From NCBI RefSeq assembly GCF_000002425.4, contig NC_037264.1, positions 8,848,886-8,912,885 of the forward strand: DNA of 64,000 bases. The letters run 5' to 3'. The first letter of the stretch is position 1. Every line of letters starts with the position of its first letter. The notes under the pieces were generated by a model. The model saw only the letters and a list, made by a program, of their open reading frames with translations. It did not search any database and was not told the DNA's origin. Source of the stretch: Physcomitrium patens (Eukaryota > Streptophyta > Bryopsida > Funariales > Funariaceae). Shown here in pieces: positions 1-64,000 of the stretch. Both the position numbers and the translations under genes were made by a program.

Positions 1-159
1 TTGCAATATGATCCCTATTGTAGCTAAAAAAACTCATTCTTTAATTCATTATTTTCTTTGGTAATTGTATTCTTCATTTTGTGATTGCATTGCTCTTTTG
101 GATAATGTAAACCATTATGCTGAGCTTTTCTACAATATAAATACAAATCCTCTTAACGA
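1..159 (-). pseudogene. Ty3/gypsy gag C-terminus remnant (zinc-knuckle end, gag-pol junction)
   Basis: On the minus strand this stretch aligns base by base with the end of gag in the young element (about 10130-10290). It includes the zinc-knuckle region and the gag-pol junction motif, seen on the plus strand as CCCTATTGTAGCT near 13-25. Many C-to-T and G-to-A type changes and in-frame stops show it is dead. The similarity stops at about 159, where an insertion begins, and the rest of gag resumes after 2605. I infer that this piece and 2605-4281 are one element, with pol lying beyond the left window edge. The 71-residue plus-strand ORF here is an antisense artefact. Confidence 0.7.
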
Positions 160-2604
160 TGTTATTGAAGTAGAGAGAATTTGCTCTAAGAAAGCACTAG
201 GCTTTTGGCTATTACTAATTCCTCAATCAAATCTCAAGATAAAAAAAATATCAATTTTATGTATAAAATATTTCCTATAGAATCAATAAAGTCAATACAT
301 ATGCCTTAAGTACCAAACATCACCAAAAATGTGATAAAAATATTATAAAACTTTATATATCTTTAAGGTGAATTTTTTTCAAAATTTAATAATTTATATC
401 TCATGATTAAGCCATCTAAACAAACCAAAATTTTACATGAATTATTAATGTACTTTTAAGTACTATCATAACAAAATTCAACTATAAATTTGTTACGGAA
501 CTTGAGATATCACTAAAATCCTAATAGTAGCTTCAAACCCTTACTTATATACACTTATGTGTAATTTTTTTCATATCTTAAAAATTAAATAATTAAATAC
601 CATAAAATTTTGATATATAGCTTTTTAACTTGATAATACATACTTGTCAAAATTTTGAGCTAAAAATTCATCCGAAAACTTAAGGTATGGTTCCAACCAT
701 TACTATCAACAAAACAACTTACTTACTGCCTTTGAATTACATGTGCTTTCTTCAATGTTCTATAATTCCCCCATACAAACTCTAAATAGAGAAATTATTT
801 TACAAAAAACATAGGTCTTAAAATTATCCTTGTAGATACACCTCTCAATCTTTAAAATTTGTCAAAAATCCCCCATATCCTCAAAAGAGTAATAATATGT
901 CTTAAAAAGATACTTTAACTTCAAATGGCTATAATTTTATTATTCTAACTCGAAATCCTCTAAAATTTTCACATAAATTTTGACTTAAATCATAAACCTT
1001 ATAATCCTTGATTTTTATTCTCAAATATTTTTTTTGAATTTACCAAAATCCTTATTGTGGTTGTAGACAACCTACTAAATGTCTATTTGGCAAAACCTTC
1101 AATCAATAGGGATGAAGATCTTCACCTTTTGCCTTCATCCATTTATACCTTACTTTCGTCTTTCAAAATAAGTTTCTTTGAAGTTTGTGTGAATGTATAT
1201 TTCCACCTCTCAACACAAATTATAAAATGGCCTCAATTAAGAGTTGCTTATAATAGATGGTGTGAAGTAGAAGTAACAAACAACAAGAACTGAAGAAGAA
1301 TAACACAAAACAAGTGAAACAAGTGCAATCAAGCAATTGTACACTACAAAACGAGTCATAGTCTGTTCACTAGATTCTCACTCAGTAAAAAGTAAAAAAT
1401 AAAAGTAAAAAATATATTTTTAGAAAGATATTTTTTTAATATTTTTAATGATGTAAAAAACATGTAAATCCGAATTACTATAAGTTATGAAGGATTGAAA
1501 ATAACAGGTAACAAATGGAAAGTTAAGTGAAAAATATTTTACCTCAAGGATAACTTGTTAGCAGATCAAGGGTTCGAACCTCACCAAGGCTCACATGTAG
1601 TGTATATGGGTTGTCTAAAGAGGCCTTGAGGCCTTAGTCTTATCTTCCTACCAATATGGGACTTGTGCACCACCTTTCTTACAAGAACTATACTAGCTGC
1701 TGGTCCTCCTATTATCTATTAGTAGAATTAATATTTTTGCATTTTTGACTTCACCATGGTGTTCAAAAACACCAAATTAGCCTAGGAACATTTTTTGGGC
1801 TTCAAACCTTGCTCCATTTCTTCATAATGGCTTCCCAAGTGATAAAACTCAATTTTACCAAGGTCTTGAAAATTATCCTAAAAATTCATAGAAAATTCTA
1901 AATAATTTCTAAATAAGTTATAAAAATTCATATAATGTTTCTATAATACTAATAGGAATTTAAGGATATAATTTCCTATATTATTGATTTTTTATAGTAA
2001 TGGAATAAATTTAAATTTACTATAAATTCTACTTTTTATATAAATAACTAAAAAGACATGAGGTTCTTTCTCATGCTCCTTTTAACTACTAACTAACATT
2101 TATAGTTTTTGTATAAGTAATACCTATAGATATAAAATCAATATAAAAATTGATTTTAGTAACTACTCCTTACTCCTCAATAATAAGTAAAAATACTAAA
2201 CCAACTAAAATAATTGCCTCCAAGACTTACTAAGACTCCATTTCTTCTCCACTAATACTATTCTTCTTTCTTTAACATCTTCTAAGCACATCTTTACCTA
2301 ATAACTGTAATTTTGGCACTCTACATGCACTCTTTTGTCCTAAAACAACTAGTGAGTCAATCTAATGACTCGCAGTTTGGATCTTCATCTTTGAACTTCA
2401 AACTTTTCTTTAAATTTTATACTAAATATCTAAATCCTATATAATTAAAATATTATAATCAATATAAGTAAATCTCAAAATAAATTTTTTTACATCAATT
2501 CTCTTTAAATTAATCTATTAGCTACTCTAATGCACATCAATACATATAAATATATTATATATTTTAGTTGGTTTTTATATATTATAAACAATTACAATAT
2601 GACA
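160..2604. mobile_element. Insertion splitting the old gag, ends TG...CA, family uncertain
   Basis: The two gag pieces of the old element abut if this segment is removed. The segment begins TGTTATTG and ends ATATGACA, the TG...CA termini expected of an LTR or LTR element. Read on the minus strand, its first bases (TGTCATATTGTAATTG) resemble the start of the LTR-like sequence at 46313. I found no clean target duplication, and no reverse transcriptase or other conserved protein inside. It contains a dispersed repeat at about 1745-2330 and a short tRNA-B-box-like motif (GGTTCGAACC) near 1569. The 78-residue ORF at 1057-1293 resembles nothing I know. The insertion is inferred from the gag alignment; its class is a guess. 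Confidence 0.5.
1745..2330 (+). repeat. Dispersed repeat D, copy 1
   Basis: About 550 bases match, in reverse complement, the stretch at about 13260-13775. Shared landmarks in order are a CTTCAAACCTTGCTCCATTT-type block, a TTTTACCAAGGTCTTGAAAA-type block, a run of AATTCTAAAT variants, a GACATGAGGTTCTTTCTCATG-type block, and a CAACTAAAAT...GACTTACTAAGA block. No protein is encoded. It could be an LTR or the tail of another element. Confidence 0.6.
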
Positions 2605-3754
2605 GTGTCAAATCTTTTCCTACTCCATGAGGGATTTAAAACATATTGTATTAATTTGCATTGGTTTTGGCCTTAATGAATAAATTTTTGAAAACTTAGA
2701 AATTATTGCCAAGACTTGACTTGTTCTATTTTAGCCAAGTTTTTGTTCTTAATATTTTTTAAATAATCAATTATTGCATGCAATAGCTTGAGCAATAAAT
2801 TATTTCAAGGATTTTTTTTTTGGCATTGTCAATAACAAAACTTTGACATTATCTTTCAATCTATATCAAAATTAATTGATAAATATTTGCCATTCTAATC
2901 CACATCATAAGTAATATATTGGAATTCAGCAGCATATATGGTAGGAGACTGAAATCCTTGTTGTAAAGATAAGAGTTTGATCTCTACTACTCTTTTTCAA
3001 TCACTTTTTTCAAATATATCCATAAATACTTCTAAGAATGAATTCAAATCATAAAAGAGTCTTAAATCTTTTTTTATTAAAAGTACAAACCAAGAGAGAG
3101 TATTTTTAAATAGAAGTGCATCTACAAATTCAACTTCAGTAAATCCATCAGGATATTGGAATAGATGCAATTTTAAATAGAACTTGACTTATTATAAAAA
3201 TCTTCAAAATTTTGATCTAATTCCATCAAATTTATCCAGCATACTAATCTATGTCCTTATTGTATTTGTAGAAGCAAAACTTTTAAAAAAAAAATGTAAG
3301 GTCAATTTACGTACTTCCTTCAATTGCAAAATTTCTTGTTATAGGTATTGAACTTCTTCCATAGGCATAGGATTAGTATTTTCATGGTTGGCATTAGTGA
3401 TGCATGAATTTCTACTCTAACAATGTTGAGAAGTTTGTAAAGATCTACAATAGTTACAAATCTATTTTGACTTCCACTAAGTATAGCATCTATGATTTTT
3501 TCTTCTATTTCAACTAATTTAACAAATCCACAAGTCAAATTAGAGGAGGGTAATTTGCAACCTCTAATATCAAATGAAAATTTCTACAAAGAGGGATAAT
3601 CTGCTCTCTTTAAGGAAAAAAATTGATGTTAGAAAGTTAAATAATTTATTTAAAGATGGATAATCTATAATCTTCAAAATATAATAATAGAAGTAAAATA
3701 ATCCACTCACTTCTAAAATAAGATAAGAAGAATAAGTTAGCACTCTTATTAAAT
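2605..3754 (-). pseudogene. Decayed Ty3/gypsy gag and leader
   Basis: Minus-strand sequence matches the leader and gag of the decayed plus-strand element at 49360-50500, and more weakly gag of the young element. The clearest coding patch is 3320-3538. Its peptide starts MTCGFVKLVEIEEKI, against MTCGFIKWFRMEEKI in the other copy. A second match is the FDxxRSKF patch near 3210. In-frame stops are frequent. The leader at 3540-3720 holds several GGATAATC-type motifs, which correspond to the GTGGATTACC motifs of other copies. Gag would form the virus-like particle; this copy cannot. Confidence 0.7.
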
Positions 3755-4281
3755 TGTCAAGGATATAAACCTTAAAGAATTAAAATGTCAATATATTCTT
3801 GAGTTAGTTGAAAAGACAAAAATGACTCAAAGATGATATAGTATTAAATTAAAATGGCTATTGCCAAAGACAAGAAGACTAGAAGGTCTTGAAACAAGAC
3901 TAAAGACTAGAAAGGTATTGAAAAGAATAAAGAAGGCTTCAATCTTGCCTCTATATATACTCTTAATTAGGAGCTATATGGCAATTTCCTATAGGACTTT
4001 CAAAACGTGTTGACTTTATAAGACATATATCATAACTTACAAGACAAGTTTTCTATATGTATACCACATAATTAGCTTGTTATTCAAGCTACCAATATGT
4101 GATTAACTTGTTGATCAAGTATCTAATCTATCAATCAACTACAAATACATATAAAGTCAAAGCAAAATCTGTAAAGCTTCTAAAAAATTAAATATTAAAT
4201 ATTATGGAATAAATCTATTTTTATCTATTTCTGCTTAATCATATAGATAAATATAATAATAAATATGTATATCCATTATCG
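3755..4281 (-). repeat. Degenerate 5' LTR of the old Ty3/gypsy element
   Basis: It begins at TGTCAAGGATATAAACC and follows the LTR of the young element in order: the AAATGGCTATTGCCA block, AAGAAGGCTTCAATCTTG beside a CTCTATATATAC TATA region, the TTGACTTTATAAGACA block, and a closing AATCATATAG...ATTATCG. Because gag lies to its left on the minus strand, this is the 5' LTR. The outer end is blurred by the adjoining second-family LTR. Confidence 0.75.
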
Positions 4282-5530
4282 TGTTGTAATATGACTATAT
4301 GATGAAAGATGATAAAATGGATCTTATTATAGAAGAGCCAAGTTAAAAGATAAAGTAGAAAAATATAGATAAAAGATAGGAAGGTAGTAAAACTTTTAGT
4401 AGTAGTAGTACTTTTTATAAAAGTGACTTCTATTTACTTTATAGGGCAAAAAATAAGGCAAAATAAGATAGATTAAAAAAATAAATTATATAAGTATCTT
4501 TAAGAAGAAGTTAAGAATAAATTCTAGAAAAAATTACCTAGAAAAACTAGATATTGATACCAAAGGAGGGCCGGTTATCAACCTAGATCGACCTTGAGGC
4601 ACAAAATCGAGCACCTATAGCAACTCGGGGGTCTTTTTGCAAATTGGAGAATAGGATTTGAGAGCAAACTAGATAATATTTCCATGAGCATTGATTTTGG
4701 GCGATTTGGATTTGTAATGACTTTATAAGAGCTTTACAAAGTCAAGTTTGTTTTCAAATGACTTGGTTTTGTGAAATAAAATAGGTTTGATATTTCTAAT
4801 GATTTCAAGAGTTTTGTTACAGATCTATAGGTGAAATTTTGTGAATTAATGGTTATAGTTGTGTTTAATATGTATTGTGAATCTTAGCTTGATCTAATGG
4901 TTGAATTGAGGGTTATTGAGGTTTAAGTGGGTCAAGGTCTCAGAAAATAGAATTTTAGGTCCAGTGAGCATTTTTAAGATTTCTTGCAATCTATTAGTTA
5001 GATTGGAGTGAAATTTATATATGGAGATATTAGCCTTATTTTTCTATGTATATGAGAATTTTGACATCAATTGAATAGTGAAAAGGAGAGATATTGGCTC
5101 TGAGAGATTGGCATCAAGGTCAGAGATGGAGGCCGGCCAATATTCAAGCACATTTTTGAGACTATCTTCTATTTGATAATTTCGATTCTTTTCAAATTTT
5201 TTTGTACTTGTTATCAACTTAATTTTTAAAAAGCATACAAATTTGAGTTAAGATCAATGGTTCATTAATTAATAATTGAGGTTTAAATTTATTGTAGAAA
5301 TTACTAGGATTTGATTTAAGTTTAGAGTTTGGTTTAGGATTTGGTTAGAGTTTGATTTAGGATTTAGGATTTGATTAGGATTTGATTTAGGATTTAGGTT
5401 TTAATTAGGATTTTATTTAGGATTTAGGTTTTAATTAAGGTTTAATTTAGGATTTAAGGTTTTATTTGAGTTTGTTTAGGATTTAAGATTTAATTAGTTT
5501 TTTGCCCAAATTTTGAATGAAGTCTAATAG
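4282..5530 (+). repeat. Second-family long LTR (family C), left part
   Basis: Starts TGTTGTAATATGACTATATG. The reverse complement of 54778-56380 matches it in order: a CTTATTATAGAAGAG block, a TAGAAAGGTA block, a TTTACTTTATAG block and the GATTTAGGATTTG-rich tract at 5310-5500. The young element interrupts it after 5530 and it resumes at 11911. Total length without that insertion is about 1.5 kb, close to the 1.6 kb of the inverted copy. It has TG...CA ends and no coding capacity, so I call it an LTR, solo or attached to a lost internal region. Confidence 0.7.
5310..5500 (+). repeat. Degenerate GATTTAGGATTTG tandem tract inside the family C LTR
   Basis: About 190 bases consist of variants of GATTTAGGATTTG and GATTTGATTAG repeated with 6-14 base spacing. 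The unit resembles a degraded plant telomere-type TTTAGGG repeat. The inverted family C copy has the same tract at about 55130-55350 as CAAATCCTAAATC-type units, so it belongs to the element and was not a later local expansion. Confidence 0.75.
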
Positions 5531-5535
5531 GATTT
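5531..5535 (+). other. Target-site duplication GATTT (left)
   Basis: GATTT directly precedes the left LTR start TGTCA at 5536 and recurs at 11906-11910 directly after the right LTR end. Five-base duplications are typical of Ty3/gypsy integrase. The perfect pair shows that this is one integration event, into the family C LTR. Confidence 0.95.
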
Positions 5536-6087
5536 TGTCAAGGACAAAGACTCGATGAGGAAAAATATACACCAAAAGGCTATCTCGATATAATAAGTCA
5601 AAATATAAACAAGTAGGTATATTAAAAGGAAACTGGAATGGCTATTGCCACAAGACAAGAAACTAAAGACTCTTGAACCTGGACTAGAAGCAAGAAAGGA
5701 GTTGACAAGAGTGAAGAAGCCTTCACTCTTGTCTCTATATATACTATCTAACTAGGGACTACGTGGCGACGTTCTATAGGACCTCCAATATGTGTTGACT
5801 TTGTAGGACACATGCCTTGACTTACAAGGCAAGTTTTTCTACGTGTGGGCCACATAGTTAGCTTGATCTTCAAGCTAACAACATGTGTGGCACATGGCCA
5901 ACTTGTTGACCACGTTTCTAATCCAAAAAGTCAATTAAAGACACCTATGAAGTCAAAGCAGTGTCTAGGAAGTTTCTAAGAAGCTTCTATATTAAATATT
6001 ATATAATTAACTTACTTTTATCTACTTTTACTTATTTCTACCTATTTCTATATGTAATTATTAGCTTACATGATTATGGCCGTGACA
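5536..6087 (-). repeat. 3' LTR of the young element
   Basis: 552 bases with TGTCA at the left end and TGACA at the right end, a perfect 5-base terminal inverted repeat. Near-identical to 11356-11905. In the element's sense, the U3/R region has a TATA box at 5743-5736 followed at once by a perfect 13-bp hairpin (5704-5733). Confidence 0.95.
5704..5743 (-). promoter_or_regulatory. LTR TATA box and adjoining 13-bp hairpin (3' LTR copy)
   Basis: 5704-5716 (GACAAGAGTGAAG) and 5721-5733 (CTTCACTCTTGTC) are perfect inverted repeats around a 4-base loop. The TATATATA box at 5736-5743 lies 2 bases from the stem, upstream in the element's sense. The hairpin would therefore sit at or just before the transcript start. 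The same arrangement is at 11522-11561 in the 5' LTR. Confidence 0.75.
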
Positions 6088-6105
6088 TTACCCCCCCTTC
6101 TAGAG
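6088..6105 (-). other. Polypurine tract of the young element
   Basis: Read on the minus strand, an AGAAGGGGGGG run followed by TAA directly precedes the 3' LTR start TGTCACGG. The decayed copy has TTTAGAAGAAGGAGTAA at the same place (54454-54469). This is the usual plus-strand primer site for reverse transcription. Confidence 0.85.
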
Positions 6106-6128
6106 ACGAGTTCCACGAGGAGCGGTCA

Positions 6129-6551
6129 TCATATGTTGAGAAAATCTATGATGCGACGAATTGTATTCGTCACATACTCTGATCTCTGTTCTCTTCGAAG
6201 ATGATTGATAGGGCCTCTCAACCATCGGTAGTGTCCCATACCAGGGCGGGAAGACCACCCAGTTATTTGATCATTATTGAGGCCTTCATAACTTCCTTCG
6301 AATAGAATATTTGGAACACCATCAGGAGTTGTTCCTACCTCTAGTAAAATCACCAAACATCGAGAGTCCCTTCCCAAATCATGATACCAAACGCGTTGTA
6401 TCTCACCATCTGTTCGAGGAAGAACATGTCGTTCTTGAAGATCTTCATCTCGATTGCATCGTCTTGAAAGTTGTGACAATCGTAATGTCTCGTCCGACAG
6501 GTCAGCAAACGAAGGTTCTTGAGTTGAATCCGCTGGTTGTTGGCTCTCCAT
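6129..6551 (-). CDS. Extra ORF after pol, 140 aa, unknown function, conserved in the family
   Basis: An intact 140-codon ORF starting at ATG 6551-6549, in the same sense as gag and pol. It lies 94 bases beyond the end of the chromodomain reading and 24 bases before the polypurine tract. I recognise no domain. The protein is hydrophilic and charged, with an acidic, Gln/Ser-rich N-terminus and a compact middle (CLVILLEVG, residues about 64-72) followed by DGVPNILFEGSY, WSSRPGMGHYRWLRGP and a basic C-terminal third. No signal peptide or membrane helix is evident, so it does not look like an envelope. The old plus-strand copy carries the same reading at about 53999-54410, with matching blocks (QCLVILLEVG, NILFEKSY, WSSHP) and no indel I can see across about 130 codons, although it has acquired several stops. 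Retention across two such different copies suggests a real element gene, perhaps accessory or regulatory; that role is inference. Confidence 0.75.
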   Translation of the reverse strand: MESQQPADSTQEPSFADLSDETLRLSQLSRRCNRDEDLQERHVLPRTDGEIQRVWYHDLGRDSRCLVILLEVGTTPDGVPNILFEGSYEGLNNDQITGWSSRPGMGHYRWLRGPINHLRREQRSEYVTNTIRRIIDFLNI

Positions 6552-6645
6552 CTAATTAGCATCACAAATGTAAAGAAGTTACAAACAAGGATAGGAAATT
6601 GAATGTTATCTTGCCTCAATCTTGTCTCTTTTATAAGAGAGATTT

Positions 6646-6840
6646 TCATCTTGGTTTTGATGGATGTCGTTGATGAAAAACTTTGACTTTAGCTGATGCA
6701 TTTGCTAGATTCCTGGATGGCTCCCATGTGCGTTTACTAATATCATATCCGCGCCAATGAACAAGATATTCCAGCTTATTTCGGCGCCGCCTTGAGTCTA
6801 ATATCTTTTCCACCTCAAATTCTTCATTATTATCTACTTC
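6646..6840 (-). pseudogene. Integrase C-terminal chromodomain, displaced by a 1-base deletion
   Basis: Minus-strand translation from about 6838 to the TGA at 6648-6646 gives a chromodomain: FEVEKILDSRRRR near the start, then YLVHWRGYD and TWEPSRN. These are the aromatic and acidic positions typical of chromoviral integrase tails, which target chromatin marks during integration. It is out of frame with pol, whose frame stops at 6842-6840 after a short Pro run. In the old copy (about 53700-53890) pol and chromodomain read through at this point, so one base appears to have been lost here. Confidence 0.85.
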
Positions 6841-9800
6841 TATGGAGGCGGTGGCATTTGTCTTCTTCCTTGTATATCCACTGTCTTATATGGTTCAAGA
6901 AGAGATACGTGGAATACAGGATGGATCTTCATTGACTCCGGTAGATGTAACCGATATGCAACTGGGTTGATCTGTTCAGAAACAGAAAAGGGGCCAAGCC
7001 TACGATAGTCCAACTTGTCACAAGGTCGAGTAGTCTTGATATTGCGACGAAGTAGCCATACCTTATCACCCACATTGAGTTGTGGTTGCTCCTTACGATA
7101 TAGATCTGTATTTATCTTTTGTCGTTCTTGAGCTTCCTTCAATTGCGTCTTCATTATTGCATGTAACTCTGACAACCGATTTGCCATATCTTCTGCTGCA
7201 GGATTATCAACTTTTGAAAAATCAAAAGTATCAAGTCGTGGATGATAGCCATAATTGGCAAAGAAAGGTGTTTGTTGCATGGAAGAATGTATTGTATTAT
7301 TATAAGCAAACTCTGCCAATGGCAGAAGGGTTGTCCAATCATCTTGTTGATAGTTGATAGTACACCTTAAATATTGCTCCAAGACTTGGTTTACGCGCTC
7401 TGTTTGTCCATCAGTTTGAGGATGGAAAGCCGAAGATAGCTTTATGTCCACTTTTAAAATCTTGAAAAGGGTCCTCCAAAATCTTGACACAAATTGAGTT
7501 CCCCTATCTGATATGATATCTTTAGGTAATCCATGATAGCGATAGATATTATCAATGAAAAGCTTAGCTGTTTCTTCACCTGTGATAGATTTTGTACATG
7601 GCACAAAATGTGCCATCTTGGTGAAACGATCTACTATCACAAATATAGAATCATAAGATCTTGAGCTTGGAAGATCTGTGATGAAATCCATAGAAACAGA
7701 AGACCATGGTTGTTCTGGTATAGGTAATGGCTGAAGAAGTTCGTAAGGTCGATGACGAGGAATTTTTGATCTTGAACAAATATCACATGATTGTACAAAG
7801 TCTTTGACTGACTTCCACATTTGTGGCCACCAAAAATCTCTTGATATGAGTTCCAAAGTCTTATTATATCCAAAGTGCCCTGCTGTTGGAAAGTCATGAC
7901 GTGCTTGAAGAACACGTAAACGTGCTTCTCCTTCTGGAACATATAGGCGTCCTTCAAAATATAATAGATTATTCTTGAACTCGAACTTAGAAGGATCATG
8001 AGACTTGGAAGAATTATTCTCGATATCATAAACAAGAGGGTCTGAGGACATACTGGACTGGATTTGCTTGAGAAAAGTTGAATCAACAGTCAATGTTGAT
8101 TTCATTGCTCGGAGATGAAATTGCTCCGGTTTCAAGAGGACCGTTCTTTGTTGCTCAAAAGCTGCATCTCCTTCTTTTGGTGCAAAATAAGAACGTCTAG
8201 ATAGGGCATCGGATAAACCTTGTTGTTTTCCTGGCCGATAAGTGATAATGAACTCGAATCTTGACAAAGACATACTCCAACGAGCTTGACGACGATTCAA
8301 CACGCGTGCTGACATGAAATACTCGAGGTTCTTGTGATCTGTATACACAGTGACTGGACTAGAAGCGCCTTCTAGATAATGATGCCATTCTTGAAAGGAA
8401 TCCACGATCGCAAGAAGTTCTTTATCGTGGATCTCATAATTGATCTCGGCTGCTGAGAATTTTCTTGAATGAAAAGCTATCGGATGGAGTTTGTCATCTG
8501 TTCCCATTTGTGATAAAACTGCACCCAAGGCAAAATCTGATGCATCTGTTTCCATAAAAAATGCCTTGGAAAAGTCAACACGATATAAGACTAGTGCAGA
8601 AACAAACGATGTCTTCAAGGCTTTAAATGCTGCTTCCGCTTCTTGATTCCATTGAAATTTATCTTTACTAGTCAAGCGTGTAAGTGGAGCTGCAACTCGT
8701 AAAAAATCTTTGATGAAGATCCGATAGTAATTGGCAAATCCCAAGAAACATTGGACATCTCTTACCGTCCTTGGAATCTTCCAATCCACGATTGTTTGGA
8801 CTTTCTTAGAATCCATCATGAGACCATCATTTGAAATGATGTATCCTAAAAAGTCAACTTGAGTAGTGTGAAATACACACTTTTCCATCTTGGCGTACAA
8901 TCCTGCATCTCTAAGTTTTTGTAATATTTGACGAACATGTATTTCATGTTCTTCGACGTTCTTGGAGTAGATCAGGATATCGTCTAGATAGCAGACGACA
9001 AAATTGTCTAAGAATTCACGAAATATATCATTCATGAGATGTTGAAAAGCAGCTGGTGCATTCGTGAGTCCAAAGGGCATGACATTATATTCGAAATGTC
9101 CATACCTGGTTCGAAACGCAGTCTTCCATTCATCTCCTTCTTTGATCCGTACTAGATTATATGCTCCTCTTAGATCTATTTTTGTATAGATCTTAGCTTG
9201 ATTCAACTGGTCAAGGAGTCCTGATATCAAAGGTAATGGATACCTGTTCTTGATTGTGATCTTGTTGAGTCCTCGATAATCAACACACATTCGTAAAGAT
9301 CCATCTTTTTTCTTTATGAATAGAATTGGAGCTCCTGCTGGAGATTTTGAATGGCGTATGAAATTCTTCGCTAAATTCTTGTCAATATATGTCTTGAGTT
9401 CAGCCATCTCATCTTGCGATAAACTGTAAATTGGTCCAAATGGTGGCTGAGTTCCTTCCTTGAGGTCGATTGAACAATCATATGGACGATGCTCAGGAAG
9501 AATATCTGCATTCTTTTTCTCAAAAACGTCTTGATACTCCTGATATTGACTTGGAATGCCACTTGAAGTCTTTACGTTTTCAGAAATAGGTGCAGCATAA
9601 ATAGCAAAAGTTGATCCTTCTTTTGCTGCGTGTATAAATGCTTTTGCACCTATCAGTACGGGTTTTACTGTACTAGACTTATAATTTTTTACTTGGTTCG
9701 TAGAACTATTAATATCGCTTTTGGAAAAGTCAAGTTTACGCGAATTCCAATCTATTCGAGGGTTATATTTTTCTAGCCAGGATAAACCTAAAATAACTGG

Positions 9801-10133
9801 ATTGGACGGGGATTTAATTATGTTAAAAGCTATGTAGCTATCATGACCGTCTATTGTTACTTTTATAGGATGAGTTTCATGAGTGACATCTCCAGAAGAC
9901 AAGGGACGACCATCTATGACTTCTACATGTACTGGTTTAGGTTTCTGTACAAAGGGTATTTTACGACTTTTAACAAATTGTTCATCTAAAAAACATGCTG
10001 AGGCTCCCGAATCTAATAAAGCAGAGGCTTTGTAATTCTTAGGTCCTAAATATAAGTCTATTATAAAACAAGGAGAGGGTTCTGAGGAGAGGATAGGACC
10101 TTCATTAGGAATTGTACAAGGTTCCAGCTGCAC
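6840..10133 (-). CDS. pol: Ty3/gypsy pol polyprotein (protease, RT, RNase H, integrase)
   Basis: About 1097 codons open on the minus strand; 10133 is a GTG and not a proven start, since pol is probably reached by frameshift from gag. The aspartic protease has the DSGA active site at residues 41-44. The reverse transcriptase has KKDGSLRMCVDYRGLN (about 275-290) and the catalytic YLDD (382-385). RNase H begins with the METDASDFALGAVL patch. Integrase has the HHCC zinc site (RHDFPTAGHFG and CDIC) and the D,D,E core (MDFITDLP, SDRGTQF, DGQTERVNQ). The GPY-like tail RLGPFSV is near the end. All catalytic residues I can check are present. The frame ends at a TAG caused by a one-base loss, cutting off the chromodomain. 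Confidence 0.95.
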   Translation of the reverse strand: MQLEPCTIPNEGPILSSEPSPCFIIDLYLGPKNYKASALLDSGASACFLDEQFVKSRKIPFVQKPKPVHVEVIDGRPLSSGDVTHETHPIKVTIDGHDSYIAFNIIKSPSNPVILGLSWLEKYNPRIDWNSRKLDFSKSDINSSTNQVKNYKSSTVKPVLIGAKAFIHAAKEGSTFAIYAAPISENVKTSSGIPSQYQEYQDVFEKKNADILPEHRPYDCSIDLKEGTQPPFGPIYSLSQDEMAELKTYIDKNLAKNFIRHSKSPAGAPILFIKKKDGSLRMCVDYRGLNKITIKNRYPLPLISGLLDQLNQAKIYTKIDLRGAYNLVRIKEGDEWKTAFRTRYGHFEYNVMPFGLTNAPAAFQHLMNDIFREFLDNFVVCYLDDILIYSKNVEEHEIHVRQILQKLRDAGLYAKMEKCVFHTTQVDFLGYIISNDGLMMDSKKVQTIVDWKIPRTVRDVQCFLGFANYYRIFIKDFLRVAAPLTRLTSKDKFQWNQEAEAAFKALKTSFVSALVLYRVDFSKAFFMETDASDFALGAVLSQMGTDDKLHPIAFHSRKFSAAEINYEIHDKELLAIVDSFQEWHHYLEGASSPVTVYTDHKNLEYFMSARVLNRRQARWSMSLSRFEFIITYRPGKQQGLSDALSRRSYFAPKEGDAAFEQQRTVLLKPEQFHLRAMKSTLTVDSTFLKQIQSSMSSDPLVYDIENNSSKSHDPSKFEFKNNLLYFEGRLYVPEGEARLRVLQARHDFPTAGHFGYNKTLELISRDFWWPQMWKSVKDFVQSCDICSRSKIPRHRPYELLQPLPIPEQPWSSVSMDFITDLPSSRSYDSIFVIVDRFTKMAHFVPCTKSITGEETAKLFIDNIYRYHGLPKDIISDRGTQFVSRFWRTLFKILKVDIKLSSAFHPQTDGQTERVNQVLEQYLRCTINYQQDDWTTLLPLAEFAYNNTIHSSMQQTPFFANYGYHPRLDTFDFSKVDNPAAEDMANRLSELHAIMKTQLKEAQERQKINTDLYRKEQPQLNVGDKVWLLRRNIKTTRPCDKLDYRRLGPFSVSEQINPVAYRLHLPESMKIHPVFHVSLLEPYKTVDIQGRRQMPPPP

Positions 10134-10160
10134 GGTCCCTATTGTAGCTGGACGAATCCG
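10130..10160 (-). other. gag-pol junction, pol in the -1 frame
   Basis: The gag frame stops at TAG within CTACAATAGGGA (sense). The pol frame is open across the same bases one nucleotide back, so a -1 shift upstream of the stop would fuse gag to pol. The same CTACAATAGGGA is kept in the decayed copies at 50628-50639 and at 1-25 (minus). I see no classical slippery heptamer in the gag frame just upstream. Confidence 0.7.
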
Positions 10161-11143
10161 TTTTCCGACATGTTGTCTTCTTTGACCGTCGTACCCCTCA
10201 TTTTATAGTTGCGTCGTTTCTTTAGACAATGTTGAGCAGTGTGCTTAGGTTCTCCGCAATATAAACATAATCCTTCTTGACGACGACGAATCTTTTCTTG
10301 CTCAGTTAGAGGTTTAAAACGTACCGCGTCAATTTGCATGTCTTCTACTTTCGAATGTACGTTTGGCAAAGATGTTGATGTTGCCATTGAGTAATAACGT
10401 TGAGGTTCCCGTGAATGATTCTCAGATCGAAATTCAAAAAGTCGATTATCACATTTTACCGCAAAATCGATTGCTTGACTCAAAGTTTGAGGATCAGGTA
10501 AGTTGAGCATCAATTTCTTTACTTCGTATTGCAATCCATAAAGAAATTGACTAATGAGTGCAGCATCATCCCACTTGATGTCAATTGCAAGTTGTCAAAA
10601 TTGTGAAGCATATACTGTTACTGAGCGATTTCCTTGTCGCAAAATTCGGATCTTATTTGTTGCAACACAAGTTGCATCGTGTTCACCATACATAGATCGA
10701 AACTCCGCCAAAAAAGCTTCCAAATTGTCCAATATTGGATTTCGTTGTTCAAGAAAAGACGAAAACCATGATAATGCAGAACCAGAAAGTAGAGTGCCAA
10801 TAAACCTGACTTGTGATCCTGGAGTTGGATAGCTTTGCGGTTGAAGTTCAATTGCCAATTGTACTTGATTGATGAACCCTCGAAACTTAGATCTCGTACC
10901 ATCAAATTTCTCAGGTAAGGCAATTCTTGGTTCTCTAGTGCTTATAGGGTGTTGTACAATTGGAGAAGGAACTTGATTTGTTGTAGATGTTGAAGCAGCT
11001 CCGATCATCTCTATATCTCCACTTTCTGCTATTCTTGTTCTTTCATGTGTTGGTAAATTGAGTTGATGCATCGCAAGCATTAACTCCCTCATTTGCTCTT
11101 GCATTTGTGCCATTGCACTCTTCATTTCAACAAGTTCTGCCAT
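10139..11143 (-). pseudogene. gag: gag of the young element, interrupted by one nonsense codon
   Basis: ATG at 11143-11141 opens MAELVEMKSAMAQ. The reading continues to a TGA at 10597-10595, then on in the same frame to TAG at 10141-10139, about 334 codons in all. It has an N-terminal coiled-coil-like Met/Gln-rich stretch, the gag core (PEKFDGTRSKF, LSGSALSWFSSFL, FRSMYG), and a C-terminal CX2CX4HX4C zinc knuckle (CLYCGEPKHTAQHC, about 10250). TGA in place of a likely CGA Arg codon fits cytosine deamination. Gag forms the particle and packages the RNA; this copy would give only the N-terminal part unless the stop is read through. Confidence 0.9.
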
Positions 11144-11355
11144 AATGACACTAAGAAGAAAAATTTGTTTGATATTGCTCAAGACAAAAGAAAAAAAAGA
11201 CTTGATAACAAAGAAGATACTAAGAACAATATCAGTTTAGAAGTGGGTAATCCGCAAACTTCTAATACGCTTATGTCTTGTCAAGAGAAAGGGGTAATCC
11301 ACTCTTACTCAAGAAAAAACAAAGCTCTGATATTGTAAGTGGACTCTTGTCAATC
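11144..11355 (-). other. 5' leader of the young element, candidate primer-binding site
   Basis: About 212 bases lie between the 5' LTR and the gag ATG. In the element's sense, TATCAGAGC (minus strand of 11324-11332) matches the core of the usual plant initiator-Met tRNA primer site, but it starts 23 bases from the LTR and the preceding TGG is not present, so the primer assignment is uncertain. The leader also has repeated GGATTACCC/TGGATTACC motifs (plus-strand GGGTAATCC at 11247-11255 and 11292-11300). Confidence 0.55.
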
Positions 11356-11905
11356 TGTCAAGGACAAAGACTCGATGAGGGAAAATATACAAAAAGGCTA
11401 TCTCGATATAATAAGTCAAAATATAAACAAGTAGGTATATTAAAAGGAAACTGGAATGGCTATTGCCACAAGACAAGAAACTAAAGACTCTTGAACCTGG
11501 ACTAGAAGCAAGAAAGGAGTTGACAAGAGTGAAGAAGCCTTCACTCTTGTCTCTATATATACTATCTAACTAGGGGCTACGTGGCGACGTTCTATAGGAC
11601 CTCCAATATGTGTTGACTTTGTAGGACACATGCCTTGACTTACAAGGCAAGTTTTTCTACGTGTGGGCCACATAGTTAGCTTGATCTTCAAGCTAACAAC
11701 ATCTGTGGCACATGGCCAACTTGTTGACCACGTTTCTAATCCAAAAAGTCAATTAAAGACACCTATGAAGTCAAAGCAGCGTCTAGGAAGTTTCTAGGAA
11801 GCTTCTATATTAAATATTATATAATTAACTTACTTTTATCTACTTTTACTTACTTCTACCTATTTCTATATGTAATTATTAGCTTACATGATTATGGCCG
11901 TGACA
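11356..11905 (-). repeat. 5' LTR of the young element
   Basis: 550 bases, TGTCA...TGACA. It differs from the 3' LTR by six substitutions (five transitions, one transversion) and one 2-base indel near 11382. TATA box at 11554-11561 and hairpin at 11522-11551, as in the other LTR. This LTR would drive the genomic transcript leftwards. Confidence 0.95.
11522..11561 (-). promoter_or_regulatory. LTR TATA box and adjoining 13-bp hairpin (5' LTR copy)
   Basis: Perfect inverted repeat 11522-11534/11539-11551 with a 4-base loop, next to TATATATA at 11554-11561. This is the promoter copy that would start the element's transcript. Confidence 0.75.
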
Positions 11906-11910
11906 GATTT
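11906..11910 (+). other. Target-site duplication GATTT (right)
   Basis: Second copy of the 5-base duplication, directly after the LTR end TGACA; pairs with 5531-5535. Confidence 0.95.
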
Positions 11911-12176
11911 TAACTAAGATTAAATTAAGATTGAATTGAGATGTATTTGAGATATATTTGTGATCATTCTAATATTTCTTTAATATTTTTTATTATTTCT
12001 TTGTAATTCCTTTGAGATTTCTTTCACTTTGATTAAAGCTTGTTTAGCATTGTTATAGTCTAATTAGAGTTTAGTTAGTATTCTATTAGAGTTAGGATTG
12101 TTGTTGTAATTTCTATTCTACCTTCCACAACTAGGTGCTCAGAGCATTCTCAAGCAAGACTTCACGTATTACGACA
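11911..12176 (+). repeat. Second-family long LTR (family C), right part
   Basis: Continuation of 4282-5530 beyond the young element. It matches the reverse complement of about 54778-55050, including a TTATTTCTTTGTAATTCCTT-type block and the terminal ACCTTCCACAACTAGGTGCT...GCATTCTCAAGCAAGACTTCACGTATTACGACA block (shown in two parts). It ends in CA at 12176. The bases after it (CTGAG) do not match those before 4282, so no target duplication is evident. Confidence 0.7.
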
Positions 12177-13259
12177 CTGAGACAACAATTTATGTATAAA
12201 CTGAAGAGTAAGACTCTATCAAGATAAAATTATATGATATCCCTGCAAGTAGAATTTGATTTACAATCAAAATTTAATTTATCAAAGAAAATTTTATTAT
12301 CTCTCAATATGCTAATACTTTTATTAAAAGCCTTCAAGACAACTTTAAGGCATGTTTTGACAATAACATGGAACCTCACTATAAAGCCTAAAACTTGAGT
12401 TGTCTTTCTTAGGGCTAGCCATTAAAGGCGTTTTGCTTCTCCTCTATATGAAGTCTTGTGGCTTATACAAGTTATAGATAGCTTAGAATGTTTGCTACTT
12501 TATTCAAGCTTTGGTCACAAAGATGAAAAGAAATAGTATTAATTTTCTTCGTTCTAAGTTTTTGGAGTTTTTGTAAGGTACAAATTGATATCATTTGCAA
12601 ATTCTTAATTTATGATGCTATAAATGGATTCTAATATCACTATATCTTATAGTCCCTTATTACTTTTTAGTATATATTTTAAACAATTTGTAATATATAA
12701 ATATAAAAAAGAAGTTAATGGGCATTTTTATTTGATGGATTGAGTGAGTTTAAAGAGCTCATTGATCATTCTATTGATTTCTACAAAAAACGAGAAGTTG
12801 AAGTATAATATCCAAATTTAATTAATATATATATATATATATATATAATATTAAAGATTATTTTTAGTATTATATCTTTTAAAAATATCTATTTATTTTA
12901 ATATTATATTTTTTAAATCAAATAATAATATTATCATAGATTGATGGAATGTTAAAGTTTAATCCATCATTTCAAAACTTTAAAATATATAATCAATGAT
13001 ATTGTAATTTTTGAGAAATCATAGATTGGTGGAATGCTAAAGTTTAATCCATCATTTCAAAACTTAAAAATATATAATCGATAATATTGTAATTTTTGAG
13101 AAATCTTGTTTAGTTGGATTGAATAATCTCACTAAGTATTATAAGTCCCATCAATGAATCTTTATTAATGGATTGGATTAAAATATAATTTTAAATCATT
13201 CATTTTAAAAAATATTAAAATTAAAGAGTATTTTTTATTATTTAAGTATTTTTTAAAAT
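12177..13259. other. AT-rich non-coding stretch
   Basis: No gene seen. It contains a (TA)n tract at 12825-12846. A local duplication of about 110 bases is at 12940-13015 and 13020-13105, where ATAGATTGATGGAATG / TTTAATCCATCATTTC-type blocks recur almost unchanged. Confidence 0.6.
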
Positions 13260-13421
13260 TTAGAAATATTTATGAATTATAAAAGACTTCTTAGATGAAA
13301 AATTATAAGAATAGAATCTTAATAAGTCTTAGATTTTAGTTGATTTAGTAATTATTTTTATTGTTAAATATTGATGTTTATTTATGAAGACCAATATTTA
13401 CATTGGTTTTTTATTTATATA

Positions 13422-13464
<43 letters not shown>

Positions 13465-13775
13465 ATATATATATATATAATTTACAAAAAAGGTCTATGA
13501 ATATTTGATAGTAGTTAAAAGAAGCATAAAAAAGAACCTCATATGTTTTTAATTATTTATATAAAAAATAAAATTTTAATTGATTTAAATTTATTTTATT
13601 ATTAAAATTTTATTAATATATATAAGTATAGCCTTTAATTGATATTTTAATTACAGAAATATATTTTAGAATTTATTTAGAATATTTTAAGAATTTTTAG
13701 AGAATATTTTAAGACTTTGGTAAAAATAAGTTATACCACCCTGAGAGCTATTATGAAAAAATGAAGCAAGATTTG
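13260..13775 (-). repeat. Dispersed repeat D, copy 2
   Basis: Reverse complement matches 1745-2330 over most of its length, interrupted by a long (TA)n tract at 13416-13480. It directly adjoins the reverse-transcriptase end of the LINE remnant. Confidence 0.6.
13416..13480. repeat. (TA)n microsatellite
   Basis: About 65 bases of TA dinucleotides with two TATC interruptions. Simple-sequence DNA inside repeat D; no other function seen. Confidence 0.9.
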
Positions 13776-15180
13776 AAGCACATACAATATTCTTGAATTA
13801 ATTGGGTATTTATAAAGACCATTCTAAAATCAAAAAAATATATATTAGTAAAAAATATGAAGAACAATAGCTAATCTAGTCCTTATAGGAAAGAAATTAT
13901 TAGATAGTTTAATTTAAGAATTGTTTATTTCACTTCATACTACCAATTACAAGAAATTCTTAAGTCATGCTATCTTATAATTTGGAATTGAAGGATGAAT
14001 TTTATTCTTACAAGCAATATCTGTAAGCACTTGGTCATTGGATTGGTTAATATTTTGTAAATTATACTTAATAAGGTGATTGGTTCCAATTTTGTAGTTT
14101 GATTTTGCATTTGCTTTTAAAGATAAGGCATAACAAGCCAATGTTTAGAAATGGGCATAGAGTACATGTAGTGAAGATTTATCAAAATAAGAGGCTATGT
14201 CATAATTGATATTATCATTTCTCTTGATTTCATATTGTAGTAGTTATATAAATGGGACAATTTTTTCTTTTTACATACTTAAGAAGAATTCCTTTTGCAT
14301 CATATTTTCAAATTGATCTCGGTCCAAAGAAGGTTGGATAGCATTCTATTTTGTGTTCTATATTTCTTTCTTTGATAATTCCTTGGAAATTATTATATGG
14401 ATTTGTGAAGTCCTCAATTGATTGGATGGACTTATATTAATCTTTTCAATAACATCAATGAAGCTTTAAGTTGTTTGATGCATGTACATTATGATTGAAT
14501 TAGTTATTTACCTTCATCTTCATAAAAATAAAAATAATTTAATTCAAATAAAAGTATGTGCTATCTATTTTGATTGGCCAAAGGCTTTCAATGGTAGTTT
14601 TTGTGTAAAATCTTAGTATTCCAAGAAATAAAGTAATAATTATGTATTTGCAAAGAAGGTAATATTTAATCAAAATAATTGCTTATTAATCTTACTTTGG
14701 ATACAGATCTTGATTTCTACTTATATAAGAAAATGATCAGATAGTGTAATAAATCTATTAAAAATACGCATTTTATTCTTGCATATGTACACTTAGTCTT
14801 CAATGTAGGAGTGATCTAGGTGGACCATGAAATAATATCTATCTTTTCATTTGTTTAATCATGCAAAAAAGAGGGAATTATGATAATCAAAATTGTTGCA
14901 AATCCAACCATCTTTAGGTCCTAATTTTAAAACAAGATTATTCCAAGATCCTTATTTTTCTTTAGTTAATTTTTTAGGTAGATTCTTTCTTTGATCTACT
15001 TCATTTTTAATTATATTCAAGTCTCTTCTTAGAATCCATAATGCAATTGAAGATATGCCAAGGCTGATAGAATCTCAAAAAGAGCACGATTTCATCTCCA
15101 ATTGAATGTGTATACATTTAGCAAACTAATAACTTTTATGTTGAAGCGAGAAAAAATTCATTGTGCTCATTTTGTTATTA
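13776..15180 (-). pseudogene. Decayed LINE (non-LTR retrotransposon): endonuclease and RT pieces
   Basis: Minus-strand reading around 15025-14720 gives an APE-type endonuclease C-terminus: DFNIIKNEVDQRKNLPKK, then LGPKDGWICNNFDY, and TLSDHFLI, the SDH motif of these nucleases. About 600 bases further on (14100-13990) it gives a LINE reverse-transcriptase patch, PITLLSIIYKILTNPMTK. Both parts carry stops and frame changes. Full LINE ORF2 would be several times longer, so this is a partial dead copy. No poly-A tail or target duplication was identified. Confidence 0.7.
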
Positions 15181-15198
15181 ATATACAAGCCATTAGAT

Positions 15199-15202
<4 letters not shown>

Positions 15203-15230
<28 letters not shown>
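15203..15230. repeat. (TA)n microsatellite
   Basis: 28 bases of pure TA repeat between the LINE remnant and the short family C copy. Confidence 0.9.
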
Positions 15231-15232
<2 letters not shown>

Positions 15233-15466
15233 TATTATGAAGGAGCCTAAATAAAACTATTATAGCAAATCATCTTCAAAATATAGATAATAGATAAATA
15301 TGTAATAAATATTAATATTATCTTTTGTAAAAAAAACTTATATTTATTTTGTAGGAATTTATTTTAAAATCTATTAAAATTGTTAGGACCTTGTTGTTGC
15401 AATTTCTATTTTACCTTCTACAATCAAGTGATTGGTGCATTCTCAAGTAAGACTTCATGTAATACA
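15233..15466 (+). repeat. Short, internally deleted family C LTR copy
   Basis: The first part resembles the start of the family C LTR (ACTATTATAGCAAATCATC, ATAGATAATAGATAAATATG). The last 120 bases match its end closely (GTTAGGACCTTGTTGTTGC, TTCTATTTTACCTTCTACAA, GCATTCTCAAGTAAGACTTC), closing at AATACA. About 1.2 kb of the middle is missing. Confidence 0.6.
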
Positions 15467-18400
15467 CTAATATCTTTTAGTCAATCAGTTCCAAATAGAA
15501 GATAACAATGCATTATTTGTAAATAGTTTTAAGGCAATGAACTTGAGACCATTGTTCCAGTTCATTATATGATTCAAAAAGGACTAAGAGATGAATATTA
15601 TTGAGGTGAGGTCCTCCGTAAGCTTCATCATTTTGTTGAGTGTTAGATGGGATAATTTTAACAAAGAGAGATTAATGGCATTCAGATTGGAGAGCCAACT
15701 TGTGGTCATGTTTATTAGTGTTGTCTTAAGAAGTGTGGGTGTAGTCCAACTAGTGGCCAAAACATCTATTTAAGGCTAAGATAAAGTCTCTCCATTGTGT
15801 TTCAGAAGAACAGCCAACATTGTGCAGGGCAGCACATCTGATTACTATTACCCACATTGGGGGGACAAGGGACGAGCCTTGGAATGCCTGAGGTGCCTAT
15901 TCTAACTTTGCTGGTTGGTGTTGTTTTTGTCCTTTCTTTTACATCCACATGTTGGAATTCAGATTGTTTTGCCAGTTATTTCAATTGAGTAGTTAATCTC
16001 CAAAAGAAGGATATTGATTCATTTATTCATTTATATACACCCTTGTAAACATACATATATACATATAGACACACACATGCATCTGTAAACGTATATATAC
16101 ATACATATATGTGCACACACAATAAGGCAATAGGATTCTTCTTAGAAGATTTGGATTCTATCTCACATGAAACAAAGGAGGCTGGGTGGGAAGTTGGCAC
16201 ATACAGAAGAGCAGCTGCTGTTTCTCACAACACTTGGATTGATCCCAATAAATGTGGGCAATAAAAACAAGGTGTTTATATAATTAAAAAAAATCAATAA
16301 AAGAAAACCCTTCAAATAAATAAAAAGTAGAAGCGTAAAGCAGATTTTTCCACATGGGGATGAGCGTGTGACAAGAACCATTGTACTGACATGATCAGTG
16401 GAGCTGGCATCCTTCCTCACAAACAAATAGGTACAGTGGAGGAGGGGAAGTGTGTTTTAATATCCTTGTATATAATATAGGAGAAAGATGGAGGGTGTTG
16501 ACATAACTAAGTGGGGTTGTGTACAGAAGATTTTATTATTTGCAGCTCTTAGCATGATCAAGGAGCTTTGGTCACTGGACATATGTTCAAACTCACTGTG
16601 TAGTCCTTTTTCATCTTCCTGTAGATTATTATTTTTTTAAACAAAGAGATGGAAAATCCCTATCCTTAAAACTATGGTAGTCCCCCAATAGTAGCACATG
16701 TAGGAGAAGGCTCTTTCCCACTCCTACTTGGATTCCATCTGTCTGTTAGAATCAAATACAAAATGAATAGAATTGTGTTGCTGACACAGCTTCTTCTTCT
16801 TCCAAGGACAGACATACACACAGGATGGACTGGTATGTATTCTATAATTAGATTGTACTTTCTACCCCAAATTCCAATACTTTTGTGTGTGTGTGTGTGT
16901 GTTCAATGTCAGAAGAGATGGGAATAGTGAGAAGAGAAATAGGGAGAAATGAAGACATCCTTATTTCTTCTCTCATATGTATAAGTACACATCCACAGAT
17001 CATTCATTCCTCCAATTCCACATTAATGCTGCCAGGCCTTGCACAAATCCCCATCTCCACCTCCCTTCCATTCATTTACTATCTTATTAATTTGTTGTTT
17101 AATCATTTTCTCAGCATCGCCGCCGAAGCCTCTATGGTACACCCACAAAAATTAAATATCCATGTCAGAACGTGTGTCAGACCGTCAGTCATGGGCAATG
17201 CCTGCCGCCTATTCCGTGCCTTCCCTTGCCCTTGCCCTTGCCCCTCCCTTTACCTTCTGCAGGCCAGTGGAGTCTAGCACAGAGTGGGATAATAGAAATA
17301 AGAAAATAAAAAGAAAATAATAAGAATAAGATAAGAATGGAAGAGAACAGAAGACAGGAGGCCTCCTTACTTATGACACACAGGATGTGACTGTCACCTT
17401 CTTATTCTTATTTTATTCCTTTTTACAAAAGAAGCAATACTACCAGCCCCCCTGTTTCAATATTATAATTGTTTTAATAATATCAATAATAAAGAGTGGA
17501 GGGGGGAGGAGAAGGCTGCAGAGGGAGTTTCAAAGGGGGCAAGTTGGTCAACCTTCCAAGTAGAACACTATACTTTTGCCCCATCCCCTGATGTCCCTTG
17601 TCTGTGTTCACTCCCATTCCCCTACTGTTCCCAATATTAGGCTTAGACAAGGCTGGATAGGTGGCCCATTATGGTGGATGTGGTGGCAGGGGTTTTCTAT
17701 AAATTGCTCCATATTTATATACCCCTCCTTTAATTTTCTTTTCTTTTTCCCTTTTTGTGTTTCTTTTTGCATGTGATGACACTGGTATTGGTTATGAGCC
17801 TTTGCATGATGGAATCATGGGGATGGTGGACTTTCTTAAATCTCCAATTCCAACCCAATTGTAATATCTCCTAAATTCTAGCAGCAGATCTCAACCTCAC
17901 ATGGAAGACTCACTGCAGGAATCTTGTGTTCTTATCTTAGAATACATATAATTTAATTGTGATTCCCTGTATTACCTCATTGGCATATTAAATTCATAAA
18001 ACAAATCTGAAGTGTTATAATAAAAGGCTCCATGATGACCATTTTTAAATGATGATATTGTTTCTATTAATAGAAGGGCATGTATCCCTTGCTTTGCCCT
18101 GCTCTTTGCCAATGTAACCAAGAACCCAGTTTTGAATTGCTAAGCCACCATGATATGTCATTCCGTTCCTTGTAAGAGAGTGTCCATTCTTAAAAAATAT
18201 CATGCTTAACATGTTCACACATAAGAGCACCAGGTATACCTTGTTACAATGTGAAAACTAAACATTCATACACTCACAACCTCATTTGCAGTTTGCATTA
18301 AATCTGGAACATTCTACACTCCACAAGATTAACATTCTTCAAATGCAAGAAATAGGTTCAAAAAAGACAGAGGGGAAAAGATGCTTTAGTTTGGGTAGAA

Positions 18401-18771
18401 AAGGGGAAATTGTAACATCCTAGTCAAAAGCACAGGCATTGTGACTGACTGATATATACATTGAACATGCTTTGGCCATACTTTGCCTATTGGGAAGGGA
18501 CAAGGGAGAAGGAATATCACTATCTCTGCATCTAGTTATTCACAATATGAATCTTCCAAATCATCCCTGATATGCCCAATTGATATATCTAATTGTTCAG
18601 CTTTGAACTGGAGCCATTACAGGCATTAAATTCTTGTCTACAGACCTGTAGTGTAGAGGGTACCTATTTAAAACTTGAAAGACTAGTAAAAAGCTCATCA
18701 GGATTGAGATTTTAAATGTGAGATTTTAAATGTGGGTTTTCTCCTACTCACTCTCCTCTTTCTTCACTTGT

Positions 18772-18805
<34 letters not shown>

Positions 18806-21199
18806 GCAAATAGAGATAGAGAGATAGGGAGGGAAATTGCTTTTAGAGGATTCTCAACACTCATTCACGTGTGAGTTGGCAGTGGAAGAAGAAATAGAAA
18901 GGGTAAGGGGGGAAAAGGAGAGGTTGAATTTAAGGTGCAATGGGAAAGGAAGATGCTCCGCACACTAAGATGAGTAGCATCTGACAGTGCCAGATTGCTC
19001 ATTCTCAACTTGGCTGTGTTCTATGCATTTCCCACCATGCCCTTTCCCAATTCCTTCTCATCTTTCTTTCTCATTCATGTTACAAAAACACACCAAATGT
19101 GAATATCAAAATAAGAAGGAGAGGGAACTTATTTAGCCAGGAAAAATGTGTCAGTTGGCACCTCATGCAAAACTCATGCGGAACTCACATTTATTTTTGT
19201 TTGTTTATTCAACCATTTGGCCTTTCCCTTCCACCCAAAAACTCAGACAGGTTGGCAAACTAAAATTGCATTTGCATTGTTTTTTTTATTTTTAACACAG
19301 TTTATTCTTCAAGCACTTGCAAATTGTGTGTGGACAAAAGCTTTCAGAAAGATATGCATGCTGCATGGTAAATTGGCATGCTTGATTCTGATCTTGAATT
19401 TTTACTGTATTTATACTTTCTTTTAATGAGGTGTGAATCTACAGCTTAACCTTCTTCTTTTTCTCAGCAAAAATACTTTGGATCTAATTATAAGTAACAT
19501 TTTTGGTTGTCATAATTTTCACTTTATATGTTTATCATACTTCTTACCATATTTGTACGTTCAGCTATTCTATTTTGTTTTTGGGTATGTGTTTTAGTTA
19601 ACTTACGATGAGCAGCAAAGTGGCATTTTAAATTTACTGTTCTTTACTGCTTAAAACTTAATTTTTTTGACATCATTTGGAATATAATTTTTTCATGTAT
19701 ATATATATATATATATGCATTTGTCACATCTGAAAATCATCAGAACTGTTTTATATACACAGTACTCAACGGCTAGTATAAGTATTTGCATTGCTCTATA
19801 CAATCACAAGTTTCATGCTGTTTGTATTTTCACTTTAACATATTCATTCCTAAAGAATGTGTTGAATCTGCAGAAAGACAAAACTTCTAGTTTGCAAAGG
19901 CTTCCTGAAATCAAGTGTAAAAATCAATAAACTCTAGTAAAATCTTCATGAACAATGCTTCTGTTGGGATTGCTGTCGGGATTGTTAAGATTGTGTAGTA
20001 AGTTTCTCAATTGTGTAATTTGTTTCATTATTTAATTTTTAAAAAAATCTATGTCGCTATCCAAATAAATACTCTATTCAGTTGCATTGGATTACAGACA
20101 TAAAAATCAGTTCTCAAATGATTATTGTAACTTGCTTGACATCCAGACATATTAACACAATATCATATTTCAATAACAGTCCACGTGCATTGCTTGGCTA
20201 GTTTTATTTGTTTCAAAAAAGAGAATGATTTTGGGAGTGATGTCCTCGTGGATAAAGGTGTTGCCTTTTTTTTTCTTTTTTTTATAATAATTTCTTAAAG
20301 CAATATGCTAACATAGTCAGAAATACAGAAATTTAAATTGCATTTTGTGAGTTTCATTACGTTTTTCATATTGTTTTTGTTTCAATGTAATATGAACAAA
20401 AGAATAAATTAGTACATGTAAATCACACAACCTCCGACCCCACTAAAAGGTTTTTAAAGATCAGTGTGTTGGTGTGTAAATATTCCTCAAGGAAGTGATA
20501 TTTAAGACTAAGGTTTTTTTGAAGCAAATGCATGTGAGTTTTCTTCCTCATCATTAAAGCTTCAAAAGAATCAGCCAGTTGAACTAAGTACTATTTTTGA
20601 ATATACATAGCTACATTACTGTGATCATTGCATGGATTTTCAAATTGAAAACACAATAGCAAGTTCTTCATCTAGTAAGATTCAATTGAAATGTTAACGA
20701 CTGTTTTATTGAGCTCCATTATTGCTTGTTCAGATGATTGCTTACACATTCAATTTGGTTATTTTGATCGCAGCAATTCAATTCTAAAAAAACATCTTAA
20801 TACATACAATTAGACAGACATCCATCTGTAGGCATTTGAAAATGATATATCTTTCAGTTTTATAACGCAGAAAATTGATTTACATATTATTTGTACTGAT
20901 TTCCAAGACATGCATATGCATCTAACTTTCCAGCATATTTAAAACAATTACAACAATTATGAGTGGGAACACTGTAAGATTTTTGGCAACAATTTATGGT
21001 ACATGGAAATAAATAATATTGATCTGGAAGTACAATTATCATAGTTTTCAAATGGTAGTACAAAGGCATTGGGAAATGGTACAAAAGGCAAGCTTAGAAA
21101 CAAACAACATAGTTAATGCCAATAGTGGCAACACATAAAATGAAGTTAGAAGAGTTATAAAGTGACAACAAACAAGACATAAATACGACACGAACATTG
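15467..21199. other. Non-coding spacer, no gene recognised
   Basis: No ORF with family resemblance. Base composition is mixed; 15780-15900 and 16680-17780 are less AT-rich than the rest and may be relics of transcribed DNA. Simple repeats: (GT)n at about 16884-16902, CCCTTGCCCTTGCCC at about 17222-17240, (CA)n(TA)n at about 18774-18805 and (TA)n at about 19696-19718. The small ORFs show no codon pattern I trust. Confidence 0.5.
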
Positions 21200-21620
21200 T
21201 AGGAAATATTTTTTTTTTAAATAAAAAACTGTTGTGGATTGGATGCATTGGATTTGGAGCGTGGGGAAATATTTTTGAATAGATAGCATGGTTTTTGGTA
21301 GTGGTTTGAATGGATGAATGAGAATAGGATCTCAAATGCATGTGGAGCTCTGTTGGCGCAGAAGGCGATTCCATTTGGAACTGGCCCGCGCCAAGTCAGC
21401 TGACAAGGATGATGTGGCGGTAGCACAGCTGGCGTAGTCCTTGCGAGGCAAAGGCCAGGAGGGTGAGCGGGAATGGGGCCATGGGCCATCGGTGCCTTCC
21501 GGTACGGGCATGGAACTGGCTGTGGTGATGGGACACTCCACGGCAATAGAGGTGAAGTTTGCATGGGGTTTCGGCTCTTCGTTTGTGGGTATTGGATTTA
21601 GGGCACCACACTAGTTCCGA
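21200..21620. other. G+C-richer island, no gene recognised
   Basis: About 400 bases clearly richer in G+C than the flanks, with overlapping ORFs in three minus-strand frames (69-115 codons) and blocks such as GGCGGTAGCACAGCTGGCG. Overlapping ORFs in all frames are expected from stop-poor G+C-rich DNA, so I do not call a gene. It may be a promoter, an exon relic or a fragment moved by a transposon. Confidence 0.4.
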
Positions 21621-23863
21621 TTGGGCAAATTCGGTATATATTCGAATAAATGCATATATATGGATATATATATATATATATATATATTTATATTAAAGGA
21701 ATACATTATGGGTCATATTCGGCATATATACATATGTATATGTATGCATACATGGCTTTTGAATTGGATGGTGTTACATTTCATATTGACATGATTGAAC
21801 TGAAGAAAATTTGAAAAGAACATAAAGTAAGATCCGAGGAGTCTAATAATGCTATCAAGATATTACTTCAGCCTTTCAAATAATTATAACGAGTAAGTAT
21901 AAAGAACGAATGTACAGTCCATCATGGAACACTTAATGCCATACACAGATACATCTTAAAATATGCTATAATGGTTTTAATATAATATTAACTCTGGATT
22001 AAAATGGGCAATGATAAACACAAACTAATAAGACCCCTATCACCACAAAAAATAACTTGGAACGGTATTAAGTGTAGAGTTTCAGATGAAGTACTACCCT
22101 GATGAACCTGCACCTAGTTATATTTTCATGAAAAATAGAGCCAAAATTCAAACTTCTGTGTACATGGTTTAACAAATAGATAATTTTGACTCGTGCAAAA
22201 TCTAATTAATATACTAATATAGTCTGTTTCACAACAAAATGCTTATAAGGACATGCATTTGAAAAAGACTTGCTTTTACCCGGAATTTAAATAATCGACA
22301 ATAATGATTCATTATTAGTTTTTACAAGAAAAAATAAATAAATAATGATTAGTTTTTTCTTTTAGTATTATGGATTTAATTGAGACTTTAAGAGAACAAA
22401 CATGGATTTATGGACACGGCTTTAGTAGAATTTTTGATATTTGTGCATGTCCATTTTTTATTTCTTCGATGTTAATATGTAACAATAAAGCTTCCATTTA
22501 GCAGTTCATGCACACAAAATCTTCTTACATGAAAATGGGCTAGATAATCTGTTTTGTGGCAATTTAACAACATTGAAATACTTGTCAAAGCTGGCAAATC
22601 CCAAGCAGGTTTTAGACAGGACCAAATTCAATATAAACCACTGTGAAATATTTAACAACTTAGTATTTGATCTGTATTATAGGTTGAGGAAATACAATAT
22701 TATTTCAATTTGAATACACTTTGAATACAACAAGAAAAAGTTAAAAAGTTAAAGGAGTGTGATTTCAATTTTGAAACTAATTTTTCGGAGTTTCTTATAG
22801 ATTAGTATAATTTGAGCTCATTAGGGAAGCTTCAAAATTTATTGCTATTTGTCATTCACAGCATATTAATTAGCATCCACAAACAATTTTATTAAACATT
22901 CTGTTTGTGGAAACCACTTAGAAAAACACATAAATATGAAGCTCATTCTATATTTAGAAACAACAGTAAAAATTACTCTCTCCACTGCAACATAGCCCTA
23001 CGTGCACCTATTGCTGAGAGTGTGAAATACCTTACTTAAGTACCAATTTTTGTGAGTGTTATGTTAAAGAAAAACTCTATCCAGTACAAATTACTGTGGC
23101 ATTTTGATGTTCATACAAAAAAGAATAAAACAGCCATGTACATTAACATGAAGATGATGGATTAAAATGTTGATTTAAAAAAATATATAATCATTTGAGT
23201 TAATTCACATTCAGTGGTAGAGTCATGTGACATACTCATGGGTTGAATGTTTATTTTAGTGTGACAACTTTCAGTGACACAGTAAACAATAACCATAAAG
23301 TAATTAACCACTGCTATCTACAATTGTAATGTAAGAAATAGTGGTTTGCTTTCATTTCTTTGGTAGGCAGTGAATTTCACTTTAAGGCAAGTTTGATTTT
23401 GGCCACAAAACACAACTTCAAAATTATAATAAAATAATTAAATAATTAAATAATATATTGGTACTATCTATTGGTAATAATATCATTGCATTTCTGTAAT
23501 GATGCATTGTAGAAATACAAGAGCACAAGATGACCCAGTCCCATTGAAAATATGCATATCTATATATATGTATATATGTGAGTGTGTGTGTGTTCTTAAA
23601 ACATGAATTATCAACTTTAAAACATGCATATGTTTGCCCACAATCACAAATATGGTTTGATGCAGGAATCACTCAGCTGCAAGAGTGATTGGGAAATTAA
23701 CAATAAATGACCATAACAATAATATACACGGAGCTATGAATTTGAACAGAACATGTACTTGAAACAGTATGGCTTGGAAAATGAGTCCACGTAGTAAAAA
23801 TTTCCTTATTCTAGAGATGACTTTTTTGCCCCAACATAAACAAAGGAAAAACACACACACAAG

Positions 23864-23914
<51 letters not shown>

Positions 23915-24649
23915 TCTACTAAGGTACAGCATCAAACAGTTTCTCAACTATTCAAAATTTAATGACTAATCCTTTTTTTAATCATCAATTTTTAGATCAA
24001 CTATACTTGAAAGAGTAACTCACACTACAAAAAACAGCTGTAAGTAAAACAATACATTTCAATCCATACCTGAAAATTATAGAACATACTCTATAACCAA
24101 ACACCTGCAATATAAATCTTTGATATTAAGTTAGTTAAACTTGTTTGTCAATTAAATAGTTACAGTTTCATTTGTATAGTTTATACATTATTGACCCAAC
24201 CAATAAACTTTAAATAATAATCTTACCACAGAACAATTTTACCATTCTTTGGTCACCCTTGAGTGAGAAAATTGTTAAAATTCAATGATTGCTAAAGAAA
24301 ACATGTTACAGTGTAAGATTATAAATAGGCTCATTTAAAATCAAAAACTGAATTCAAGGCTTTTCCCATCATAATTTGTTTGCTTCGGAAGGTGACTTCT
24401 TTTGCTCATAAGTCCATAAACATGTGTACTATAAAAACGATCCACCCATTTCCGGGTGGGAGCCAAGTACTGTATAACCTTTTTTATTTTTTGTTTTTTT
24501 ATCACCGTGACTAATTTGTTTAGTCATTATTAATATGGCTCTTGTTGATGGTCATGGCTTGCTTTGACGATCACAATGTTAAAATGATAGTCTTCAAATC
24601 AATCTGTAAGTAATGGAATGAATACCACTAAGTTTACGGGATAAATATA
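21621..24649. other. AT-rich spacer with simple repeats
   Basis: No gene seen. A (TA)n tract lies at about 21655-21690 and a compound (CT)n(TA)n tract at 23863-23914. ORFs here come from the simple repeats. Confidence 0.6.
23863..23914. repeat. Compound (CT)n(TA)n microsatellite
   Basis: About 27 bases of CT repeat followed by about 24 bases of TA repeat, preceded by a short (CA)n run. Confidence 0.9.
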
Positions 24650-25440
24650 CGGACATTCATCCATTGGAATTCAGCACGCAGCACAGAGCCCAAAAACGTG
24701 CATTCTCTTGTTGCACCCAACTCAGAAATTGATGACCAATGAGCCCCGAGCACCGTCCAGCTCACCTTCCACGTAGGCTCGGGGGTGCATCAGTGCCACG
24801 TAGATGTATTTGTTCGTCCACGTGGAGGGCGTGTTCCAGTACCAGGGGAAGACCCCTCTTAAAAAGGAAAGGCCCCAAGCTTTAAACCAATCTCAGTCCA
24901 GTCAACAGAGACCAAATGCACAGCTGGACCACACTCTCCGGGCAGGCTGCCAAAAATGAATGCTGACATGGCGCTGACAGGGCAAATGGGTGGAGGGAAT
25001 GGCAGAAGATAGGGCACCAATTCCACAGCGGAATGTGGGTGATATTCACTGTTAGGGTTTGGAGATTGAGAGAAGGTACATTCCAGAAGGGGGTCTGTGG
25101 AAAGGGATGGAAAGGAAGTGCCACACCCTCTGAACTATTATCAGGAGATTCTACAATGATTGGGGCTCTAGTGCAGAAGCTGCTTTGCAGGCCTCCAAAT
25201 CTAACCATCAATTCTGTTCCTTTCATTACAGAGAGGCACTTTAAAAGTTGGCATGGATTGGTATCAACGCGTTGATGTGGATGTGGATGTAGAATGAGGA
25301 GGAACCCATCTCGCCCAATGTGATTTATGGTCCATGTTGTTGGAGATGCTATGTTCCCAAACCCTAAATCCACATGCTTCATGTCCTGACAGGAGCTTCA
25401 TGTTCCCCAAACACGTTGGATTCGTTAAACAAACCAGTCA
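24650..25440. promoter_or_regulatory. Promoter-like G+C-richer island with three ACGT boxes
   Basis: A CCAAT at about 24736 is followed by three CCACGT boxes within 55 bases (24769, 24796, 24818). The last is a perfect CACGTG G-box at 24819-24824. A TTAAAAAGG TATA-like box is at about 24859. ACGT/G-box clusters are typical of plant light- and ABA-responsive promoters. Downstream DNA stays G+C-rich to 25430 and holds a 166-codon minus-strand ORF (25382-24882) and an 80-codon plus-strand ORF (25033-25275). Neither resembles a known family. A non-coding transcript or a relic promoter are both possible. Confidence 0.4.
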
Positions 25441-28400
25441 AATTTGTGTAATAAATGGGCATCGGCATGCTTGTAAAAATGAGTAATAAACAGTGGCTAG
25501 GCTAGACCTCTACTTCAATTGGATGGGTTTCTTTTACTTTTTCTTATTCTTTTTACTTTTTTGTAATTCATTTAAGACATATGAGTCTTCCTTAACTCCA
25601 AGTTTGTTGACCTTCGTAACCTACTTAAAGTTTATATCGAATGATATTTATAATAAATATTTTTAAGAACTGCAAACGGAATGCAATACTGTTTACTTTG
25701 CATTTTACTTAAATATGTTTTTAGATTGACGGGGGTGAAGTTATTATAAAAAAATGTACCCAGATAATTGAATTTGAAAGCACACGAGGCAATTTATTTA
25801 AAAACCACTAAACTTTGCTAACCGCCAATATTACAACTTTAATGGTTAGCACATGGGGATTATGGTTTAACTCGAGAAACTGGACTGTTCAGTAAACAAA
25901 TGTATTTTTCAAAGGAGTCATAATCACACGTCAGAAACTTTTTGAAACGTAAACTAAGGTTTCATTAGAAATATTTTTCAATTAAAAAAATATCTATGTC
26001 ACAAAATAAATAATTGCTATAGACATTACTACTTTCATTTCTTTTTCCTCTTTTTCTCTCTCTGCACACATTTTTACATGCATGCTGAAACAGTTCGTCG
26101 TAATCCATTCTAATACCATTTTAAAAAAATTCCACTCCATAAAAATTTCCATCATTCATGCAAAATTTGTTTTGAATAGAGATATAGACTTTACACAGAA
26201 CATTTAATTCTCAATAAAATAAATAGAAGTAGAAGTTAAGTTGTTGAGTTTTTATTTGCATCAAAATTGTAACTTTTTCAATATACTCAGGGTCCCCTTA
26301 AGTGAAGCTCAAATATCAGAACCTAGGCAAAATTAGGTTACGTGTAATATCAACTGTTAAAACTATACAAAAGAATTGAGATGTAAAATTATGCAGTTAT
26401 TCAAACATGATTCTAACCCATTGGATTGCTATACAACAACTTGAATAATTTGATTTGGTAATGATCCACAACTTCTGACTGTTGTGCACATACTTTTTTA
26501 ATGAAGAAAAAAAAATAATAATAATATACCTCAAATTGTGGTAATACTGTTGAACAGAGTATTTTATATTCAAACTCACATGTCTATATGTATGTATGTA
26601 TGTATGTATAATGGAACTACAATATGCATATTTATTTATATCAGTAAAATTACAAAATACATATCCCAGCTAAACATGTTGACCTTTATATTCTGATTTT
26701 AGTCTGTGATTGGATATTGTTATAGTTGTAGTGCACAGAATTTGTGCCCTTGATTATTCTATTCCCAGAAAGTACAATTTGGATTCATTGTATTAGTATT
26801 ACTTATATACAAAATGGTGCACACATGCATTTACATACAAAATATGTTTGCTTCAATAAAAGTTGAGAAAATAAAACTCACAAAACTTTTGAATATCTGA
26901 GTTACAACACAATGTTTGAATAACATGCTTTTAAAAAATCACTTAATATCCCATGCATGTACAAGTGCATAGAGTCAACCAATTCAAAATTGAAAACTTT
27001 TCACAAATAAATAAAATAAAATATCATTGGACATTTTGATTTACCTATGTGTAGAAATAGGCTTAACCCAGATGTACATAAACTCACAACATGATCAAAT
27101 ATCACAAACCTCTCAGTAAAGGGAATCCATTGAAACTTTATTACATACTTGACTCCTCCAAACTTGAACAAAACCTGATACTGTGTGTAGCTTTGATGTA
27201 AATAAAACTAATGTATCAATATATTTGTGCTGTAACCTCAATCTCACCAAAATCAACATTGATAAGATGAAGTAAATCCCACTTTACATAGTGGTCATGA
27301 GATCCCACAGGAGAATTGATTAACACATTTTAATAAAACTATTGCAATTGAAATCCATCTATGAAATTTTCTAAAATAACCGACATATCAATGAAACACC
27401 AAGTGTACCTATCCATGCACATATAATCAGTTAAAATCCCTCTGATTTAGAATAAGGTAACATTGCCTGAAAGTTTGGTAATCAATAAAATCATGCCAAC
27501 AATGAATTCGCACATGAAAACTTAGCTAACTTGCCACAACATTCAATACTATTATCTTGTCATGATTTTCAGTCACAATTCAATACAAATGAATTTTAAT
27601 AAAATCTTCATTAAACATGAGTGCATAAATAAAGGAGTATTAATGATAATAACAATATCCCAATGTACTCCTACCCTTTGTTCCAACTGAAAGAAGCCCA
27701 AAGGGAACTTGGACTATTAATGATTCCTTGCTTGATATTAAATTCAATGACAACACCCTCATACATTTTGTGTGGTGTGTATTAGTTAATTAGGATAATA
27801 TGGCAATTTGTTCCAATTGGATGCATAGTTTTTTATGATGACATGGCATGATCTGAGTTTGAGTGTAATGAACAAGGGAGTGTTTAGGGTTTACCCATTG
27901 ACTTCTGCAAGTGGATTTGACACCCACAAACACAGTACAGAATATCATGCAGAAGTAAAACTCCTGCTAATAGTTTTTCCATAGCAGTGACCATGAATGT
28001 CATGCAAATATATATATATATATATATATATATACGTATATTCATTGATTTGCTTGTGATTGTTAGTTCTTGTGTTTCATCTGGTTGTGTGTGATGTTGA
28101 CTTTGAAACACAGTTTCTATCCCATTTGTTATCAATGTCAATCATACCAAAAAGTAAGGAAACCCAATGAAGTCAATGCAGTATCTGGTTTTCCAAGGGG
28201 CGAGATGAGAATGAAACATGCATAACAAACAGAAATGGGAAAAAGAAAAAACGAAGTATAAAGAAAATCAAGTAGAATGCTGAGTTCATCATTCTTTTAA
28301 TAGAAATAACCACTGTAGAGATATCTTGTGCATATCAGTGTGGAAAGAATTTGTGAATGAAGTGGTTCACAATCTGTTCACCAGGTTGTGGTTAAGTGTT

Positions 28401-30449
28401 AAGAGATACTTTTGATTTTTCTTTGTGATTTTTAAGATCTTTGACTGTTTGCAGGGGATTTTATGTGTGACATCCAGTTGAATATTAGGAAATCTGGGTG
28501 GGTTTGGAAATATTCTTAACAGACCTCTGCTGGGTTGGAAGCTTCACCAAGAATTACCAAAGTTGAACATTATTGGGGATTCAAGTGGTGTGTAATTTTT
28601 TACTTGTTCTATTTTGTGATCTACAATAAAATATTGGTTTATCTAAGATGATTTGTAAAATCTTTGAAGTTCGTAGAACTTGCCTCAATAAAGTGATTTT
28701 ATCTAATTGTAGAATTGCATACCAGTTAGAGTGTATCAGTGTATGCTACATTGATATCCATATATTTTATCAACAATAATGTATAAGGGAAAGTTGGATT
28801 GATTGGGTATGTGGAAACTTGCATATTATATGGTCAAAAGCTTCACAAGCATTGCATCGTAAAATTTTAAAAATGGAGTTTGAAATGAGTTTAAGTCATT
28901 GGTTAAACATAGAATATGAAAAACTGACTCTGGAAATAAAGATCACTCTTGCAGGTTTTTAAGTCTAGAACTGATTGAACACAATGTACAGCAACGGAAA
29001 AAATACGATATTCTTACAGAAGCACTCTAAAATCAACCATCATTCAAAATCCATCTACTACTTGTCAACTCTGTAATATTGTGAAATATTATTTAGGTGC
29101 AGTAATTGCTCTAATATGAAATACTAAACAGTTGTGTCCCATTTAAAATAGATTCTCGGAAAGAACACTATGGTGTTTTTTCAAAATGTTTATCCTATGC
29201 ACACATATTAAACTACGGGAAACATACATCAATGATAGTGATTTGGCAAATTTTCTCATTTTATTCATAAAATACGGTAATGAGACAAACACATAGTGAG
29301 AAATGCATGAATGTCATAAATAACAGCCTATATTCACACATAGAATAAGAACGTCGAAAATCATGTCAGAACAGATGTGGATTTGTATATATATATACAT
29401 TATTTTATTTTATTTTATTTTATTTATTTATTTTTCTAACATCCATGTGTTCATAAATAAAAGTAAGAACATATGTTTGATTATTCTTTTATAATTTTGT
29501 GAAAGTGAAAGATATTCGGTGATGAAAGTAGTATTTATATACTTAGTAGCTGACAGTATATTACTTTTGAATTTAATTTTGAGCACAATAGGCTTGTCTC
29601 AACTTTACTATTAGCGTTTGAAAGAAATAAGAACGCTTCTGTTCCAGACGGAAATCAAAACAACTAAATCCTTCATTTTATTATTTTCGTGAAATTAGAT
29701 TTTACAGAACACTTCTATAAAATTGATCTGCAGATATCATTTCATGAGCAATTGTATACCCAGCAACGTAATATTAGATTTAAAATTTTACAAAATGTGT
29801 TATAAAAAATCAATGAAAGAAGTAATATTTTAAACCTTGTTCTGAGTACTTAGTGGTCTAAAAACCAAAATCAATGTTTTAAACTTGGAAAATTAATACA
29901 AATGAATGTATTTTCAGAAACAGTGTACGTATTTCCTTTTGGGTACTGTACACGTACGTAATAGAAGGAAAGTAAAAAGATAAAAAAAAAGCCGAAGATT
30001 GTATAGATTATATAAGATGTGTCACCATGGTACAATTATCAAAAGCACTTGTTTGTTTTTAAATTTTAGTTACAAATATCGTATTCTAAGCATGTGACAA
30101 CAATGTGTCATATGATTCTGTTATTATTACAGATTGACACAATATTCAAAGACTTCAATTTAACACAATTCATTATCAAGATAATCCATTTTTTTAATTT
30201 ATAAACAATTATTCGTCACAAAAAAACCATCCATATATGTTTAGACAGTAGTTGTCTCCATCGCCTAACCAGCGACCCATTTTCAAACAATGTAAAAAAA
30301 TAGTGCATTTCATCCTAAAAGATCCGTTTTGGTATTTACTTCTTAGTTAATATTTTTTAAATGTTGTTACGGTGAGTATTCTCGTAATTAAAATAACCCA
30401 ATATTTATCTATTTATTTTATCCTTTAATCGGTGTTCTTTAACAGATTT
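25441..30449. other. AT-rich spacer, no gene recognised
   Basis: No convincing ORF. Simple repeats: (TATG)n at about 26586-26610, (TA)n at 28007-28035 and (TTTTA)n at about 29401-29425. Confidence 0.6.
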
Positions 30450-30990
30450 AGAACATAATCACAACACCCACCACGATGAAACTTAAATGAGGGTCTATAT
30501 ATATAGGCCGTTGTGTGGCCCATGGGAATCCGCACTTTTTTCAACCCTTTCTTTTTGGTTTCTTTTATTATTGATTTTACTTTTAAAAAACTAATTAATT
30601 AATTAATTAGTATGTGAAGATTAAAGAAAGCATGATCTCCTTGTGGCTTTCCTCCTCCAAACAAACCTCATGGATTCACTCGAATCAATCAACGTCCACT
30701 CATATACGGGTCGCGGTTTTGCGTAACATTCATCCGCATTCATCCGTTTTCGAGCGCGAGGGTCGGTGCGGGGGGGGGGGGCAAAAGCTTCGGGAACGGG
30801 TTTGGATTGGGTGGGTGAGAACGAGGCGCGATTTACGAGGCCGGGTTATCGGACGGCGAGGCCAGGACGGGTGAGGACGGAGCGGGCGTGACTGTCCCAG
30901 TGCAGTCCCAGCGGCGAGGAACGGGTGGGAGCTGCAGGGCCCGTGATGTGGAGTTCGAGGCCCTTTCTGCCTTCGATATTAGAAGGGAAT
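30450..30990 (+). promoter_or_regulatory. TATA box and G+C-rich island, possible short transcript
   Basis: A strong TATA box (CTATATATATAGG, 30495-30507) is followed by TGTGGCCCATGG and then, from about 30690, a very G+C-rich block with a run of 12 G (30770-30781). An 86-codon ORF spans 30614-30874 and its first ATG is at about 30641. Its Arg/Gly-rich second half looks like translated G+C-rich DNA. I do not claim a protein; a promoter or 5' exon relic is as likely. Confidence 0.35.
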
Positions 30991-32291
30991 GAGAAAAAAG
31001 TAATCTTTAAAGTGAAATTTGATAAATGGTGGAATATAATAATAAATTAATAAATTTATTGTAAACATATTTTAGTGTCTCACAAGCTTAATTATTACTT
31101 ACTTTTTTTCGAGAAAAAATTACCACCATCTCTTATTTACTAAAGAATACAATTGAATATCACATTAAAAATCGAATATAATTGTTTTAAAAATTTAGAA
31201 CATGCATTTTTATCAGTTATTATAAATATCTTAAACACAACCACACAAAATTACAGTAAATAAGTGAATTTGGTTTTTTGAAGTAATTCCTTAAATGTAA
31301 AATTCAAATATTTCTTTATTAAAGATGTAAAGTATTGATATAGTTGAAAATATGTATAAATATTTTGTTAAATAAAACATCGCAAGTACTAACAGAATGT
31401 AATAATGAATAAAGTACTACGTATTGAAAAATCTGAAGTTTTATCACAACATGTATTTAGAATATATACTACAGAAAAATAAAATTTTGTAATGTTTAAT
31501 AAAAATACTCAATACATTATAAATATGTTGTGGATACTTGTTACTGTTTAAGAATTTATAACGAAGAAATAATTGTAAAACCCAGATAATAAAAACTATT
31601 TAAATAAAGCTCATAGACATAATAACAATAATAATCATAAAGTTTTTTCTTCTTCTCATTTAGTGTAATAACCACAAATATTAATTCAAATATGAAATAC
31701 TAATTTGAATAATTTTTAAAAAATAACTAAAAAGACTTGTAATATACATTCATATTACTTCTACTTAATTCATAAAGTTTATTCTCAGTTTTTGAAAACT
31801 TTTCCTCATAACAAGAATTAACATAATTCCAGAATGATAATATATATCTCAACAAAACTAAGAAAATGCATATTTTTGTTCACAATCCTGTATAACATGT
31901 TGAATTTGAAGTATTTAGTTTTAGTCTACTTTTACTATCTTAAAATAATAGAAACATGTTCGAATTTACTAGTATAAATAGCAAGTGAATTGTTTGCTTA
32001 TGTCCAAACAGAAAACTACCTTTAAGAATTAAGACGCAAGTTTATATTTTACAAAAAATATAAAATTATATTAAAAAATATTTTCTTATCCTAATTACAT
32101 TGACTTCTCTAAGTATATATAAATGATAATTTTTTTCAAACTATAAAATTTTAAATCTTAATCTTCTTTTTTTACATTCCTTTGTTTGAATTAGTTTTAC
32201 ATTTTTAAAAAAACTTAAGTCTTTATGTCTATTATTTATTATAAATTTTATTTTATGCTTTTTATTATAATTCATATATATATATATATAT

Positions 32292-32329
<38 letters not shown>

Positions 32330-35260
32330 TATTACTAATTCCACTAAAACTTATTGTTATTGACCTTTCAATCATTTTTAAATAAAATAAAATATATATT
32401 ATATATAATTGTTTAAAAAAACATATTGAAAATAATGTTTTTTTATGGGAATAAATATATATATATATATATATATATATTGAGTGGGTTGCAAGTTTTG
32501 GTGATGGTAGCAAATACTGTAGACATTAGCAATATCCAATATATTTGTTGTATAAACTTTCATCCATGCATCTGTCTCATTTCTTTTATTAATTTATAGA
32601 TATCATGTTACTATTTAAATTAGCAGGCAAAGGAATTAAAGATTTTTCAAAATACTAATATAGTTAAATTTATCAAATATTACATAAAATAACTAAAAAA
32701 ACATATGTAGACCAATAAATAAGAAGTGTTTAGATACAACAATTTTTTTAATAGAGTAAATTTTTTAATATTTTTAAGATTTATATAATCCATCTAAAAG
32801 TTGTGATAAATTTGTATTATATTACAAAAATTAAAATTAAAATTAAAATGAGTTCTTAAAGAAATTCAACCAGTAATTTTGCTGTACTGCAATTAATATT
32901 ATTATTATTATTTATTTCATTGATGGAGCATAAAACACCTATCATGTGTTTAATAACTGTTCATCAAAACTATGTAAATTGATATGATTTTAAACAGTTG
33001 CTTTGTGAATATAAAATAATGGCAAAGATTTGCAATACTAAATGATCAGTTCAATGTAGATTTTACAAATTTGTAACTAATTATATTTTGCTAACTAAAC
33101 CTATTTAATACTTGTAAATAATATATTCTCTTCTTACACAAGGGTTTTAAAAGAATACTAATATTTTTATTACTATAGAAGTTTTTCCAAACTTTTTAAT
33201 GTGATAACCTATATCACATATATCACATTTTATAAAACCATTAAATTAAAAATATAAAAACTTGTGATTTGGAAACACGTATTTAAAATCTATGCATTCT
33301 ACTATACATATCTATCTTGGTTTTATATTGCTAATGTATTTTAATTTTGGATGTAAAATTTCATCATTATTTATTTAAAAGTTAACTGATGGAAAAATTA
33401 TTGAATAATAAAATTATTTTTAAATATATTTTTTGTATATGTAGCAGAAACTAATTAATATTGTAAGTGTATTTCATACATGATTTTAAAATTGAATTTT
33501 TAATTTTTTCCATTTTAATTCTTATAATCAAAGAAATCCAATACACTTTAATTTGTTATAATAATAGTGTTTTTATCCATTTAAATGCTTAATTCGTTTC
33601 TTAATATTAAAATATGTTTTGGAGCTAGAGCATCTTCAAAAGTAGACATTTATGATATTTTTCGACTTGGTAAAGCCTTCACTTGGAAGGAGGCATCATT
33701 GCAAATATGATACCATCTAGGTTTTAAATGCATGTGTAAAATAATGTCTCTACTTACAGACCATTTGGATTTTAAAAAGAAAATATGTATTTCAAAGAGA
33801 AGTATGAAGTGACTTCTACTTTAAAACCTTCATCTAATACAACTTAATTGAATATGGGCAAATTTTCTAGGCAACATCAAGGAGGAAATTGAAAATAAGA
33901 AGTAATGCACAAGGCTACCTCACTCATAAAATGGAACAAATCTTACATAGCAAAACAAATATTCAGGACCAAAATAGAGAAGGTAATCAAATGGATTTGT
34001 AGAGTATTCCAATATGGCATGATAATATATAAAAGTATATTAGATTGAATCAACAATTGATTCTCATTCAAAACTTTTGTTGCCACTTGTCAATGTCTTG
34101 GGTGTTGAGTTGTTGGTTGTACCATCCTACCCTGTCAATGCATTGGATAAACTCCATCAATGTGTTAAAAAGAAAGAAAGAGAAGATGAAATAGTAAGAT
34201 TGAATGTTACATTTAATAATTTTAAAATTTAAATATTTTGATAATTAAATGCAATAAACAACCAACTTTACACATATGTAAATATATTATATCACTGGAA
34301 ACAAATACCATGAGAAGAAGAAAAAAAATAAACTTCAACAAATTTCAAAAAAACTAATTAAAATCAATCAAATGAATTAATCACTTGAAAGTATTTGTAA
34401 AATATTATAGAACACTTGGTGTTCACTACTAGATAAAAAGTTACAAATCACTGTCTTACATTTGTATTAGATATATGCTATGGAAAATCATCATTTTAGA
34501 TTATTAATCAATTTATGTAATGAGTATAGTAAAATATTTATAATGTTTGAAAGTTCAATAAAATATTGTTTTGTACAAAATGCTTCATGATTTGCAAGGA
34601 CATTTAACATTTATTTACAAAAAATAAGATAAATTTTTATGTTCTTATTTTATATGTACTAATTTCAAAAATTATATTATATATGAGTTTATTTATTCAA
34701 TAGTTTAATATACTTATCATTTAATAATAATAGTTTAATATACTTATCATTAAATGAAACATGTTTATTAATAATTTTCACACAATTAATTGGTGTGTAT
34801 TACATGTACATATAGAAATACAAATACATAGATACATACATAAGCTCATCTGAATACTGCACCATAAATTTAATAAGTGTGTTTAATTTTTTTATAATTT
34901 TTTAAATTCTTTTTACAATGTTTAGTTTTCTTAAAGTTTCTTTTAATTCAGTTTATCGAATTGAGTCTTAAAATATTTGCATTTGTATCATAATTGCACA
35001 AAATATAAAATTATTCTTTAATCAGTTGTTATCATAGTTTTAAAATTATATATTTATATATATACACACACAGTAACAACTGATAATGTATTACATGTTA
35101 TACATTTTTTTGTTTGTTAATATGTACACACATGTATACTTTCAGACATGTACTTGCATACCAACTTCCAGATCACTAAATTTCAATCTGAATAAATAAT
35201 AGTTAACATGATGACCTTAAAAAACCTTCGTCACATAATCACATGCAAGTTGAATATTAT
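30991..35260. other. Very AT-rich spacer, no gene recognised
   Basis: No coding signal. A compound (TA)n(GA)n tract lies at 32274-32329 and a (TA)n tract at 32454-32480. TTTAATATACTTATCAT recurs at about 34704-34752 as a short tandem duplication. Confidence 0.6.
32274..32329. repeat. Compound (TA)n(GA)n microsatellite
   Basis: About 20 bases of TA followed by about 33 bases of GA repeats. A mirror-type arrangement of the CT/TA tract at 23863. Confidence 0.9.
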
Positions 35261-35280
35261 GGTTTAGAGCAACAAGCTAT

Positions 35281-35290
35281 CTATAAATAG
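35281..35290 (+). promoter_or_regulatory. TATA box, candidate promoter of the AHL gene
   Basis: CTATAAATAG is a textbook plant TATA box at the point where AT-rich spacer changes to the G+C-richer leader of the AHL gene. A start site about 30 bases downstream would give a leader of about 2.7 kb before the AHL ATG. Other start sites within 35.5-36 kb are possible. Confidence 0.5.
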
Positions 35291-35311
35291 AAACTTCTTA
35301 CTACCCTTAAA

Positions 35312-38022
35312 GAAATTAAAAAAAGGAAGAAAAAGACGAAGAACGGACTCAGTGAGTAGATGAAAGTAGATACGAAGCGGCAGCTCCAACGACGAGTTAG
35401 AATGCACCACGTTTCAGCCTTCCATCTAAGGGCCGACACTACTAACCTACCAGGTTAGGGCGAAGGGGGGCACGGGCGGGGCGACGAGGAGGATGCTTTT
35501 ACGTTTTAGTTTACTTTTCCATCGTTTTCTTTTTCTTTTTATTTGTCCTGTGTGAGTGTGTGTTCCTATTTGCTTCCTCCTCCATTTAATAGGCCCTGAC
35601 GGGCGTGCCTCTGTTTGGCCGCGGAGAGCCGGAGAAGCGAGGCTTTAGAGCGCAGCGCAGTGAGGCGGGGCAAGGCGCGGCCGAAGTGTTATTTAGAAAG
35701 GAGACATCCGCGACGCTAGAATTTGCACAAATGCAGGAAGACGACTCCTCCTCCTGCTGCTGCCATTGCTGTTGCTGCTGGTGTGTGGGGTGGTGATATT
35801 TGAATGCGTTGTCTTCAGGCTGAGCCGTCAAGACCCACTCTCCCACCTTCAACGGAATCATGGGAGCTGTGCCGCAGCGCAGGTGTAGCCTCGCCTTCTT
35901 CTGAGGTAGTCGTGCGCTGTCGCCTGCATCGTCTGGGTGTTTAATTGTCAGGTCGGACTGGCCTTGTCCCCGTGGACAGAGTTGGAGGAGGAGGTGCGAG
36001 GAGAAAGTTGCTGGCTTGAGACCATCCGGTTCGCGTTCGTGTTACGTGTTGCGACTTGAGAGAGCCAGGGTGAGGGAGTGGTGCCGGAGTGCGTCTGCAT
36101 TTTTATTTCTGCTGCCGTGTATCTACCGAGTGCGGCAAGGGTGAGAGATTGTCTGCGTGGCTTTGGATTCGAGAGCTGGTGGAGGCGCAGAATCTGGAGG
36201 TGATCGCCGCCGCAGCAAGTCGGTGATTTTTTTAGTGTTTTTTCTCTTAAAGATAAGGTGGAGAATCTTCATTTTGCTGAAGCGACCCTGGAGAAAATCG
36301 TTCGAGTCTAGGTTTTAGTAGGATACCGCGAAGTGATTTTTCGAAGATAACCTGAAATTTATGCGAAATCACGCCGTATGGTTGGTGCTCTGTAAGATGG
36401 TGAAAGAGATTTAATGGGGACTAGGGCTACAGCAGGAATAAGGTGCTGATTGAGTGTCATCACCACGAGTGTGCGGCTTCTAAGCCAGCGCTGCGTCTCC
36501 CTCAGGGAGAAAATTATATTCCGTAGACGCGATCACCTGCTGTCGATGTCTTTGAATCTAAGTCCTCAAGTAGTGTGTTTTGCGGATTCGGTGTTCAGTG
36601 TCCCCTGAGAGAGCAAGCCACGATGGTTGTACTGTACCAGCGCAATAGTTACTGCCTGAGCTTCCTGTATGAGCAGGAGATCTCTCGCCAAGCTTTGTGC
36701 ATCCCCGAAGTGAAAGCTTGGTGACGGGGGAGTGCTGTTTCTAGCATACTTTCACTCTCGAAGTAAATCTAGGAACCCTGTCCGCGGTCTATAAGCACTA
36801 AGATGCTGCGCTTCGTCGCTACATCCCCCCGGAGTTAACACTGTGTGATCCACCGAAATGATATCTGATCCTGGAGTCTACAGTGACACCCGCGGCCATC
36901 CCAGCATGGCTATGTTTTCGATGTAAAAGCATACGAGCTCTGATCTATTCCAACGCCTCGTCGTTTGGATGACCTTCGAGCCAAGCATCAAAGCGACAGT
37001 GAAGCTCTTGTTTTGTGCCAATGAAGAGATTAGTGTCCTGGAGAGACTGAAGTGATGGTGTCGTAGAGGACTTTAGGAAAGCTAGTGCAGCGACTGGGTG
37101 CCACTGAGATTTGAAACTTTTTGAGACTTGCGTTTGACAGTTTTCTATGTTAGTTTCCGTAATTAATGTTAGTGGGTGTGCGTCCTCTCGTGATCAGTGC
37201 TGGAGACGATGATGACGGAGCTTTGGCTGGGAGAAACAACAATTCAAGCTCGCAGTAGGACATTGATGCGCAGCTGGCGGATTGAGACTAACCAGTTTTA
37301 TGTCAGGTCACAAGGAAAAATATCCTCGTAGTGGCACTTCTCACAGTAAGGATCCTGCAGCTGACCCGTGACGTCACGATTATTATTCGCCTTCGCTGTT
37401 GCCGAAGTTCAAGTTTAGAGAATCAAGTAAGTTGACGCCAAAATATAATTACTAGCGAGTTTCAGTGGAGGGATGAAGAGATTGAGTTACTAGAGTAATC
37501 AGGATGCGATTTTACTAGAACAAACTAAGTTCTAGCTTCGCTGGCGACACTGAGCTTTACAACTCTCGGGTCGTCTTCAAGGACCAAGGCGCGTATCGTT
37601 TTGATTGCGCTTATCCCCTCGTATTTCTGTGTTATTGTTCGGTTTCTAGCGCAGCATTGATGGATCTCTCTTGCTTTTGAATGCGACTCGACCTAGTGCG
37701 GTTGAATATTTTGTACTTGGAAGCCCTTGTAATAAGCTATCATAACGGTCCGTTACCTGCTATTGAGAACCGTCAAAACAAGAGATAAGAGGCGGCAGCT
37801 TATTCCTGTGCAGATCCTCGCGACGGCCCCACCACACCGTGATCAAATGAATCGGGGTTTTTATTAGGCATGATGGTGAATCTAATATGATCAAGTTGCA
37901 AACATTCGGCTGTGTTATGCCGATGTCTACCTACAATGCGTCTGAACTTCTCATGAACGGCTTCAAATGACACTGGAAGTGCGTTGGGACTCGGCGCGTT
38001 GCAACTCTTTGAGCTCCTTTTC
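35312..38022 (+). other. Long 5' leader region of the AHL gene
   Basis: About 2.7 kb of moderately G+C-rich sequence with no ORF above 91 codons, running without a break into the AHL first exon. Many upstream ATGs precede the coding start (for example in 36400-37300). It contains a CTG/CTCC-rich tract at 35744-35781. One or more 5'-UTR introns are likely but cannot be placed from sequence alone. The upstream ATGs would lower or regulate translation if they remain in the mRNA. Confidence 0.45.
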
Positions 38023-40378
38023 ATGGTAGGAATGCAGGAATCAGCTGACGCTGCGAATCGCTCGGGGGGCGGAGGCATGGGTAGCCCCCAAAGAGCAGGG
38101 ATGGCGAGTGGGGTCGGGCATGGGTTGCACACTGCGGCACCTGTGCGACATTCGCCACCTCCATCCTCGTCCCCATCACCTTCACCAGGGATTACTCCAT
38201 CGCAAAGTGCGCAAGGGGGCGCACCAGCTGTGAGCACGCCCGTGCCTGAGGCCGGTCCATCAGGTCTTCATCCCCATCCAATCATGGCTGTAGCTCCTCC
38301 AGCAAGCTTAGGCATGAGCTTAGGCATTGTTGGCACCTCAATCACTGGACCCAGGAGTGCAAGCGGGGGCGAGCAGCCTCTCAAGAGAAAGAGGGGAAGG
38401 CCTCGTAAATTTTCAACTGGTTCTGAATTTTCTCCTGGAACACCAGGAGCTGGGTATCCTGTTTTTCCAGCGATAATGCCGGCTCCCTCTTCGCCATATA
38501 CGCCGTCTCCTGATAAGCGAGGGAGAGGCCGACCTACAGGCTCTGGGAAGAGGCAACAGCTAGCTGCTCTTGGTAATTTTCTTGTAATCTATCGCACTTA
38601 TTCATGTATTGGTTTATTCTTCTGTAGTGGTTCCCTTCATGTGGTTATTATATTTTTCTGGCATTCTCCTGTAGCTAACCATGCCAGTATTATTTGTTGC
38701 TGTGTCAGGGGTTGTGTTAGCGGGCACTGGGCAAGGTTTTACGCCTCACATATTGACTGTGAACACTGGGGAGGTACAGCCTCTAGACCGTACTATTCGT
38801 TGTTCGATTCTTTCTGTTTCCATGTATCGCGGCATAATGGATATGGTTGACTTAGTTGTGGTGGTCAAAGCGTTCTAATCTATTGACATTATCGTACATG
38901 AATTCGCAAGGTATTCAGAATTATATTTCTTGTGTCGCAGGATGTCGCTACTAAAATCATGCAGTTTGCACAGCACGGACCACGTGCAATGTGTGTGCTG
39001 TCAGCCAACGGTGCCATTTCCAATGTGACATTACGTCAGCAGTTATCGTCGGGAGGCACTGTGACGTATGAGGTATGCATCCAACTTATCGCTACGTTAT
39101 CCCAAGTGAAGATACTTTGCCATGGACTTCTGCTGATTCTAGTTGATTTTTTGTGTCTTACCATGGAAATACGCAGATAATCCGCACTTGTACTTACAAA
39201 CACACAGACATCGTGTGTGTATTCGCATTTGGCATGCTGTAGGGCTTGATAAGTGCCCTAGCAGTCAATGCTAGTCCTAGTGTGGTGGTTTTTACTTTGC
39301 CTCTGTTAGACACGCAACATAGATTTTGTAATGAGGTTGTAAGTGAACCATTTGGACATGCAGGGTCGCTATGAGATACTTTCTTTGTCTGGTTCTTATC
39401 TGCCTACGGACCTTGGAGGTGGCGCACGACAACGAACTGGGGGCCTTAGTGTTTCTTTGGCTGGCAGTGATGGGCGAGTCATTGGTGGAGGTGTTGCTGG
39501 AATGCTAACTGCGGCGTCTCCCATTCAGGTATCGGATATGTTTCTGTTTAAAATATTGAGATTAGAACGAGAAGAAATTGACCTCGGTACAGCTCCTTTT
39601 TGCTATCTTCTATCAAGAAAATTTTTGCAGTTTGATCGGGTGCAGAGATCGTGTAATTATTTTTGGAACCATCCTAGGTTACATATATTTTCCCGTACCT
39701 TTCCTTCTTTGTAATCATAATTCATGATCGCTTGGTTATGTTAATTCCTACCAAAATCATGTGATAAAATAATTTTACTAAGTTTCGACCGCATCTTCCT
39801 CTGGTGTGCCACAGGTGGTTGTCGGGAGCTTTCTTTCCGACGCTTACAAATCTCAACCGAAGTCCGATTCCCCACTTAGTTCAACTCCAGGAGGCTCATC
39901 TGGAGGAGGGTTTGTTCCTGGTTTAGGACTTGGAGGCCCACGTCCTCCACCTCTTAGACCTGAAATGAAACCAAGTCCTGGTCTCTTTTCAAATTCCAAA
40001 GGTTGGCTTCCTTCTTGTGTCTTATATACCGATCTCTGTTAATTACTGTGTACTCTGATGCTTTCCTCAATTCTTCTGCAAACTACAGGCTGAAGGACTT
40101 AAATATGATCTTCGATTTCTGTCGGACGGTGAGCCTGGTCGGATTAGTGTACACGTTGTTGTACGCCTATTACCTTTGCTCGAAGTCTGATTGAGTTGTG
40201 TGTGGATGCAGCACCCAGTCCTCAGCAGACATCACCAGCGCCTCCTTCCCCAACCGGCCAAGTATCTGCGCAGAGGCCTCAAACCATGGGCTTGTTTCAA
40301 CCGATGGCAAGCTGGCAACCGCCCGCTCTTGGAGATGGTCGAAGGACTGACATCAATATCTCTTTGCCAGGTGGATGA
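38023..40378 (+). CDS. AHL: AT-hook motif nuclear-localised (AHL) protein, six coding exons
   Basis: Exons 38023-38572, 38709-38773, 38941-39072, 39364-39528, 39815-40001 and 40212-40378 join in frame (422 codons with stop); all five introns are GT-AG. The first ATG is 38023; 38032 is also in frame. The N-terminus is Gly/Ser/Pro-rich. Two AT-hooks follow, RGRPRK at residues 124-129 and RGRGRP at 166-171. The PPC/DUF296 domain spans about 188-312 (GFTPHILTVNTGEDVATKI, GPRAMCVLSANGAISNVTL, GRYEILSLSGS, GGLSVSLAG). The C-terminus is Pro-rich and ends TDINISLPGG. AHL proteins bind AT-rich DNA in the minor groove through the hooks and form trimers through the PPC domain, acting in the nucleus in growth regulation. 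Two hooks plus an intron-rich gene place it in the intron-containing AHL clade. The canonical GRFEIL core reads GRYEIL here. The last donor (AAAG|GTTGGC) is weak but keeps phase. Confidence 0.93.
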
Positions 40379-41450
40379 ACTTGAGGTTATACAGCGGAAC
40401 GACCAGGATTCTTTTTTTTCTTTTTCGGACTGGACCCGATCATCTCTGCAAGCTTTTTGATGTTTCCAATTCTAAACAGAATTGGGTTAGTTGCAGAACC
40501 GAGGCCTCTACAGTGAACAGACATGATCTGCTTTGTTAATCCGGTTGGCCGCTGCAAGTTGTCATCTGGACCATCACTGATCAACAGTTCCCACCGTTGT
40601 CATCATTGCATAGTTGGTGGAAGCCATATTTTAGGAGCATTGCTTTTTTTGGGAGGGATTTTTTAAGATCGTCACAGCAGTCTCTTTGTGAAGACAACGA
40701 TTGAGTTATTGGATAACAAAACAGGTGGGCAAAAATGTAGAGATTTAGTCCTCGTGGCAAGCTTTAGTGTATTTCGTCATCAGCTGCGAATCGTCATTTT
40801 GAATTCTTACCCACCTTTAGCAGTAGCTTTACATCTGTTCGAACATTCGATCATGGAGACAGCTTTGATCCTTATTTTTGGATTATCCGTGGCACCTATC
40901 TCGAAGATGTATCCTTGAAGCGAGCAATCCTCAGTGACCAGCAGGATTATTCGTGCTCTTTCATCAAATGTAGTTATGACTTGATCTGAGCTTCTTCGCT
41001 GAAGATTGGGTATCAGTCAATATCAGACGGCTACTTATAACCGATATAAATTTTGGACATTTCATGTTAGTTTTTCCTCCTAAATGTAAGCTAACAAAGA
41101 CTAATTTTGCCCCAGATGGTAAATTAGAATCTACTACTTACTGCAGCTTGCTTTGTTTTCCGTTTATGCCCATATTGTAGTTCTCGCTTTGTTCTTGGTA
41201 TCTTCCCACTGTTCTGAATCATTCAAGTCTCAGTCTTGCTTCTCTACATGAAGTTTATACTATCAGTTGTAACTGCAACTCTCGTACACAATAATTCAGA
41301 AATTATACTTTCATCAACGCCTTTTGTATTATACACTGCACGAATATTTTGTGTGTATTCATATGCAGGATATGTAAATAGTCCTCTAGTATTCTGTCCT
41401 ACAGGTCAGGAGTAATTCCTGAAATAGCCTTGCACTCTTTGGTAGTCGTG
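40379..41450 (+). other. Probable 3' UTR of the AHL gene
   Basis: Sequence composition stays like the gene for roughly 1 kb past the stop and then falls to AT-rich DNA. T-rich runs and AATAA-like signals occur but the poly-A site cannot be fixed. No ORF of interest. Confidence 0.4.
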
Positions 41451-42395
41451 CAGAAAAACTGCTTGAAACGAACGCATCTCAAGTATAGATTGGTACATGA
41501 AATGACAATCATGTCGTAAAGATATGATATCTGTGTATTCTTCATTTATATGTCTTACATGTTCTAAGTCACGGAGCACTTGGAGATATGGTAACTGATA
41601 GATTCACTTTGTTAATTATTAGTTCTGGAAGGTAACTGCCTACGCTATGCCAAGAAAATGTAGACCTCGGAGAAAAATGCTGGAAATAGGTCTTTGCATG
41701 AATTTATTGTCTTAAAGGAAAAGCCAAGAAATATTTTATCTCGTGTACAAGTCTTACTTTCACATGGTGTACCATTTGCAGCTCAATCCACATACATAAA
41801 TTGTTGATTTAAATTTCAAAATCCTTTTCTACAATAAATATTTCAATATACCAGATTTTTAATTTTTATGATTTATTTTTTCATTTTTTGTTTACACCAT
41901 TATTAATGGTTAGGATAATAAGTTACAATCTTCTGATAAAAACGATATATTTTTTGTGTTCTACTCAATATTTGAGTAAACGTTTGATCTATGATCAACT
42001 GACTTGCAAACTCAGTCATGTTTATGTACTTCAAGTGTTACAAATTTAGTCAAGTTTTTATGATTGCCATTGTTCTCTTTCAATCCTAATTGTATCTCTT
42101 AGCCATCTTTGTTATTGTTATTGTGTATGTTAACAGGTTCAGTGGGACTCACATATTGCAACATGAAATAAAGAAAGGAAAACAAATGCAATGGAAAAAA
42201 TAAAACAAAATAAGAATAAATTGTTGAAATTTGTGCAACACCATTATTTTTGCAAGATTGGTTGGATATGTACAATAAAGACAATTTGATGACGATATGA
42301 ACAGACAAACACTTTGCACTACAACATAATGAGATAAGACAATAGACCCAGATTGATTATAACAAATAATTGACTATTATCTCCTGTGGAAGACT
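41451..42395. other. Intergenic stretch between two convergent genes
   Basis: AT-rich, no gene seen. It would hold the 3' ends of the AHL gene (plus) and of the putative minus-strand gene. Confidence 0.5.
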
Positions 42396-43140
42396 CTATT
42401 TTCCAAGTTTGACTGAGCTTTTTAGAGACATGGCTGTAGCTATGAAGCCCAAGCGGTCCTGTCCCACAGGAACACAAGTTCCGAAGTTTTGGAAGAAGCA
42501 CGTCCACTCAGGAGAACATTTACAGTTTTTATTGCTGTGGTGTGAGATTACATAAGTCTTAACACGCACGAATCCACTGATCTTCAGCGAATATTGCAGA
42601 CGTCCAGGCAGGACTTTGTTGTCCATTTGGTCATTGGAAATACTTGGTCCACACTTCTCAGCTTCCGGAAGGAGTGTAGCTCTTTTCATAGCTTGAGACC
42701 CGTTGTTACTCAACTCTTGAGAAGCTGCTATTCATGTGATGGTTTGAAAGGGATTTCGACCCATTCAATCTTGATATGAATTGATGCACGGATTGTTGAC
42801 CTCTGCGCTAGGAACTTACCTGAATGCGAGGAGAGGAGTCGTTGTCCTTGAGCTCCGCGTCCTTGATCCCTTGGGTAGATAATGTGTTTGGCAGCATATC
42901 CTTTCCAATCGTAATTCACGTTCCTTTCGAGTGATTGTGGGTGAGATCCTTGCGCAATTGTCATGCCGATGTTGACGACCGCCTTACTTTGATCCAGTTG
43001 TTCTTCCCCCTTCTTACTGTTCCAAAATGACAGCTTCTGTAGAAGTCTTATTGGATAGAAGAGTTCACATCTCACTTGGATGTTGTCCGTCCCTTTGCAA
43101 CTGTTTAATAGCAAGTCTAACGGCCACCGTCCCTCAATTT
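42396..43140 (-). CDS. Last two exons of a putative spliced gene, product not recognised
   Basis: On the minus strand, exon 43140-42820 ends at CATTCAG|GTAAGT, a near-perfect donor. A 104-base intron ends TTCTCAAG, and exon 42715-42396 continues in phase to a TAG stop. The two exons encode about 213 residues with normal composition and no repeats. Recognisable blocks are EIEGRWPLDLLLN, CELFYPIRLLQKLSFW, NYDWKGYAAKHIIYPRDQ, ISGFVRVKTYVI and FIATAMSLKSSVKLGK (C-terminus). The Cys-rich patch KNCKCSPEWTCFFQ could bind metal or form disulfides. I cannot place it in a family. The 5' end of the first exon (after ATTAG at 43141) is a guess, and upstream exons are likely. It converges on the AHL gene. 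Confidence 0.5.
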
Positions 43141-44660
43141 CTAATGCTTTACAGAGGCCCGATTATATCCCTTCATTTGTAAAGAACCAGAACACAGCAA
43201 CTCTTTTGCAGAACCGAAGGAAGATTTGCAAATGTAGGAATATTAACTCTGAATACACCCCAACCTCCAGTAAAACTGGGAAAAAGATTGTTCATCTTGT
43301 TAGCCTTCTTTATTCTCTCATTTTCTAAACCAAACAACAGGTCAGCAATTGTATACCGGAAAATCTTCATCAATATCAAATCAAAGACAAGAAAGTGGTG
43401 TACTATCACAGTTTCCTGCATCACTAGAAACTTCAAAGCTTGGCATTCTTGTGATCTAAGAGTAGGAGAGACAATTACGTCAAGAACTTCATTTAGTTCA
43501 TACGTTCTAACCTTCTGCTTAGTAACTGTGTGAAACAATCACTTCCTATCTATCCCAGTTGGATAGATTACAGGGCTTGCTCCTACTCAAGATCAACCAA
43601 CTGGAGTTCTGATGAGAAGACAGATCACAAGAACTTCCAAGAATGTGGCCGCACATGTTGTTTTACAAGCTTTTACATGCGTTTCATCAACCTTTTCACG
43701 TCCCTTGATCGTCTCTCTTTCGCAAAGGCTCCTGAAACCCTGAACCACACATTAAGCTCCAATCGAATCTGCAAATACAACGGAGAACATCCCAATACTC
43801 ATATACATGGTCCACACGGACAACTCATTCCAATGAACACAAAAGGGTATATATGTTTCCAAGAGTCGCGAAAGAGGAGAAACCATTCAGCTGACATAAA
43901 CGGCACCTTGCACTGAAGAACAGGCAAGCGGCGAAGGCCCAAGCATGAACTGAGTGAGTGTACACAAGCAGATTCTGTACAGAGACCATTATGAGGGCAG
44001 AAAACGGAAATGCGAAAAAATTGGAGCTCGGATGGAGATTCGGGGCAAAAGAGAAAGATGCATCTCCTGATGGACAGAGACATGGCCCGATTTCAGGGAA
44101 CTTGATGATAAAGGATATGTGAGGGCGACGCACCAGAGGCGTGGCGTTTAAAAGTAGAGAATTCAAAAGCAGGAATGACAAGTAACAAACCTGCTGGGGA
44201 AAGCGAAAGAAAATTCACAAGGAAGAATAAAGCTCCGTGTGAGAATAAAAAACAACAGAGGACATCACCACAGCTGAAAAGAGTCCTCAGTACGAAAACA
44301 CAAGGCTCAATGACATGCAACCACGATCGACTGAAGACAGAGTATGGAGTGAAACAGGGAAGATCACAAGAATCAAGAATCGGAAGAGTAAGTGCGCCAT
44401 ATCAGAGGTCAACTCGCGACATGAAATCATTATACAAATACAAAAAATGTAGACCAAATTCTCAAGTGCTGAATTCCTCACGTGCCTCCTCTGCACCAAA
44501 GCCTCCGAGCAAGAAGACGCAAACTAGCACGTAACCACACAATCTGCTCAAATGCGCACCATCGAAACAGGCTGAAGAATTTTCGACTTCCTCGAAATCG
44601 ACGTGCAGCGAAATCGTTTCTGTGGATTCGGTCCGAGGCTCGCATTGACGAAGTGCTGTT
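43141..44660 (-). other. Upstream part of the putative minus-strand gene: candidate exons and leader
   Basis: Two coding-like pieces are visible. At 43768-43678, after a good acceptor (TTTGCAG), lies RLELNVWFRVSGAFAKERR followed by SRDVKRLMKRM, ending at a possible donor GTAAAAG. At 43538-43240 lies ADLLFGLENERIKKANKM, with a possible donor after ACTGGAG. From 43800 to 44660 the minus strand looks like a 5' leader: T-rich, no long ORF. The exon chain could not be completed by eye, so a decayed gene is also possible. Confidence 0.35.
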
Positions 44661-44664
44661 GCAG

Positions 44665-44880
44665 AGACCATGAACTGAAACCAACGGCCTCGATTTCGTT
44701 CTTACGCAACGGCCCAGATTCCGTATACAAATAACGGCCCAGATTTCGGATTGGGACATCGGCTCAGATTTCTGCTTTGAGCAACGGCCCAGAATTGGTT
44801 CGTAGTCCCGAGTTAACTTTGAAGGATTGTTGTAACGATAATACAACCACATGTAGTTGATGTTGCTTGAATAAATCATG
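44665..44880 (-). promoter_or_regulatory. Tandem GGCCCA (site II-like) repeat, candidate promoter
   Basis: Four imperfect units of 24-26 bases between about 44707 and 44800 carry ACGGCCCAGATT, ACGGCCCAGATT, TCGGCTCAGATT and ACGGCCCAGAAT. On the minus strand these read TGGGCC, the site II/Up1-type motif of plant promoters of growth-related genes. The position, at the upstream end of the putative minus-strand gene and at the border with AT-rich DNA, suits a promoter for that gene. Confidence 0.5.
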
Positions 44881-45559
44881 TGGGGCTTAAATCTTAGAAA
44901 AGTAGTAGAGTCTGATGAAAACTATTCACTTGTACGATGATTTTGCAACAACGATGAATGGTTCAATGTGGAAATATGGTGAAGGGAATTAACAGTGCTG
45001 TGAAGTGATATTTTGTGACATGTCTTGACTTGCACTTTGTGCTTACAATTTTAAGTTTAGTAGTAGGATATTGCACGTGAAAGTTTGGAACTTCATGATA
45101 ATGATCAAACTTAGTAGGAAACAAATAAGAACGTAATTTTTCTCATTGTATAAACTATTCATTTTTCAATATTAATATGTAAATTTAACATTTGAAGAAC
45201 CTCTTTTGATGTGTATATGTGTTTATATATATATAGACATATATTTAACCTTAAATGTACTAATTAACTTAAAATATTTTTTAAAAAATATATGTGATTT
45301 TATATTATATTTATGTAAAAATATAATTACAAAGTACCATTTATAATTAAGTTGGTCTCAAATATAGTTTGCAAAAAATATCCATAAATAAATAAATAAT
45401 TGAATGTATTTATAAGTATTTTTAGAAATTTTAATTTATATATATACATTAAAATATAGAGAATTAAATGCATAAAAAGCTTATGCTTTCTTTGAAAGAT
45501 GTGGAATCAAATTATCATTGACTATTGCTTATAATCTAGAAGAAAATGCAAAAATTAAA
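44881..45559. other. AT-rich spacer, nothing recognised
   Basis: No ORF or repeat of note apart from short TA runs. Confidence 0.6.
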
Positions 45560-46312
45560 TATAGTTACTACTTGTTATAAAAGCAGTAATTAAAGCTTAT
45601 AATAGGAGGGTGAGAGAATAGTCTCAACTTTTTCCATTTACATTATGGATTAATCAAACAATTTATAGTTTAGTAACAAGATATATGCCTATTGAACTTA
45701 TGACTTGTCAAAAATCTATTATGCCAATTGAAGAGAAAGTATCAATTTGGAGTTTGTTACCATGAGAAGATAGATTGACAAGAGAAGAAGTTTTAGCTAT
45801 TAAGATTTGACAATTTGAGCAAAGATTGAAAGGTATACAAATAATATTTTAAAGGTTAAAAAAAAAAGATTACTAAATAAGACTTGATTTAATAAAAAAA
45901 TATTGATTGAAACCTAAGACAATAAAAAAAAGATGTATGGATTTTGATTTGTAATAGTAGCTTGAATAATCAACATAATATTTTTTAAAAAAATTATGAA
46001 TGTTAGTTTCGACCATATATAGTAAAAATTGTTCATGATAATGCAACTTATGCACTCTAAGAGCTGGATAGAAAAAGGTTGAAAATACCAATTGCTAGGA
46101 AGCAAGTAAAGATATTCAAACAAAGAGGTAAAAATTAATATAGAAGATCTTGTTAAAGACATAAATCTTTGAAGATAAGAAGATGATTTTGACTTAGATA
46201 ATAAAAATGATGAAGAAGATTTAGATGAAGAGAAAAAAAACATGGTATGAATCAAATAAGATTTAGATTATTTGGCACATACTATAGGATGCTCAAGTTT
46301 AAAGAAGGTAGA
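45560..46312 (+). pseudogene. Integrase C-terminus of another Ty3/gypsy element, decayed
   Basis: Plus-strand reading gives TRYMPIELMTCQKSIMPIEE and later VHDNATYAL, ELDRKRLKIPIARKQVKIF and an Asp/Glu-rich tail. These match the end of plant Ty3/gypsy integrases (the PxELMxGxxPxMPIE and NATYxLxELDG patterns). Stops are frequent. It differs from the pol of the young element, so it is a different lineage. It runs up to a purine-rich tract (TTTAAAGAAGGTAGA) directly before an LTR start at 46313. Confidence 0.7.
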
Positions 46313-46440
46313 TGTCATATTATAATGCAATTATATGGTGAAAGATAAAAATATAGGTTCTAACATAAAAGAGTTTAATTAAAAAATATATTAAAAAATA
46401 TAAATAAAAGATAGAAAGGTATTAAAAACTATTAGTCTTA
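46313..46440 (+). repeat. LTR start related to family C, partial
   Basis: Begins TGTCATATTATAATGC after a polypurine tract. It matches the first 150 bases of the family C LTR at 4282 (ATATGGTGAAAGATAAAA, AAAAGATAGAAAGGTA). Similarity fades after about 46440. The position makes it the 3' LTR of the integrase fragment, which ties family C LTRs to that gypsy lineage. Confidence 0.6.
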
Positions 46441-48837
46441 ATATTGTTTTTTTTTGTAATGATTTGTAACCATCAACTCTAAGTAGGTGCCAATTGCTTT
46501 GGTTTACTTTTGATTTCAAATCTTCAATTGTAAGCAGGTATGAGTTGATTGATTTACTTGAGATTTTTGCTTTTGTATTATTAAAGATAAAAATCTAATG
46601 TATATTTTTGGTTTTTATCTTTGATACCTTTTTTTAATTACAAGTATTATTGCTGGAGGTTTTCTAGTATTTCATTATTTTTTATTTCATTAATTTATGT
46701 TGATAGGCACATTTGTGGAATAAGGTTAAATTAATAGTTAGAAAAATCCTTTTATTTATTGGCTTATTGGCTTTGTAGCGATATGGAGGTGATTACTAAT
46801 AAATTGCAAAGATTGATAGTGGTTGCATGTGCAAATTGCCCTTAATCTTTTAGATAATTTCATATAATAAAGAAGTCTTTTTTATGGTACATATCAAGAG
46901 TCAATATTATTTATTTTATTTACTAAATTACTTAGATAGTTTTGACATCCAAAACTTTGAGCCATTGGTACAAATTGACAAGGCTTTTTAACATGTTTTA
47001 GTATTAGATATTATTAAGTAGCTTTTCATCTTACTTATAGATACATTTTATAAAATAAAAGATAATCTTTGCACCATGGTAAGAAATTGATTCTCAAGAC
47101 AAGCTGAGGATATTTTCTTATCAAATTAAAACATCAGATTTTAAATAAGGATGAAGAAAAAATACCAAAGGTCTCTTAATTTTAATAAGTAATATGCCTT
47201 TGAAATATTATTATAACATTTAGAGCATGATATACTCCAAACCTATAAAAGATGGAGTGAAGAAAATTGACTTAAATTATAAGAGATAGAATATTATTAA
47301 GAGGCAAGAATAAAATTCATCTTAATTCTTAAAGAATGTACTATTGTTAATTTAATTCCTACAATAAAGAAGAAAGGTGTACTAAAAAAAATAAAATTGA
47401 AACAACTTTCAAAGACATAAAAAGAAAAATAATAGTAATAGCTTCAAATAATATCCCACATATCTTATTACAAATAGATAAAGTTATAAAAATCACTTTA
47501 TTTTTAAGGGAAGAGCGACCATTATTTCAGCCATTTCAAATGTTTATTAAATATTTGAAGAACAAGTATGGAGGTTTTAGACATGATCAAATGAAATGCA
47601 TTTAAGACCTTTAATATAATAAAGAAGGCACTTCACATACTATGTATAATTTTTTAGCTTGATTTGTAGTCAAATCAGGAGATATATTTGCTAAGAATCA
47701 ACTTATTAAGATTTTAAAAATTTTTTTTATCTTTTTTTTTAAAATTTTTATTTTAAATCTATGATTGATAAGAAACTTCTGGATTTAACAACACCAAGAA
47801 TTATCTTCAATTATGATATTAAGATAATACTGACACAAGTATTTACTAAAATTGAAAAATGTGATAAGGTCCTTTATTAGCATGATATTACTAAAATGGT
47901 TGTTTAAATAAAAGATATATCTAGAGTTATGAAGGTTACAATTACCACATATAGTTTGGAAAAAATTAAACTTAAAAAGAAAATGCATTGTTGGAGGTCT
48001 AATAAATTTAGCCACACTATAAATAATTCTAATTATTTAAAAAATATATCTAATACATAAAAAAACCTAAGAAAAAAAAAAACTAAAGTATGAAATAATG
48101 CTAAAAAAATAATTAAAGTATATTCATTATAGCAAGCTTAATTATAGTGAAAATAATTGCTTCATTTTATATCCAAACAAGTAGTCTACTTTAGATAAAA
48201 AAAAGAACCTTGGAAGCTAAAATTACCAAATTAGAAGAAAAATTCAATTATATGGTTTTTTTATTAGGCAAAGTATTTAGATCTTATATGAATTTTAAGA
48301 CTAAAATAAGCTCTTTGATTTAAGATAGCTACATATTTGGTATATTAGGATAAATAATAGTTGTAATTGCTAGGCATGGCTAAGTAACAATAAAAAACCT
48401 TGGATGGCAATCAAAGCAATATTAAAGATCTTAATATTTATTTTTGATTATCATTATCATTATCATTTGGCCTTGCAAATATTAGTTTTATAGCAAAGCC
48501 TTCTATTTCAACTTTAATATAAGATAGAAACATTGATATTAAAGACACTATATATATTTTGGCTTATAAAGTATTAAATATGCATATTTTTTTTAGTATT
48601 AATATTCTAGCTCAAGTATTCAAATCAGCTAATTAATAAAATATTGGAAGGCAAGGTGATTCAAGCAATCACAAAGCCTTAAAAAAAAAGATTTTACTAA
48701 GTTGTAAACAAAGCTCGCAATTTAAGTCCTTGCCATATTGATGAAGTTCATTTAAAGGAAATAAATATAAATCCTTTATTTGAAATGCTATTCATTACAT
48801 AGATAGAATATGTATTAAATATTGTTATTAGACTTGT
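46441..48837 (+). pseudogene. Decayed retroelement, gag-like
   Basis: From about 46850 the plus strand gives broken peptide resembling a Ty3/gypsy gag (for example NFEPLVQIDKAF, RNWFSRQAEDIFL, KRWSEEN). There are many stops and the match is weak. The decayed plus-strand element starts at 48838. The older element appears to resume at 56608 with a protease-like stretch, so the later element is inserted in it. The 76-codon minus ORF at 47785-48015 is not a gene. Confidence 0.4.
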
Positions 48838-49356
48838 TGTCATAGATATATATATTTATTCTAATAATTACCTATATGATTAAGTAAAAGTAAATTTATT
48901 TCATAATATTTTCTAAAAAAGCTTTTTAGAAGCTCCATAGATGCTGCTTTGATTTTATATGTATTTATAGTTGATTGATAGGTTAGATACTTAATCAATA
49001 AGTTAACCACGTATAAATAACTTATAGGATAAGCTTATTATGTCATGCTTATATAAAAAACTTGTCTCGTAAGTTAAGATACATGTCTTGTAAATTCAAT
49101 ATGTTTTAGAGGTCCTATAAGACATTGTCACATAGCTCCTAGTTAAGAGTATATATAAAAGTAAGAGTGAAGCCTTTTTCACTCTTATCAATTTCTTTCT
49201 AGTCTTTAGTTTTATTTTTAGACTCTTTAGTCTTCTTATCTTTAGTAAATCTTATTCCAATTTAATATTATATCATCTTTGAATGAATTTTTAGTCTTTT
49301 TGAATGACATAAGAGTATATTTATGTTTTAATTCTTTAAGATTTATGTCCTTGACA
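48838..49356 (+). repeat. 5' LTR of the decayed plus-strand element (B)
   Basis: Begins TGTCATAGATAT and ends TCCTTGACA, 519 bases. It follows the young element's LTR in order (TTGACTTTATAAGACA-type, AAGAGTGAAGCC hairpin, CTTTGAATGA blocks) with many C-to-T and G-to-A differences. TATA region and hairpin lie at about 49150-49192. Confidence 0.85.
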
Positions 49357-49573
49357 ATTTAACAAGAGTGCTAACTTATTATTTTTATCTTTTATTAGAA
49401 ATAAGTGGATTATTCTACTTCTATTGTTGTCTTTTGAAGGTTGCGGATTATTCATCTTTAAACAAACTATTTTTTTATTCTAACATTGATTTTTTTCCTT
49501 AAAAAGAGTGGATTATCTTTTTTTGTAGAAATTTTTATTTGATATCAGAGATTGTGGATTACCTTCTTTTAAT
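49357..49573 (+). other. Leader of element B with repeated GTGGATTAYC motifs
   Basis: GTGGATTATT (about 49404), GCGGATTATT (about 49443), GTGGATTATC (about 49509) and GTGGATTACC (about 49554) recur at 39-66 base spacing, as in the leaders of the other copies. TGATATCAGAG at about 49540 resembles an initiator-Met tRNA primer-site core, but it is about 180 bases from the LTR. Confidence 0.6.
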
Positions 49574-50640
49574 TTGACTTGTGGATTTATTAAGTGGTTC
49601 AGAATGGAAGAAAAAATCATGAATACTATATTTGATAGAATTAAAAATAGATTTTTAACTATTATAAATCTTCACAAACTTATTAACACTCTTAGAATAA
49701 AAATTTTATGCATTACTAGTGACAACTATGGAAACATTAATCTTATGCATATAGAAGTAGTTCAAAATCTACGACAAGAAGTTGTACGATTGAAAGAAGC
49801 AAGTAGATTGACATTAAAACCAAATCCAAGAAGTTTTACTTCTACAAGTATGATGGAAATGTAGATTAGTATGCTAGATAAGTTTGATAGAATGAGATCA
49901 AAATTTTGAAGATTTTTGCAACAAGTCAAATTCTATTTAAGGTTGCATCTTTTCAAATACCTTGATGGATTTACTCAAGTTGGATTCATAAACACACTTC
50001 TATTTGGAAGTAATTTCTCTTAATTTATACTATTAATAAAAAAAGATTTATAATTCTTCTATTATTTTAATTCATTTCTATAAATATTTATAGCTATATT
50101 TAAAAAAAGTAATAAAAAAATAGCAAAGATTAAGCTCTTATCTTTACAACAAAGATTAATATCAGCTACCATATATGTTATTGAATTCCAAAACCTTGCT
50201 TGTGATGTAAATTAAAAAGACAAAGCCCTTATTAATCAATTTTAATATAATTGAAGGATAACATCAAAGATTTGTTATTGACAATATCAAAAGCAAAAAT
50301 TTGAATCAATTTATTGCTTAAGCCATTGCATGAAATAATTGATTATTTGAAAGATGTCAAGAATAAAGACTTGATTGAAGAAAAATAAGCCAAGTAATGA
50401 CAATAGCTTTTAAGTTTTCAAAAACTTATTTATCAAGGCCAAAAGCAATGAAAATTGATATGGTATATTTTAAACCTTCATTGAGTAAAAAATCATCAAG
50501 AAGGTTTATGCTTATATTGTAGAGAAACTAAGTATATTAGTCAATATTTTCCAAAGAAGTAATGAAATCACAAAATGAAGAGCACAATTGCTAAAAAAGA
50601 CAATGTATTAGAAAATAAATTTCTCCAACTACAATAGGGA
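49574..50640 (+). pseudogene. gag: gag of element B
   Basis: An open N-terminal patch (49574-49864, starting MTCGFIKWF) is followed by RMRSKF and LLFGSNFS, matching the FDGTRSKF and LLSGSALSWF patches of the young gag, and a damaged zinc-knuckle region near 50510. The reading ends at CTACAATAGGGA (50628-50639), the same gag stop/junction as in the young copy. Several stops; not functional. Confidence 0.75.
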
Positions 50641-53600
50641 TTGTGTAGTTGGAATCATATGCAATATCTAATAAAGGTTCTATTTTCTCAATAGATCTGT
50701 TATCTTATTTTAATATAGATATATATATTTAAGATCTAAAAATCACAAAAATTTACATTATTAGATTCAAGAGCCTCAACCTGTTTTATAAACAAAGACT
50801 TTGTGAAGAAATAAGAAATATTTTTAATCAAAAAAACTAAACTTGTACATATATAAGTCATAGATAGTCACTTGTTGTTATTTAAAGACATTATTTATGA
50901 GACTGTTCTTTCAAATGTAGCAATTAAAGATCATAATAGTATAATAATATTTCATGTGATAAGATCTCTATTTAATTTAATTATTTTAGGATTATCTTAA
51001 TTAAAAAAATAATCCTCAAATAGATTAGATTTTTTATAATTTTATGTTTTTTTTTGTAATTTAATCTAAAATTTTGATAGTGAAATAGAAATAAATAAGC
51101 TAAGTACATCCAAATTCTTATTAATTGATGTAAGAGCTTTCATGCATGCTGCAAAAGAAAAGCCATATTTTACTATATATGCCACACTCATTACTAATGA
51201 AAACATGTCTAGTGATATTTATTATCTATATTAAGATTTTTTAGATATTTTTGAAAAAAAAAAATACAGATATTTTTCCAAAGCATTGGTCCTATGACTG
51301 TATAATTAATTTATAAAAAAGAGCTCAACTACTATTTGGATTAATCTAGAGCTTATTGTAAAATGAATTAGCTGTACTAAAAGAATAAATAGCTAAAAAC
51401 TTCATATGCTATTTGATATGTTGAGTAAAAGCTCCTATCTTATTTGTGAAAAAAAAAGATGGATCTTTGCAAATATACATATACTATCAAGGACTTAATA
51501 AGATAACTATTATGAATGATGTCTTTTATAAATTTTTCAATGATTTTATTGTCTATTATTTTAAAAAATATTCTAATCTACTCTAAGAATATAAAAAAAT
51601 ATTAATTTCATATTTTTCATGTGTTACAAAAATTTAAAGATATAAGATTATATGCAAAGATGGAAAAGTGTATATTCTACACTACTCAAGTTGATTTTTT
51701 AAGATACATCATTTCCAACAAAGGATTAATAATGGATCCTAAGAAGGTCCAAATTATCATGGATTGAAAGGTATCAAAAATAGTCAAAGATATTTAATAT
51801 TTTTTTAAAATTTACCAATTATTATTAAATCTTTATGAAAAACTTTTTTCAAATTGTGGCTCTCCTTATATGTCTGACATATAAAGACAAACTTAAGTAG
51901 AGCAAAGAAGTACAAACATCTTTTAAAGCCTTAAAGACATCATTTATTTTTACACCAATTTTGTATTGCATTGATTTTTTTTAAGGTGTTGTTTATGGAG
52001 ATAGATGCATCGGACTTTGCTATAGGTGATGTTTTATCACAAATGAGAATAGATGATAAGCTCTACCTAGTTATTTTTTATTCTAAGAAATTTTTGGCAA
52101 TTAAAATTAACTATAAGATCTACAAAAAAGAGTTTTTTATAATTATAGATTCATTATAAGAATGGCATCATTATGTAAAAGGCACTTCTAGTCCAATTAT
52201 TATGTATACAAATCAAAAGAATCTCAAATATTTTATGTTGATATGTGTTTTGAATTGTAGCCAAGCTTATTAGAGTATATATTTATCAAGATTTAATTTC
52301 AAGATTACTTATAGATCCAATAAAATAACAAGGCTTATTAAATGCCCATTTTGACGTTCTTATTTTGTACCAAAAGAAGGAGATACAACTTTTCATTAAC
52401 AAAAAATAATTTTTTTAAAGCCAAAGCATTTTCATCTTCGAGCAATGAAATCAACATTGACTATTGATTCAACCTTTGTTAAATAAATTCAATCAAATAT
52501 ATCCTATGATCATTTTATTTAAGGTATTAAGAATCATTTTTTTAAGCCTCATGATACTTCCAAATTTGAATTTAAAATAATTTATTTTATTTAGAAGGAA
52601 AATTATATATCCCAAAAGACAAAACATAATTATGTATTCTTTAAGCTTGTCATGGCTTTCTAGCAATTAGATGTTTTGGATACAATAAGATTTTAGAGCT
52701 AATATTAAGAGATTTTTAGTGGCCTCAAATGTAAAAGGTAATTAAAGGCTTTGTATAATCATGTGATATTTTTTTAAGAACAAAAATTCCTCATCATCAA
52801 CTTTATAGACTTCTTCAACAATTACATATTCTAGATCAACCATGGTCTTCTATTTTTATGGATTTTATTATAGATTTTTCAATCTCAAGTTTGTATAATT
52901 TTATATTTATAATAGTAGATTTTTTTATATCAAAATGATATATTTTATACCATGTACAAAATCTATTACAAGTAAACAAACATCTAATTTTTTCCTTGAT
53001 AACATCTATTGCTATCATGGATTACTCAAGAATATTATATTAGATGAGGGAACTCAATTTTCATCAATATTTTTGAAAATCCTTTTTAAAATTCTAAAGA
53101 TAGATATAAAGCTCTCTTTGGCTTTTCATCCTCAAATTGATAGGCAAATATAACAAATGAATTAAATTTAAGAGTAATATTTGAGGAATACTATTAATTA
53201 TCATCAAGATGATTGAACAACTCTTTTGCCATTGGCAGAGTTTAGGTACAATACTTTAGTATACTTTTCTATTAAACAAACATCTTTTTTTTCCAATTAT
53301 GGTTATTATCTATGGTTTGATATTGTTATTTTTCAAAAATTGATAATCTTACAATAGAAGTTTAGCAAATTGTTTGTTAGAGTTACATACAACAATAAAG
53401 GCATAATTAAAGGAAGCTCAAAAATAAAAAAAGATCAATGTAGATGCCTATTACAAGGAATAGTCATAATTCAATATAAGTAATAAGATATGGCTACTTT
53501 GTCACAATATTAAGACTAGTTGTCTTTGTGGCAAGTTGGACTATTATAGGCTTGTACCTTTTTCTATTAGTGAACAAGTCAATTTTGTTACTTATTGATT

Positions 53601-53890
53601 GTATTTACCACAATCTATGAAGATCCATCCCATATTTCATGTGTCTCTTTTTGAGCCATATAAGACAATGAATATCTCAAAAAAAAGACAAATGCCACTT
53701 CTTCTTATTGAAATAGATAATAATCAAGAATTTGAGATGGAAGAAGTTTTAAATTGAAGGCAATGCCAAAATAGGTTAAAATATCTTATTTATTGATATG
53801 GATATGATATTAGTAAATATATATGGAAGGAAGCAAAGAATCTTACAAATGCAATAAAGAAGATTGAGTTCTTTTATCAATGATATCCAT
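50641..53890 (+). pseudogene. pol: pol and chromodomain of element B, decayed, with RT deletion
   Basis: The protease remnant is near 50755 (LDSRAST). RT stops after KITIMN (about 51510) and resumes at NDFIVYYF (about 51540). Some 70 codons of the RT palm, residues about 297-368 of the young pol, are missing. RNase H is at 51971-52159 (MEIDASDFAIGDVLSQM) and integrase at 52935-53153 (PCTKSITS, AFHPQIDRQ). The chromodomain remnant is at about 53720-53890, in line with pol and without the one-base loss seen in the young copy. Many stops. Confidence 0.8.
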
Positions 53891-53998
53891 CAAAATCAAG
53901 ATGATGAATAGAAAATCTTTACTATAAAAGAAATAAGATTTAGAAAAGATAGCATTCTACCTTCTACTCTTATTTGTAATTTTTATGTATTTATTATA

Positions 53999-54410
53999 CT
54001 ATAGAGATAGAGAACCAATAACTTACATATTTAGTTCAAGAGCTATTATTTTCTTACTTAACAAATGAAACATTGTAATTGTCACAACCTTCAAGAGAAT
54101 ATAATCAAGATGAAGATTTTCAAGAACAACATGTATTTCCTCAAATAGGTGGTGAGATATAATGTATTTGATATGACGACCTTAGAAGAGACTCCCAATG
54201 TTTGGTGATTTTATTAGAGGTAGGAATGACTCTTGATGGTGTTTTAAATATTTTATTTGAAAAAAGTTATATAGGTGTCAACAACAATGAAATAACAAGG
54301 TGGTCTTCTCATCCTAATATAAGATACTATTAATGGTTGAGAAGAATTATTAATCATCTTTACAGAGAATAAAGATTAGAATATATAGCAAACATATTTG
54401 CCACATCTTG
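53999..54410 (+). pseudogene. Copy of the extra post-pol ORF in element B
   Basis: Plus-strand translation aligns with the 140-residue ORF at 6551-6129 along its length: LTNETL, DEDFQEQHVFPQ, RDSQCLVILLEVG, LNILFEKSY, EITRWSSHP, INHLYRE. It has several stop codons but I see no indel. Its position between chromodomain and polypurine tract is the same as in the young element. Confidence 0.75.
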
Positions 54411-54469
54411 AAATTCCTCAATATATGATAATTGTTTCTTATAAAACTTGTCTTTAGAAGAAGGAGTAA

Positions 54470-54777
54470 TATCACAGACATATATATTTATCCTAATAAT
54501 TATCTATAATATTAATTAAAAGTATATGAATATAAATTTATTTCATACTATTTTCTAAAGAAGTTTTTTGAAGCTTCATAGATATTACTTTGACTTTACA
54601 AGTGTTTGTAGTTGATTGATAGATTAGAAACTTTATCAATAAATTAATTACATGTTAGTAGCTTATAAAATAAGCTAATTATGTAGCATACATATAAAAA
54701 ATTTGCCTTACAAGTTAAGATATGTATCTTGTAAAATCAACACGTTTTAGAGGCCTTATAAGATATCACCACATTAT
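54470..54777 (+). repeat. 3' LTR of element B, first part
   Basis: Starts TATCACAGACAT directly after the polypurine tract. It matches the first 300 bases of the 5' LTR and is broken at ATCACCACATTA, where the inverted family C LTR starts. Confidence 0.8.
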
Positions 54778-56380
54778 TGTATTATGTGTATTCTTGCTTG
54801 AGAATGCACCAGATGCCTAATTAAGGAAGGTAAGTAGAAATACAAAAACAATCCTAATAAGTCTAATAGAATCTTAAATGACCTTAGATAAACCTTAATA
54901 ATTCAAGTCGAACTTTGATCAATCAAAAATAAATTTAAAAGAAGTTATAAAAGAAATACAAAGAAGTTCCAAATTAATTTCAAAGAAAAATCATAAGAAA
55001 TTTTAAAGAAATATAAAAATAAACCTTAAAAGAAATAATAATAATATTAATAAAATAATAGAAATAGAAACCTTTAAAGAAATAATAAATAAATCTTTTA
55101 AAATATTAAAAATAAAAACCTTAATGTAATCCTAATTGAAATTCTAATTGAATCTTAATCAAATCTTAGATCAAATCTTAATTGAATTTTAATAAAATCC
55201 TAGGTCAAATCCTAAGTCAAATCGTAATTGAAACCTGAATGAAATTTTAAATTCTAAAAAAATCCTACACTAGTTCTAAACTAAATCCTAAGAAAATCCT
55301 AGATCAAATCCAAAACCAATCCTAATCAAACCCTAGATTTTAATCAAACTCTTAACAAAGTCTATAGCAAATGGAACCTCAAAAACTAATAATCAAATCA
55401 TTGATATCAACTGAAATTTTGCATATTTTTTAATATCTCAATTAAAAACAATCACAAGAAAGATGAAACCAATTGCAATTACATATTGAGAGAAAAATAA
55501 GATAATCCAATCAAGTATTAAGTGGCTTCTTATTCCAATCTAAATACTAAACTTCTAGTGCCAATATCTCTTTCTTGAACCATTGAATTGCTTCTTAATT
55601 TCACCTAAAATATTGAAAATCAAGTCGTATATTTATATAAAAAAAATTCACTTCAATCCAATTGATAGATCATTGGCAATCATAGAAATACTCATTGATC
55701 TTCAAACTCTAAGACCTTAATCCACAAAAACCTTCACACTTTGATCTAACTATTTCATTGACCTTAAAATTTGCATACAAAGTAATAATTGGAACATCAA
55801 TAAACTTTCCAAAATTCATCCATAGTCACACCACAAAACTCAAGAAACTCTCAAATTTATAAATATATTTTTATTTCTCCAAAATCTTAAGTAATTAAAA
55901 ATATCACTAACTTCAAAATCCGTCAAAAATTCAATAGTGACTTAATTGATCTAAAACCAATGCTCAAAAATCTTTCTTCTAGTTTGTTATCAAATTCCAC
56001 TCTTTTATATACCAAGGAACCTTAGATTCATTGTAGATTTGTAGTTTTATACCTTAAGATCTAATTTTAACCTATATTAATAACTATTCTCTTTAGATAT
56101 CAAGTTTTAGCTTTTTGAGGTAAATTTTGCTAAAATCTACATTTAATTCTTTTTTATATATGCTTAGATCATTTTTTATTTCATTTACTTTGATTTGGTT
56201 CATTTATGCCTCTACAAAGTAAATAAAAGTTCCTTCTATAAAAAAGCAACATTAAAACTAAATCTTTTATTACCTTTCTATCATTTATTTTTATTTTTTT
56301 ATTACATCTTTTTGTTAGACTCTTCTATAATAACATCCATATTTTTATTTTTCATTATATAGTTGTGTTACCACATAACA
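54778..56380 (-). repeat. Inverted family C LTR inserted in the 3' LTR of element B
   Basis: 1603 bases. The reverse complement starts TGTTATGTGGTAACAC and ends ATAATACA, and matches 4282-5530 plus 11911-12176 in order. The flanks read ACATTA before and ACATAA after, an imperfect duplication consistent with insertion into the LTR of B. No coding capacity, so it is probably a solo LTR. Confidence 0.75.
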
Positions 56381-56607
56381 ACATAACTCCTAGTTAAGAG
56401 TATATATATAAACAAGAGTAAAGTCTTCTTTATTCTTATAAATTCCTTTCTAGTCTTTAGTCTTGTTTCAAGACTTTTTAATCTTTTTGTCTTTAGCAAT
56501 AACTATTAAAATTTAATACTATATCATCTATGAGTGATTTTCTAGTCTTTTTGAATGACACAAGAATATATTGACATTTTAGTTCTTTAAGGTTCATGTC
56601 TTTGATA
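56381..56607 (+). repeat. 3' LTR of element B, second part
   Basis: Continues the LTR from ACATAACTCCTAG through the hairpin region (AGAGTAAAGTCTTCTTTATTCTT, shown in shortened form as an imperfect inverted repeat) to TCTTTGATA, corresponding to TCCTTGACA of the 5' LTR. Confidence 0.8.
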
Positions 56608-57279
56608 CTGGCTCAAAAATATTAAAACTTGCACCCAAGAATTGTGTAGTTGATTAATATTATTTTGCTTATTGTTAGCCATATTGATAGCAATATAACT
56701 TGTGTTATATCTTTACAAGTTATGATGGATTTTGGTGCCTAATTAATTATTATTAATAAGTGACTTGTCTAAGAATGAAGTCTTAATGCTACTAATCTAA
56801 AGTCTTGTCTTTTTACCGTTGTTACTTTTATAGGAGATACAAAATAATCTATTGGGTATATAAATCATCTATTATAAAATAATTTTTTATACTAAACTTT
56901 GAACCACTTTATTTACACTTGTTTCTAAAGTGTATAGTAATTAGTGTTACCAACTATGATATTTTAATTAGTCAATATGTACTTCATGCTTTTGGTTTTG
57001 ATTTAGATAAGTGGACCAAAGCAAAATAAATTAGATTGGAGTAGTCTATTTGTAATAGAAAGAAGGAATTTATTCCTATTACATTTGTAGCAATTATTAT
57101 GATTATGTTGACAAAAATCCTATTTGATTTTAGTACATTGGCATCAAATTTGTCTAGTCAACAAGTTTTATTAATAGATACATTAGCATTTATGTCCAAT
57201 GTTATAGAATCACATAATTTATTTTCTTTAGAAATTTATATAAGACATTACAAAGATCCATCTATCTAATATAAAACAT
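56608..57279 (+). pseudogene. Retroelement protease-like remnant
   Basis: Plus-strand reading near 56710 gives VMMDFGA followed by IIINK, and later NYDILISQYVLHAFGFDLDKW. This is the pattern of a retroviral-type aspartic protease (DSGA...ILG) in a decayed state; the active-site Ser is Phe. It probably continues the gag-like element at 46441-48837, which element B split. Confidence 0.45.
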
Positions 57280-57815
57280 ATTATATAATATAAAGAAGTA
57301 AATATATAATTATGTGGATATATTATTACGCTTACAAAGTAAACAAATTAAATAATATATTATAAATAATCTTTTTTGAAGCTTTATAAATAAAAAATTT
57401 AACTTTATAAATATTTATAGATAATTAATAGGTTAAAAATTAGACTAATAAGTTAGCCATACAACATATATTTGAGAAATTTGTCGTGCAAGTTTTTTAA
57501 GTATATTATGTAAATTAAGCATGTCTTAGATGACTTATAAAACATTATCATTTAGGTCTTTAGATAGATAGATAGGTCTTTATATATATATATATATATA
57601 AGAGTAAGGCCCTCTTTACTCTTATCAACACATTTTTTGTATTTTTGGCTTAGTTTAAAAATATCTAGTGTCTTTGTATTTAGCAATAGTCATTCTAGTC
57701 TCTATCTTATATCTAACTTTGATTGATTTATTTATTTTTTTGAGTCTCATAAGAATGTATTGCTTTTTTAGATTTTTGTTATGATTCATGTTATGATTCA
57801 TGTCATTTATACAAT
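57280..57815 (+). repeat. Degenerate LTR of the element A/B family (solo)
   Basis: The succession of GAAGCTTTATAAAT, AACTTTATAAATATTTATAG, GTGCAAGTTTT, AAGAGTAAGGCCCTCTTTAC and GAATGTATTG blocks matches the family LTR. (TA)n has expanded at the TATA position (57578-57602). No internal region follows. Confidence 0.65.
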
Positions 57816-57879
57816 TTCATTAAAAAAATCAGCCAAATTTTAGTCAAAAATATCTTTTTAGTACTTTTATGATAATTCT

Positions 57880-57881
57880 TT

Positions 57882-57920
<39 letters not shown>

Positions 57921-57956
57921 GAAATATTAATAATTATTTTTTATTATAGTTTTTTA

Positions 57957-57996
<40 letters not shown>

Positions 57997-58032
57997 GAAA
58001 TATTAATAATTATTTTTTATTATAGTTTTTTA

Positions 58033-58070
<38 letters not shown>

Positions 58071-58106
58071 GAAATATTAATAATTATTTTTTATTATAGT
58101 TTTTTA

Positions 58107-58143
<37 letters not shown>
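57880..58143. repeat. Tandem repeat, three units of 74-76 bp, with (TA)n
   Basis: ACATAGAAATATTAATAATT followed by ATTTTTTATTATAG and a (TA)n run recurs at 57916, 57992 and 58066, so the period is 76 then 74. The unit core is identical in all three copies; only the TA run length differs. A fourth TA run ends the array at 58143 and another is at 58249-58272. Confidence 0.9.
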
Positions 58144-58146
<3 letters not shown>

Positions 58147-58900
58147 AAATAGTGGCTTGTTATAGTGATAGTAGTAAAAACTATGGTGGCATGAGCAACA
58201 ACCTATTCTAATTGCCTTTACCATATCTAAAAGTAACAATAAAATTTAAAAATATATATATATATATATATAAAACTATTATAGATATAAATATAAATAC
58301 TATGTAATTTACTTGAAACACTTGTGTCTTCTATGTCTTGTCATATAATTTCAAATCCTTTGGTTATTTACAACTTCTAAATGTCCATTAAACCACATTA
58401 TTCTATCCTTATTAATAATGGCTAAGTTTCTTTGATTTTGTAAAATATATATCTAACTTGCATTGTGACATTTTTAGTTTCTTTGTTTGTCATCCATGCA
58501 TATTGGTTAGATGCCTCAAAATTTATAAGCTTTTTATTGATAGACAACAAATTGGTGATAATGCCTAAAATATTTTAAAGAGAAGTACAAAATGAAAATT
58601 TTGAGATTTAATACTACACACAAAATAATTTCTAAGCAATTGAAGAGAGTTAAATAATTAGAATTTATTAAAATATTTTGGTACAAGGGACCATTTGGAA
58701 TTTCTATTCATCCGGTACCAAGTACAAACTAGATACTAATTTTCCTACAGCCAAGTTTCTTGCCATGTATACACAAACTCTCATCCTAAAATCTAAAATA
58801 ATAGATGTTGCTTATTACTTAATGGCATCCTTCTCTTGATTTTTTTAGTGCACAAAATCAACATCATCTTAGTCATCATTTTCATCTTCATATCTTTTTG
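58144..58900. other. AT-rich spacer, nothing recognised
   Basis: No gene or family match. Confidence 0.5.
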
Positions 58901-58929
58901 TTAGGCCACTACCATCAGTGGATCTGGAC

Positions 58930-59275
58930 TGTTATAGTCCTCCAATTTATAAAGGCAAGGTCTAAAATGCATCATGTGAAGGGGTGGAGCCTCCTTTATG
59001 CAAATTTTGGGCTCTATGTTTTGGACTTTGAATTTTGTATTTTTGCATTTATTTCTTTAGTGTTTGGTTTAACTCTAAGCTCTTAGTTACAATCCAATTG
59101 ATATTTGAATTAGTTAACAGCAACTAGGGTGAAAGCTGCATCCCTTTATCTAGCTTCCTTGACTCCTAACAATTTCAGAAAAACAAAATGGGCAGTAAAA
59201 AAGGTGGAGTCCAAAACTACCTGGGTGTTCAGTAATGGTATCTGTTGCAAAACCAAATTTAATTAAGGTAATGGC
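58930..59275 (+). repeat. Dispersed repeat, copy 1 of a local pair
   Basis: Blocks AAGGCAAGGTCTAAAATGCA, TCATGTGAAGGGGTGGAG, AATTTTGGGCTCTA and CAGAAAAACAAAATGG...GGTGGAGTCC recur in the same order and orientation at 60045-60240. The unit is not recognised. The 62-codon ORF at 58898-59086 lies in it and is probably chance. Confidence 0.55.
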
Positions 59276-60044
59276 TTTAAGTACTGCATCAAACCAGTCA
59301 CATGAGATCTTTTTTCATGAGATTGTTACCAAATTTGTTTCATAATATCAACAGCACGGAGTGACCAATGCAACTCATGCACAATGGACACTTGTAACTT
59401 TTAAGTTCATAGTTAGAACTCTCTGCCAGGCATGACAATGCAAAGACCAAACTCATTTATCAATATTGTAAGTGCAGCTCATCAATTTGTATTGAAATTA
59501 ATAACTTGTGATGGTCAACTTTTTTGAATGTCTCAGTAATTCAGTGCATCTACCAAATAGTGAAATGCTGTTTCTTTGATTTGTTTTGTATGTTTTGTAT
59601 GCTTTTTATTTTTTATTTTTAGGGCAGGTGAAAAGTTACTTCAAAAGTAAATAAATAAATAAATAAATCATAAACAAGTCAACAAACTAAGATATATCTT
59701 TTTTTATTTATGCAAAACACTTATATGTTTCTTGATTTTGGAAGCTTATATAAACAAAACTATTGATAGATTTATTTCCAATGTAAAACTTGTATTAAGA
59801 AGAAAATTATGCTGGCAAAGATCAAGAGTAGTGGATCATGACTTAATAAAAAGAAGAATCAAAATCTGTAAGATGCTAATTGTCTCATACTTAAATAAAA
59901 ATAGATAAAATTGTGGAATTTAAAAGCATGAAGATCTTCCACAATATACGTTTCTTTGATTCGGATGTATTTTTAGAATAATCAGCTGCCTAAAAAATAT
60001 TTAGCAATAAACTCCATGTATAAAATATGAGATGTTATTAGGCC
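59276..60044. other. Spacer, nothing recognised
   Basis: AT-rich; a short (AAAT)n run at about 59648-59668. No gene. Confidence 0.5.
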
Positions 60045-60240
60045 AAGGCTACAATACATCATGTCAAGGAGTAAAGTGCACTTGTAGACAATTTTGAGCT
60101 ATAACTCTTTTCTTGTCTAATTTGTATTTTAAAATGTTTTTAGGAAAAACAAGATGAAGGGGTGGAGCTTTAATTCTAGTCACCTGTGAATGGTGTGAAT
60201 ATCAATTGTTTTGAATCTAAATGCGTAGAGAAAAACCAAA
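60045..60240 (+). repeat. Dispersed repeat, copy 2 of a local pair
   Basis: A shorter version of 58930-59275: CAAGGCTACAATACATCATG, CAATTTTGAGCTATA, GGAAAAACAAGATGAAGG and GGTGGAGCTTTAATTC. Same orientation, 1.1 kb apart. Confidence 0.55.
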
Positions 60241-62730
60241 TAGTCAATAAGGCAGGAAGAAAAAACCAAAGAAGACCTTGAATGAGGTAAAATTCAAAGC
60301 CCAAAATTGGGTAAGCTAAAACTCAATCCATTAAATTAATGCATTAAAATCCTAATTATATATATATATATATATATATATAACAAATAAGATGATCTTT
60401 AATGTACATGAATGATGTAGTTAGGAATATTTCTCTAACAAATAAAAATAAAAGTAAAATACTCAGTTGCTATGTTATGTGATAAATTTATGCACAAAGT
60501 GCTTATGCTTGAAGTATTATGTGATGAATACTTTTGTATTTTTCCAATCCATTCTATTCTTTAAGCTAAAATTTTTTCCCTGAAATTATTCTACGCTTGT
60601 TTTGGCTCTTAGTTTATATGCCCTTAAATTTTGTTAATGTTTTTTTTGTTGCACTTACCATGAAGTCTACATTATTTTAAAAACTTTCGACTGATAATTA
60701 GTAATAAACTCTACATCATAAGAATATCATTTATACCAGAAGTAGAGGATGTTAACATTAATCACATTTTAGTGAAGTATATATAATGGTCATGCAACAA
60801 ATGAATGAATCCCTCTGCACACATATAACTTTTGTACACAATAATCTCAACCTGTATTATCTACATATCAACATCAATAAAAAAATCACATATGTATTTA
60901 TATATCGACACATCAAATATAAACCATGCATATTTTTGAAAGTACTTTAAAAAATAGGTTTTTTCTTCATGATAAATTATACTCAAATTCGATTTTTGTT
61001 TCAATGGATCTAAATTTAATGATCTTAAATCAGTTCAAAAGTCATGCTTATATATGAGAATTATAATTATATTGGTTATAAATATTCTATTAATTTTAAA
61101 AAAACTAAAATATATATTTTGAATTATTGATATTATAATAGAAATACATAATAAAAAATAGCAACAATTTTTATAGATTGCCGTCCTTGCATATGTTTCT
61201 TGTATGTATAAGAAATTTCTAATAAATTACTTATTTATATTATAATATTATACTATTTAATTACCAACCACCTTTTGAATTAAGACAATATAGAATTTTT
61301 GTTTTGTACAAGGGCCTTCTAGATACCACATTTCATAAGTATAAAAAACATTATAATTTTACATATATTTGAAGGAGATTTTTTATCTTCTCTACTTCCA
61401 TGGATTATTATTTGAGGTTGTTTATTTATTTATTATCTTAATCATTATGGATTTAATATATCTAATGTTGTGGCCTCATATTTGGCAACTTGTATGCTTG
61501 ATATTTGGCAACTTGTGTGCTTGAGGGATGGATAGACTTTTGTGTTTTAGTTATTGATGTATAATATAGATAAAAAAATAAATTGATTTTTTACCAATAT
61601 TTTAAGAGTAGCTACATAGTAGAAGATTTATTATGAGATCTCTTAGGATTAATATCTAAATCATGCATTGAAAAGTATAGAAATATAAAGTTAGTATTCA
61701 TACAAATGAGAAATTTGGACATGTTCAAAAAAATTAAATATATTTTTCAATTTTTTTTTCATGTAGTCTAAAGATAATGAGATTTTTTCGAAGAAGATCC
61801 CAAGTAAAAATCTTAAATCTTCAAAATGGTATGATGAGAAAAAATCAATAGTAACCACTAGCATCACATTTATTTTTAACCTTATACCTATTAATTAAAA
61901 TAAAAAACTTCTTTAGTCATGCAAAGCATATTTTTAATTAACTCTTTAAATTTTAAAAGTAAAAGTATTATTTTTTACAAAAGTTATATCTTCTTTCTAA
62001 AGCCATTTATATAAATGATGATTTTTGGTTAATATTCATCCGTATGTTGAATTTTTAGATTTTTTTTATAAAAATTATTATTGAAGATATCAAATTATAA
62101 AAAATTAATATTTTAAGCAAATTTACATTATAAAATAAAGTAAGACTATCTTAGATATGGATAAGATCTTAAGAAATATATAAAACCAATATATTTTGGT
62201 ATCAATTTCTTCAAATAAGATGATATTTGACATCTTCTACGTATGTAATGAATAATTCATTCCTTCATCATTCTTTTACTAAGGTGCCTAAAATATGAAT
62301 GGTACTTCAAGACCCATTTCACCATTATAAAATATAACTATTTTTTTAGAATGAGATGTAAAAAAAATAAAATAAAGATATTTTAATGTTTGTCAAAATC
62401 TTTATTTTCTATTTTTAAATTTCATATTCATATACATATATAAATATATATAAAAATAATATATTTGCATCTTTTATTTTTATTTTTAGCCAATATTTTT
62501 TAACTTCTATCTTCCATCTAATCCCTTCAAAAAACAAACTATGTTTATAAATTTCTTCAAAGGCTGTTAGTTATTAGAAAAGTGCTTGACAAGGTATTCA
62601 ATCCTTCAAAGGCTTTTGATTATCAATATTTTTATTTAAAGATATACACTTTTCTTCCAACAACAATTTATATTGAAATTATTCAACTTTCTTTATAGTA
62701 TAACATTTTAAATAAGCTTGGCCCCTATCA
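60241..62730. other. Very AT-rich spacer, no gene recognised
   Basis: No coding signal. A (TA)n tract at 60356-60382 and an imperfect duplication of TATTTGGCAACTTGTATGCT at about 61480-61525. Confidence 0.55.
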
Positions 62731-63122
62731 TAGACATACATATTTACCTAGATAAGAAGAGCTAGGTAGAAGGTAAATGTAGAAAGATTTGATATTATCT
62801 TGTGGCATAACTTCTTAAAAGCTTCATAGATGCATATTTGACTTTATACATATTTATAGTTGATTGATCGATTAGAATCTTAGCCAACAAATTAGTCATA
62901 TATCACACGTGTGGATAACTTGTGGTATAAGTTAATAATATGGCATGCATATAGGAAACTTGTCTTGCAAGTTAAGATACATGTCTTGCAAATTGGATAT
63001 GTATTAGAGATCTTATGTGACATTGCCATATAGCTTTTAATAAATAATATATATAGAAGCAAGAGTAAAGTCTTTTTCATTCTTATCAACGCCTTTCTAG
63101 TTCTTAGTCTTTTTCAATCTAG
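62731..63122 (+). repeat. Partial LTR of the element A/B family
   Basis: From TATCATAGACATACATATTT through AGCTTCATAGATGCATAT, TTGATCGATTAGAATCTTAG, CTTGCAAGTTAAGATACATG and AGCAAGAGTAAAGTC to CTTTCTAGTTCTTAGTC, it follows the 5' LTR of element B for about 390 bases and then stops. The last 100 or more bases are missing. Confidence 0.7.
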
Positions 63123-63780
63123 TATATATAAGTGCAGAGGACTTTAGATATGATGTAAGAATTGTGTGCTCTTTCATGTATACACTTATGTTCTTTGTTC
63201 AAGATTGCTGAGATTGCAAACTCATGATAACAAACTTATACAATACACAAGTGTCTTTATTCCATGCATTTCTTTTAAACTACAAACTAATATTGAAAGG
63301 ATTGCATGCAACTTGATAATCATGACTTCTCTCCACATGCTCATCTCTTTGTCAAGTGCACATTTTTGTCAAATATGATGTATATAATATGCTAATAATC
63401 AACAACCTTGGAAGAAACTCACATACATAGTCTATTGTTTGGAAGAATTGGAACATGTAGTGGAGGGAGGGAAGTTGGGATAGGAGATACATGCTGAGGA
63501 TGGGAATGGGGATTAGTACAAGGGACTAAGACCTACTACTTGTTACAATGGTGGGGTTGAAATAACAGCAAGTGGGATTGATTTAACATTTCCCTATTTA
63601 TACACACATCACATTATTTATTTATTTTGTACTTTGCAAGACATTTTGTTTTGATATGTTTTGATTTTTTTTTTTAAATATAATTTTTGAGATCTTCAAA
63701 AGCTACACGAAGGAGAGATAAAATGACAGGAATAGGTCCTTACATCATCCATGTGAAAAAAAAAATTACTCTTCTCTCAT
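63123..63780. other. Spacer, nothing recognised
   Basis: Mixed composition; the 70-codon ORF at 63166-63378 has no family resemblance. Confidence 0.5.
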
Positions 63781-64000
63781 ACGAGGTTTAAAATGCAAGT
63801 AGGGTGAGAGGTATCCTCGTGACACCTACCGAGTAGACTAGCGGTGTGAACACAGTTCAAACCCTTCCGTAAGTACGCGGGCCCTACGTCACTGTCATAG
63901 AGCCCCTCCGTTTGCTCTCCCCCCCCCTTTCTGCGTCTTCTCGTAATCCGGCCGTATTTGAATTTAGCTTCGGCAGCAGGGGCGGGCTCATGCTACTCTT
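63781..64000. promoter_or_regulatory. G+C-rich edge, possible promoter of a gene beyond the window
   Basis: Composition changes sharply to G+C-rich at about 63790. A CTACGTCACT (TGACGT on the other strand, a bZIP-type box) lies at about 63885 and a C-run at about 63920-63928. The change resembles the left border of the AHL gene leader. No ORF can be read before the edge. Confidence 0.35.

What the first reader, a model, noticed from the sequence alone, without database searches (positions are those of the whole stretch)
6129..6551. Conserved extra ORF after pol in a chromodomain retrotransposon
The young element has an intact 140-codon sense ORF between the chromodomain and the polypurine tract. 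The old copy (53999-54410) retains the same reading with no visible indel, although it is riddled with transition mutations elsewhere. It has no membrane segment, so it is not a typical envelope. An additional soluble protein conserved across old and young members would be a family-specific accessory gene, possibly a regulator or packaging factor. Seen: ORF, position, alignment. Inferred: selection and function.
Basis: partly seen in the sequence, partly recalled or inferred. Interest (0 to 1): 0.7.

Follow-up and report, generated by a model that had tools for sequence, protein, structure and literature searches.

The report
Spliced extra exon in moss retrotransposon
A very abundant jumping gene, probably of the moss Physcomitrium patens, carries a conserved extra protein segment that RNA splicing can join to its integrase in place of the part that reads chromatin, so the element may make two kinds of integrase.

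Summary
The ORF is real, sense to its element (window minus strand, 6551-6129, 140 codons) and under purifying selection: two ORF3 lineages in this genome differ by 26 synonymous and 6 non-synonymous fixed changes (random expectation 9.8 synonymous; dN/dS 0.10); shared old/young differences agree (20/5, 1 stop). It is not universal: of 20 old copies chosen on integrase, 10 keep all or part, 4 lack it, 6 are uninformative.

The unexpected result is splicing. Seven genomic copies lack exactly 510 nt (window 7061-6552), from AAG|GTATGG in the integrase to CTAATTAG|ATG, joining "NVGDK" in frame to ORF3's first Met. They form 6-7 separate groups on trees; 2087 comparable matches keep the intron. 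The excised part encodes the integrase SH3-like domain and chromodomain. ORF3 is thus an alternative 3' exon of pol, at least in some RNAs. No homologue or usable fold was found; no other plant genome could be searched. A swapped integrase tail is my leading reading; a free regulator from another spliced RNA is the main rival.

The parts
6129..6551 (-). ORF3: 140 codons, alternative 3' exon of pol / extra ORF
   Evidence: purifying selection
6552..7061 (-). 510-nt facultative intron GTATGG...CTAATTAG; holds most of the integrase SH3-like domain, the chromodomain, the pol stop and the spacer
   Evidence: absent from 7 genomic copies with the exact junction; length
7056..7064 (-). 5' splice site AAG|GTATGG (codons Lys|Val-Trp), phase 0
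   Evidence: 36 of 37 young copies identical (these were picked with a query that spans the site); boundary
6552..6600 (-). pyrimidine-rich 3' splice-site region ending CTAATTAG|ATG
   Evidence: AG directly before the start codon in 28 of 30 old copies (picked on ORF3)
6645..6840 (-). chromodomain (in another frame than the long pol ORF in this copy)
   Evidence: translation; Pfam Chromo E 2.4e-15 in the homologous copy L007
6840..10133 (-). pol ORF: protease, RT, RNase H, integrase, SH3_Tf2-1
   Evidence: Pfam
10139..11182 (-). gag region, split into two ORFs (11182-10595 and 10534-10139)
11356..11905 (-). 5' LTR
5536..6087 (-). 3' LTR
6091..6101 (-). polypurine tract AGAAGGGGGGG
   Evidence: read directly
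11303..11308 (-). possible second donor GTAAGA in the leader
   Evidence: consensus scan; present in the window element and in 3 of 3 other leaders read; no junction copies found
54007..54428 (+). decayed ORF3 in the old copy (start ATA, many stops, one 1-nt gap)
   Evidence: ends counted on the alignment
53485..53493 (+). decayed donor in the old copy (AAGATATGG)

Best explanation
ORF3 is an alternative 3' exon of pol in a Tcn1-type chromovirus, most likely the RLG1 family of Physcomitrium patens. Unspliced genomic RNA encodes an integrase ending in an SH3-like domain and a chromodomain. When the 510-nt intron is removed (donor at the start of the SH3-like domain, acceptor right before ORF3's ATG), the same Pol ends instead in the 140-residue ORF3 domain. 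SHOWN: selection on ORF3; exact GT-AG junctions in seven integrated copies; in-frame fusion; loss of SH3 and chromodomain from it. INFERRED: that these copies come from spliced RNA, that the RNA is translated, that the fusion is the selected product, and that it gives the element a second integrase form without a heterochromatin-reading module (altered targeting, or a non-integrating Pol role in particles).
For: Selection: 32 fixed A/B differences = 26 synonymous, 6 non-synonymous (codon positions 10/1/21; null 9.8 +/- 2.6 synonymous, 0 of 5000 reach it), dN/dS 0.10 in frame against 0.65 and 3.1 in the other frames; old/young shared differences 20 syn, 5 nonsyn, 1 stop (null 6.5, 0 of 5000). 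Splicing: identical GT-AG junction in 7 copies, reversed-pattern control 0. Three of the seven were followed to both ends: both LTRs, gag and pol present (one, L090, also lacks about 98 nt elsewhere in pol), own 5-bp target duplications GTATG, CTTGC, ATGTT. Six or seven separate spliced-only groups on two trees, one copy carrying the B-type ORF3/LTR. Phase 0 on both sides; fused frame open across the junction (391, 183 and 160 codons in the three of seven with intact ORF3). The intron removes the SH3_Tf2-1 and Chromo matches (L007 against L101). Acceptor AG in 28 of 30 old copies.
Against: No RNA or protein data were available. Spliced copies are rare, 7 against 2087 intron-bearing matches at the same stringency, which fits a minor or accidental product as well as an mRNA not meant for packaging. 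The donor lies in a motif that also encodes integrase residues Asp-Lys-Val-Trp, so its conservation need not be for splicing; its silent third base (27 of 27 old copies) is not unusual, since 10 of 69 comparable sites, the donor included, are fully kept. The 36 of 37 young copies with the donor were picked with a query spanning it. ORF3 keeps a start codon (17 ATG, 12 ATA, 1 ATT in 30 old copies), which a pure C-terminal exon would not need. No ORF3 likeness to the replaced domains (hhalign probability 0.1). Nearest-neighbour results favour unspliced copies partly because the pool held more of them (20 or 56 against 6). The A/B selection test cannot tell a fused from a free product.
Confidence: 0.57

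Rival explanations
1. ORF3 is made as a free accessory protein from a subgenomic RNA spliced from the 5' leader to the same acceptor, in the manner of retroviral env/Rev or Cer1 CERV; the pol-ORF3 splice is a by-product of that acceptor.
For: ORF3 begins with ATG directly at the acceptor; the first codon is ATG in 17 and ATA in 12 of 30 old copies; a GTAAGAG donor-like site in the leader is present in 4 of 4 leaders read. A protein from a spliced Gypsy-element RNA with a role in RNA export is known from Cer1 (PMC10309623, abstract read).
Against: No genomic copy with the leader|ORF3 junction (0 matches at up to 3 mismatches), though a small subgenomic RNA need not be packaged and only this one donor was tested; the in-frame, phase-0 fusion with pol would be a coincidence (about 1 in 3).
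Confidence: 0.32
2. The junction copies come from aberrant splicing of no use to the element; ORF3 is translated by re-initiation after the pol stop.
For: Spliced copies are only 7 against 2087; the pol stop overlaps an ATG (ATGA) in the window.
Against: The acceptor abuts the ORF3 ATG exactly and its AG is kept in 28 of 30 old copies; the spacer between pol stop and ORF3 holds stops in the ORF3 frame and other ATGs.
Confidence: 0.12
3. The seven deletions are not splicing but recurrent template switching or deletion at short homology.
For: Two shared bases (AG) at the two ends.
Against: Seven copies with exactly the same GT-AG ends in at least six tree positions; another deletion in one of them (L090, the same copy as L098) has no GT-AG ends.
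Confidence: 0.03
4. ORF3 is a chance or captured open frame without function.
For: No homologue in any library searched; absent from some old copies.
Against: Strong purifying selection in two comparisons.
Confidence: 0.02

Closest known systems
RLG1, the dominant Gypsy/chromovirus family of Physcomitrium patens (PMC7466625, passages read)
   Same: Genome of 470 Mb, very many copies, Gypsy with chromodomain, young copies present; the paper reports RLG1 as the most abundant TE with 5092 complete copies and expression in protonema.
   Different: The passages read mention no third ORF and no splicing of RLG1 ('ORF' occurs 0 times in the main text). Identity with RLG1 was not tested by sequence.
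Tcn1-clade elements, e.g. SM-Tcn1 of Selaginella (PMC2864245, sections 5 and 6 and passages read)
   Same: Tf1-like SH3 domain and chromodomain in pol; no obvious tRNA primer site in the leader.
   Different: SM-Tcn1 is described with gag and pol only. The legend of its Figure 3 explains an 'add. ORF' of unknown function for some element; the figure is not held, so I could not see which.
Additional sense ORFs between pol and 3' LTR (aORF-3S, 'env-like'), Bagy2 and others (PMC7264820, passages read)
   Same: Position and sense; splicing reported for Bagy2.
   Different: No transmembrane segment; the splice shown fuses ORF3 to integrase inside pol. 'Chromovirus', 'moss', 'Physcomitrella' and 'chromodomain' occur 0 times in that review.
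SM1-Galahad of Selaginella (PMC3350952, passages read)
   Same: Short ORFs downstream of gag-pol in a chromodomain element; there the chromodomain itself lies in a separate short ORF.
   Different: Here the chromodomain is in pol and no likeness of the extra ORF to it was found.
Cer1 CERV of C. elegans (PMC10309623, abstract read)
   Same: Novel Gypsy-element protein made from a spliced RNA.
   Different: No sequence link tested; mechanism of the moss protein unknown.
Spliced plant elements Ogre and EVADE (PMC12786077, passages read)
   Same: Facultative introns in plant LTR elements.
   Different: In EVADE the intron removes the protease region to make a short gag RNA; here the integrase tail and chromodomain are exchanged. 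Ogre details were not read.

Membership tests
Ty3/Gypsy chromovirus | PR-RT-RH-IN order with a chromodomain at the IN C-terminus | tested here: met
Tcn1 clade | RT/IN phylogenetic position with Tf1/Sushi-type elements | not tested
   SH3_Tf2-1 match only; no tree with named elements was built
Tcn1 clade | no tRNA-type primer-binding site | tested here: inconclusive
   leader starts GATTGACAAGAG, no TGG right after the LTR (read by eye); self-priming not tested
RLG1 of P. patens | sequence identity to the published family | not tested
env-like aORF-3S | transmembrane segment | tested here: not met
   maximum KD19 1.25
env-like aORF-3S | sense ORF between pol and 3' LTR | tested here: met
env-like aORF-3S | made from a leader-spliced subgenomic RNA | tested here: inconclusive
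   no leader junction copies for the one donor tested; no RNA data
Rev/CERV-like export regulator | exports unspliced genomic RNA | not testable with these tools
   needs experiments
integrase SH3/chromodomain relative | profile similarity of ORF3 to the replaced C-terminus | tested here: not met
   hhalign probability 0.1; alignments very shallow, 11 and 7 near-identical rows

The most novel reading that the evidence does not exclude
The element uses alternative splicing to make two integrases: one with a chromodomain that reads heterochromatin, and one in which a different conserved domain replaces it, giving a switch between insertion-site choices (or between an integrating and a non-integrating Pol) within one family.
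Probability: 0.3. Interest if true: 0.88.

Novelty: new variant of a known kind. Interest (0 to 1): 0.72.

Why it matters
Chromodomain elements are thought to choose heterochromatin through their integrase tail. A conserved spliced exon that swaps that tail, in a family making up almost half of the class I TE space of this moss (PMC7466625, passage read; if the family is RLG1), would make target choice of a retrotransposon a matter of RNA processing, and would be directly testable in a model plant. It also points to a gap in surveys: the large plant survey counted extra ORFs only from 250 codons up (PMC6317226, passages read), so a 140-codon exon would be missed.

Tried and rejected
Homology: Pfam, PHROGs, NCBIfam, PDB sequences (single and profile), IMG/VR (two scans) and GTDB contigs (one scan) gave no significant relative of ORF3; the lowest E-values were 0.26 (Pfam), 0.13 (PHROGs) and 0.14 (PDB profile, tail-anchored insertion factors, covering only the charged N-terminal part), taken as chance. 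No other plant genome could be searched. Fold: two single-sequence AlphaFold2 models of window proteins, full ORF3 and residues 45-140, mean pLDDT 50.1 and 54.7, pTM 0.41 and 0.40: strands plus a C-terminal helix at low confidence; Foldseek of the second against PDB, best E 0.52, nothing usable. hhalign against the integrase tail: none.

Rejected as evidence: the low indel and transversion rate of ORF3 in 30 old copies, because those were picked by ORF3 similarity. In 20 old copies picked on integrase, ORF3 is NOT more constrained than its surroundings: indels 33 per kb against 8 in the chromodomain, 25 in each spacer and 42 in the LTR; transversions spread evenly over codon positions, 247/242/223. 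That count includes copies that lack or have lost the module and are forced onto it by the aligner (L111 and L118 had no ORF3-region alignment at all), and is what neutral decay after insertion would give. The '3576-aa' frame is an N run. Within-lineage dN/dS (0.39 in A, 1.9 in B) is read as decay after insertion. Row dropped: L068 from ORF3 comparisons (deletion).

Not answered: a count of young copies lacking the ORF3 module (server busy).

Full report
OBSERVATION. The LTRs differ at 6 sites plus one 2-nt gap over 552 columns, with AAATC on both flanks. Pol carries protease, RT, RNase H, integrase and an SH3_Tf2-1 domain; the chromodomain follows in another frame in this copy but in the same frame in copies such as L007. 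Gag is split in this copy. The old copy on the plus strand (5' LTR remnant 48885-49242, alignment reaching 54760) is 65-73% identical over the internal parts; its ORF3 stretch lies at about 54007-54428, with ATA for the start codon, many stops and one 1-nt gap.

HOST. The window lies in an assembly of 470,438,890 bases in 101 contigs. Size, the abundance of this family, and the description of RLG1 in PMC7466625 (passages read) point to Physcomitrium patens; no tool named the organism, the chromosome number is recalled, and identity with RLG1 was not tested by sequence.

SELECTION. To avoid choosing copies by ORF3, I took the 150 scored matches (of 21,510 candidates) to the integrase tail and fetched 37 of the 150, about every fourth row. 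ORF3 is intact in 21 of 37; 14 have stops, one lacks the ATG, one has a deletion. The 37 fall into two ORF3 lineages: A (29 copies, plus the window) and B (7 copies); L068 was dropped. They are 6-19% apart in ORF3 and 7-17% in the LTR, but only 0.3-4% in integrase tail and chromodomain, so the 3' part has recombined. Between 18 intact A (window included) and 4 intact B copies, pS is 0.380, pN 0.051 and dN/dS 0.10; the other two frames give 0.65 and 3.1. Of 32 fixed differences 26 are synonymous; substitutions of the same types thrown at random give 9.8 +/- 2.6, and none of 5000 trials reaches 26. A second comparison, of differences shared by at least 70% of 30 old copies (picked on ORF3) against young ones, gives 20 synonymous, 5 non-synonymous and 1 stop, null 6.5 +/- 2.2, 0 of 5000; leaving out C/G-to-T/A changes it is only 5 to 2, and 148 of 5000 trials reach that. 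ORF3 is thus a true coding sequence. Within lineages dN/dS is 0.39 and 1.9, as expected from decay after insertion.

DISTRIBUTION. Of 20 old copies picked by their integrase core from 40 scored of 9393 candidates, seven hold a full-length, decayed ORF3 (L103, 104, 105, 113, 116, 117, 119), three a partial one (L106, 114, 120), four (L109, 110, 115, 121) have no ORF3 module, the pol stop being followed within about 25 nt by the usual 3' end and LTR, and six are truncated or not alignable there (L102, 107, 108, 111, 112, 118). Taken together these 20 show no extra constraint on ORF3 (see Tried and rejected). The module was gained or lost within the family's history; the direction is not settled, and young copies without it were not counted because the server did not answer.

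SPLICING. In the first ORF3 search, 150 of 20,471 candidates were scored; 10 had a stop and 3 had an open frame running upstream beyond 140 codons (391, 183 and 160). These three lack exactly the same stretch. The ends are AAG|GTATGG in the integrase and CTAATTAG|ATG before ORF3, a 510-nt GT-AG interval at window 7061-6552. A genome-wide pattern search for the junction (up to 3 mismatches, so biased to young copies) found seven copies, with none for the reversed pattern; all seven have the same boundaries. The three followed to both ends have both LTRs, gag and pol, and distinct 5-bp target duplications; one of them also lacks about 98 nt elsewhere in pol, without GT-AG ends. The other four were seen only within 1.5 kb of the junction. 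On a tree with 20 unspliced copies the seven form six spliced-only groups (L099 and L101 pair with support 0.91); on an ORF3+LTR tree with 56 unspliced copies, seven. One, L096, has the B-type ORF3 and LTR. Two shared bases at the ends make recurrent deletion a poor alternative. An equally long pattern for the unspliced acceptor matches 2087 places, so about one comparable copy in 300 stems from spliced RNA.

WHAT THE SPLICE DOES. Both sides are in phase 0, so '...EQPQINVGDK' runs straight into 'MESQQPAD...'. Pfam finds SH3_Tf2-1 (327-388) and Chromo (411-461) in the pol fragment of L007, and only the integrase core, below its curated cut-off, in the fused frame of L101. The spliced RNA would therefore give a Pol whose integrase tail and chromodomain are exchanged for ORF3. 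Three of seven junction copies still have an intact ORF3 in the fused frame; four have stops or a frame change within ORF3.

MECHANISM. I think ORF3's selected role is as an alternative integrase tail (0.57), because donor, acceptor and frame fit and because this RNA appears to have been reverse transcribed repeatedly. Against this, a start codon is kept (17 ATG, 12 ATA, 1 ATT in 30 old copies), a donor-like GTAAGAG is present in 4 of 4 leaders read, and a leader-spliced RNA would give a free 16-kDa acidic protein (pI 5.35), in the manner of CERV of Cer1 (PMC10309623, abstract read). No leader junction was found for that donor, but such a short RNA may never be copied. The two products are not exclusive.

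KNOWN OR NEW. Seven literature searches, passages of PMC7466625, PMC6317226, PMC3350952, PMC7264820, PMC9033089 and PMC12786077, and sections 5-6 of PMC2864245 show no third ORF or splice in the moss element. Most subscription papers and all supplements were out of reach, and a figure of PMC2864245 marks an 'add. ORF' that I could not see. Facultative introns in plant elements (Ogre, EVADE, Bagy2) and sense ORFs after pol are known kinds; exchange of a chromodomain by splicing I did not find in these searches. On rechecking I lowered the leading reading from 0.58 to 0.57, because the donor count rests on copies picked with a query spanning the donor.

Noticed in passing
window 3853-4237: LTR-like fragment, about 75% identical to this family's LTR; no internal match beside it in the window-wide comparison.
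   Followed up: no
window 5282-5495: Array of irregular TTTAGGATT-like repeats just beyond the 3' LTR of the young element.
   Followed up: no
window 37984-38850 (+): Plant-like ORF with two RGRP stretches like AT-hooks, recalled as AHL-type; no Pfam match at E 0.001.
   Followed up: partly
L057, L060, L063, L076, L077, L080, L083: Recombinant young copies: A-like integrase tail and chromodomain, but a B-type ORF3 and LTR 6-19% different.
   Followed up: yes
L109, L110, L115, L121: Old copies with the same chromodomain region that lack the whole spacer+ORF3 module.
   Followed up: partly
window 11303-11308: GTAAGA in the leader, present in 4 of 4 leaders read, possible second splice donor.
   Followed up: partly
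window 6350-6649 (-): 99-codon frame whose ATG overlaps the pol stop (ATGA) and which runs into ORF3 in another frame.
   Followed up: no
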